Origin: an uncultured Candidatus Hydrogenedens sp.
Lineage (GTDB): Bacteria; Myxococcota; UBA4151
Reading direction: 5' to 3'
NCBI GenBank assembly: GCA_902574205.1
Contig: CACGMS010000009.1
Coordinates: 1 to 44,459, forward strand
Length of the DNA stretch: 44,459 nt
Under the pieces are notes generated by a model, which saw only the letters and a list, made by a program, of their open reading frames with translations, made no database searches and was not told the DNA's origin. The position numbers and the translations under genes are program-made. Each line of letters starts with the position of its first letter. The first letter of the stretch is position 1. This document shows positions 1-44,459 of this stretch, piece after piece.

Positions 1-31
1 ATCGCATCGCTGGCTTGGGAACTCAGTAACC

Positions 32-1141
32 ATGCTGGCGCTATTTGTTGCTGCTTCGTTGGCACAGCCTCAGCCGGGACAACGCTTGTTGCGAGCAGAC
101 CTAGTACGTAGCCCGCGCGGGTCGCATCTGGTCCTGGAATTCGCAAAGGTGATCCGACGAGATAGTGTGCCTATTGTGCCTGCAGGACGTCGTCTTGTGT
201 TGCACCTTCCTGGTCCGGTTCGCGCGCAATTGGCCGGACAGCGTAAGGGGATGGGCGCTGTTCGGTCAGTTCGCCCTCGACGAGACCGCTTGGTGCTGAC
301 GCTTGATCGTTTGGCACGTCCCTTTGCCGATCGTGCAGTGGTTCGCGCGAAAGGTAAGATCTGGCGTTTAAAAATGTCTGATCCCACTGTTGAGCGCGAT
401 TTGGCGGACATGCTTTTGGGGACGCCGAAAGCTAAACCCAGTAAACCGTTCGATGCTTTTTCTGAATCAGACAAGCTGTCAGAAAAGACAAAGGTGGAGG
501 TCGAGCCAGAAAAGGTTATCAAAGAAGAGCCTGCAAAGGCAGCCGCTGGATTAGCGGCTGTCGCAGCCGCTGCACGAGGAGACCAGCCGAAACCTGGGGC
601 GAACGGGAACCTAACGAGCGCGGCTGATGCCCCCGAACCCATCGAGCCCGCCGGTGATCTTGGATCATCAGTGCGAGTGGTGGCAGGTGTCGGGTTGGTG
701 ATGATCGGATTGTTAGGTTTTATTGCTTGGCGTCGCCGACAAACGCCCATGGAAGAGGCATTTGGGCTCAAAGTGGTATCGAGAGCAAAGCTCGATACTA
801 AAAGTTCAGTCGCTGTTCTTGAAGTGGGTGGAGCCGTCCTGATCATTGGACTCAGTGATCATGGACCGCGCCTATTAGCTCGTTTAGACGATGGCAGAAC
901 CATGGACGAGGATGACTCGAGTGGCGCCGAAGTTGAGCGATTGCGCGCCTTGGTTGGAAACAACCCGGGTGATCGGTTAGGTGCTTGGGTGACTGCAGCA
1001 CAAGGTCATCGCGAGCAAGAGGCAAGTGCACCAGTCACCGTTGCGTCTGCAGCGACAGCTACGCCGGTATCACCTGGTCATAACGAGCGTGCTGACCTTC
1101 AGCGCCGCTTAGCTGAGATCCGACGGGTATGTTCGGACTAG
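32..1141 (+). CDS. fliO: FliO-like flagellar export protein with N-terminal AMIN-like periplasmic region, TM segment, C-terminal FliO domain
   Basis: Signal-like N-terminus; beta-rich segment (RADLVRSPRGSHLVLEF...RLVLHLPG...RLVLTLDR); TM (VRVVAGVGLVMIGLLGFIAW); FGLKVVSRAKLDTKSSVAVLEVGGAVLIIGLSD typical of FliO; directly upstream of fliP. Confidence 0.8.
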   Translation: MLALFVAASLAQPQPGQRLLRADLVRSPRGSHLVLEFAKVIRRDSVPIVPAGRRLVLHLPGPVRAQLAGQRKGMGAVRSVRPRRDRLVLTLDRLARPFADRAVVRAKGKIWRLKMSDPTVERDLADMLLGTPKAKPSKPFDAFSESDKLSEKTKVEVEPEKVIKEEPAKAAAGLAAVAAAARGDQPKPGANGNLTSAADAPEPIEPAGDLGSSVRVVAGVGLVMIGLLGFIAWRRRQTPMEEAFGLKVVSRAKLDTKSSVAVLEVGGAVLIIGLSDHGPRLLARLDDGRTMDEDDSSGAEVERLRALVGNNPGDRLGAWVTAAQGHREQEASAPVTVASAATATPVSPGHNERADLQRRLAEIRRVCSD

Positions 1142-1902
1142 TTAGCGGCTTAGCTCGGTGGGCGTTATTGGTCATTTTGGTGTCGCCGACGCTTGCGTTC
1201 GCCCAGGTTGATGCGCCCACCATTGCTCTGCCTGAAATGAGCATTAAGGTTGGTGGAGGTGACGGTAATCTAGTCGAGAGTCTCAAGGTGATGGGCCTTT
1301 TGACTGTGCTGACATTAGCACCAGCCATTATCATATCGGTCACCAGTTTTACACGGATCATCATCGTCTTTGGTTTCTTGCGGACGGCTTTGGGAACTCA
1401 GAGCTCGCCGCCTAACCAAGTTTTGGTGAGCTTGGCTTTGTTCTTAACGGCTGCGGTGATGACGCCAGTAGCCTCAAATATATGGAATAACGGTGTTCTT
1501 CCTCATCAGGAGGGGAAGATTTCGGACGTGGCTTTATTAGGGGTAGCGACGCGAAATATTCGTGGATTCTTAATGATCCACACACGCGATCAAGAATTGA
1601 TGACGGTTCATCGTCTGGCTTCTCAACCGCGCCCTAAAGATCGTCAGGATATAGCCTTTCATCTGTTGGTGCCGGCGTTTATGCTCAGCGAACTCAAAGC
1701 CGCGTTTCAAATCGGGTTTTTGGTGGCGTTACCCTTTTTGGTCGTCGACTTAGCCGTCGCCACACTGTTGATGAGTATGGGGATGATGATGCTTCCCCCA
1801 GTGATGATTTCATTGCCCTTTAAGGTATTAATTTTCTTGCTGGCTGATGGGTGGAATTTGGTGGTGGTTAACTTGGCTCGAAGCTTTGGGATGGAGGTCT
1901 GA
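1129..1902 (+). CDS. fliP: Flagellar type III export protein FliP
   Basis: LTLAPAIIISVTSFTRIIIVFGFLRTALGTQSSPPNQVLVSLALFLT and C-terminal MMMLPPVMISLPFKVLIFLLADGW are FliP hallmarks. Confidence 0.98.
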   Translation: MFGLVSGLARWALLVILVSPTLAFAQVDAPTIALPEMSIKVGGGDGNLVESLKVMGLLTVLTLAPAIIISVTSFTRIIIVFGFLRTALGTQSSPPNQVLVSLALFLTAAVMTPVASNIWNNGVLPHQEGKISDVALLGVATRNIRGFLMIHTRDQELMTVHRLASQPRPKDRQDIAFHLLVPAFMLSELKAAFQIGFLVALPFLVVDLAVATLLMSMGMMMLPPVMISLPFKVLIFLLADGWNLVVVNLARSFGMEV

Positions 1903-2174
1903 TGGATGGTGCTGTTGTCTCCACTGCATTGAGTCAAATGGTTGACGTCGCGATGCAGGTTGCTGGTCCTTATCTGCTGATCGGTTTGGTCGTCGGTTTG
2001 GTCATGAGTTTGTTTCAAGCGTTGACCCAGTTGCAAGAGCCATCTCTTGTGTTTGTACCTAAGGTGCTCGCCATCGTTGTGTTGATGGGGATGATCGGTG
2101 CGTGGACCAGTGAAGTCATGGTTCGTTATACCGTGAGTATGTTTGATATGTTTGGAACAACGGTAGCGCCCTGA
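1902..2174 (+). CDS. fliQ: Flagellar export protein FliQ
   Basis: 90 aa, two TM; GLVVGLVMSLFQALTQLQEPSLVFVPK; start/stop overlap with fliP. Confidence 0.97.
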   Translation: MDGAVVSTALSQMVDVAMQVAGPYLLIGLVVGLVMSLFQALTQLQEPSLVFVPKVLAIVVLMGMIGAWTSEVMVRYTVSMFDMFGTTVAP

Positions 2175-2920
2175 TGGAATTGCCCTGGTTGCAGCCCGAA
2201 TGGTTGTTGGGCTTTGGTACCATTATGGTACGTTTGATTGCTTTCTTGGCTGTTTTGCCTGTTTTTCCAGGGAGCGCCTTTGGTCTTCGTATGCGCGGAA
2301 TTATCGCCCTGTGGTTGAGTTGGTTGTTTCAGCTCGCGTCGCCAATTCCTGTGGTCGATATTAGTCTCGCTTGGAGCGTCTACGAGTTGACTGCTTCGGC
2401 ATGTATTGGCGTTGTGCTCGGTTTTACTGTTCGTTTAGCGCTTGATGCACTGCACTTTGGTGGCGAAATTTTAGGGATTAATATTGGCTTGGGTTTAGCG
2501 GGTGTAGTTGATCCGAATACGGGCACGCGTGAAAATCCGGTGAGTCGATTCCTAGTGATGGCTGGCGCCGTCGTATTGCTCAGCCTTGATCTGCATCTCG
2601 GGATTCTTGAATTGTTGCGTCAAAGCTTCTCATGGCAGCCGCATGTCGATTTGTGGATGTATGGACCACGTGCCGGGTCGCGCATGTTTCAAGAAGGTGT
2701 TCGTTTTGGTTTGCCAGTAGTCGGTGGTGCGACCTTATTGTATCTGCTTTTCGGTGTTTTAGCGCGCGTGGCACCCCAGGTTCAGATTTTTCAGATCGCT
2801 TACAGCGTCACGATCTTAGGTGGATTATTTATCCTGTTTTATGAGGTCGGTCATTTACCTCCCTTAGTGGAGAGCTTCTTGCAGTCTCACCTAGACGCCC
2901 TAGCGCTGTTGGTTCGGTAA
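2174..2920 (+). CDS. fliR: Flagellar export protein FliR
   Basis: Multi-TM FliR-like protein directly after fliQ. Confidence 0.95.
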   Translation: MELPWLQPEWLLGFGTIMVRLIAFLAVLPVFPGSAFGLRMRGIIALWLSWLFQLASPIPVVDISLAWSVYELTASACIGVVLGFTVRLALDALHFGGEILGINIGLGLAGVVDPNTGTRENPVSRFLVMAGAVVLLSLDLHLGILELLRQSFSWQPHVDLWMYGPRAGSRMFQEGVRFGLPVVGGATLLYLLFGVLARVAPQVQIFQIAYSVTILGGLFILFYEVGHLPPLVESFLQSHLDALALLVR

Positions 2921-2956
2921 CCACAACGACCTCATGCTCGGGCTTCGAAAGGGGCT

Positions 2957-4045
2957 TTGGTGGCTGAAGAGGATAAAGACTCTAAAACCGAGATGCCGAC
3001 CCCTCAAAAGATTGAGGATGCGCGCAAAAAAGGTCAGGTGGCATTTAGTCGCGAAGTGGGTTCGGTGGTTATCGTTTTTGGCGGTGCACTCGCGTTTTTA
3101 GCTTTCGGACGATCGTTAGCTAGTGGGGTCATTGAGTTGACCGAGATCGCCTACAACCGAATTGCTCAACCCAATGCGCCACTGGGTGATCTGGTGATGG
3201 ATTTAGCCTTGCTTGTGGGTATCCCTCTTGCAGGGTTGATGGTCTTCCTTGGTTTGCTTTTGTTTGCCGCAAGTTTCGCTCAGGTGGGTGCTTTGGTCGC
3301 CTGGGAAGCGATAAAGCCTGATCTGAACAAGCTCAATCCCATCAAAAAAGCCAAACAGATGTACTTTAGTGTGCAGGGTTTTGCGGACTTCGTTAAGGCG
3401 ATCCTGAAGATAGCCGGCCTTGGTTTTGTTGGTTATTTGGTGCTGAAAAGTCGGTTTATGGATTTGCCTGGTCTGATCTGGATGCATCCCGCTGAGGGGC
3501 TTGCGGAGCTCGGCTCGATTGCGTTGTTGTTGGTGTTCTCAGTGGCGGCATTACTTGCGATCATCGCCATCATTGATGTCTTTTACGTGCGCTGGAAATA
3601 CACGCGCGATTTGATGATGAGTTTGCGCGATATTCGAGATGAATCCAAAGGCCGAGAAGGCTCGCCAGAGATTCGCAGCAAACGGCGCCAAAAGCAGATG
3701 GAGATGTCGCAGCAGCGTTTAGGAACCACCGTGCCTACAGCGGATGTGGTCGTGACCAACCCGACGCATTTTGCCGTCGCGATCAAATACGACATGAGTG
3801 CTGACGGAGCCCCGATGGTTGTCGCTAAAGGAAGTGATAAAGTTGCGTTTAAAATTCGGTCTATTGCGCGAGAAAACGGAGTAGCGGTTGTCGAAAACCG
3901 TTATTTGGCAAGAATCTTGTACGCAAAAGTCAAAGTTGGCGCTGAAATCCCTGAGACGCTGTGGAAGGCTGTCGCAGAGGTGCTCAAGCAGGTCGATCAT
4001 ATTCGTCGTCGTGTCTTACGACGAACTGCTCGACCGGGAGGATAA
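2957..4045 (+). CDS. flhB: Flagellar export switch protein FlhB (start may be the GTG at 2960)
   Basis: KTEMPTPQKIEDARKKGQVAFSREV N-terminus and NPTH autocleavage motif (VVVTNPTHFAVAIKYD). Confidence 0.97.
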   Translation: MVAEEDKDSKTEMPTPQKIEDARKKGQVAFSREVGSVVIVFGGALAFLAFGRSLASGVIELTEIAYNRIAQPNAPLGDLVMDLALLVGIPLAGLMVFLGLLLFAASFAQVGALVAWEAIKPDLNKLNPIKKAKQMYFSVQGFADFVKAILKIAGLGFVGYLVLKSRFMDLPGLIWMHPAEGLAELGSIALLLVFSVAALLAIIAIIDVFYVRWKYTRDLMMSLRDIRDESKGREGSPEIRSKRRQKQMEMSQQRLGTTVPTADVVVTNPTHFAVAIKYDMSADGAPMVVAKGSDKVAFKIRSIARENGVAVVENRYLARILYAKVKVGAEIPETLWKAVAEVLKQVDHIRRRVLRRTARPGG

Positions 4046-4051
4046 AAGTTA

Positions 4052-6124
4052 ATGGAGACGACCAACCGAGATCGAGGAAATGCTCTTGCCGCTTTTGGCA
4101 TGATGGGCGTGATCCTTCTTTTGATTTTACCTCTGCCTCCAGCTGTTTTGGATGTGATGCTGGCATTAAGCATAGCGATTGCTTTAGTAGTTTTGGTGGC
4201 GTCTTTATATGTTGAGCGCCCCGCAGATTTCACCGTTTTCCCAGCACTCTTACTCGCCACGACTTTGTTTCGCTTGGCGCTCAATGTCGGCTCAACACGG
4301 TTAATTTTGTTGCGTGGTAATGAGGGGCCCGAAGCTGCTGGTGATGTGATTGCTACTTTTGGTACTTTTGTCGTTGGTGGTAACTATGTCGTTGGTATGA
4401 TCGTCTTTCTGATTTTGGTGATTATCAATTTTATGGTGGTCACCAAAGGTGCTGGACGTATTGCTGAGGTGGCTGCTCGATTCACCTTGGATGCGATGCC
4501 TGGGAAGCAAATGGCGATCGATGCCGACCTTGGTGCAGGCATGATCGATGAAACTGAGGCGCGCAAAAGGCGTGATGCCGTGGCTCAAGAAGCCGACTTT
4601 TACGGTGCCATGGACGGGGCATCGAAATTTGTACGCGGCGATGCGATTGCTGGTCTTTTAATTACGGCGATCAACATCGTTGCAGGGCTAATTATCGGTG
4701 TTGGTCAACAAGGAATGGAACTGAGTGCTGCCGCCTCGAACTACACCATTTTGACTATTGGGGATGGTTTGGTCTCACAGATGCCAGCGCTGCTGATTTC
4801 GGTTGCTGCCGGTATTGTTGTCTCCCGAGCGGGTTCTAAAAAGGTCATCAGCGCTGAAGTTCAAGATCAATTGTTCAACCATGCGGGTAAGCTCAATGTG
4901 GTTGCAGTCGTCATTGTGCTTCTTGCGTTGATCCCCGGAATGCCGACCTTTAGTTTCCTCGTGTTGGCTGGAATGGTGGCGTTTGCAGCCAATCAAATCC
5001 GAACGAAAAGAATGAAGGATGAGGAAGAAGGGACGACGCTCGAGCGACTCGAAGACAAGGGGTTGTCTGAACGGCAACGACTCGAAAAATTGTTACCCCT
5101 TGACTCGATCGCCCTTGAGGTAAGCTTTCCACTGGTACCACTCGTTGATGCCCAGCGTGACGGCGATCTTCTTGATCGCATACAAGCGGTACGTAAGCAG
5201 GTTGCTCTGCAATACGGAATTATTCTCCCGCAGGTTCATATACGCGACAATATCGAGCTCGATGGAGGAATCTACAGGGTTTTAGTCAAAGGGGTCGCTG
5301 TTGCCGAAGGGTTAGTACGCTACGGTCAATTTTTAGGTATGGATCCAGGCACTGTTTTTGATCCGATCGATGGTGAAAAGACAACAGAACCGGCTTTTGG
5401 TTTAGATGCCATTTGGGTGACTGCGGAGGATCGAGATGATGCTGAGTTACGTGGTTACACCGTTGTTGACTGCTCAACGGTCATAGCGACCCACCTCACC
5501 GAGGTGGTTAAAGCGCATATCGATGAATTGTTTGGCGATACGGAGATCGATGATATTCTTCGTATTACAGCGGACCATAGCCCCAAATTAGTTGAAGACT
5601 TGATTCCTGCAAAACTTAGCCGAGGCGAGCTCCTGCGTGTCATGCGCAACCTTTTGCGCGAAGGGGTCTCTGTGCGCGATATGCGCACTGTTCTTGAGAC
5701 CTTAGCCGACCGTATTCACGAGACTAAAAATACCGATATCCTAGCAGAATATGTGCGTTACCGCCTAGGGTCAGCGATTTGTTCAGACCTCGCAGATGAG
5801 GGGTTACAAATCCATGGTCTGGTGCTTGATGGTGTTGCTAGTCAGGCTATTCGTGAGAGTTTAACCGCCATTGATTCTGAGGTTCATGTTGGCCTTCAGC
5901 CCAATGCGGCACGCGGTTTGCTTTCTAATCTATCGGATCAAATGGAGCAGTTTGCAGTGAGCGGTCGTCAGCCTGTATTGGTAGTTCCAGCCGAGATTCG
6001 TCGCCCTGTACGCGATTTTCTCGCCCGCCATCTCGGCATGTTGACCGTGCTTTCCCATCGTGAGATTCCCGCTCGTTACCGCTTAGAGGCGGTTGGCGAA
6101 GTCGGGCTCAAGGCTGCAGCCTGA
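4052..6124 (+). CDS. flhA: Flagellar export gate protein FlhA
   Basis: 690 aa; ERPADFTVFPALLLATTLFRLALNVGSTRLIL FHIPEP-family signature. Confidence 0.98.
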   Translation: METTNRDRGNALAAFGMMGVILLLILPLPPAVLDVMLALSIAIALVVLVASLYVERPADFTVFPALLLATTLFRLALNVGSTRLILLRGNEGPEAAGDVIATFGTFVVGGNYVVGMIVFLILVIINFMVVTKGAGRIAEVAARFTLDAMPGKQMAIDADLGAGMIDETEARKRRDAVAQEADFYGAMDGASKFVRGDAIAGLLITAINIVAGLIIGVGQQGMELSAAASNYTILTIGDGLVSQMPALLISVAAGIVVSRAGSKKVISAEVQDQLFNHAGKLNVVAVVIVLLALIPGMPTFSFLVLAGMVAFAANQIRTKRMKDEEEGTTLERLEDKGLSERQRLEKLLPLDSIALEVSFPLVPLVDAQRDGDLLDRIQAVRKQVALQYGIILPQVHIRDNIELDGGIYRVLVKGVAVAEGLVRYGQFLGMDPGTVFDPIDGEKTTEPAFGLDAIWVTAEDRDDAELRGYTVVDCSTVIATHLTEVVKAHIDELFGDTEIDDILRITADHSPKLVEDLIPAKLSRGELLRVMRNLLREGVSVRDMRTVLETLADRIHETKNTDILAEYVRYRLGSAICSDLADEGLQIHGLVLDGVASQAIRESLTAIDSEVHVGLQPNAARGLLSNLSDQMEQFAVSGRQPVLVVPAEIRRPVRDFLARHLGMLTVLSHREIPARYRLEAVGEVGLKAAA

Positions 6125-6135
6125 TCGGATAAGGG

Positions 6136-7401
6136 ATGAAGGTGCAAACGTATACAGCAACCACCATCAAAGAGGCGTTGCGCCAGGTGCGGGAGAATCA
6201 TGGTCCGGACGCCGTGATCCTTGAGACCCGACAGAAAGGTGACGGTTCGCGCTCGTGGCATGAGGTTTCGGTAGCTCCAAGCGGAACAGATCCAAGCAAA
6301 GTCAAACCCTTGTTCACTGAACCTAAACCGGTTGCGGGTCGTTATGGGGCGAGCGCATATGCCCGTCAGATGGATGACGCACAGCCCCAAAAAGAGGTGA
6401 GGCGCCAGTCCGTTGACTCGCCACCAGCGATTGACGGCGAACTCAAAGCTTTGCGTCACGAAATTCGTCGAGTAGCATCGATGCATCGACCCGAAGTGGA
6501 TCCGGTCGATCAAGCGTTGAGAACTTTTGGTCGAACCTTTGAGCGTGGTTTGGAAGAAACCCGTGATCTTCTTCGTGCGTTGTTGAGTGAAACTCGAGCT
6601 CAGAGCGAGATGGGTTTTGAGCCGGCTCAAGCCAAGCTTTATACGCTTTTGACTCATAACGGGGTCGAGGATTTGTTGGCAGAAGAGTTGGTACGAGGGC
6701 TCGAGCCAACTGAGTCGGAATCGGGTGGTTTGGATCTGCGTCGTCAGTTGGCCGAGCGATTACTGTCTCGAGTACGTACCGCAGCACCATTGGCTACTCG
6801 GCGCGGCCGTCAGGTGGTGGGTTTCTTTGGTCCTACGGGGGTTGGTAAGACCACGACCATTGCTAAAATAGCTGCTGATGCGTCGATACGCTATGGACGA
6901 AAAGTGGGTTTAGTCACTTCGGATACCTACCGAATTGCGGCTGTTGAGCAGCTTGCTGCCTACGCTGAGATTCTTGAGCTGCCGATGGAGGTATCTAAGA
7001 ATCAAGCTGAGTTAAGGTCTCGTCTGCGTTCGATGAAAGCGTGCGACTTAATCTTAGTCGATACCGCAGGAAGGAATCCAAAAGACGATCAAGCTGTTGC
7101 TCAAATGGCAGATGAGTTGAGTCCTGACCTCGTACCCACAAGAATGTTGTGTGTGGCGGCTGGGACGAATCCTCGTACGCTTGCCGAAGTGCTGCGCGCC
7201 TTTAAGCCGGTGGGAGTCAGTGAATTGACGATCACGAAGATGGATGAATGCGTGGGGCATGGATCAATGCTAAATGCTCATTTGAGAACGGGGCATCCTT
7301 TGACTTACTACACGACCGGCCAACGGGTACCTGAAGACATCGAGGCTGCGAGTGCTGAGCGACTGGTTCGACTGGTTTTAGAACAGTGGATGGTAGGATG
7401 A
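6136..7401 (+). CDS. flhF: SRP-type GTPase FlhF (polar flagellar placement)
   Basis: MKVQTYTATTIKEALRQVRENHGPDAVILETR N-terminus; G1 GPTGVGKTTTIAKIAA; DTAGRNPKDD. Confidence 0.97.
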   Translation: MKVQTYTATTIKEALRQVRENHGPDAVILETRQKGDGSRSWHEVSVAPSGTDPSKVKPLFTEPKPVAGRYGASAYARQMDDAQPQKEVRRQSVDSPPAIDGELKALRHEIRRVASMHRPEVDPVDQALRTFGRTFERGLEETRDLLRALLSETRAQSEMGFEPAQAKLYTLLTHNGVEDLLAEELVRGLEPTESESGGLDLRRQLAERLLSRVRTAAPLATRRGRQVVGFFGPTGVGKTTTIAKIAADASIRYGRKVGLVTSDTYRIAAVEQLAAYAEILELPMEVSKNQAELRSRLRSMKACDLILVDTAGRNPKDDQAVAQMADELSPDLVPTRMLCVAAGTNPRTLAEVLRAFKPVGVSELTITKMDECVGHGSMLNAHLRTGHPLTYYTTGQRVPEDIEAASAERLVRLVLEQWMVG

Positions 7402-8288
7402 GTTCGGATCAAGCCAAAACCTTACGAGATCTGCGCCAGCAAGCTGATGCCCGCCGTCGTACGGATCAAGCCGAGACGCCGAGTACCCGAGTGATCGCAA
7501 TTACCTCTGGTAAGGGTGGTGTCGGCAAAACAAATTGTGTTGCCAATCTTGCCGTGGAATTGAGTCGAAGAGGGCGTAAGGTTCTAATTTTAGACGCAGA
7601 TTTAGGCTTGGCTAACGTCGACATTTTACTTGGCTTAGCGCCGAATGGACATCTCGGTGATGTATTGTCCGGTATTCGTGAAATCGATGAAATCATTCTT
7701 CATGGTCCCGAGGGCGTCGACCTTTTACCGGCCGCTTCAGGGATCGCCGAGGTGACCGCGTTATCTGAGGCACAAAAAGCTCGCTTGAAGATGGCGCTTG
7801 AGCGGTTGCGCGAGGGGTACGATACTCTGCTCGTTGATACGGGTGCCGGAATTAGTTCGAATGTCATCTACTTTGCCGGTGCTGCTCAGGATGTCGTTGT
7901 TGTCGTCACACCGGAACCAACGGCTCTGGCCGATGCCTATGCGGTGATCAAGGTACTGCGAAATCGTCGAAAGGTGAGGCGGTTCCAACTGTTGGTCAAT
8001 CAAGTCCACCAGGTCAGCGCTGCTGAAGCCGTTCACGAGCGTTTGCTTCGTGTCGCCGAACGTTTCTTGGACGTAGAGATCAATTTACTGGGTCACATCT
8101 ATGCGGATTCTGCGGTTCAACGTGCGGTTATGGAGCAAGGACCTTTAGTTCAGTTGTATCCTACTGCTCCGGCAGCCCGTTGCTTTGCGCAGATCGCTCA
8201 GCGGCTCGATATGTTACCCCCACCCCTCCGCGATGGTGCAGTCGATCGTTTCTGGGATCACCTACTGACAGCGGAGGGGTCGTCATGA
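7398..8288 (+). CDS. flhG: MinD-like ATPase FlhG/YlxH
   Basis: TSGKGGVGKTNCVANLA Walker motif; ATG at 7398 overlaps flhF stop. Confidence 0.95.
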   Translation: MSSDQAKTLRDLRQQADARRRTDQAETPSTRVIAITSGKGGVGKTNCVANLAVELSRRGRKVLILDADLGLANVDILLGLAPNGHLGDVLSGIREIDEIILHGPEGVDLLPAASGIAEVTALSEAQKARLKMALERLREGYDTLLVDTGAGISSNVIYFAGAAQDVVVVVTPEPTALADAYAVIKVLRNRRKVRRFQLLVNQVHQVSAAEAVHERLLRVAERFLDVEINLLGHIYADSAVQRAVMEQGPLVQLYPTAPAARCFAQIAQRLDMLPPPLRDGAVDRFWDHLLTAEGSS

Positions 8289-9031
8289 ATCGTGGTTATG
8301 CCTTTGCTCAGACGGACGGTGATCGGGAGCGCCGAATTCGTCAGTATATGAGCCTCGTGCATCGGGTGGCACGTCGAATTGTTCGTCGGCTGCCGTCGAT
8401 GGTTGATCTTCAAGATCTTCAGCAAGTCGGCGTGATTGGTTTGATCGATGCGATTGATCGCTATGATTCAAGCCGGTCCGAGCGATTTGAAGCATATGCA
8501 GAATATCGTATCAAGGGCGCAATCCTCGATCATTTAAGGCAGGTTGATCATTTGAGCAGGCGCCATCGTGGGCGTATTAATGCCTTGCGCGAGGCGTCGG
8601 AACGTCTGCGTTCTGACAGCGGAGAAGAGCCGTCAAGTGCCGAGCTTGCGAAAGAGATGGATTTGACGACTGAGCAAGTCGAAGCGCTTCGAACAGAAGC
8701 GAGCAGCAGTTGGATGTCCTATGACGAAGCCGGCGGTAACTCTGAAGGCGGTGGTGGTGGCTCCGGCGGCGCGATTTTAGCCAGTCTTGAGCGGGGTGAT
8801 AATATTCTCGATCAAGTGGCTCAGCGTGAAGAGCATACCATGCTTGCTGAGGCGATTGGTCAGTTGCCAGAGCGACTACAGCTGCTCTTATCTTTGTATT
8901 ATAAAGAGGCGCTGACGTATCGTGAAATTGCGGATGTATTGTCAGTGACGGTCGGTCGCGTGTCGCAACTGCACACCGAAGCGACGAAGCGTTTGCGTGG
9001 ATTGCTCGGCAACAAAATGGATATGGAATGA
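8285..9031 (+). CDS. fliA: Flagellar sigma factor sigma-28 (FliA)
   Basis: RIVRRLPSMVDLQDLQQVGVIGLIDAIDRYD (sigma-2) and LPERLQLLLSLYYKEALTYREIADVLSVTVGRVSQLHTEA (sigma-4); ATG at 8285 overlaps flhG stop (ORF track start 8180 is too far upstream). Confidence 0.95.
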   Translation: MNRGYAFAQTDGDRERRIRQYMSLVHRVARRIVRRLPSMVDLQDLQQVGVIGLIDAIDRYDSSRSERFEAYAEYRIKGAILDHLRQVDHLSRRHRGRINALREASERLRSDSGEEPSSAELAKEMDLTTEQVEALRTEASSSWMSYDEAGGNSEGGGGGSGGAILASLERGDNILDQVAQREEHTMLAEAIGQLPERLQLLLSLYYKEALTYREIADVLSVTVGRVSQLHTEATKRLRGLLGNKMDME

Positions 9032-9444
9032 AGCGTTTTGTCTTTGGACTAGAAACGCTTCGCCGTCTCCGTATTCAAAAACGCCGTGAGGCCGAGATTG
9101 AACTGGGTAAGATCTCTGCGCTCTGCCAGCAAATCGTTCAAGCTATGCAAGATACGCAAAATCAAATCGCTGCAGGTCCACAAACCTTGGAACCAGAATG
9201 GATCATTCAGGAGCAGGCATACCTTGCTCGTCTGAAGTCTAATTTGGAGCAAATGGCGTCAGAATTGCTTGACTCGCGCCGAATTGAGGCAAATTGGCGC
9301 CAGGCGCTCTCTTTTGCTCAACAGCAAGAAGAGATCGTTGAGAATTTGCGCGACGCACAGTGGAAGCGTTGGCGAAAGGCGATGCTCAAAGAGGAGCAAA
9401 AGGTCTTGGATGACCTGCCTAAACGTCGCCACAAAAAAATATAA
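9028..9444 (+). CDS. fliJ: FliJ-like flagellar export chaperone, coiled-coil
   Basis: MKRFVFGLETLRRLRIQKRREAEIELGKI start typical of FliJ; long helical charged protein; start overlaps fliA stop. Confidence 0.75.
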   Translation: MKRFVFGLETLRRLRIQKRREAEIELGKISALCQQIVQAMQDTQNQIAAGPQTLEPEWIIQEQAYLARLKSNLEQMASELLDSRRIEANWRQALSFAQQQEEIVENLRDAQWKRWRKAMLKEEQKVLDDLPKRRHKKI

Positions 9445-9474
9445 AAAAGGCCTAAACATTCTGGATTTCTGGGG

Positions 9475-9490
9475 TTGGCACGCACTTTGC
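9475..9490 (+). promoter_or_regulatory. Sigma-54 (RpoN) promoter upstream of flgF
   Basis: TTGGCACGCACTTTGC: GG (9477-9478), 10-nt spacing, GC (9489-9490); match to TTGGCACG-N4-TTGC in the 69-nt gap before flgF. Confidence 0.88.
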
Positions 9491-9513
9491 CTCTTTGATG
9501 TCGAGGAGGTATT

Positions 9514-10272
9514 ATGGCTGACGGAATTTGGACAGCACTGAGTGGTTTACGCATGCGCCAGCAACGCATGGAAAACCTAGCCAACCGTTTAGCCAATACC
9601 AACACCGTTGGCTTTCGTCGTCAGGTTCATCTGAGCCGTGAACATCGAAGTTCTCCCGAGCATGTCATTGTTGAGCAAGCACCCGCAGACATGACGTTGC
9701 GTCATCTTCCTGGCGATCATGTGATGGTACGTGCCGATGGCACCCAGATTCGCGAGGAAGAAGGTGCGATGAATCGCACGGGCCGACCTCTCGATTTGGC
9801 TCTTCAAGGGGTTAAGGGATATTTTGTGGTTCAAGGCGAAAATGCCGAAGAAATGCTCACTCGAGACGGTCGCTTTCGACTATCCAATGAGGGGCAACTG
9901 CAAACCCTTGATGGAGTACCGGTTCTTGGCGACGCCGGACCCATTAGTTTGCCTCAAGATACTGATCTTCAACAAATTGCAGTCTTAGCCACGGGTGCAA
10001 TTCAAGTGGGTGATACCGTTGTCGGTAAATTGCGACTTGGTTATGCCGAGCCTCATACCCTCGAAGCAGTTGGAAACAATCGCTACAAGACCGGCGAAAT
10101 TACAGCGGTTGAGGACGTTGAAGTGGCGCAAGGATATCAGGAACAGAGCACTGTAAACGCCGTCAAAGCGATGGTTGATTTGATCGATACACACCGTAGT
10201 TTCGACGCCAATATGAAGTTGGTCAGCAGCTACAAAGAACTGGACCAAGAAGCGATTCAGCTTCTCAAGTAA
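9514..10272 (+). CDS. flgF: Flagellar basal-body rod protein FlgF
   Basis: MADGIWTALSGLRMRQQRMENLANRLANTNTVGFRR; C-terminal AMVDLIDTHRSFDANMKL. Confidence 0.9.
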   Translation: MADGIWTALSGLRMRQQRMENLANRLANTNTVGFRRQVHLSREHRSSPEHVIVEQAPADMTLRHLPGDHVMVRADGTQIREEEGAMNRTGRPLDLALQGVKGYFVVQGENAEEMLTRDGRFRLSNEGQLQTLDGVPVLGDAGPISLPQDTDLQQIAVLATGAIQVGDTVVGKLRLGYAEPHTLEAVGNNRYKTGEITAVEDVEVAQGYQEQSTVNAVKAMVDLIDTHRSFDANMKLVSSYKELDQEAIQLLK

Positions 10273-10288
10273 TCATAAGGAGTAAGGA

Positions 10289-11074
10289 ATGCTTCGAGCA
10301 CTGCACATCGCAGCCACGGGTATGGATGCCCAAGAAAAGAAGATGGATGTGACATCCAATAACTTGGCGAATGTTAACACCAATGGATACAAAAAGGGGC
10401 GCGCCGAATTTCAGGACCTTTTGTACCAAACGGTCAAAGCGCCTGGAACCTCGACCGGTCAAGGTACTGAGAGCCCAAGCGGGATTCAGGTGGGTTTAGG
10501 AACGCGCCATGTCAGCACACGGCGTGACTTCTCACAGGGTAGCTTCACTCAAACTGGCAATACCTATGATTTAGCTATCGAAGGTGAGGGGTTCTTTCAG
10601 GTCACTCAGCCGAGTGGTGAGGTTGGCTTTACACGAGCGGGTAACTTTACCGTCGATAATCAGGGCCGTATGGTGACGCCGGATGGCTTTCCCATGGAGC
10701 CACAGGTTGTACTTCCGCCTGATACGATCACCATGACGATCGCTGCTAATGGGATCGTATCCGTGCTTCAGGCCGGTCAAACACAGGCAACAGAACTTGG
10801 GCAAATTCAGCTCGCCCGATTTACGAACCCAGGCGGACTTCGAGCGTTGGGGCGTAACCTTTTGCAGCAGACCAATGCATCGGGTCAGGCGGTGGTTGGT
10901 AATCCGGGTGATACCGGTATCGGATCACTGTCTCAGGGCTTTATTGAGACCAGTAACGTGAATGTTGTTGAAGAGATGGTGAGCTTGATTGTCGGCCAGC
11001 GTTCTTATGAAGCGAATTCAAAAGTGATTACTGCCTCTGATGAGATGTTGCGTTCGGCAACGAATTTGCGCTGA
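10289..11074 (+). CDS. flgG: Flagellar distal rod protein FlgG
   Basis: MLRALHIAATGMDAQEKKMDVTSNNLANVNTNGYKKGRAEFQDLLYQ; SNVNVVEEMVSLIVGQRSYEANSKVI. Confidence 0.97.
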   Translation: MLRALHIAATGMDAQEKKMDVTSNNLANVNTNGYKKGRAEFQDLLYQTVKAPGTSTGQGTESPSGIQVGLGTRHVSTRRDFSQGSFTQTGNTYDLAIEGEGFFQVTQPSGEVGFTRAGNFTVDNQGRMVTPDGFPMEPQVVLPPDTITMTIAANGIVSVLQAGQTQATELGQIQLARFTNPGGLRALGRNLLQQTNASGQAVVGNPGDTGIGSLSQGFIETSNVNVVEEMVSLIVGQRSYEANSKVITASDEMLRSATNLR

Positions 11075-11976
11075 TGATTACTGCATTCACTTTTACAGCT
11101 TTAGTTATTTTACCAACTCAAATTGTAGTTGGAGAAGGCAAGGTAACCGCAGCCGACCTGGTCGGCGAATCAGCAGTTACTCTTGGCGATGTGCGCCGCA
11201 TGCAAGAAATCGGTTTGGGCGCAGCACCTGCAGCCGGGCAGATCCGCCGCATCAACGGTGCCTATCTGAGACGCTTATTGCGCGCCGCCAAGGTCACTGA
11301 TGTGCGCGTCCCAGCGCAATTAGAGCTTATTGGTAAGTCTGAGGTCATCAGTGCTTCTGATCAACTCCAAGCCATTACAGCGTACTTAAAGAAGCGCTTG
11401 GGAAAAGATGGTCAGATCAAGTCCGTTCGAGCCTTCCAGAACGTCACGGATTTTAAGGTTCCACCGGGGGCTCGAATTGCTCTGGTTACACCTGTTGGTC
11501 AGAACCCGTTTCGTGCGCGCTCAAGTTTTAAACTTGAGGTTCGTAGGCGTGGACAATTGGTCCTGAGACGATACCCTCAGGTTCTTATCGAGGGACAGGC
11601 TAACGTGCACGTTGTGCGTCAGAGTATTTCAGCCCGTCAGGAGATCGGCGCTGACGATTTGGGTTCTGAAACCGTCCCTTTAAGTCGGGTTCCTGCTCAG
11701 GCGCTGGGGCGTTTTCGTTGGGTTGGAATGCTGGCGAAGCAAAGGTTGTCGGTTGGGCGTATTTTGTCCCGTAACGACTTGAAGTCTCCCCCAGTTGTTC
11801 ATCGTGGTCAGCGTGTTCGCATTGAATTACGACAAGATAGCGTCTCGGTAACGACGGCTGGAGAAGCTTTAGCTGACGCTGCTGTTGGACAACAAGTCAC
11901 CGTTCGTAATCTGGCGAGCGGTCGACGATTGCAGGCTTGGGTGCGTGGTCCAGGGCTTGTGGAGGTCACCCCATGA
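11074..11976 (+). CDS. flgA: P-ring assembly chaperone FlgA (SAF domain)
   Basis: SAF-like region VRQSISARQEIGADDLGSETVPLSRVPAQALG...MLAKQRLSVGRILSRNDL; between flgG and flgH. Confidence 0.9.
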   Translation: MITAFTFTALVILPTQIVVGEGKVTAADLVGESAVTLGDVRRMQEIGLGAAPAAGQIRRINGAYLRRLLRAAKVTDVRVPAQLELIGKSEVISASDQLQAITAYLKKRLGKDGQIKSVRAFQNVTDFKVPPGARIALVTPVGQNPFRARSSFKLEVRRRGQLVLRRYPQVLIEGQANVHVVRQSISARQEIGADDLGSETVPLSRVPAQALGRFRWVGMLAKQRLSVGRILSRNDLKSPPVVHRGQRVRIELRQDSVSVTTAGEALADAAVGQQVTVRNLASGRRLQAWVRGPGLVEVTP

Positions 11977-12665
11977 CTCGCCTAATCCCTGTTGTTGCTC
12001 TGTTGCTAACGAGTTGCGTCAAGCATATTGAAAGTTACGCCCCTCGACAGCGTGATTGGTCGAAAGTGGAGACCAGGCGTTTGGATAACGCTCAGGAAGC
12101 GCAGCCGTCGCCGGGAAGTCTTTTTGTCGATGATGGTGACGATCTCTTTGCCTATCGTCGCGCCACTCGCACCGGTGACGTGCTGACTGTTCGCATCGAC
12201 GAGCAGAGCCTAGCAGACGGTGAAGCCAATACGAAACTGGATCGACAAAGCTCGTACCAAGCGGGTGTCTCAGCGATGCTTGGATTAATGAATCAACTCG
12301 CCACTGCTGACGATCGCATCACGCCGGCGACCATGGCGAATGCGACCACAACATCCAAGTTCAAAGGCGCAGGTTCGAGCGATCGAACGACCTCAGTTCA
12401 GGCGACCATTCCCGCGGTAGTCGTGGGCAGAAACCGTTCTGGGCTTTTGCGTATTGAAGGTCATCGTGTGATTCAAGTGAATCAAGAAGAACACCATTTC
12501 TATATTTCGGGATTGGTGCGTCGTGACGATATTAATGACCAAAACGAAATACCGTCGGCGCGCATTGCCGAGGCGGAAATGGAATTTACCGGCCGAGGCA
12601 GCCTAACCAACCAAGCGCGACAGGGTTGGTTTCATGGCGTTCTTGATGTGATCTGGCCCTTTTAG
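11973..12665 (+). CDS. flgH: L-ring lipoprotein FlgH
   Basis: Lipobox LLLTSC; GSLFVDDGDDLFAYRRATRTGDVLTVRIDE; ATG at 11973 overlaps flgA stop. Confidence 0.95.
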   Translation: MTRLIPVVALLLTSCVKHIESYAPRQRDWSKVETRRLDNAQEAQPSPGSLFVDDGDDLFAYRRATRTGDVLTVRIDEQSLADGEANTKLDRQSSYQAGVSAMLGLMNQLATADDRITPATMANATTTSKFKGAGSSDRTTSVQATIPAVVVGRNRSGLLRIEGHRVIQVNQEEHHFYISGLVRRDDINDQNEIPSARIAEAEMEFTGRGSLTNQARQGWFHGVLDVIWPF

Positions 12666-12673
12666 AGGTGGTT

Positions 12674-13768
12674 ATGCGTTTCTTTGTCTTTGTGTTCGCC
12701 ATTGTGATCTCGGTTCCGGCAGAAGGAGCTCGTCTCAAAGAGCTCGCCTCGTTTGAGGGCGTGCGAGCCAACCATCTCACTGGCTACGGTCTGGTCGTGG
12801 GCTTGAACGGGCAGGGTGATAACGACTCGGCACGATTTACCGTCAAGAGTTTGGCAGCACTCATGCAGCGTCAAGGCGTCAACGTCTCTGAACGGGAGAT
12901 TCGTGTTAAAAATGTAGCCGCAGTGATGGTGACCACCAAATTACCCGCCTTTGCCCGTCCCGGGCAAAAGCTCGATGTTTCAGTCTCTTCAACGGGTAAC
13001 GCGAAGAGTCTTCAGGGGGGAACCTTATTGCTGACGCGGCTCAAGGGCGCGGACGGTCGTGTCTATGCTTTGGTTCAGGGGCCCTTAACGATTGGTGGTT
13101 TTTCTCTGGGCGGCGGCGGCGGTGGGGGTAACCAAACGCAAAAGAATCACCCGACCGTAGGATCCATACCGGGCGGTGCCATTGTTGAGCGAGCGGCGCC
13201 ACGGAGCTTGGCGTCAGGACAGCCCTTGCGAATTCAATTGCATCGCCCCGATTTTACCACCGCAGCGCGCGTCGCTAAGGTGATTAATGAAGCATTGGGT
13301 AGTCGCTCTGCTCGAGCGATGGACCCAGGGAGCATTCAGGTTCAGCTGCCTGAGCGTTTTGAGGGGCGACCCGTTGAGTTGATTGCAGGAATTGAAAATC
13401 TTCAGGTTCAAAAAGATGCCGTGGCTCGAGTGATTGTTAATGAACGCACGGGGACGATCGTCATGGGTGAAGGCGTTCGCATCAGCACAGTAGCGATCAG
13501 CCACGGGAATTTAGTGTTGCAGGTGGAAGCCGATCAAAAAGTAGTTCAACCCAATGCGTTTGCCGAGGGCGAAGTGCAGACTCAAACCAACCAGACGGTT
13601 ACGGTCACAGAGCAAAGCAGTGGGCTTGCGGTGGTCAAACAAGGCGCCACGTTGGGACGGGTGGTACGTGCTTTGAATGCGCTCGGTGTGAGCACGCGCG
13701 ATCTGATTGCTATTTTACAGGCGATGCGGACCGCAGGAGCGCTTGAGGCGGAGCTTGAGGTTCTATGA
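12674..13768 (+). CDS. flgI: P-ring protein FlgI
   Basis: ARLKELASFEGVRANHLTGYGLVVGLNGQGD; SIPGGAIVERAAP; C-terminal LNALGVSTRDLIAILQAMRTAGALEAELEVL. Confidence 0.97.
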   Translation: MRFFVFVFAIVISVPAEGARLKELASFEGVRANHLTGYGLVVGLNGQGDNDSARFTVKSLAALMQRQGVNVSEREIRVKNVAAVMVTTKLPAFARPGQKLDVSVSSTGNAKSLQGGTLLLTRLKGADGRVYALVQGPLTIGGFSLGGGGGGGNQTQKNHPTVGSIPGGAIVERAAPRSLASGQPLRIQLHRPDFTTAARVAKVINEALGSRSARAMDPGSIQVQLPERFEGRPVELIAGIENLQVQKDAVARVIVNERTGTIVMGEGVRISTVAISHGNLVLQVEADQKVVQPNAFAEGEVQTQTNQTVTVTEQSSGLAVVKQGATLGRVVRALNALGVSTRDLIAILQAMRTAGALEAELEVL

Positions 13769-14496
13769 AGACGTCAATGTCTGATTTAGCGACTTATCAA
13801 CGCGCTTCGGCGACGCAGACGCAGGCTGAAAATCAGTTAAAGGCGGGTGGTGTTGAAGCGGCTGCTAAGGCCTTTGAGGCGATGTTTATTAAGATGCTTC
13901 TCGATGCCATGCCGGAACCCGAGGACAGCGCAGTCTCTGGCGGTTTTGGTGGTGGTGTCTGGCGGGATATGTTGCATCAGGAGTATGCCGACCAGGCCGC
14001 TAAACAACAAGGTTTTGGCATCGCTGAAGCGATTGTTCGGCAAATGGGCGATCGACAACCTGTGACGCCGACGGAGCCTTTGACACCCATCCTCGGTGAC
14101 CTAAGGCGCACCAGCGCGTTCGGTCCGCGTGTTCATCCGATCACCGGTGTTCATCATCATCACACCGGGGTCGATTATGCAGCGCCCACTGGAACACCCG
14201 TTCGCTCGGTACTCGATGCAGAAGTTGTTTTCGCAGGTCCAAAGGGTGGCTATGGTCAGCTGGTTGAATTAAGACATGCCGATGGAACGACCACTCGATA
14301 CGCTCACTTGGATCGAATCGATGTCTCGCTCGGTCAGCGCCTTGCGCGTGGTGACCTCCTTGGAACGGTCGGTTCAACAGGCCAAAGTACGGGGCCGCAC
14401 TTACATTTCGAAGTGCGTCAAGGCGGTCAACCTATTGATCCGGAGCCATTTTTGAGGGCACAAGGTGCTGGGTTGGCCGTGCGCTCAGCCGACTGA
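13765..14496 (+). CDS. flgJ: FlgJ rod-binding domain fused to M23/LytM endopeptidase
   Basis: AAKAFEAMFIKMLLDAMP...GGVWRDMLHQEYADQAAKQQGFGIAEAI (FlgJ N-domain) plus HTGVD and HLHFE zinc motifs (M23). Confidence 0.92.
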   Translation: MKTSMSDLATYQRASATQTQAENQLKAGGVEAAAKAFEAMFIKMLLDAMPEPEDSAVSGGFGGGVWRDMLHQEYADQAAKQQGFGIAEAIVRQMGDRQPVTPTEPLTPILGDLRRTSAFGPRVHPITGVHHHHTGVDYAAPTGTPVRSVLDAEVVFAGPKGGYGQLVELRHADGTTTRYAHLDRIDVSLGQRLARGDLLGTVGSTGQSTGPHLHFEVRQGGQPIDPEPFLRAQGAGLAVRSAD

Positions 14497-14567
14497 GCGA
14501 CTAATTCGATAAAGATCTTGAGTCTTTGGACCGTTGTTTGGGCTGAGGCAAGACCAGTCGATCCTCT

Positions 14568-14585
14568 ACGACCCTACAGGGTCGT
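14568..14585. other. Perfect inverted repeat (hairpin) between flgJ and flgM
   Basis: ACGACCC-TACA-GGGTCGT; no following T-run, so not a clear terminator. Confidence 0.5.
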
Positions 14586-14684
14586 GAATTAAAAACTAAA
14601 GCCGCCCGACAGATGCGTCGTAGAGCGGTGTGAACAGTCTTGCGCGAAGCCATGGAAGGCTAAGCGTAATGGGAGGAGGGGAAG

Positions 14685-14996
14685 ATGAGTATCGACTCCT
14701 TAGGAAAAACCACCGGGGTGCCGAAGGCGGCTTCCGCGGTCGAGCGTAAAGAGGGGCTGGCTGCCCCGAAAGCGGTCGAGGGTGCATCAGCTTCGCGTGT
14801 AGATTTAAGCGTGAAGCGATTCGAAGGTGCAATCAAAGCAGCTACCAAAGAGTTGACTGCTTCGGATGAGGCTCGTCTCGACGCGCTTCGCCAACAGATT
14901 GCTTCCGGCGAATATGCCCTAAACCCAGCTGATATTGCGCGCTCGATCATGGAGGACCGTGCCTTTTTCTCATCGCTAAATAGCGATAAGGAGTAG
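14685..14996 (+). CDS. flgM: Anti-sigma-28 factor FlgM
   Basis: C-terminal RLDALRQQIASGEYALNPADIARSIMED is FlgM-type. Confidence 0.9.
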   Translation: MSIDSLGKTTGVPKAASAVERKEGLAAPKAVEGASASRVDLSVKRFEGAIKAATKELTASDEARLDALRQQIASGEYALNPADIARSIMEDRAFFSSLNSDKE

Positions 14997-14999
14997 GCT

Positions 15000-15293
15000 A
15001 TGTCTGCGGCCGGTCAACTCGCGGCCCTGTTGGTTAAAGAAGAAGCCGCCCTGCGTCGTGGTGACGCAGAGGCGGTCTTTCTTTTGGCGGGTGAAAAAGA
15101 AGCCTTAATCATAGCTTTGCGCGATGATCCTCCGTCTGAGGATGTACTGAGCGAGCTGATCGCGAAGAATCGCACCAATGGCATGCTGGCGCGCAGCGGC
15201 TTAGCGTTACTCAATCAAGTCCTGGGAAATCCCAGTTCCTATGGGCAAGATGGTCAGTCGCGCTCGGGTCAGATTTTAAGTGAGAGCGCTTAG
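15000..15293 (+). CDS. flgN: FlgN-like flagellar export chaperone
   Basis: Small helical protein LLVKEEAALRRGDAEAVFLLAGEKEALI between flgM and flgK. Confidence 0.75.
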   Translation: MSAAGQLAALLVKEEAALRRGDAEAVFLLAGEKEALIIALRDDPPSEDVLSELIAKNRTNGMLARSGLALLNQVLGNPSSYGQDGQSRSGQILSESA

Positions 15294-15295
15294 TC

Positions 15296-16723
15296 ATGGC
15301 GATTCGCGGTTCATTTACGACGCTGAGTATTGGGCGAAATAGTCTGCTCGCTCATCGAACAGCGCTGGATTCAGTGGGTCACAATCTCGCGAATGCTGGT
15401 GTCGAAGGATATACTCGCCAGCGCGCTCATTATTCACCTTTACCGGGTAGCTCGAGCGCTATCGGTTCCTTGGGTAGTGGTGTTCGAATCGATACGATTC
15501 AACGCATGGGTCATAGCTTAGTTGAGCGCCGTTTAGATCAAGATGCCTCCGACCAAAATGAGGCGCAGGCTCGGCTCAACTTTCTTAGCCAAATTGAAGT
15601 GGTTTACACCGATGAATCTTGGGGTATTTCCACGGGTATGACCGCATTTTTCAATAGTTTTAGAGATCTGAGTCGCAACCCAGGATCGATGGTTCAGCGC
15701 GCCGAGGTCGTGGCGCGAGCTGGTGATCTATCCCGTCGATTTCAAACGGCGGCTGATCGCATTGAGTCCTTACGTTCGGATCTTGATGCTGAATTATCAG
15801 CTCATGCCTCCGAAATCACTCAGCTGTCTGCAACTGTTGCCGACTTAAATCGCGAGATTCTTGATATCGAATCCGAAGCTGGTGTTGCGAATGATTTGCG
15901 TGATCAGCGTCAGCGCGTTGTTCGTCGTATCGCTGAGTTGGTTCAGATTCGCTCACACACGGACGCTCAGGGTCATGTCATTGTGCAGATGAGCAGTGGT
16001 CATACACTGGTTTCGGGTCGTCGGTCGGGCATCTTAAGTACGCGTTCGAACCCAAACAATAATGGTTTAGCGTCAATTATCTACACCGATGCCGACGGGA
16101 CGAAGCCTGCCGATGTGACCGATGCAGTGATCGGCGGGGAACTCGGTGGTAAGCTCAATGCTCGGGACCAAGTCACCAATCAGATCCTCAATCAACTCGA
16201 CGGACTCGCTTTTTCCTTAGTCGAAGCGGTCAACAATCAGCATCGAGCAGGCTTTGGTTTGGCGGTTGGAGGAAACCCGCCGACCGATCAACAAAACTTC
16301 TTTAGCGCTCTTGCGGGTGTGCCGGGCGCTGCGCAGTCGATAGAAATTGATCCAGCAGTTCTTGCTGATGCGAGTTTGGTTGCCGCATCGTCGACCGCTA
16401 ATGGTTCGCCTGGAAACAATGAAAATGCGCTAGCGCTTGCTGCAATCGAAGAGGCAACGGTGATCAATGGTAGCCGGCCTCACGATTATTGGTCGGATCA
16501 AGTTCGTCGTGTGGGTGATCAAGTGGCTCGGGCGAAACGCGACAGTGATAACTACGATGCACGCATGGAGCAAAGTACGGCACTTCGTGAAGCTTTGTCC
16601 GGTGTAAGTGTCGACGAAGAACTCGCCGAGCTCGTTAAGGTTCAAACCTCGTTTGAAGCATCAGCTAAGGTCATCACAACAGCCGATGAAATGCTTCAAG
16701 CCATTTTGAATATGAAGAGGTAA
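15296..16723 (+). CDS. flgK: Hook-filament junction protein FlgK
   Basis: SIGRNSLLAHRTALDSVGHNLANAGVEGYTRQRAHYSP; C-terminal SFEASAKVITTADEMLQAILNMKR. Confidence 0.97.
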   Translation: MAIRGSFTTLSIGRNSLLAHRTALDSVGHNLANAGVEGYTRQRAHYSPLPGSSSAIGSLGSGVRIDTIQRMGHSLVERRLDQDASDQNEAQARLNFLSQIEVVYTDESWGISTGMTAFFNSFRDLSRNPGSMVQRAEVVARAGDLSRRFQTAADRIESLRSDLDAELSAHASEITQLSATVADLNREILDIESEAGVANDLRDQRQRVVRRIAELVQIRSHTDAQGHVIVQMSSGHTLVSGRRSGILSTRSNPNNNGLASIIYTDADGTKPADVTDAVIGGELGGKLNARDQVTNQILNQLDGLAFSLVEAVNNQHRAGFGLAVGGNPPTDQQNFFSALAGVPGAAQSIEIDPAVLADASLVAASSTANGSPGNNENALALAAIEEATVINGSRPHDYWSDQVRRVGDQVARAKRDSDNYDARMEQSTALREALSGVSVDEELAELVKVQTSFEASAKVITTADEMLQAILNMKR

Positions 16724-16726
16724 GTC

Positions 16727-17626
16727 ATGGTTTTTAGAGTGACTCATAGCGCTTCGCATATTCGCCGAGTTGCAGCGATGAATCGCACGCTTGGCGCTAT
16801 GGATCGAGTAGAGCGTCAGTTGAGCAGCGGGCGCCGGTTTGAGCGTCCCGGAGAAGATCCAGAAGCTGCAGCTCGAGTTTTGCGAATTGGACGAAAGCAA
16901 GGCGATATTAAGACCTACACCGCTAACGTGGAGGCAGGCCGCGGTATGCTGAGTCGGTCAGAGTCTGCGGTCGTTGCGTTGACAGGTGTGTTAAATTCTG
17001 CGCGTTCACTGGCGCTGAAAATGTCGGATAGCTTTTATGATGGGGAGCGGACGGGGCAGGTCAACCTTGCGAACGGTTTGATTGATTCGGCTTTGGATCT
17101 ACTTAATACAACTTACGACGATATGTATGTCTTTGGTGGTCATCAAAATGGCCAACCGCCATATGAGTTAGACAATACCGGTGCTCCGCAATTCAATGGT
17201 GATGACGGCTTGATGGAGCTTGACGTATCCGATGGTGCACGGTCCGTTGTGACCATCGATGCTACGTTTCATTTCAATGGAAGTGGCGGCGGTGAAAACA
17301 TCATGGAGTTGTTAGGGGAGTTACGAGACCAGATGGCGGCAGATAGTCAAGGCGGCGTCGCCGCGACGCTCGATCGATTTGAGACGGCTGTTGCGCAGTT
17401 GAGTCAGACCACATCGCAAATAGGAACCTTGTACCAACGGCTTGAGGTTCATGAGAACGTCAATGAGGTTCAAGATGTCGAGCTGGAGCGGTTGCGCAGC
17501 ATCGTTGAAGATACCAATTATGCAGACGCAGCAGCGACCATGAGTCTGCGTCAGACCGCTTATCAGGCAAGTCTCGCGGCGACGTCCCGCGTGCAAGGGA
17601 TAAGCCTTCTGAATTACATGCGTTGA
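16727..17626 (+). CDS. flgL: Hook-filament junction protein FlgL
   Basis: MFRVTHSASHIRRVAAMNRTLGAMDRVERQLSSGRRFERPGEDPEAAARVLR; C-terminal YQASLAATSRVQGISLLNYMR. Confidence 0.95.
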   Translation: MVFRVTHSASHIRRVAAMNRTLGAMDRVERQLSSGRRFERPGEDPEAAARVLRIGRKQGDIKTYTANVEAGRGMLSRSESAVVALTGVLNSARSLALKMSDSFYDGERTGQVNLANGLIDSALDLLNTTYDDMYVFGGHQNGQPPYELDNTGAPQFNGDDGLMELDVSDGARSVVTIDATFHFNGSGGGENIMELLGELRDQMAADSQGGVAATLDRFETAVAQLSQTTSQIGTLYQRLEVHENVNEVQDVELERLRSIVEDTNYADAAATMSLRQTAYQASLAATSRVQGISLLNYMR

Positions 17627-17696
17627 TCGGGTGTAGACCTTTAATCGTTTAACAGGTTAGCCCAGCGTCACACTTGAAGATGATAACGAAAAGACA

Positions 17697-17972
17697 ATGC
17701 TCACTCTTAGTCGCCGAGAAGGCCACGCAATCCGTATCGGTGATTCAATTCGAATCGTCGTTTCCGAGATTCGTGGTAATACGGTGCGCATCGGTATTGA
17801 AGCACCAAGAGAGTTGCAGGTTTTTCGTGAAGAGTTATGGCTGAAGATTCAAGAGGAGAACCGTGCAGCTGCTGAAGGACCTGACCGCGAAGGGCTTGAT
17901 GCCTTCTTGGATACTTTCAGCATAAGCAGCGCAGACGATGATCATGGCAGAAGCGGAACCGAAGATGAGTGA
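17697..17972 (+). CDS. csrA: RNA-binding translational regulator CsrA with acidic C-terminal extension
   Basis: MLTLSRREGHAIRIGDSIRIVVSEIRGNTVRIGIEAPRELQVFREEL. Confidence 0.97.
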   Translation: MLTLSRREGHAIRIGDSIRIVVSEIRGNTVRIGIEAPRELQVFREELWLKIQEENRAAAEGPDREGLDAFLDTFSISSADDDHGRSGTEDE

Positions 17973-18411
17973 AACTCTTTGCTTTACCAATAATCGGTTG
18001 GGCGAAATTGAGGTTGAGTCCGATGCAATTCTGAATTTTCCTGCCGGGATTTTAGGTTTTTCCGAATGTCGTCGATTCGCTCTTTTGCCTCATCGACCAG
18101 GGACTCCATTCTTTTGGTTGGTACCGGTTGATCGGCAAGATATTGCTTTTGTGGTGGTCAATCCTGAGAACTTCTTCCCTGATTATTGCCCGAACCTGAC
18201 TCAGGACCAGTTGGCACCGTTAGCACTCGAACCGAATCAGGACCACAGCTTAGGTATGCTCGTTGTGGTCAGCTTTCGTGAAGGCAAACCCACAGCCAAT
18301 CTAAGAGCGCCATTAATTTTGGATTTACCCCACAGAAGAGCGGTGCAAGCGGTTCAAATCGGCCGTGAATTCGAGACACAAGCACCGCTTTTTCAGGCAT
18401 CTAGCAAATAA
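17965..18411 (+). CDS. fliW: Flagellar assembly factor FliW (CsrA antagonist)
   Basis: FPAGILGFSECRRFALLPH...FFWLVPVDRQDIAFVVVNP; ATG at 17965 overlaps the csrA 3' end. Confidence 0.95.
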   Translation: MSETLCFTNNRLGEIEVESDAILNFPAGILGFSECRRFALLPHRPGTPFFWLVPVDRQDIAFVVVNPENFFPDYCPNLTQDQLAPLALEPNQDHSLGMLVVVSFREGKPTANLRAPLILDLPHRRAVQAVQIGREFETQAPLFQASSK

Positions 18412-18460
18412 ATTAATATTTGGCCTAAACAGCGATCACAAGTGGGTCGTTGACTGGGGC

Positions 18461-18480
18461 GGAAGGCAAGGATGCTTTCC
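18461..18480 (+). promoter_or_regulatory. Candidate CsrA-binding hairpin in flagellin-1 leader
   Basis: GGAAGGC-AAGGAT-GCTTTCC: 7-bp stem (one G.U), hexaloop with GGA. Confidence 0.6.
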
Positions 18481-18484
18481 AGGC

Positions 18485-18498
18485 GGACACGGATGTCC
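18485..18498 (+). promoter_or_regulatory. Second candidate CsrA-binding hairpin in flagellin-1 leader
   Basis: GGACA-CGGA-TGTCC; contains ACACGGATGT, which fits ACANGGANGU. Confidence 0.6.
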
Positions 18499-18512
18499 AT
18501 GGAGCCAACCCA

Positions 18513-19343
18513 ATGTCTTTAGTCGTCCACCATAATGTGGCGGCGCGCTTTGCCCGTTTGCACCTGGATAGAGCCCAGGAAGCGATTCAAAGCAGCACCG
18601 ATCGAATGAGCTCGGGATACCGGCTCAATCGAGCAGCAGACGACACCACTGCCTTTGCTATGTCCATGCGCTTTGGTTCCGATTTGGTCGGGCTTGAAAC
18701 CGTCAATCGCAACGCTCGAAATGGGATGAACTTGATTGGTGCTATGGAAAGCACCAGCGGCGAGATCCTTCGTGTACTCAATCGGATGCGAGAGCTTGCG
18801 ACCAAGAATGCGACGGAGACCATGACGCCTACGGATCGCACTGAGGCGCAGATTGAATTTGTGGCGTTGCAGGATGAAATTCAGCGTTTAGCTCAAACAA
18901 CGCACATGAACCGAGTACAGGGGCTGGCAGTCTCCGACACGATGACCTTCCAGGTTGGTGCGGGCGGCGGCGCCGCTAACCAAGTGGTCTTGTCGTTGCG
19001 CTCGATGACGTTAAACGCTCTTTCTATTGGACCGGGTAACGCAGACATCAATCTCATGAGTCACGCTCAAGACGCCTTGAACAAGATTGACACGGCGTTG
19101 TCTCGTTTGAATACTCGTCGTTCGCAGATGGCCGCAACGTTTACACAACTCAATGCCGCATTTGAAGTGACTGCTGGTGATCGCGAGGCATTGCTCAATA
19201 CATTAAACGTGATTCGTGATACGGATTATGCGGTGGAGTCGACCAACTTGGCGCAAAATCAAATCCGATCTCAGGCTGCCGTGAGCATTTTGAGTCAAGC
19301 CAACACGATTCCGCAGCTCGCGCTGCAGTTGTTGCAGGCATAG
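18513..19343 (+). CDS. Divergent flagellin (flagellin 1)
   Basis: MSLVVHHNVAARFARLHLDRAQEAIQSSTDRMSSGYRLNRAADDTTAFAMSM; C-terminal SQAAVSILSQANTIPQLALQLLQA; SD GGAG at 18501-18504 supports ATG 18513 over the track's TTG at 18450. Confidence 0.92.
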   Translation: MSLVVHHNVAARFARLHLDRAQEAIQSSTDRMSSGYRLNRAADDTTAFAMSMRFGSDLVGLETVNRNARNGMNLIGAMESTSGEILRVLNRMRELATKNATETMTPTDRTEAQIEFVALQDEIQRLAQTTHMNRVQGLAVSDTMTFQVGAGGGAANQVVLSLRSMTLNALSIGPGNADINLMSHAQDALNKIDTALSRLNTRRSQMAATFTQLNAAFEVTAGDREALLNTLNVIRDTDYAVESTNLAQNQIRSQAAVSILSQANTIPQLALQLLQA

Positions 19344-19353
19344 GGAGGCGATC

Positions 19354-20694
19354 ATGGCAGGCTTTAGCGTAGGTGGATTGGCAACGGGTCTTGATACCAA
19401 GACGATGATTGCTCAGTTGCTTCAAGTCGAGCGATCAGCGCAGATTGGCCCAAAGCGGCGTAAAGCTGAGGCGGATCGGCGCGGGGCGGCTATGAATGAT
19501 CTGATCAATCTGATGAAGGAAGTCCGTACCGCAGCTGAAGGAGTGGACACGGATACGGAAGCAGCAGCCGTAACAGCGACCAGTTCTGACACTGAAAAGT
19601 TCACGGTAAGCGGTGACGGCAACGCGTTGCCCGGAAATTACCAGTTAGCCATCGGCAGCCTAGCAAAGTCTCAAAAAGATATGGGCACGCTCGGTACGAG
19701 TCTTACCGATTCGGTGCAGGAAGGAACCTACTCCATACAAGTAGAGGGTGAGGATGCGGTCGATTTTGTGGTGGATGGAAACAACAACACGATTTCGGGT
19801 TTGATTACTGCTATTAACTCGTCCGACGCTAAGGTGACCGCCTCGACAATTTTCAATGGGACGAACTATACCCTCGTGCTTACGGCTGAAGAAAGCGGCA
19901 AGAATGTTGTCTACAGCGCTCGAGACGGAGCAGACTGGACTGATCTCGACGGTAATAAAAACGGCATTAGCACTTATCAACTAGCTGAAGATGCAAGTTT
20001 TATGATCGATGGGATCGCAATTACCAGCGATTCGAATGAGATCACTGATGCGGTGACTGGACTGACGATCAATCTGCTTGAAACTACGGAGTTTGATAAA
20101 GACGGGCCCACTGAATTCATAAACCTGGATGTTGCAGCTGACAGTACCAAGACGACAGATAACGTGGAGGCTCTCACTTCAGCAATTGGTAAAGTACTCT
20201 CAAATCTTAAAGATACGATGTCATCCAGTGAAGACAGCGCGGGCGTTCTTGCCTTTGATTCAACGGCGAGAATGCTGCGCGGATCAATTTCGGATGCTTT
20301 GATCAATCGCCAAACAGGCAACGACGGAACCTACAATTCGTTGACCATGATCGGAATCGGTCAGGATCGTTATGGGAACATATCCTTTGATAAGGATGAG
20401 TTTGCTGAAGCGCTTGCTAAAGACAAAGATGGCGTGATGAAGCTCATCACGGGTGAAGATGGGTTAGCCGATCGATTCAAAGATATGGCCGATGATTATA
20501 CCTTTTCGGAAGGTTTCCTCACGATTCGAAAGACGATGTACACCGATCGCTCAAGCGATATTTCAAAGGCGATTGATCGCATGGAGGAGCGTGTTCAAGC
20601 TTATGGCGACCGCCTCAAGCGTCAATTCGCTAAACTTGAGCAGATGGTGTCAGGTCTCAATCAACAAAGCTCTGCTTTGAGTAATCTTCGCTAG
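19354..20694 (+). CDS. fliD: Flagellar filament cap protein FliD
   Basis: SVGGLATGLDTKTMIAQLLQVERSAQIGPKRRKAE; C-terminal RLKRQFAKLEQMVSGLNQQSSALSNL. Confidence 0.95.
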   Translation: MAGFSVGGLATGLDTKTMIAQLLQVERSAQIGPKRRKAEADRRGAAMNDLINLMKEVRTAAEGVDTDTEAAAVTATSSDTEKFTVSGDGNALPGNYQLAIGSLAKSQKDMGTLGTSLTDSVQEGTYSIQVEGEDAVDFVVDGNNNTISGLITAINSSDAKVTASTIFNGTNYTLVLTAEESGKNVVYSARDGADWTDLDGNKNGISTYQLAEDASFMIDGIAITSDSNEITDAVTGLTINLLETTEFDKDGPTEFINLDVAADSTKTTDNVEALTSAIGKVLSNLKDTMSSSEDSAGVLAFDSTARMLRGSISDALINRQTGNDGTYNSLTMIGIGQDRYGNISFDKDEFAEALAKDKDGVMKLITGEDGLADRFKDMADDYTFSEGFLTIRKTMYTDRSSDISKAIDRMEERVQAYGDRLKRQFAKLEQMVSGLNQQSSALSNLR

Positions 20695-20705
20695 GAGAGC
20701 ATTCG

Positions 20706-21110
20706 ATGATCCCTGCTAAACGAAATCCATATGCGAGCGCTCAGGTCAACTCGGCAAGTCCAGAACAAATTTTGGTCTTACTTTATGATGCTGCGCTACG
20801 GGACATCAAAGAGGCGATAGCAGCAATCAATGCTGGAGATCGCTCGCGCAAAGCCAAGGCGCTGGACCACGCGGTGAAGGTAGTCACTGAGTTGGCAAAC
20901 AGTCTGCGCCCAGAGAAAGCGCCTGAAATTGCTGAGAACCTATCGAATTTATATGACTTTATGATCGATCGGATGATTCGATCGAATGCACAGAATGAAG
21001 ATTTGGATTTGCAGGTGGTTTACAACCTTTTAGGCGAGCTTCGTGCTGCCTGGGTCGAAGCCATTCGCATTAATAGGACACAACGTAACCACGGGGCAGC
21101 AGGAGCTTAG
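20706..21110 (+). CDS. fliS: Flagellin export chaperone FliS
   Basis: NPYASAQVNSASPEQILVLLYDAALRDIKEAI. Confidence 0.95.
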   Translation: MIPAKRNPYASAQVNSASPEQILVLLYDAALRDIKEAIAAINAGDRSRKAKALDHAVKVVTELANSLRPEKAPEIAENLSNLYDFMIDRMIRSNAQNEDLDLQVVYNLLGELRAAWVEAIRINRTQRNHGAAGA

Positions 21111-21150
21111 CCCGCCCAGAAAACGCCGAGCAAGGATGCGACGCGTAGAC

Positions 21151-21189
21151 CCATCAAGGAGGATAATGGTCATGCACAACAGCACATAG
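21151..21189 (+). promoter_or_regulatory. Orphan flagellin-type SD/start followed by 7-codon ORF (MVMHNST*)
   Basis: CCATCAAGGAGGATA (21151-21165) is identical to the flagellin-3 SD block at 22666-22680; ATG at 21166, stop TAG 21187-21189. Confidence 0.55.
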
Positions 21190-21306
21190 GGACTTACTCA
21201 TCCCAAGCCCAACCCAGGTAGAGGGCTTCTAAACACCGCCTGGACAACCTTTGTTTCGTAATGCCTCAGTGGACCAATCTTGGACCGAACAGGCAGAATT
21301 TACTCT

Positions 21307-21324
21307 GAGCTCAGGGACGAGCTC
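21307..21324 (+). promoter_or_regulatory. Candidate CsrA-binding hairpin in flagellin-2 leader
   Basis: GAGCTC-AGGGAC-GAGCTC, 6-bp stem, hexaloop with GGA. Confidence 0.5.
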
Positions 21325-21332
21325 TTTCAACT

Positions 21333-21358
21333 CGGCGGTCTTTGGAAAGAGTCCGCCG
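21333..21358 (+). promoter_or_regulatory. Second hairpin in flagellin-2 leader with GGA near the apex
   Basis: CGGCGG / CCGCCG outer stem; inner TCTT / AAGA with apical TGGA. Confidence 0.5.
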
Positions 21359-21382
21359 GCCATGTCAATCAAGGAGGATACC

Positions 21383-22210
21383 ATGGCCATCACTGTACGC
21401 AGTAACCCGCAATCGATTTTCTCTCAAACCCGACTGACGCGCACCAGCCGCGCTTTGGAAAAGACGTTCAATCGCCTCTCTAGTGGCAGTCGAATCAACA
21501 CCGCAGCCGATGATGCTGCAGGGTTGGCTATTTCGACCCGCCTTGAGCACCGCATTAAAGGTCAAGGCGCAGCCAAGCAAAATGCTCAAGAGGGTATTAG
21601 TTTCATTCAAACCCTTGAGGGCGGTGTCGAGCAGATTCTCGATATGTTGCACCGTCTACGCGAACTCGGTGTTCGTGCAGCTAATGAAACCTTAACGAAT
21701 ACGGATCGAGATGCTTTGGATCTCGAATTCCAGCAGTTGTTGACCGAGGTCGACCGTGTCGGTTTGGCAACGACTTTCAACGGTGGTCCCGATTTGCAGG
21801 GTTCACTGACCATGACCTTCCAGGTTGGTTTTTCCAATACCACCAATGATCGTGTGTCGTTGACTCAAACTTCGGGTCTTTCGCTAGACGCGTTGAACAT
21901 TATTGGTGCGGATGTCCAATCGATTGGTAACGCAGCAAACGCTTTAGGTAACATTAGTTTGGCGCTGAGCCACTTGAATGCCTACCGCTCCCGACTCGGC
22001 GCAACTCAGAACCGGCTCGAGCGAGCCATTTCAAACCTTGAAGCTGATATCGAAAACGCAACGGCGGCAAACAGTCGAATTCGCGATGTCGACTTTGCCG
22101 AAGAGACCAGTAAGCTGACGAGACTTCAAATTCTAAGTCAAAGCGGAACAGCTGTACTGACACAAGCCAACGCCATGCCGCAGGCAGCGCTCGCCTTACT
22201 GGGCGGATGA
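21383..22210 (+). CDS. fliC: Flagellin 2 (short, D0/D1 only)
   Basis: MAITVRSNPQSIFSQTRLTRTSRALEKTFNRLSSGSRINTAADDAAGLAISTRLEHRIKG; ATG 21383 has SD AAGGAGG; track start 21251 is upstream. Confidence 0.96.
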   Translation: MAITVRSNPQSIFSQTRLTRTSRALEKTFNRLSSGSRINTAADDAAGLAISTRLEHRIKGQGAAKQNAQEGISFIQTLEGGVEQILDMLHRLRELGVRAANETLTNTDRDALDLEFQQLLTEVDRVGLATTFNGGPDLQGSLTMTFQVGFSNTTNDRVSLTQTSGLSLDALNIIGADVQSIGNAANALGNISLALSHLNAYRSRLGATQNRLERAISNLEADIENATAANSRIRDVDFAEETSKLTRLQILSQSGTAVLTQANAMPQAALALLGG

Positions 22211-22566
22211 TCGGTGGGCTTATTATGAACAAAATAACGATCGCAAATAATCGAGGATCACCTGGGCGTGCACCACCTGCACGTAGCCGAGGACCAACCA
22301 ACTACACTGAGTTTGTACGCCATTGGTTCTGGCATCTAGGTCGACGAAGCAAACGAACTTGGGGACGCCATCCATCGCGGGCCGGTCCCGTAAGCACCCG
22401 AGTGAGAACGCAACGTCAAAAAGCTCACTACTGGATTCCCCCGGAGCTTGCCGAAGCGGTGAATGCTCCGACCATCAGGAACCGTCATGGGCCGAACGCA
22501 ACCAGGGATGGGCCGACTTCAGGTCGAGCCCCACCCCGATCAACGGGCCCTCCTTAGCTGGAGGGA

Positions 22567-22581
22567 TTCCCTTGGAGGGAA
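22567..22581 (+). promoter_or_regulatory. GGA-loop hairpin in flagellin-3 leader
   Basis: TTCCC-TTGGA-GGGAA. Confidence 0.4.
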
Positions 22582-22614
22582 ACGGAAGGAAGAAGAGTTA
22601 ATCGCTAAATTTTG

Positions 22615-22630
22615 GGGACAAGGAAGTCCC
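22615..22630 (+). promoter_or_regulatory. Candidate CsrA-binding hairpin in flagellin-3 leader
   Basis: GGGAC-AAGGAA-GTCCC; contains ACAAGGAAGT, which fits ACANGGANGU. Confidence 0.65.
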
Positions 22631-22637
22631 TATCGCC

Positions 22638-22660
22638 GGCTGATGAACCATTCATCAGCC
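22638..22660 (+). promoter_or_regulatory. Perfect 10-bp hairpin just upstream of flagellin-3 SD
   Basis: GGCTGATGAA-CCA-TTCATCAGCC. Confidence 0.65.
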
Positions 22661-22682
22661 ACTAGCCATCAAGGAGGATATT

Positions 22683-23519
22683 ATGGCTATTGTAGTTAGA
22701 AGTAATCCGCAGTCGGTCTTTGCTCAAGTTCGATTGAATCGTAACTCAAACGCATTGCAAGATACGTTTCAAAAGCTCTCGACGGGCTCGCGTATCAACA
22801 ACGCAGGCGATGATGCCGCTGGGCTCGCAGTCTCGACACAGCTCGAGCACCGAATCCGTGGCCAGTCTGCTGCGAAGCAAAATGCGCTCGAAGGCATCAG
22901 CATGATCCAAACTGCTGAAGGCGGCGTCGAGCAGGTTCGGTCTATGCTCGATCGAATGCGTGAACTCGCTGTCCGATCCAGTAACGAAACTCTGAGTGCG
23001 TCGGATCGCTCGAATGCTCATCTCGAGTTTGTACAACTCAAGAATGAGATCACTCGAATCGGAAGTACCACATCGTACAACGGAAACAGCTTGTTGAGCA
23101 TCACGTCAGTTTTGACCTTTCAGGTCGGATTTAACGATAATGCCAATGATCGTATCACTGCGACCCTCACGGGTAACTTCAGGGTCAGTGCAGCGAATAG
23201 TATCATCGCTTTGACCAATGCTGAGATTGATACGGCTGCTTCAGCTCAAGGTGCGCTCGATCTGATCGATAATGCCCTGAGTCGGTTGAATGCCTACCGA
23301 TCAAAACTCGGGTCGGTACAGAATCGATTGGAGCGTGCGATCTCGAATCTTGAAGCAGATATTGAGAACGCTACGGCTTCGAATAGTCGAATTCGAGATG
23401 TGGATTTTGCGGAGGAGACATCCAAGATGACTCGTTTGCAGATCCTCATGCAAAGCGGCACGGCTGTGCTCACGCAAGCCAATGCCAGCCCTCAAGCCGC
23501 GTTGTCCCTTCTCGGGTAA
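22683..23519 (+). CDS. fliC: Flagellin 3 (short, D0/D1 only)
   Basis: MAIVVRSNPQSVFAQVRLNRNSNALQDTFQKLSTGSRINNAGDDAAGLAVSTQLEHRI; SD AAGGAGG. Confidence 0.96.
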   Translation: MAIVVRSNPQSVFAQVRLNRNSNALQDTFQKLSTGSRINNAGDDAAGLAVSTQLEHRIRGQSAAKQNALEGISMIQTAEGGVEQVRSMLDRMRELAVRSSNETLSASDRSNAHLEFVQLKNEITRIGSTTSYNGNSLLSITSVLTFQVGFNDNANDRITATLTGNFRVSAANSIIALTNAEIDTAASAQGALDLIDNALSRLNAYRSKLGSVQNRLERAISNLEADIENATASNSRIRDVDFAEETSKMTRLQILMQSGTAVLTQANASPQAALSLLG

Positions 23520-23541
23520 CGCAGCAAGCGGGATCAGCCAT

Positions 23542-23587
23542 GAGGGTGCCTAGGGCTTCGGCCCTGGGCGCTCTCTTGGTTTTTTAA
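23542..23587 (+). terminator. Rho-independent terminator after flagellin 3
   Basis: GAGGGTGCCTAGGGC-TTCG-GCCCTGGGCGCTCTC (15-bp stem with G.U pairs, UUCG loop) then TTGGTTTTTT. Confidence 0.9.
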
Positions 23588-23830
23588 TGTGATGGAATTT
23601 GAATAGGTTCAATGTGTATCGGAGCAATTCGGCCGTCTTTTTAGGACGTTGTCTTGACTTTGCTTGTGATGCCCCTCACACTCTTCCTGAAGATCCAACT
23701 GTCCCCAGGCGACTTAGGAGGTATTTTTCGATCACGATTTAGCGCTGGCGAGCGCTCTTTCAAGCCGGGCATACGCATCTGTTGAGCTTCAGCCCTATGG
23801 ATCCTTGAAGACAACGAAACCATACAGAAC

Positions 23831-23851
23831 GCTCTCAAAGGATATGAGAGC
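23831..23851 (+). promoter_or_regulatory. Candidate CsrA-binding hairpin in flagellin-4 leader
   Basis: GCTCTCA-AAGGATA-TGAGAGC, 7-bp perfect stem, GGA in heptaloop. Confidence 0.65.
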
Positions 23852-23871
23852 AAGCCATCCAAGGAGGAATC

Positions 23872-24708
23872 ATGGCACTTGTAGTACGTAGTAACGTTCA
23901 GTCTGTTTTCGCTCAGAATCGCTTGAACGCAAGCCAGTCTCAGTTTGAAAACTCCCTCGCAAAGTTAGCTTCTGGTAGCCGCATCAATAAGGCTGCGGAT
24001 GACGCTGCTGGTCTAGCCGTTTCGACTACGCTCGAACACCGCATTAAGGCTCAGTCGGCTGCACGCCAGAACGCCCAAGAAGGCATCAGCCTCATCCAAA
24101 CCGCTGAAGGTGGCGTGGAGCAGGTTCGTTCGATGCTCGATCGTATGCGTGAACTCGCCGTTCGCTCGAGTAACGAAACGCTCAGCGCTTCAGATCGCTC
24201 CAACGCACACTTGGAATTTGATCAACTCAAAGATGAGATTGTTCGAATTTCAACGTCGACTTCCTACAACGGAAAGACGTTGTTGAATGCAAGTCTCATT
24301 GCCACATTCCAAGTGGGTCAGGATGATCAAGCGTCTAATCGTATTGAAGTGACGGTAACCGGTGACTTTTCGGTTAGTGGCGCGAACAGCATTATCAAGT
24401 TGACCAAAGCTGAAGTTGATACTGCCGCGTCGGCGCAGGCCGCACTTGATCTGATTGATAACGCGTTGAGTCGAGTCAACACGTATCGCTCGAAGCTGGG
24501 TTCGACTCAGAATCGACTTGAGCGTGCGATCTCGAACCTTGACGCTGATATCGAAAACGCAACCGCTGCAAACAGCCGCATCCGAGACGTCGATTTCGCG
24601 TCCGAAACGGCAGCGTTCACTCGGTCGCAGATCCTTATCCAGTCGGGTACAGCGATTTTGGCTCAGGCGAACAGTTCGCCGCAGGCTGCGCTGTCCTTGC
24701 TCGGTTAA
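23872..24708 (+). CDS. fliC: Flagellin 4 (short, D0/D1 only)
   Basis: MALVVRSNVQSVFAQNRLNASQSQFENSLAKLASGSRINKAADDAAGLAVSTTLEHRI; SD AAGGAGG. Confidence 0.96.
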   Translation: MALVVRSNVQSVFAQNRLNASQSQFENSLAKLASGSRINKAADDAAGLAVSTTLEHRIKAQSAARQNAQEGISLIQTAEGGVEQVRSMLDRMRELAVRSSNETLSASDRSNAHLEFDQLKDEIVRISTSTSYNGKTLLNASLIATFQVGQDDQASNRIEVTVTGDFSVSGANSIIKLTKAEVDTAASAQAALDLIDNALSRVNTYRSKLGSTQNRLERAISNLDADIENATAANSRIRDVDFASETAAFTRSQILIQSGTAILAQANSSPQAALSLLG

Positions 24709-24743
24709 TTTGGTTGATGCGTAGCATTAGATGGAGGTGAATC

Positions 24744-25121
24744 ATGGCTGATCCCGCAAGCCTCCAAGCTACACTGATGCCAAACCGTACTCCGCGCTTA
24801 GGACAGCCTGGTGCTGCTGAGTCAAAGAGTTCACGGGTAGCGTCACCACAACCCGTCGCATTGGATGCGTCGAGTAGTGGGGCTCTAGGGCCGGTGCAGT
24901 TGGAGCGCCTAAAGGTCGAAGTGGCTGAGGTTCGTGCCCAACTAGATCGTCATGGGGTAGATATCCATATGGAACCTCAAGACGGTTTAGATCCTGCGAT
25001 CATCCGTTTGGTTGATCGCGAGACGGGTGAGACTGTCCGTCAAATCCCTCCCAAGGAGTGGCTCGAAATGAGACGCAACTTGATGGAAGGAAAAGGATTG
25101 GTTGTCTCGACCATAGCCTAA
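24744..25121 (+). CDS. flaG: FlaG-family protein
   Basis: C-terminal HMEPQDGLDPAIIRLVDRETGETVRQIPPKEWLEMRRNL is FlaG-type. Confidence 0.85.
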   Translation: MADPASLQATLMPNRTPRLGQPGAAESKSSRVASPQPVALDASSSGALGPVQLERLKVEVAEVRAQLDRHGVDIHMEPQDGLDPAIIRLVDRETGETVRQIPPKEWLEMRRNLMEGKGLVVSTIA

Positions 25122-25142
25122 GGCTAAATATGGCGAATGAGG

Positions 25143-25179
25143 GCTCAGGGGCACGGTTCGTGCCCCTGGGTCTTTTTTT
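25143..25179 (+). terminator. Rho-independent terminator after flaG
   Basis: CAGGGGCACG-GTT-CGTGCCCCTG followed by GGTCTTTTTTT. Confidence 0.92.
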
Positions 25180-25201
25180 GTTCCTATGTCAAAGAGGTAA
25201 C

Positions 25202-25531
25202 ATGACACAGATAATGCCGAAAAATGACTATTTGTGCCGATTGCTGGAACTTAGTGATGCCATGCTAGCTGCCTTTAAGTCTGATGATGTCGATATGGCG
25301 AGCGCTCTTTATGAGGAGCGCGAACGATTCATGAACTCGGTGACTCCAAGTGACGAGCCAGCCCGTGACGGGTTGCTTGATCGGGTATTAGAACGCGATC
25401 AAGACGTCATAACCGCTGCCAACGTTCATCGCCAAAAGATGCTCGGTTCGGCCTCTCGTTTGAATGCGGTGCGAGGGTATTCGAGTGGTCTGCCGAGAAA
25501 ACTTGATGGTGGCGATTGGGGAAGCGGCTAA
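25202..25531 (+). CDS. Small helical protein, FliT-like chaperone candidate
   Basis: MTQIMPKNDYLCRLLELSDAMLAAFKSDDVDMASALYEERERFMN; size, helicity and position resemble FliT, weak sequence support. Confidence 0.5.
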   Translation: MTQIMPKNDYLCRLLELSDAMLAAFKSDDVDMASALYEERERFMNSVTPSDEPARDGLLDRVLERDQDVITAANVHRQKMLGSASRLNAVRGYSSGLPRKLDGGDWGSG

Positions 25532-25556
25532 AGGACGCCCTACGGGCGTGTCGATG

Positions 25557-25577
25557 CATGGGGTGGAGGTCCCCATG
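25557..25577 (+). promoter_or_regulatory. Hairpin with SD in loop and start codon in stem of maf gene
   Basis: CATGGGG-TGGAGGT-CCCCATG, perfect 7-bp stem; GGAGG in loop, ATG 25575-25577 in 3' arm. Confidence 0.65.
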
Positions 25578-27980
25578 GAAGTCTTTTTCGATCAGCGTTC
25601 GATTGGTCAGGCAGTTGACGAAGCGTCGCTCAACCAACTCATCGATGTGCAGCAGCTCGACCTGGTAGTGTGCACTCGAATTGATGATGTCGACATTAAT
25701 CTTGATGAGCTGTTTGCGCTTGACCAGTGGTCCGGTCAACGGCTCGATTTGTATACCTTCGATGGATGGGTTGACGAGGCTGGTCAACGCGTCGCCGCCA
25801 TTTTGGAAGCCTTGCCAAAGCAAGCGGTCGCGGTGGCAACCATGATCAGTCATAAAGGTCCGATCGAGTTGCTCGACGAGTTGATGCTTGTGCCCAAGGA
25901 AATCTTGTCCGAGCTGGTTCAAGTCAAGGAGCATTTAGGCAAAGACCTTGAGCAGGTTATTGATGAACTCTCAGCACTTGCTATCGGCGCAGAAAATGTC
26001 GTGACCTTGGCCATTCGCGATAAGGACTTTATTCGAGTCGCTGATGCCTTACGTTATGAATGGACTCTGCTGCTCAATGGTTTGTTGGGTTTTCTTGTTC
26101 CTGAAACTGAAGCGAACCTAAAAGCCTTTGAAGCTGGACCCGAGTTGTCGGGTAGTGAGCTGTACGAACTCAATCTTGAAGCATTAAATAAACGCTATCC
26201 GATGATTGTATCGCAAATTAAGGCGGCTTGGGAGGGGCGAGACCAGGAGCGCTATCAAATTGATGAGGGACCTGTGGGCCTTCGTGCGCCGCGTGTTAAT
26301 AATCAGCGCATGTGGTCGGTGATTGCACCCTTTGCGGATGCTGAGCGAATCGCGACAGGTCACATTGGTGATTCGAATCATTACCAATGGGATTGTGCTG
26401 GTACATGGGGTCTTTCTGGACCGATAGCCTTCGATATTTTGAACAATGAAATGAAGGACCGACCCCAGATTTTTGTGCGGCCTGATCTCGAAGCTTTTGC
26501 TGCTGAATTACATTGCGCTGACTGGCGAGAGTTACTTGAAGCGGAACATACCGGCGTGTGTTTTTCGGTTGATGAGTTTCGTTGGACGTTACGCAGTTGT
26601 TTTGTCCATAAGGACCGAATTCGACGACTCAGTAGCCCGAATTTATTGGCGGTAGATCCTGCTCTGTACACGGAACTCCACGAACAAAGTGGCCACACAG
26701 AACTATCCCTTAATATGGAAAGTCATACGGGATTGAGTCGAGGGCGTCAGTGGGCTTCGAACTCACTCGAAAATGTAGCGACGCTGCTGCCTGAACCTGA
26801 TGCGCGCAAGCTCCAAGGTATGTGCGAGGGGATGCCTGGGCTTTTAGTTGCGCCAGGTCCGAGCTTGAAAAAGAACATTCATCTGATCCCTGAGTTCGCC
26901 AAGAAAGGTGTTGTAGTTGGAGTCAGCCATGTCCTTGGTAAACTGCAAAAAATGGGTGTCGATCCTGAGTTGATTGTGGCCATTGAAGCGAACGATATTT
27001 CAAGTCATTTCGAGGACACTGTACCCGAGCGTACATCACTCTTTATTCATGAATCAACGCATCCGAATGTTGTCGATCAGCCGGTGGCACAGCGTTGGGT
27101 TGTCCATGACAGTGAAATAGGGCGACGCCTCAAAGGCGACGAGAGCCTCAAGAGTATTGATATGGTGGCATCAAGTTGTACGCATGTGGCAATGTGGGCA
27201 CTCAAGGAGCTTGGCTGTGATCCGATCGTATTTGTGGGTCTTGATCTCGCTTTGGAGGATGGCAAGCAATACTCTGAAGGATGCGAAGGTTGGACGCCGA
27301 CTCAGCAGACTTTAGAGATCGATGGTTATCATGGCGATAAGGTGCAAACACTCTCTCAGTATAATGTTTTTCGTGATCAGTTTGAACTCTGTTTGACGCA
27401 CCATTTGTTTCAGGGGCGCCAATACATCAACGCCACCGAAGGCGGTGCAAAGATTCATGGTACCGATCAGTATTCACTTGCCGAGGTAATCGAGCAATTG
27501 GCGCAACGCCCAAAGAAACAACGGAGCGGGCCCTTTGTTGCAGATTCTGATGATCTTCCAAGTGTTGATTGGTCCAAAGCCGTCGAATCTCTTGAAGCGA
27601 GCGCACAAGATTTAGCAGAGGCTGAATTGAGCGCTCGGCGCGGTTTAGAGTCGGCAAAAAATGCAATAAAGTGCTTTAAAGCTGGCGATGAAGCAGGCGT
27701 TCACCGGCGAGGGCGGGCAGCGTCTAAGCGCGCTCGGCGAGCCAATGAGGTGCTGACCAACGACCATATTCTCAATGGTCGCTGGATGGCCGAGCAAAAT
27801 AAGAGATCACGACGTCTTGAGCGAGAAGCGGCTTATCTTGAAGACGATCCAAATGCTGTCATGAAACATAATTTAAACCATTATCAACAACTTCTGGCTT
27901 CGATCGAGGAAGCGGCACAAAGTTTACGGCCGCTTTATGAAAATGCTGCCAAAAAAATTCGGGAGCGAAAGCATGTTTGA
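25575..27980 (+). CDS. maf: Motility accessory factor (Maf), DUF115/MptE-like flagellin glycosyltransferase
   Basis: LLVAPGPSLKKNIHLIPEFAKKGVVVGVSHVLGKLQKMGVDPELIVAIEAND and IVFVGLDLALEDGKQYSEG; adjacent pseB/pseC-like genes. Confidence 0.88.
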   Translation: MEVFFDQRSIGQAVDEASLNQLIDVQQLDLVVCTRIDDVDINLDELFALDQWSGQRLDLYTFDGWVDEAGQRVAAILEALPKQAVAVATMISHKGPIELLDELMLVPKEILSELVQVKEHLGKDLEQVIDELSALAIGAENVVTLAIRDKDFIRVADALRYEWTLLLNGLLGFLVPETEANLKAFEAGPELSGSELYELNLEALNKRYPMIVSQIKAAWEGRDQERYQIDEGPVGLRAPRVNNQRMWSVIAPFADAERIATGHIGDSNHYQWDCAGTWGLSGPIAFDILNNEMKDRPQIFVRPDLEAFAAELHCADWRELLEAEHTGVCFSVDEFRWTLRSCFVHKDRIRRLSSPNLLAVDPALYTELHEQSGHTELSLNMESHTGLSRGRQWASNSLENVATLLPEPDARKLQGMCEGMPGLLVAPGPSLKKNIHLIPEFAKKGVVVGVSHVLGKLQKMGVDPELIVAIEANDISSHFEDTVPERTSLFIHESTHPNVVDQPVAQRWVVHDSEIGRRLKGDESLKSIDMVASSCTHVAMWALKELGCDPIVFVGLDLALEDGKQYSEGCEGWTPTQQTLEIDGYHGDKVQTLSQYNVFRDQFELCLTHHLFQGRQYINATEGGAKIHGTDQYSLAEVIEQLAQRPKKQRSGPFVADSDDLPSVDWSKAVESLEASAQDLAEAELSARRGLESAKNAIKCFKAGDEAGVHRRGRAASKRARRANEVLTNDHILNGRWMAEQNKRSRRLEREAAYLEDDPNAVMKHNLNHYQQLLASIEEAAQSLRPLYENAAKKIRERKHV

Positions 27981-28941
27981 TCAAGCCTCATTGTTAATTA
28001 CTGGAGGTACCGGGAGTTTAGGAAACGCACTGACTCGTTACCTACTCGACCATACGAACCTTCGCCGAGTGATCATCTACAGCCGCGATGAGCTCAAACA
28101 ACACGAGATGCGACAGCGCTTCAATAATGATCCACGCTTGCGCTTCTTTATCGGTAATGTGCGTGATTTGGATCGGCTTCGTCGAGCTTTTACTGGTGTT
28201 GATTACGTGATTCATGCAGCGGCACTCAAACAGGTTCCTGCCGCTGAATACAACCCCTTTGAGTGTATCAAAACGAACGTGCTTGGTGGTCAAAATGTGA
28301 TCGAAGCAGCGCTTGATTGTGGCATCAAGAAGCTGGTTGCTTTGTCGACGGATAAAGCGTGCAACCCAATCAATCTTTATGGTGCGACGAAACTGTGTTC
28401 GGATAAGCTCTTTGTTGCCGGTAATGCCTATGCTGGCGGGTCAGGAACGAAGTTCGCTGTCGTGCGTTATGGCAATGTGTCAGGCTCACGTGGATCAGTT
28501 GTGCCGCTGTTCAAGCGCTTAGCTCAAGAAGGTGGCGAGGTGACCATCACCGATGAGCGAATGACTCGATTTTGGATTACGATCGAAACGGCGGTGCAGT
28601 TGGTCATGGACAGCTTTGAGCATATGGAAGGCGGCGAAATATTTGTTCCCAAGATTCCATCGATGCGCATCACCGATCTGGCTAAGGCATTGTGTCCAGG
28701 CCAGCCCGTTCGAGTGATTGGTATTCGCCCGGGGGAGAAATTGCATGAGGCGATGATCGGTGAAGATGATAGCCGCTCGGTTATTGATATGGGACCTCGT
28801 TATGCCATTGTACCTGAGTTTGAGTGGTACAACTCACGCCGTGATCGCGGCGATTCGGTACCCGACGGATTCTGCTACACATCGGACAAAAATGATCAGT
28901 GGCTAAGTGTTGATGAACTGAAGCGGTTATCGGGACTATGA
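27973..28941 (+). CDS. pseB: PseB-like UDP-GlcNAc 4,6-dehydratase (SDR)
   Basis: LLITGGTGSLGNALTRYLL; RRVIIYSRDELKQHEMRQRF; LYGATKL; ATG at 27973 with the maf 3' end overlapping. Confidence 0.9.
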   Translation: MFDQASLLITGGTGSLGNALTRYLLDHTNLRRVIIYSRDELKQHEMRQRFNNDPRLRFFIGNVRDLDRLRRAFTGVDYVIHAAALKQVPAAEYNPFECIKTNVLGGQNVIEAALDCGIKKLVALSTDKACNPINLYGATKLCSDKLFVAGNAYAGGSGTKFAVVRYGNVSGSRGSVVPLFKRLAQEGGEVTITDERMTRFWITIETAVQLVMDSFEHMEGGEIFVPKIPSMRITDLAKALCPGQPVRVIGIRPGEKLHEAMIGEDDSRSVIDMGPRYAIVPEFEWYNSRRDRGDSVPDGFCYTSDKNDQWLSVDELKRLSGL

Positions 28942-30068
28942 TTCCCTACGGCCGGCACGATTTACGTCCTGCGGATCATCAAGCGGTTCTTGAGGTTCTT
29001 GAGTCCGGTTGGCTAACCGGCGGTCCCGCTGTGCAAGCGTTTGAGCAGGATTTGGCGTCGGTATGCGCGGCGCCCCGAGTGGTGACTTGCTCAAATGGTA
29101 CCACGGCGTTGCATTTGGTTGCGGAGGCGATCGATGCACCCCCAGGGGCATGGTGGATTTGTACCCCGAGTACGTTTGTTGCAAGTATTCAAGCTGGTAT
29201 TTATTCCGGATATCGGCCGGTCTTTGTTGATGCAGATCCGGAGACAGGCTTAATCTGCTTGGAGTCTCTGGCTGGCCTACTTGAAGCCGCACGAGATCAT
29301 GAGGCGGTGGTCGCCGCTGTCGTTGCGGTTGATCTTAATGGGCACTGTGTTTCGATCAACGATTTGGCCGATTTGCTCGATCTTTATGCCGTGCCGATTG
29401 TGCGTGATGCGGCTCATAGCTTGGGCGCTGTTGACGCAGACGGTTTAGCCGTTGGTGGTAATGATCGTGTTCTGGCCACGGCGCTAAGCTTTCATCCGGT
29501 GAAGCTGATCGCTGCTGGAGAGGGCGGCGCGCTCGTGGGCCATGATGACGAGTTTATGGATCGCGTGAAGCATTTGAGAAGTCATGCTATGACTCGACAG
29601 CCGGGTACACCGAGTGATTATCGAGTCGATGCAGTTGGGTTCAATTATAGACTCTCTGATCTCCATGCTGCACTTGGCCGCAGTCAACTGGCCAGGATTG
29701 AAGACAAACTAGAGAAGCGCCGAGCACTTGCTGCAGTCTATCAAGAGGAGTTCAGTGCTGTCGCTGATCTACGCATGGTCTTACCGAGTGAGGGGACCTT
29801 GTCAGCTTGGCATTTAATGAGCGTATTGGTCGATCCTGAGCGCCGTTGGGACCTTATTGCGGCGCTGCGAGACGCCGGTATTGGTGCTGCTCATCATTAT
29901 CCAGCCGCTCATTTACAGCCCGTTTATTCGGAGTTGCTTCCAGGGTTAGAAGGCACCTGCCCCGGCGCCGAAGCATATTGTGCATCACAAATTACGCTTC
30001 CTTTATTTGAGCAACTGACGCCTCAAGAGGTTAAGCGGGTTACGCAAACCCTAAAAAATCTGTTGTAA
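28938..30068 (+). CDS. pseC: PseC-like DegT/DnrJ/EryC1 aminotransferase
   Basis: MIPYGRHDLRPADHQAVLEVLESGWLTGGPAVQAFE; VTCSNGTTALHL; SFHPVKLIAAGEGGAL; VDAVGFNYRLSDLHAALG. Confidence 0.88.
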   Translation: MIPYGRHDLRPADHQAVLEVLESGWLTGGPAVQAFEQDLASVCAAPRVVTCSNGTTALHLVAEAIDAPPGAWWICTPSTFVASIQAGIYSGYRPVFVDADPETGLICLESLAGLLEAARDHEAVVAAVVAVDLNGHCVSINDLADLLDLYAVPIVRDAAHSLGAVDADGLAVGGNDRVLATALSFHPVKLIAAGEGGALVGHDDEFMDRVKHLRSHAMTRQPGTPSDYRVDAVGFNYRLSDLHAALGRSQLARIEDKLEKRRALAAVYQEEFSAVADLRMVLPSEGTLSAWHLMSVLVDPERRWDLIAALRDAGIGAAHHYPAAHLQPVYSELLPGLEGTCPGAEAYCASQITLPLFEQLTPQEVKRVTQTLKNLL

Positions 30069-30116
30069 TCACGAGAGACCCGTAGGGTCGAATCAGCTTT
30101 TCGGGTTGAAAGGGAG

Positions 30117-30137
30117 TCGTGCATGAGCCATGCACGA
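30117..30137 (+). other. Perfect 9-bp hairpin upstream of the PilZ-type gene
   Basis: TCGTGCATG-AGC-CATGCACGA. Confidence 0.55.
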
Positions 30138-30154
30138 TCGTGGAGCGATAGCGC

Positions 30155-31036
30155 ATGAGCAACTCAGTTTTGCAAGTTGGTGACCGAGTGGTGGTGGTAC
30201 CTCGCTCTGGAAGCATGGCAAGCGTTCAAATATCTGGGCGCGTTCTCGCTGCTAAAGGGACTGATGCGCTGCGTGTGTCGTGGGACCTTGATGGTCGTAA
30301 CCCTTTTGAAAAGGGCGATGAGTTTCTCGTGATCGGACGAGATATTCGTCGGCGCGGCATGTTCATGAGCGGCGACGCCACGAGCGCCAACTTGGTCTTG
30401 CGTGAAGCCGCAGGTGATGGTCGCTCGAATCGCCGCTTCGCCCGGGTCGAAAGCCTGTTGAAATTCTCTTGGCGCAGCGTTCATCCCGGTGAGGTGGATG
30501 CCCTTGAGTTTAAAGTACGTGATGCCGTGGGTATGCGTCAGCGCGTCAGCGCCGAAAATGTCGCAGCGCCCAAGACCCAGCTGGGTGATTACCTTGAGAA
30601 GCGCCTGGGTGTTTTAGAGGAGTTGATGCGTCAAATTCTGGAACGCCTTGAGGTCAATGACCCTGCAGGGTCAGAGCTGACCGAAGGCCTTTGCGATTTG
30701 AGCGGTTCGGGTATGGTGTTCCCGATTGATCATGGGCACTATCGAATAGCGGTTGCGTTTACAGCGATTAGTCCTGTGGATCAGGAATCGATTGTCCGTT
30801 ACAATTTTCATGTTGAACGCTCCCGGCGTCGCAAAGCCGTTGAGGGTGAAGGTCAGCATATTGAGTTTAGCGGCGAAATGCCTGCTTTGACTCTGTCTGA
30901 GAAGAAGGATTTGGCACGTTGTCCGGTACAGGTGGGTGATTTCGTTGAGATTTCGCTGACACTGCCTCTTGAGGTTCCAGCAGAGATTCGGGTGGTTGCC
31001 CGCGTGGTCCGTTTGGAATCGGGTCATCGTGACTGA
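30155..31036 (+). CDS. PilZ-domain protein, YcgR-like organisation
   Basis: RRFARVE and DLSGSGMVF correspond to RxxxR and D/NxSxxG c-di-GMP motifs; C-terminal VGDFVEISLTLP...IRVVARVVRLE. Confidence 0.7.
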   Translation: MSNSVLQVGDRVVVVPRSGSMASVQISGRVLAAKGTDALRVSWDLDGRNPFEKGDEFLVIGRDIRRRGMFMSGDATSANLVLREAAGDGRSNRRFARVESLLKFSWRSVHPGEVDALEFKVRDAVGMRQRVSAENVAAPKTQLGDYLEKRLGVLEELMRQILERLEVNDPAGSELTEGLCDLSGSGMVFPIDHGHYRIAVAFTAISPVDQESIVRYNFHVERSRRRKAVEGEGQHIEFSGEMPALTLSEKKDLARCPVQVGDFVEISLTLPLEVPAEIRVVARVVRLESGHRD

Positions 31037-31058
31037 TCAATCGAGAAGTTAAACGCTT

Positions 31059-31463
31059 ATGAAACTTGATCATTTGGGCATCGCAGTGCCCGACCTTGAT
31101 GCAGCGCTTGAGTTTTGGCGCGACGCGCTAGGGTTAGAACTCGTGGATGTTGAGGTGGTTGAGTCCGAAGGGGTCCGAACCGCCTTTTTGCCGGTGGGTG
31201 ATGCGAGTATTGAACTGCTTGAACCCATCGATGAGACAGGAGTGATCGCTCGTCATATCGAGCGTCGAGGTCCTGGTCTTCACCATATTTGTATGAAGGT
31301 CGATGGTCTGCAATCGCATTTGAATCAGCTTAATGCCGCTGGCGTGCAGTTGGTGGATCATCAACCGCGCCCCGGTGCGCATGGCAAGAGCGTTGCGTTT
31401 ATTCACCCGAAGTCTGCGGGTGGTGTGTTGTTGGAATTGGCCGAGCCTGGAGAGAAGGCATGA
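31059..31463 (+). CDS. mce: Methylmalonyl-CoA epimerase (VOC family)
   Basis: MKLDHLGIAVPDLDAALEFWRDALGLELVDVEVVESEGVRTAFLPVGDASIELLEP; GPGLHHICMKVD; HPKSAGGVLLELAE. Confidence 0.93.
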   Translation: MKLDHLGIAVPDLDAALEFWRDALGLELVDVEVVESEGVRTAFLPVGDASIELLEPIDETGVIARHIERRGPGLHHICMKVDGLQSHLNQLNAAGVQLVDHQPRPGAHGKSVAFIHPKSAGGVLLELAEPGEKA

Positions 31464-33451
31464 GTCGTTGGACGAGTTTGTTTGTACTGTTGTTGGCTGT
31501 TCCTGCCTATGCCCAAGAGGTCAAGGCGCCAACTCAACAGCCCCCTGCTAAGCCCGCCGCTGCAACGGACGAGAAATCGGAAGCTGAGCCGAGCGAAGAG
31601 TCACCGAAAGAAGCGGTTGAGTCAGAAACCAAGAACAAGCCCGAGCCGCAACAGGCCGAGGTCGACCTTGAGCGGCTCAAATCACAACTCAAGCTTGAAC
31701 TGCTTGAGGAACTTTCTGCGGGTCGTAGTCAAGGGCTTGGTGTTCCTGCCGATTGGGAAGAAAAGACGCTCAAAGAGGAAATCAAGCCGGCTTTACGAAC
31801 CTTTGAGCTCAAGGGTTATTTTAGAACGCGTATGGACTACATGCGCAACCTTGACTTAGGCACAGCCCAGTTCAACCGAACTCGTGGCGGTTGGGATGGT
31901 TCCTCAAACGTTCCTCCTGCTTTATTTTGGCAAAGTGGCGATACTTCCGAGTTGTCCTCGGCGAATATGCGTTTTCGTTTAGATCCAACACTCAACCTGA
32001 GCGAGACGGTTCAGATTCATAGTCGTATCGATGTTTTTGATAATGTGATGCTCGGCGCAACGCCGGATTCATTTCCTGGCTTGATTGAAAACCCGTCGTC
32101 TCCGTTGTCTTTGTTCTCAGCCTCGTCCAATCCGCCTCAAGCGGGTGTTAATGGACCTTGGAGCAGTTTAGCGATCAAGCGTGTTTACGGTGATGTTTTG
32201 CTTCCTGTCGGTCGTTTGCGCTTTGGTCGTATGGGGTCGAACTTTGGTTTGGGCGTGCTCTCAAATTCGGGCGATGGCGACCAGGATGATGCCGGTGACA
32301 ACGCCGATCGAATCATGTTCTTGACCAAGCTGAGCGGTCATATTGTCGGCCTGGGTTGGGACTTCGCTGCCGAGGGACCATTTGGCGCTGGCGGCGGCAA
32401 CGGCGCTTCTCAGCCCTACCGCACGGGTGAAGGCCGTCAGCTTTATGATCTGGCGCAGCGCGATGATGTAGATCAATACGTAGCAGTGGTTGCCAAGGCG
32501 GATCGCGGCGAAGCCATGAAGCGTCTTCTAGCCGAGGGTAAAACCAGCACCAACTATGGTGCCTACGTTGTCTATCGCAGCCAAGCTTATGATTTCCCGA
32601 CGGAGTGGTACGGTAGCAATTACTCGGGTTCTTTTCCGAGTCAGGACCCCACGGTTGATGGGGGTAACTCACCGCGCGGGGCGTTGCGCCGTGATGCCCA
32701 GGCAACAATTGCTAGTCTTTGGTTTCGGCGCCAAAACAATCGGTATCGCATCGAGGCTGAAGCGGTCACCATTCAGGGTATGGTTGGATCGTTCGCAACG
32801 AAAGCCGAAGATGTCGGAAACCCTGCGGTCGAAGCTATTGAGATCTCACAGTTCGGTGCTGCGCTTGAGACCGATTATAAGTTAGCGAAAGATAAGCTCG
32901 TGGTCGGGCTGAACGCAGGCTACGCCAGCGGCGATGATTACCCGCGCTGGGGGCTCCGCCCGGGAACTGGCCAGGTCGCTGCCGGAGACCGTGAGACGGG
33001 CGACACTCGTCAGTTTGGTTGCCCCGTGGGCAACGAAACCAATACGGCAAACCCTTGTTCGGACGCGCTGGATAAAAACATCACCAATTTTCGCTTTGAC
33101 CCCTCATATCGTGTGGACCAAATCCTCTTTCGTGAGGTGATTGGTGGCATCACCGATGCTTGGTATGTCAAGCCGCACTTGAGTTATGCACTCAATTCGG
33201 CAGCCAAACTCAAAGCCGCTGCGGTTTATGGTCAGGCGATTCACGCTGAAAGTACGCCGGGCGGTGAAACACCCTTAGGTTTAGAGTTTGATCTTGGTTT
33301 TGATATGCAGCTCAAAAATCGCCTAGGCTTTGCTTTGGATTATGCCTTGCTCTTTCCGCTTGGCGGTTTGAACTATGCCGTTCCGCAGGGTGCGACGGTC
33401 AGCGCTGGCACTGCGCAGCGACTGATGGGTACCTTGATGCTGCGCTTTTGA
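31460..33451 (+). CDS. Outer-membrane beta-barrel protein, signal peptide and Pro/Glu/Lys-rich N-terminal region
   Basis: Signal peptide LFVLLLAVPAYAQ; long beta-strand-rich region with terminal LMLRF; resembles deltaproteobacterial TIGR04551-type proteins. Confidence 0.65.
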   Translation: MSRWTSLFVLLLAVPAYAQEVKAPTQQPPAKPAAATDEKSEAEPSEESPKEAVESETKNKPEPQQAEVDLERLKSQLKLELLEELSAGRSQGLGVPADWEEKTLKEEIKPALRTFELKGYFRTRMDYMRNLDLGTAQFNRTRGGWDGSSNVPPALFWQSGDTSELSSANMRFRLDPTLNLSETVQIHSRIDVFDNVMLGATPDSFPGLIENPSSPLSLFSASSNPPQAGVNGPWSSLAIKRVYGDVLLPVGRLRFGRMGSNFGLGVLSNSGDGDQDDAGDNADRIMFLTKLSGHIVGLGWDFAAEGPFGAGGGNGASQPYRTGEGRQLYDLAQRDDVDQYVAVVAKADRGEAMKRLLAEGKTSTNYGAYVVYRSQAYDFPTEWYGSNYSGSFPSQDPTVDGGNSPRGALRRDAQATIASLWFRRQNNRYRIEAEAVTIQGMVGSFATKAEDVGNPAVEAIEISQFGAALETDYKLAKDKLVVGLNAGYASGDDYPRWGLRPGTGQVAAGDRETGDTRQFGCPVGNETNTANPCSDALDKNITNFRFDPSYRVDQILFREVIGGITDAWYVKPHLSYALNSAAKLKAAAVYGQAIHAESTPGGETPLGLEFDLGFDMQLKNRLGFALDYALLFPLGGLNYAVPQGATVSAGTAQRLMGTLMLRF

Positions 33452-33466
33452 TTCGGGGCGTCTAGC

Positions 33467-34852
33467 GTGAGTCAATACAGTTGGGGCGGTCGTTTTGCCG
33501 AAGGTATGGATGCTTTGGTGGCGCGCTTTAATGCCTCGGTTCGCTTCGATCAGCGGCTAGCCAAACATGACATTTTGGGCTCGCTCGCTCACGCTCGCAT
33601 GCTCTGCGCACAAGGCCTCCTTAGCGCAGAAGAACTCCGTTCTATTGAGGTTGGTCTCACACGTATTCAAGAGCGTATTGACGCTGGTGATTTTGCTTGG
33701 AGCGATGCGCTCGAAGATGTGCACATGAACATTGAAGCAGAGCTGGTGGAAACGATCGGCGCAGCGGGTAAAAAATTACACACGGCTCGCTCTCGCAATG
33801 ATCAAGTGGCTACCGATATGCGCTTGTGGATCAATGAGGTAGGCGCTGAGCTGATTGCTTCGTTGGTCGCGCTGCGCTCAGCGTTGATCGAGCAGGCTCA
33901 AGCGCATCAGGATTTTATTTTACCTGGCTATACGCATCTGCAACGGGCTCAACCCGTTCGGCTGAGTCATCATCTGCTCGCCCATGAGGCGCATCTTGCG
34001 CGTGATACACAACGCATTGCTGATGCGATACGTCGTCAGAACTATTCGCCGCTTGGAAGCGGCGCGCTTGCGGGCACGCCGCACGCGATTGATCGTCAGC
34101 ATGTGGCTGAGCAGCTCGGGTTTGATGGTGTCACCACCAACAGCCTCGATGCGGTGGGTGCGCGCGATCATATGCTTGAGTTACTGGCAGCGTGCGCCAT
34201 CGCCCAGATCGGCTTGAGTCGCTTAGCCGAAGAACTCGTGTTGTGGTCGAGTCAGGAGTTTGCGTTTTGTACGTTGTCGGACGCTTATTGTACGGGCTCT
34301 TCGATGATGCCGCAGAAAAAGAACCCCGATATGCCGGAGTTGGTGCGCGGTAAAGCCGGACGAGTACTGGGTGATTTTGTGGCGCTTGCTACCGTCGTTA
34401 AAGGTTTACCGCTCGCGTACAATAAAGATTTACAAGAAGACAAAGAACCTTTGTTCGATGCGGTGGATACGCTTCGTGATTGTGCCACGGTGATGACTGG
34501 AACGGTCGCTACGGCAACCTTTCATCGACAGCGTATGGAAGATGCCTTGCGCGATGGCTATGTCGAAGCGACTGAGCTGGCTGATCTGTTGGTGGAACAG
34601 GGTGTTGCCTTTCGCGAAGCGCATCATCGTGTCGGTGACCTTGTTGGTGAGTTAGCAAAAAATGGTCAGCGTTTGATCGATACCACGGATGACCAGATTC
34701 ATCACCATTTGAAACTCGACGCTGACGTTGTGCGCGCTCGCTTTGATCTCGAAGCGATGATCGATCGCAGACAACAACCGGGCAGCCCAGCCAAGGATTA
34801 CGTTGCACAGGCGTTGGTTGCGGCAAAGAAGCGCTTGGAGCGATCGCTGTGA
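33467..34852 (+). CDS. argH: Argininosuccinate lyase
   Basis: WGGRFAEGMDALVARFNASVRFD; GSSMMPQKKNPDMPELVRGKAGRV signature; GTG start. Confidence 0.98.
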   Translation: MSQYSWGGRFAEGMDALVARFNASVRFDQRLAKHDILGSLAHARMLCAQGLLSAEELRSIEVGLTRIQERIDAGDFAWSDALEDVHMNIEAELVETIGAAGKKLHTARSRNDQVATDMRLWINEVGAELIASLVALRSALIEQAQAHQDFILPGYTHLQRAQPVRLSHHLLAHEAHLARDTQRIADAIRRQNYSPLGSGALAGTPHAIDRQHVAEQLGFDGVTTNSLDAVGARDHMLELLAACAIAQIGLSRLAEELVLWSSQEFAFCTLSDAYCTGSSMMPQKKNPDMPELVRGKAGRVLGDFVALATVVKGLPLAYNKDLQEDKEPLFDAVDTLRDCATVMTGTVATATFHRQRMEDALRDGYVEATELADLLVEQGVAFREAHHRVGDLVGELAKNGQRLIDTTDDQIHHHLKLDADVVRARFDLEAMIDRRQQPGSPAKDYVAQALVAAKKRLERSL

Positions 34853-34983
34853 AGTCTGTCGTATTATTGATTTTTATCGTGGTGGGTTGCGGGGTTAAAG
34901 GTCCACCGCTACCACCGGTTGGTGCGTCGCCAGTTTCTAAACAGCCTGGGGAGAGCCGCAGTGTTGAACGCAAACAGCCTTGA
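34849..34983 (+). CDS. lptM: Small LptM/YifL-like lipoprotein (44 aa, not in ORF track)
   Basis: GTG at 34849 overlaps argH stop: MKSVVLLIFIVVGCGVKGPPLPPVGASPVSKQPGESRSVERKQP*; lipobox VVGC then CGxKGP-P motif. Confidence 0.75.
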   Translation: MKSVVLLIFIVVGCGVKGPPLPPVGASPVSKQPGESRSVERKQP

Positions 34984-35860
34984 GGGCACCTACACCGCTT
35001 TAATTACTCCTTTTACCGAGGACGGTCAGATTGATTTCCAAGCGTTTTCATCGCTTGTTGAGCGTCAGATCGAGGCGGGTATTGATGGGCTGGTACCTTG
35101 CGGAACGACCGGCGAAGCAGCCACTATGGAGCCGGCTGAACAAGCGGCATTAATCGCTGTTTGCGTCGAAGTCGCCGCTGGCCGCGTGCCAGTGATCGCT
35201 GGTGTCGGTTCAATGAGCACGCTTGAGAGTGCGACCTTGGCACAAGCAGCTTGTGCAGCGGGCGTTGACGGGCTGTTGTTGGTGACGCCGCCTTATAATA
35301 AGCCGCCTCAAGCGGGCTTGATTGCGCACTTTAAAGCCGTCGCACAAGCAGCTCAGGATCGTCCGATCATTTTCTACAATGTACCCGGTCGCACCGCTTA
35401 TGATGCAGGACTCGATGATTTGATTGCGGTGTCTCAAGCTGTTCCAAGCGTGATCGGGGTCAAAGAAGCGACGGGTGATATCGAGCGAGCGACTCAACTC
35501 AACGAGCATTTTGGTGATCGCTTGGCGCTGCTCAGTGGCGACGATTTTAGCCTTTTGCCCTTTTATTCCGTGGGGGGGCGCGGTGCGGTGTCCGTGGTGA
35601 GCAACATTGTACCGAAAACTACGGGGTCGATTTACCGTCATGCGCAAGCGGGTGATTGGGATCAGGCTCGACGTGCCTTTGCGGCTATCCGTCCATTAAC
35701 TCGTCAGTTGTTTGCAACCACTAATCCGATCCCCGTTAAAATGGCGGCGGCGCTGATGGGTTGGTGTTCGCCGTACTTTCGGTTGCCTTTGGTTCCGCTT
35801 GACGGTTCGCCGCTCGAGCAGCTGCAGCAAGCCCTCCATGCGTGCGAGGAGCTTCGATGA
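34961..35860 (+). CDS. dapA: 4-hydroxy-tetrahydrodipicolinate synthase
   Basis: GTYTALITPFTEDGQIDFQAF; VPCGTTGEAATM; YNVPGRTAY; VIGVKEATGD; likely start GTG 34961. Confidence 0.97.
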   Translation: MLNANSLEGTYTALITPFTEDGQIDFQAFSSLVERQIEAGIDGLVPCGTTGEAATMEPAEQAALIAVCVEVAAGRVPVIAGVGSMSTLESATLAQAACAAGVDGLLLVTPPYNKPPQAGLIAHFKAVAQAAQDRPIIFYNVPGRTAYDAGLDDLIAVSQAVPSVIGVKEATGDIERATQLNEHFGDRLALLSGDDFSLLPFYSVGGRGAVSVVSNIVPKTTGSIYRHAQAGDWDQARRAFAAIRPLTRQLFATTNPIPVKMAAALMGWCSPYFRLPLVPLDGSPLEQLQQALHACEELR

Positions 35861-36576
35861 TCCGTCTTGCTCTTCATGGTGCCTCGGGGCGTATGGGTAA
35901 GGCGGTCGAAGGTCTCTTGGACGGTCGCTTTGCAGTGGTCGCTCGTTTGGACGCAGACAGCTCGGAGGCCGATTACCAAGCGGCGCTGAGCGCTTCTGAT
36001 TTGGTTATCGATTTTAGCACCGCTTCCGCCATGGATAAGTTGTGTTCTGCGCTTGAGTCTGAGCCCCGAGCGCTGGTTTCTGGGACGACGGGAATGACCG
36101 ATGTGCACATGCGACGCTTACGTGCTCTGGCTGAACGGGTGCCGGTGCTCTGGGCGTCGAATATGAGCTTAGGCGTGACGGTACTCAAAACGCTTGTCGC
36201 TCAGGCTTCTAGGCAGCTGGCTGAATGGGACCTCGAATTGGTTGAAACGCATCACCGTCACAAGGTGGATGCCCCTTCTGGAACAGCGCTTACTTTAGCT
36301 GAAGTGGCGGCGAATGAGCGCCCGGGAAGCACAATTGTTTGTGGTCGCGAGGGTGAAGGGCGCAGGCATCCTGGTCAGATTGGGATTCAAGCCATGCGCG
36401 GCGGTTCGGTGGTTGGGCATCATGAGGCGCATTTCTTTGGTCAAGCCGAGCAGATCACCATCGCTCATCGCGCCGAAAGTCGAGATCAGTTCGCAAGCGG
36501 CGCGCTGCGGGCAGCCTATTGGCTTTCTGGTCGGCCTGCGGGCTGGTATGAGCTTGAGCAGGTTTTGGGTTTATGA
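35857..36576 (+). CDS. dapB: 4-hydroxy-tetrahydrodipicolinate reductase
   Basis: LALHGASGRMGKAVEGLL; ELVETHHRHKVDAPSGTAL; ATGA overlap with dapA. Confidence 0.97.
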   Translation: MIRLALHGASGRMGKAVEGLLDGRFAVVARLDADSSEADYQAALSASDLVIDFSTASAMDKLCSALESEPRALVSGTTGMTDVHMRRLRALAERVPVLWASNMSLGVTVLKTLVAQASRQLAEWDLELVETHHRHKVDAPSGTALTLAEVAANERPGSTIVCGREGEGRRHPGQIGIQAMRGGSVVGHHEAHFFGQAEQITIAHRAESRDQFASGALRAAYWLSGRPAGWYELEQVLGL

Positions 36577-37109
36577 GCGGTATCTTTTTGGGGCTTGGTG
36601 GAAATCTCGGGTCGGTAGCTGAAACCTTTGGTGCTGCGCTTGAGCATTTTGAGCAGTCGGGTTGGTTTCGTGTGGTTCGCAGCAGTCGGTTGTGGCGTTC
36701 GCCATCGTGGGGCTTTGAAGGTCCTGACTTTCTCAACGCCGTTGTGGAGATCCAAACGACTCATGCACCGCATGATTTACTCAACGCGCTGCTGGCTTAC
36801 GAAATCCAGTGCGGGCGCGTGCGCGGTGAGAGCATGGGAAGCCGGCCGATTGATTTGGACCTTTTGGCGTGGGCGGATCAAGTGATTGATGAGCCCGGTT
36901 TGACCTTGCCCCACCCGGGAACACCGAGCCGTCGCTTTGTCCTTGAGCCGCTGCATGACTTGGCGCCTGAGCTCAACCTGATGCTCTCGGAGAGTGTAGA
37001 GCGCTTGGTTCTTAAAGCTCGGCTCATCGACCCGAACGTCTCGGTCATACCGGACAGCGACGACTGGCTCAGTTGGTCCACCTTAGACCTTGAGCGAAGA
37101 GCCTCTTAG
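36573..37109 (+). CDS. folK: HPPK, 2-amino-4-hydroxy-6-hydroxymethyldihydropteridine diphosphokinase
   Basis: FLGLGGNLGSVAETF; GFEGPDFLNAVVEIQT; GSRPIDLDLL; LPHPGTPSRRFVLEPL. Confidence 0.95.
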   Translation: MSGIFLGLGGNLGSVAETFGAALEHFEQSGWFRVVRSSRLWRSPSWGFEGPDFLNAVVEIQTTHAPHDLLNALLAYEIQCGRVRGESMGSRPIDLDLLAWADQVIDEPGLTLPHPGTPSRRFVLEPLHDLAPELNLMLSESVERLVLKARLIDPNVSVIPDSDDWLSWSTLDLERRAS

Positions 37110-38182
37110 TCGCAGCCTTGCCACGCAGGTTCATTCGCCTGAGCGCTGCAGACTTCGGACATCTCGTCGCAGTTGGCGCTTTGGCACTGACCGTCTTGGT
37201 CGCAGCTTTCTCCGTCTGCTTTCTTGGCGGTGCATTGGCGAGATTCGTAATCGCAGAACGCGGTGGTGACGCAAGCGGTGAGCATGAGGTTTTGCTCTGC
37301 GCCCTCAAAGCAGTTTTCGCCGACCGCTTTGGGAGCGGTGCATTGTGTGGTGGAGCCGTTCGTACTGATCGGACAGACCAGATCGCCCTCACACATCACG
37401 CCGTTGGAACCGCAATCGGCCCCGGCTGAGCTGGTGAAGCTGGCTTCGGTGCAGGTACCCTCGATACACAAGAGATTTGCTGCCATATTGCATCCACCAA
37501 AGACGTCCGTAGGTCCATCGCTTTCGCAGGTTGAACCTACACCTCCAGATTCACTTGCTGCTTGGCAGATGTCGTCATCGTCGCATTCAAGACCCTCTGC
37601 ACAATTGGCCTGGGCGCAGGACTCACCTTGATTGGCATCGGGTATGATCGGGTTGACTTCGCAGACACCACATTGGTTGTTGCTTGCGCTGCAGGATCCT
37701 ACGCCATCGCCGTCGAGGCATTCTTCATCAATGAAGCATCCTCCGCCTTGCTCGACCGTGCCGGTAAAAATTTGATCGCAGGCATCTGCATTCAAATCTC
37801 CACTGCACGAGAGGTTATTAATTTCTTGCAGGCACGCTGAGAAGGTGTCCGAGACAAAGACTACACGGTCGGCTTCAATCGCATCCTTGATGCGATCAAT
37901 GCCACCTCCGGGTGCAAGGATCATCGATTGGCATGCTGTGTCATCCATCGCTTCAGCACCGAGGCTGCGTAGCCACGACCGCATCGCACGTGACGAGTTG
38001 CACCGAGCGAAGTAGCCGCAATAACTGTCGGCAATGGCCTGTGCAATTTCCGACGGGGTGCTTGGCGTCACGCCGTTACCGCCGCCGCCACCTCCGCCGC
38101 CACCGCCACCGCCGCTCGGCGTTGGTGGGCCGCAGGCGATGGATGAGAGACCGAACAAAGCAATAATGAGTAGGCGCGCCAT
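37106..38182 (-). CDS. Cys-rich secreted lipoprotein with poly-Gly linker
   Basis: Lipobox SSIAC; run of 12 Gly; repeated Cys-rich segments (GGCFIDEECLDGDGVGSCSASNNQCGVCE, NCAEGLECDDDDIC). Confidence 0.8.
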   Translation of the reverse strand: MARLLIIALFGLSSIACGPPTPSGGGGGGGGGGGGNGVTPSTPSEIAQAIADSYCGYFARCNSSRAMRSWLRSLGAEAMDDTACQSMILAPGGGIDRIKDAIEADRVVFVSDTFSACLQEINNLSCSGDLNADACDQIFTGTVEQGGGCFIDEECLDGDGVGSCSASNNQCGVCEVNPIIPDANQGESCAQANCAEGLECDDDDICQAASESGGVGSTCESDGPTDVFGGCNMAANLLCIEGTCTEASFTSSAGADCGSNGVMCEGDLVCPISTNGSTTQCTAPKAVGENCFEGAEQNLMLTACVTTAFCDYESRQCTAKKADGESCDQDGQCQSANCDEMSEVCSAQANEPAWQGCD

Positions 38183-38257
38183 GTGAAGACTCCTCGATGT
38201 GGAGTGTGCATAAGGCGCGCAACGGGCTGGGACAACCCGGCTTCGTTAGTTTCTGTT

Positions 38258-39865
38258 TTAGCGCAGCGTGCCGTGCTTGGCGCGAAACGAATCGTAATCG
38301 CCGGGGTAATCGACCAAGCCTTTCGAGGTCAGCGCCCAGATCCTGGTGGCGAAGGCGCTGATCAGGTCTTGGTTGTGCGTGGCAACCAAACAGGTGCCTT
38401 TGAATGCCGCCAAGCCTTCGCCGAGCGCGCTGATGCTCTCTAGGTCGAGGTGATTGGTGGGTTCATCCAGAAACAGCAGGTTGTGTTGCAGCAGCATCAG
38501 CTCTGAAAAGAGTAAACGCGCACGCTCTCCACCGCTCAGATGGTCTGTCTTTTTAAAGCATTCTTCGCGACCAAAGAGCATCTGACCTAAATAACCGCGC
38601 ACCGCCTCTTGGCTCTCTGCTGGGCGCTTGTTGTGCAGCCATTCAAGCAGGCTCGAGCCTGGCTCAATGGCGCCAAAGTTGTCTTGAGCATAAAAGCCGT
38701 AGTCGACGTTGTGACCATGAGTGATGCTCCCAGAGCCCGGAGCGAGCTGCCCAGCGACCAAGTTCAGCAGCGCGGTTTTGCCGCTACCTGAAGGTCCAAC
38801 TACAGCGATACGTTCATTGCGTCCGATGTGCAGATTCGATTGGTTGAGTACGGTCAAAGCCGGCTCGTGGGGTCCACGTTTTGGAAAGGCGAGGGTTGCG
38901 TCTTCAATGCGCACAACATCTTTGCCCGGTTGCTGCTCGACTTTAAACCGAATGAAAGGTTTTTGGATGTTTGATTTCTTGAGTTCGGTGGGCGTGAGCT
39001 TGGCAACTTGTCGTTCTCGACTCTTGACTTGGCTGGCACGTGACCCGGCACGAAAGCGCTGAATGAAGTCATTGAGCTGGGCAATTTTCTCTAAGCGCTG
39101 CTCTTGGTCGGCTTCGACGCGTCCCCGCACCGCCATCTTGGCTTCGACCATATCGTCATAGTTACCCGGATAAGGAATGATGGTTTCGTAGTCGATATCA
39201 GCGATGTGCGTACACACCTCATTGAGGAAGTGTCGGTCGTGACTGATCAGGATCAAGCTGCCTTGATAGCGGCATAAAAATCGCTTGAGCCAATCGATAC
39301 AATCGAGGTCCAAATGGTTGGTTGGCTCATCGAGAAGAAGGACTTGAGGGTCGCCAAACAACGCCTGGGCGAGCAGCGCGCGCACTTTGATCGATGCGGG
39401 CAGCTCGGACATCATCGAATAATGCAGTTGGTCGCTGATCCCTAAACCGGCAAGCAGTTCACCGGCGTGGACTTCGGCCATGTAGCCATCTTCTTCGGCC
39501 ACCACCATTTCGAGCTCGGCGAGACGCTCACCATCGGCCTCGGTCAGGTTTTCACCTTTGGCATAGAGCATCTCTTTTTCTTGGTTCACCGCCCACAGAC
39601 GAGTATTGCCTTGGATCACCGTATCCATGACCGTGAATTCATCAAATGCGTGTTGGTCCTGACGTAAGATACCGACTTTATCAGGTAAGCCGATACGTCC
39701 CGAATCAGCGGCTTCCTCGCCGGTTAGGATGCGCATAAACGTCGATTTCCCGGCCCCGTTCGGGCCGGTCAGGCCGTAGCGTCGTCCGGGTGAAAAGGTC
39801 ATGTTGACCTTTTCAAATAAAGTGGTGGCACCGAAGCCTTTGCTGACATCGTTTAAGTTGATCAT
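38258..39865 (-). CDS. ABC-F family ATPase (YbiT-like)
   Basis: Two ABC domains: GPNGAGKSTFMRIL, LLLDEPTNHLDLDCIDWL, GPSGSGKTALLNLV, LSGGERARLLFSELML, LFLDEPTNHLDLESI; no TM. Confidence 0.93.
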   Translation of the reverse strand: MINLNDVSKGFGATTLFEKVNMTFSPGRRYGLTGPNGAGKSTFMRILTGEEAADSGRIGLPDKVGILRQDQHAFDEFTVMDTVIQGNTRLWAVNQEKEMLYAKGENLTEADGERLAELEMVVAEEDGYMAEVHAGELLAGLGISDQLHYSMMSELPASIKVRALLAQALFGDPQVLLLDEPTNHLDLDCIDWLKRFLCRYQGSLILISHDRHFLNEVCTHIADIDYETIIPYPGNYDDMVEAKMAVRGRVEADQEQRLEKIAQLNDFIQRFRAGSRASQVKSRERQVAKLTPTELKKSNIQKPFIRFKVEQQPGKDVVRIEDATLAFPKRGPHEPALTVLNQSNLHIGRNERIAVVGPSGSGKTALLNLVAGQLAPGSGSITHGHNVDYGFYAQDNFGAIEPGSSLLEWLHNKRPAESQEAVRGYLGQMLFGREECFKKTDHLSGGERARLLFSELMLLQHNLLFLDEPTNHLDLESISALGEGLAAFKGTCLVATHNQDLISAFATRIWALTSKGLVDYPGDYDSFRAKHGTLR

Positions 39866-40018
39866 CGAGCAACTCCCAAGAGCGTTTTCGGGAGGCGCCT
39901 AGCAAACCCTAAGCCGGCTTACCATGAACAATTCTTCATTGGATGCGGCCCAATGTTTTCAGTTGCGGCGAAACGGCGTTACGATAGCGCCCGAGCTTAG
40001 CGTACTCGAGGAGGCCTT

Positions 40019-41065
40019 ATGTTGCGCGCCGTGTTGGTTTTGAGTTTGTGTGCGTGCGCCACACCACAGATTAAAAAAGCGGTTCCGGGTTTATCGAGTC
40101 GGACCTTATTGATCAACGGTATGCCTTTATCCATCACGCTCAATGAGCCGACGTTGAGCCAAGATTCGGTGGACCGGCTTTTTGATAAGATTCAAAAAGA
40201 AGCTCGAAAGATTGATAACACGTTCTTTGCGACGGGTTCGCTTGAGTTGATTAATAATCAACTGGCAAAGAGTAAGGGCCCCATCAGTATTCATCCAATG
40301 ACCGGTCGGATGATCGCTGATGCAATGCGAGGCTATGAGCTTACGGGCGGCGTCTTTGATCCGACGGTGGGGCCAATCGTTCGGGCGTGGATCGAAATGC
40401 GCGGCGAGCAACCGGCGCCCGCTGCTATTCGCGAAGCGCTCAACCGAGTAGGGTCAGAGAAACTGATTTTGAGTGCGGACTATAAAACCTTGCGTACTCG
40501 AGTGGCGGGTATGCGCCTTGAGCCGGGGGGCTTACGCGACGGGTGGGTAGTCAAGCACATCGCTGCCGTTCTCGCTTCTCATCGTCTGGTCAACTACCTG
40601 ATCAATTTTCGTGGCGCGTGCTGGTATGGTTCAGGCGTTGGTCCGAACGACCAACCTTGGCGCGTGCTCGTCAATGATCACAACACGCAACGTGCGGGTT
40701 TTGTCTCTTTATCGAATCAAAGCTTGTCGGTCTCGGTCAGTTTGGTTCCGCGACCGGATGGTCGCCCGGGTAGAAAAGGGCATATTGTTGATCCGCGCAA
40801 TGGCTTCTTGGTAAGCGAGAGCCGAAGTGTGGCAGCGCTTGCGCCGAGTCCGTTAGACGCTGAGATTTTATCCACGGCGACGGTGGTTTTGGGGTCGCAG
40901 GCTGAATATGCGGTCAGCCGTATTGATGGCGGCAGTGTGTTGATCTTTTACGGCGAGAGCCGAAAGCCTCTTGTTCTCGGGCGTTCGCCGAGTTTTACGC
41001 AGGTCAAGAGTTTAGACGAAGGCACCTATTTTCAAGCCAAGCGCGCCGCGTACAAACAGGAATAA
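40019..41065 (+). CDS. ApbE-like (FAD:protein FMN transferase family) lipoprotein, divergent
   Basis: Lipobox LCAC; GGVFDPTVGPIVRAW; HIVDPRNG; LDAEILSTATVVLG. Confidence 0.8.
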   Translation: MLRAVLVLSLCACATPQIKKAVPGLSSRTLLINGMPLSITLNEPTLSQDSVDRLFDKIQKEARKIDNTFFATGSLELINNQLAKSKGPISIHPMTGRMIADAMRGYELTGGVFDPTVGPIVRAWIEMRGEQPAPAAIREALNRVGSEKLILSADYKTLRTRVAGMRLEPGGLRDGWVVKHIAAVLASHRLVNYLINFRGACWYGSGVGPNDQPWRVLVNDHNTQRAGFVSLSNQSLSVSVSLVPRPDGRPGRKGHIVDPRNGFLVSESRSVAALAPSPLDAEILSTATVVLGSQAEYAVSRIDGGSVLIFYGESRKPLVLGRSPSFTQVKSLDEGTYFQAKRAAYKQE

Positions 41066-41114
41066 AATTTCTCCACCCTTGCGCACAAGCCAAGCAGTTG
41101 CGAAGGGGCTCACC

Positions 41115-42479
41115 ATGCGAGCAGCGATCATTTTAGCAGCAGGTCAAGGAACGCGCATGAAGAGTGCGTTGCCCAAGGTCCTTCATCCGATTCTTAATCG
41201 TCCCATGGTCGAGTGGGTGGTTGACGCCGCACGGGCGGCCGGTGCGAGTCCGATCATCGTGGTGGTAGGCTATGGCGCCGGTCAAGTTCGTGAGCATTTT
41301 GCCGATCAAGCCGATGTGCATTTTGCCGTTCAAGAGCAACAACTCGGTACCGGCGACGCTGTGCGCGCCGGACTTGAGGTGCTTCCTGAGTCGATCGATT
41401 CCGTCTTTGTGCTGTGCGGTGATGTGCCTTTGATCCCTATCGACGAGCTTGACGCTTTAGCTAACGAGCAAAATGGTCACGCGCTCTCGGTGCTCAGCTT
41501 TCGAGCGGCGCCGCCTCATGGATACGGGCGAATGCTTCGCCAAGGTGAGCAGTTGCTCGGTATCGTTGAGGCGAAAGACGCATCGGCTAAGCAGCTTGAA
41601 GTTGATGAATGTAATTCGGGTACGTATTGTTTTGATGCCCAGTTTTTGCGGCAACACATTAGGGGTTTGACCACCGATAACGCCCAAGGCGAGTTCTACC
41701 TCACCGATTTGGTGGCGGCGGCTCAAGGCGACGCTCGAGGGGTTCTTGCTGCTGATTCAGCGCGCCTTGCTGGAGCGAATGATCGGGTGGACCTATCCGG
41801 TCTGACCAAACGGGCTCAGGCTTTAGTTAATGAAGCGCTCATGCGCCAAGGGGTGACCTTTGAAGACCCTGGTAATACCTGGGTCGACGCTGGCGTTGAG
41901 GTGGGGCAAGATACCTTTTTGGCAACGGGCGTTCGCTTAGCCGGTGCGACCCGAGTCGGCGCAAACTGTCAGCTGGCTCAAGGCGTTGTGGTCCATGACT
42001 CAATCATCGACGATGGCGCTCAGGTTCACGCCTATTCGGTTTTAGAGTCGGCGCGCGTCGCGAGCGGTTGTTCGGTGGGCCCCTTTGCTCGGCTTCGGCC
42101 AGGGGCTGAACTGGGTAAGGGCGCGCGGGTCGGTAACTATGTTGAGGTGAAGAACGCCAGCTTTGGCGAGGGCGCTAAGGCGAATCACTTGGCTTACATC
42201 GGGGATGCACAGGTGGGTGCAGGCTCAAACATTGGCGCAGGGACGATCACCTGCAATTACGACGGCGCGAACAAGCACCGCACCGACATCGGCGACGGTA
42301 GTTTTGTTGGTTCGAATTCGACCTTGGTGGCGCCGGTAACCATTGAAGACAACGCTTATGTGGGTGCCGGTTCGGTAGTGACGCGCACGGTGCCCGAGGG
42401 TGCTTTGGGTGTGGGTCGCGCCAAACAGCGCAACATCGAAGGGTGGGTAGCACGCGCCGCCCCGAAGAAAGACAAGTAA
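41115..42479 (+). CDS. glmU: Bifunctional GlmU
   Basis: MRAAIILAAGQGTRMKSALPKVLHPI; LGTGDAVRAGL; left-handed beta-helix C-domain with GAGTITCNYDGANKHRT. Confidence 0.98.
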   Translation: MRAAIILAAGQGTRMKSALPKVLHPILNRPMVEWVVDAARAAGASPIIVVVGYGAGQVREHFADQADVHFAVQEQQLGTGDAVRAGLEVLPESIDSVFVLCGDVPLIPIDELDALANEQNGHALSVLSFRAAPPHGYGRMLRQGEQLLGIVEAKDASAKQLEVDECNSGTYCFDAQFLRQHIRGLTTDNAQGEFYLTDLVAAAQGDARGVLAADSARLAGANDRVDLSGLTKRAQALVNEALMRQGVTFEDPGNTWVDAGVEVGQDTFLATGVRLAGATRVGANCQLAQGVVVHDSIIDDGAQVHAYSVLESARVASGCSVGPFARLRPGAELGKGARVGNYVEVKNASFGEGAKANHLAYIGDAQVGAGSNIGAGTITCNYDGANKHRTDIGDGSFVGSNSTLVAPVTIEDNAYVGAGSVVTRTVPEGALGVGRAKQRNIEGWVARAAPKKDK

Positions 42480-42483
42480 ACTT

Positions 42484-44310
42484 ATGTGCGGAATTGTTGG
42501 CTACATAGGGTCTGAGTCGGCTGCTGAAGTCTTGGTCGACGGCCTCAAGACACTTGAGTACCGGGGTTACGACTCGGCTGGGGTGGCGGTGATCGGCGCG
42601 CAAGGTCTGGACCGTCGCCGGGCAGAAGGTAAGCTTAAAAACCTCAGCAAACGCCTGCGCGCTGAGCCGCTTTCGGGCTCACTGGGTATTGGTCACACAC
42701 GCTGGGCGACGCACGGTCGACCCAACGAGACCAACGCGCATCCGCACCGCTCAGGGAGCGTGGCGGTGGTGCATAACGGTATCATTGAAAATTATGCTGA
42801 GCTTCGCACGGAGCTGCAAGCCGGCGGCGCGGTGTTTCATTCGGAGACCGACACCGAGGTCGTTGCGCATTTGGTGGCGTCGTTGCGCGATCAGGGGATG
42901 GATCTAAAGACCGCTGTGGAGTCAGCAATTAAGCGCCTTGAAGGGGCTTATGCGATCGCCGTGGTCGATGAAGATTTTCCGGATGAGTTCATCGCTGCCC
43001 GCTTAGCGAGTCCGTTGATTTTAGCGCTCGGTGAGGGCGAAAATCTGGTGGCTAGCGATCTGCCTGCCGTGCTTCCTTACACGCGTGATGTGGTGTTCTT
43101 AGAAGAGGGCGACTTGGCTCATATTCGCCGAGATGGTGTGACCATTTATCACCAAGGCGAGGTGGTTGAGCGCCAAAGCAAGCATATCAAGTGGTCGCCC
43201 GCTGCGGCGCAAAAGGGTGGCTACAAACACTTCATGCTCAAAGAGATTTTCGAGCAACCACGGGCCATTAGCGATACGCTGAGCGGTCGCCTTGGACAAA
43301 ACGGTGAGGTGCACTTAGAGCATTTTGATTTTGGTCGAGTCGAAGGCGTGGAGCACATCTCGCTCGTGGCCTGCGGCACCTCTTGGCACGCGGCGCTTGT
43401 CGGGCGAGATTTGATTGAGAACATCGCCGGGATTCCGGTGAGCGTTGAGTACGCGCATGAGTATCGCTACAGGCGGCATTTGATGGGCGCCGGCGATCTG
43501 GTTTTAGGGATCTCTCAAAGCGGTGAAACGGCGGATACTCTCGCTGCTTTAGGTGAGGTTAAGTCGCAGGGTGTGCGGGTGGGTTGTATCACCAACGTGC
43601 TGGAGTCGGCGGTGGCGCGGCTGTGCTCAGACAGCTTGGGCGTGATCTACACGCATGCTGGGCCGGAGATCGGCGTCGCCTCGACCAAAGCGTTTACCAC
43701 TCAGATGGTGAGTCTGCATTTGCTCGCCTTGGGGCTTGCGCGCCAGCTTGGTCGCATCAGCGCCGAGCGATCCAAGGCGGAGATCGAGGATCTAAGGCAC
43801 CTGCCGCACTGGATGGAGCAGACACTTGAAGCGTCGAAAGATATCGCTGAATTGGCGCCTTTTGCAAGCGAGTTTGATAACTATTTGTTCTTGGGTCGCG
43901 GGACCTTGTTTCCGGTGGCGCTCGAGGGTGCGCTCAAGCTCAAAGAGATCAGTTATTTGCATGCCGAGGGCTACGCTTCGGGTGAGATGAAGCATGGACC
44001 GATTGCCCTAATTACGGAGCAGTTCCCGACGGTGGCGCTGGTGGGTGATGACGCGCTCAAAGCCAAGGCGGTGAGTAATATCGAAGAGATTAAGGCGCGC
44101 GGCGGTCCGGTGATTTTAGTAGCGAGCGAGGGCAGTGAGGAGTTGGCGCGTGTGGCCGATAAGGTTGTGCTCGTACCTAAGGTTCCCGAGCGCTTGCAGC
44201 CGGTGATCTACAGCTTGCCTATGCAGCTGCTCGCTTATCATGTGGCGGACCATTTGGGCACCGACGTGGACCAGCCTAGGAACTTAGCTAAGTCCGTCAC
44301 GGTGGAGTAG
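42484..44310 (+). CDS. glmS: Glutamine-fructose-6-phosphate aminotransferase
   Basis: MCGIVGYIGSESAAEVLVDGLKTLEYRGYDSAGVAV; SQSGETADT; C-terminal DVDQPRNLAKSVTVE. Confidence 0.99.
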   Translation: MCGIVGYIGSESAAEVLVDGLKTLEYRGYDSAGVAVIGAQGLDRRRAEGKLKNLSKRLRAEPLSGSLGIGHTRWATHGRPNETNAHPHRSGSVAVVHNGIIENYAELRTELQAGGAVFHSETDTEVVAHLVASLRDQGMDLKTAVESAIKRLEGAYAIAVVDEDFPDEFIAARLASPLILALGEGENLVASDLPAVLPYTRDVVFLEEGDLAHIRRDGVTIYHQGEVVERQSKHIKWSPAAAQKGGYKHFMLKEIFEQPRAISDTLSGRLGQNGEVHLEHFDFGRVEGVEHISLVACGTSWHAALVGRDLIENIAGIPVSVEYAHEYRYRRHLMGAGDLVLGISQSGETADTLAALGEVKSQGVRVGCITNVLESAVARLCSDSLGVIYTHAGPEIGVASTKAFTTQMVSLHLLALGLARQLGRISAERSKAEIEDLRHLPHWMEQTLEASKDIAELAPFASEFDNYLFLGRGTLFPVALEGALKLKEISYLHAEGYASGEMKHGPIALITEQFPTVALVGDDALKAKAVSNIEEIKARGGPVILVASEGSEELARVADKVVLVPKVPERLQPVIYSLPMQLLAYHVADHLGTDVDQPRNLAKSVTVE

Positions 44311-44340
44311 TTTCGCTCGGGGGCAAGTTCCCACACCCTC
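44270..44340 (+). other. Candidate attTn7 region (glmS 3' end plus downstream insertion zone), unoccupied in the visible part
   Basis: Conserved glmS 3' end encoding QPRNLAKSVTVE, the TnsD recognition region in Tn7 biology; Tn7 inserts about 25 bp past the stop. Confidence 0.55.
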
Positions 44341-44459
44341 CCATTGCGGGTCTTTCGGATGCCTAGGTGTAGGCTTCTGGCGCTTCTTCCACAGTAAATA
44401 GTTCTGACTTTCGCCAAGAGCCGACAGAAGCCGACATCAGCGATCATCAAGTTTGATTG

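Follow-up and report, generated by a model that had tools for sequence, protein, structure and literature searches.

Feedback control of flagellin synthesis by CsrA and FliW has been described in several flagellated bacteria, three of which come closest to the locus analyzed here. In C. jejuni, the flaA leader carries an ANGGA motif in both of its stem-loops, the second of which covers the ribosome-binding site, and mutating either stem-loop raises expression; CsrA binds the flaA, flaB and other flagellar leaders and is antagonised by FliW (PMC4894983). In B. subtilis, the hag leader has two CsrA sites, one of them over the Shine–Dalgarno sequence (SD), and regulation involves FliW partner switching (PMC7652899). 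Bridging by a single CsrA dimer has been published for paired sites lying 10-63 nt apart, with an optimum above 18 nt (PMC7652899). In T. denticola, CsrA sites were reported near the SD of both flaB1 and flaB2, and csrA-fliW lies within the flagellar cluster (PMC9481697).

The locus described below resembles C. jejuni flaA in its two GGA stem-loops, the compensatory changes found in relatives and the presence of FliW, and differs in that flaA is the main high-affinity target in C. jejuni and flaB a weaker one, whereas here five paralogs each have two GGA sites (PMC4894983). With B. subtilis it shares the pair of sites and the FliW partner, although that organism has a single flagellin gene (PMC7652899), and with T. 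denticola the existence of several flagellins, although the passages of the T. denticola report dealing with these genes mention sites only and describe neither a two-hairpin layout nor covariation (PMC9481697). The mechanism and the two-hairpin layout are already known; what is new is the lineage, a set of five paralogs that each have two sites, the contrast within one phylum, and an orphan leader.

The window, the whole analyzed stretch of 44,459 nucleotides, is a single contig from an assembly of 2.0 Mb (60% complete); it contains, in this order, flgK, flgL, csrA, fliW, fla1 (18513), fliD, fliS, fla2 (21383), fla3 (22683) and fla4 (23872); csrA, fliW, the flagellin genes and all leader elements described below are on the forward strand. 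The csrA gene (17697-17972, 91 aa; Pfam PF02599, E 9.6e-22) is the single match across the assembly, in which no second CsrA gene was found, and its end is overlapped by 35 nt by the start of fliW (17938-18411; Pfam PF02623, E 1.9e-28), the product of which matches FliW of 5dmb. Both members of the regulatory pair are therefore encoded. Residues 1-55 of the CsrA protein align with solved CsrA, R44 being kept, and N55, on which binding of FliW depends in other species (PMC13407953), is present together with a C-terminal extension both here and in relatives. As originally predicted, csrA-fliW lies about 0.5 kb upstream of the first flagellin gene (0.54 kb from the end of csrA to fla1), and the four downstream genes are flagellins according to Pfam: fla1 (18513-19343; Flagellin_N and Flagellin_C), fla2 (21383-22210), whose start, the ATG at 21383, is internal to a longer mechanical ORF, fla3 (22683-23519) and fla4 (23872-24708). 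The fifth flagellin of the genome is encoded on a different contig (G000:C3, hereafter C3). For comparison, the class comprises three genomes in the collection, namely this one (G000), its congener (G001) and a further member of the family (G002). A scan of genome contigs with FliW returned one distant Niallia locus only, at which the hag pattern search gave no match, hence no positive control was available there.

The six hairpins named in the original prediction are all present and all occur in minimum-free-energy folds. Upstream of fla1, two hairpins identical in the congener are predicted to fold at 18461-18480 (GGAAGGC-AAGGAT-GCTTTCC, GGA at -43) and 18485-18498 (GGACA-CGGA-TGTCC, GGA at -22); the latter lies directly 5' of the SD (TGGAG, 18500-18504) and, in contrast to the second hairpin of C. 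jejuni flaA, not over it. In the fla2 leader, hairpin 2 (21334-21357; GGCGG...TCTT-TGGA-AAGA...CCGCC, predicted fold, GGA at -39) is kept at the same place in the congener as GGTGACAGC-AAGGAC-GCAGTCACC. Hairpin 1 of this leader (21307-21324; GAGCTC-AGGGAC-GAGCTC, predicted fold) differs in this respect: its loop in the congener reads AUGUC and contains no GGA, and we rejected it as a conserved CsrA site. The predicted upstream hairpins of fla3 (22615-22630; GGGAC-AAGGAA-GTCCC, GGA at -61) and fla4 (23831-23851; GCTCTCA-AAGGATA-TGAGAGC, GGA at -32) are both conserved in the congener. A further predicted hairpin, free of GGA, is interposed in the fla3 leader (22638-22660; GGCTGATGAA / TTCATCAGCC), and its sequence is changed in the congener with the pairing retained.

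In most leaders the SD is additionally looped out by another, second hairpin. Such SD hairpins are predicted for fla2 (21358-21388; GGCCATG...AAGGAGG...CATGGCC, with the start codon in the stem), fla3 (22664-22688; AGCCAT...AAGGAGG...ATGGCT) and fla4 (23854-23876; GCCATCC-AAGGA-GG...ATGGC), so that the second GGA site sits within a loop in these three leaders; it is merely beside the SD in fla1, and an SD hairpin is absent from the leaders of fla1 and the C3 flagellin. The inner stems of the fla2-4 SD hairpins, ATC/GAT or TCC/GGA, are short (3 bp), and the outer stem is formed by GCCAT with the start ATGGC. Since this pairing partly encloses the SD and the start codon in fla2-4, the hairpins and SD stems might act without CsrA, as RNA thermosensors or SD-masking structures. 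We regard this as very improbable, as the SD core is in the loop and not in the stem, the upstream hairpin is unpaired with the SD, and the presence of GGA tracks that of CsrA in the comparison given below.

The leader hairpins are real and occur far above chance. Counting hairpins within the last 90 nt before the start codon (uninterrupted stem of 5 bp or more, with no more than one GU and at least three GC pairs, GGA in a loop of 3-8 nt), all five flagellin leaders of this genome are positive, as opposed to 8 of 181 other leaders (4.4%) drawn from the window and 400 kb of this genome (Fisher 7e-7, a value which, like the Fisher value given below, overstates independence because the leaders are related to each other). 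Dinucleotide shuffles yielded such a hairpin in 4.1%. GGA loops are accordingly commoner in these leaders than in shuffled or non-flagellin ones, as the original prediction required. In the strand-searched background, the combined motif of hairpin, purine-rich SD and ATG occurs twice per 800 kb; within the retrieved flagellar loci, strong instances fall on flagellins and on one orphan leader of another genome (G030, see below), and the three others are weak or internal. That GGA loops simply arise easily in purine-rich leaders, where SDs contain GGA by nature, is contradicted by these frequencies and by the conservation and covariation in relatives, and we give this explanation next to no weight. 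Elsewhere in the window, a weak match to the combined motif (CATGG-AGGA-CCGTG, 26 nt before the SD) precedes a 97-aa non-flagellin ORF upstream of flgK (15000-15293).

Alignment of 15 upstream hairpins, anchored on the loop, gave 86.7% paired cells, with six of six pairs altered on both sides and an invariant GGA; since paralogs and two orphan sites are among the rows, and both the choice of hairpins and their anchoring on GGA were made by eye, this count supports the structure and is not an ortholog-only test. The covariation score was 0.756, whereas shuffling gave 0.215 +/- 0.052 and sliding the structure no more than 0.23, and the SD hairpins scored 0.387 versus 0.176 when shuffled. A first model built on a MAFFT alignment (R1) had contained no pairs, the hairpins of differing lengths being misaligned, and was replaced by the loop-anchored alignments and a second model (R2). 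The expectation that stems vary while the loop GGA is kept is thus borne out by strong stem covariation.

The distance between the two GGA motifs is similarly constrained, amounting to 21-29 nt in 18 leaders. It is 21 nt in fla1, 29 nt in fla2 and 23 nt in fla4; fla3 and its ortholog, at 51 and 52 nt, reach the usual spacing (28 nt in fla3) only after discounting the GGA-free hairpin between the sites. All four distances in the window fall within the 10-63 nt published for bridging by a CsrA dimer. The strongest SD hairpins belong to another CsrA-bearing family, f4 (CAATCC-AAGGA-GGATTG, CTTCC-AAGGA-GGAAG, ACATTC-AAGGAG-GAATGT).

Across the phylum, CsrA is encoded in 7 of the 31 flagellated genomes tested, all seven of which also bear FliW, and CsrA was found in none of the FliW-less genomes among these 31. 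The GGA-loop hairpin is found in 18 of 19 flagellin leaders of the CsrA-bearing families f1 and f4, as compared to 2 of 22 in CsrA-less genomes (Fisher 1.6e-8, the leaders being treated as independent despite their relatedness). SD hairpins with 3 bp or more occur in 22 of the 27 leaders from CsrA-bearing families versus 3 of 22 from CsrA-less genomes. For G002, neither CsrA nor FliW was found in an assembly that is 69% complete; as its flagellin leaders nonetheless have such hairpins, both genes may reside in the missing part.

The CsrA-less leaders bear directly on an explanation in which the upstream hairpins serve generally to stabilise abundant flagellin mRNAs at the 5' end, the loop GGA being incidental. 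By a loose criterion, some hairpin is present in 18 of the 22 usable leaders from CsrA-less genomes, often a strong one at the same place, for example GGGCGACC-AGAC-GGTCGCCC. GGA is nevertheless found in 0 of 17 of the strongest of these hairpins, the CsrA-bearing set keeps an invariant GGA on changing stems, and stabilisation accounts for neither the fixed spacing nor the second GGA site, which makes it an unlikely account of the leaders studied here. Because CsrA-less leaders keep their hairpins mostly without GGA, a leader hairpin seems common in the phylum and GGA to accompany CsrA; this suggests an older role of the hairpins, such as mRNA stability, and CsrA control may have been superimposed on stabilisation as the ancestral function. 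Strong GGA-free hairpins upstream of the SD are seen, for instance, in the CsrA-less leaders L063, L070 and L072. A third CsrA-bearing family, f3 (L055 = G013:C6; L059 = G019:C226), encodes CsrA and FliW, yet its upstream loops mostly read AAGAA or ACGGTA instead of NGGA, indicating that the upstream site was changed or lost there with the SD hairpins remaining. G013 encodes FliW twice and CsrA once.

Taken together, the covarying GGA loops, their enrichment, the match of CsrA and FliW with retained R44 and N55, the rarity of GGA in CsrA-less leaders and the fixed spacing make control by CsrA and FliW the best reading, and they support the candidate regulon with multi-site control that had been predicted from the leaders. 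Judging from these sequences, all five flagellins, together with a nearby flagellin-like leader that lacks a flagellin gene, are very probably subject to the known feedback control of flagellum building. As the layout is the same as in flaA of C. jejuni and two-site bridging by a dimer has been published, we adopt as the likely mode of action a dual-site repression by CsrA that extends to all flagellins and is relieved by FliW. Each flagellin mRNA would offer two putative CsrA sites about 24 nt apart, one in the upstream hairpin with NGGA in the loop, the other a GGA at or beside the SD, usually in a hairpin loop. A single CsrA dimer would bridge both and block ribosome binding; FliW from the adjacent gene would remove CsrA through its N55/C-terminal region; and, by analogy with B. 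subtilis and C. jejuni, flagellin that has not been secreted would tie up FliW, leading to a joint translation shutdown of the five flagellins. Several observations count against dual-site repression, namely the f3 loops mostly lacking GGA, the 3-bp inner SD stems of fla2-4, the missing SD hairpins of fla1 and C3, the unconserved fla2 hairpin 1, and a sigma-28-like -10 element of the C3 flagellin, from a weak promoter scan, that would overlap the C3 hairpin.

Between fliS and fla2, a full two-hairpin leader of the flagellin type (21124-21189) serves a 7-codon ORF alone. It comprises a first hairpin around GCAAGGATGC (21124-21145), which is better paired in the congener, an SD hairpin (21148-21171; outer GACC / GGTC, inner ATC-AAGGAG-GAT, SD at 21156-21162) and the ORF itself (21166-21189; MVMHNST, in the congener MVMHDTS), with 24 nt between the GGA motifs. 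This site is 85% identical to the congener, compared to 55% over the next 144 nt, and provides the best match of model R2 in the window (21126-21174), R2 having partly been trained on it. A look-alike outside the R2 training set was found in G030, a genome of another family (L049:14120-14180; 32 bits, E 6.6e-4): GGGCA-AGGA-TGCCC and TTCC-AAGGAG-GGAA are followed by MLVFS-stop, about 590 nt before the first flagellin of the G030 array. Its neighbour is a class I adenylate cyclase gene and the fliS of G030 is on another contig, and we therefore rejected the idea that such an orphan always follows fliS.

A comparable arrangement exists in flaA_mini, an engineered C. jejuni transcript of leader plus 17 codons that acts as a CsrA sponge; both consist of a flagellin-type leader followed by a short reading frame, whereas flaA_mini is man-made with its own terminator and the orphan leader is natural (PMC4894983). 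No terminator was seen at the orphan leader, and the Rfam search of the window gave no match at gathering score. With two GGA hairpins and a 7-codon ORF only, the orphan leader lacks the many GGA hairpins of a CsrB/RsmZ-type sponge RNA. By analogy with the engineered construct, we tentatively raise the possibility that selection has maintained it at the start of the flagellin array as a naturally occurring CsrA decoy or sensor, one that would titrate CsrA or report its activity. Alternatively, it could be an extra leader element of fla2. It is also possible that it is the fossil of a lost flagellin copy: the G030 orphan closely resembles the leader of the G030 flagellin C247, a member of the training set, and because of this resemblance and the differing neighbours in G030, common descent of the two orphans is unproven.

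Use of this control across several paralogs had been proposed as novel, a claim that stands only for the scale, five paralogs being added here to the precedents of flaA/flaB (PMC4894983) and, from the passages on them in the T. denticola report, flaB1/flaB2 (PMC9481697). A leader pair across a flagellin array was not described in the open-licence literature searched. CsrA-FliW flagellin homeostasis is thereby extended to a deep uncultured lineage, and covariation, spacing and co-occurrence with CsrA make this more than a motif sighting. The same switch may operate on every paralog of a multi-flagellin set, so that coordinated dosage of a mixed filament becomes testable, and CsrA-less relatives that keep the hairpin without GGA offer a natural experiment on gain or loss of CsrA control within one phylum. 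To our knowledge, a flagellin-leader sponge of this kind has so far been known only as an engineered construct, and the orphan leader, if functional, would be its natural counterpart.

With respect to transcription, the scan for sigma-28 and sigma-54 promoters gave weak matches, among them one sigma-28-like site preceding fla1 hairpin 1 in both congeners. A likely intrinsic terminator (GGTGCCTAGGGCTTCGGCCCTGGGCGCTC followed by a T-rich stretch, 23540-23586) lies after fla3, and fla4 therefore probably has its own promoter. The flagellin locus of family f4 has csrA-fliW directly followed by a gene for a class I adenylate cyclase (L049:11278-13437; L052:5906-8842; L053:6378-9161).
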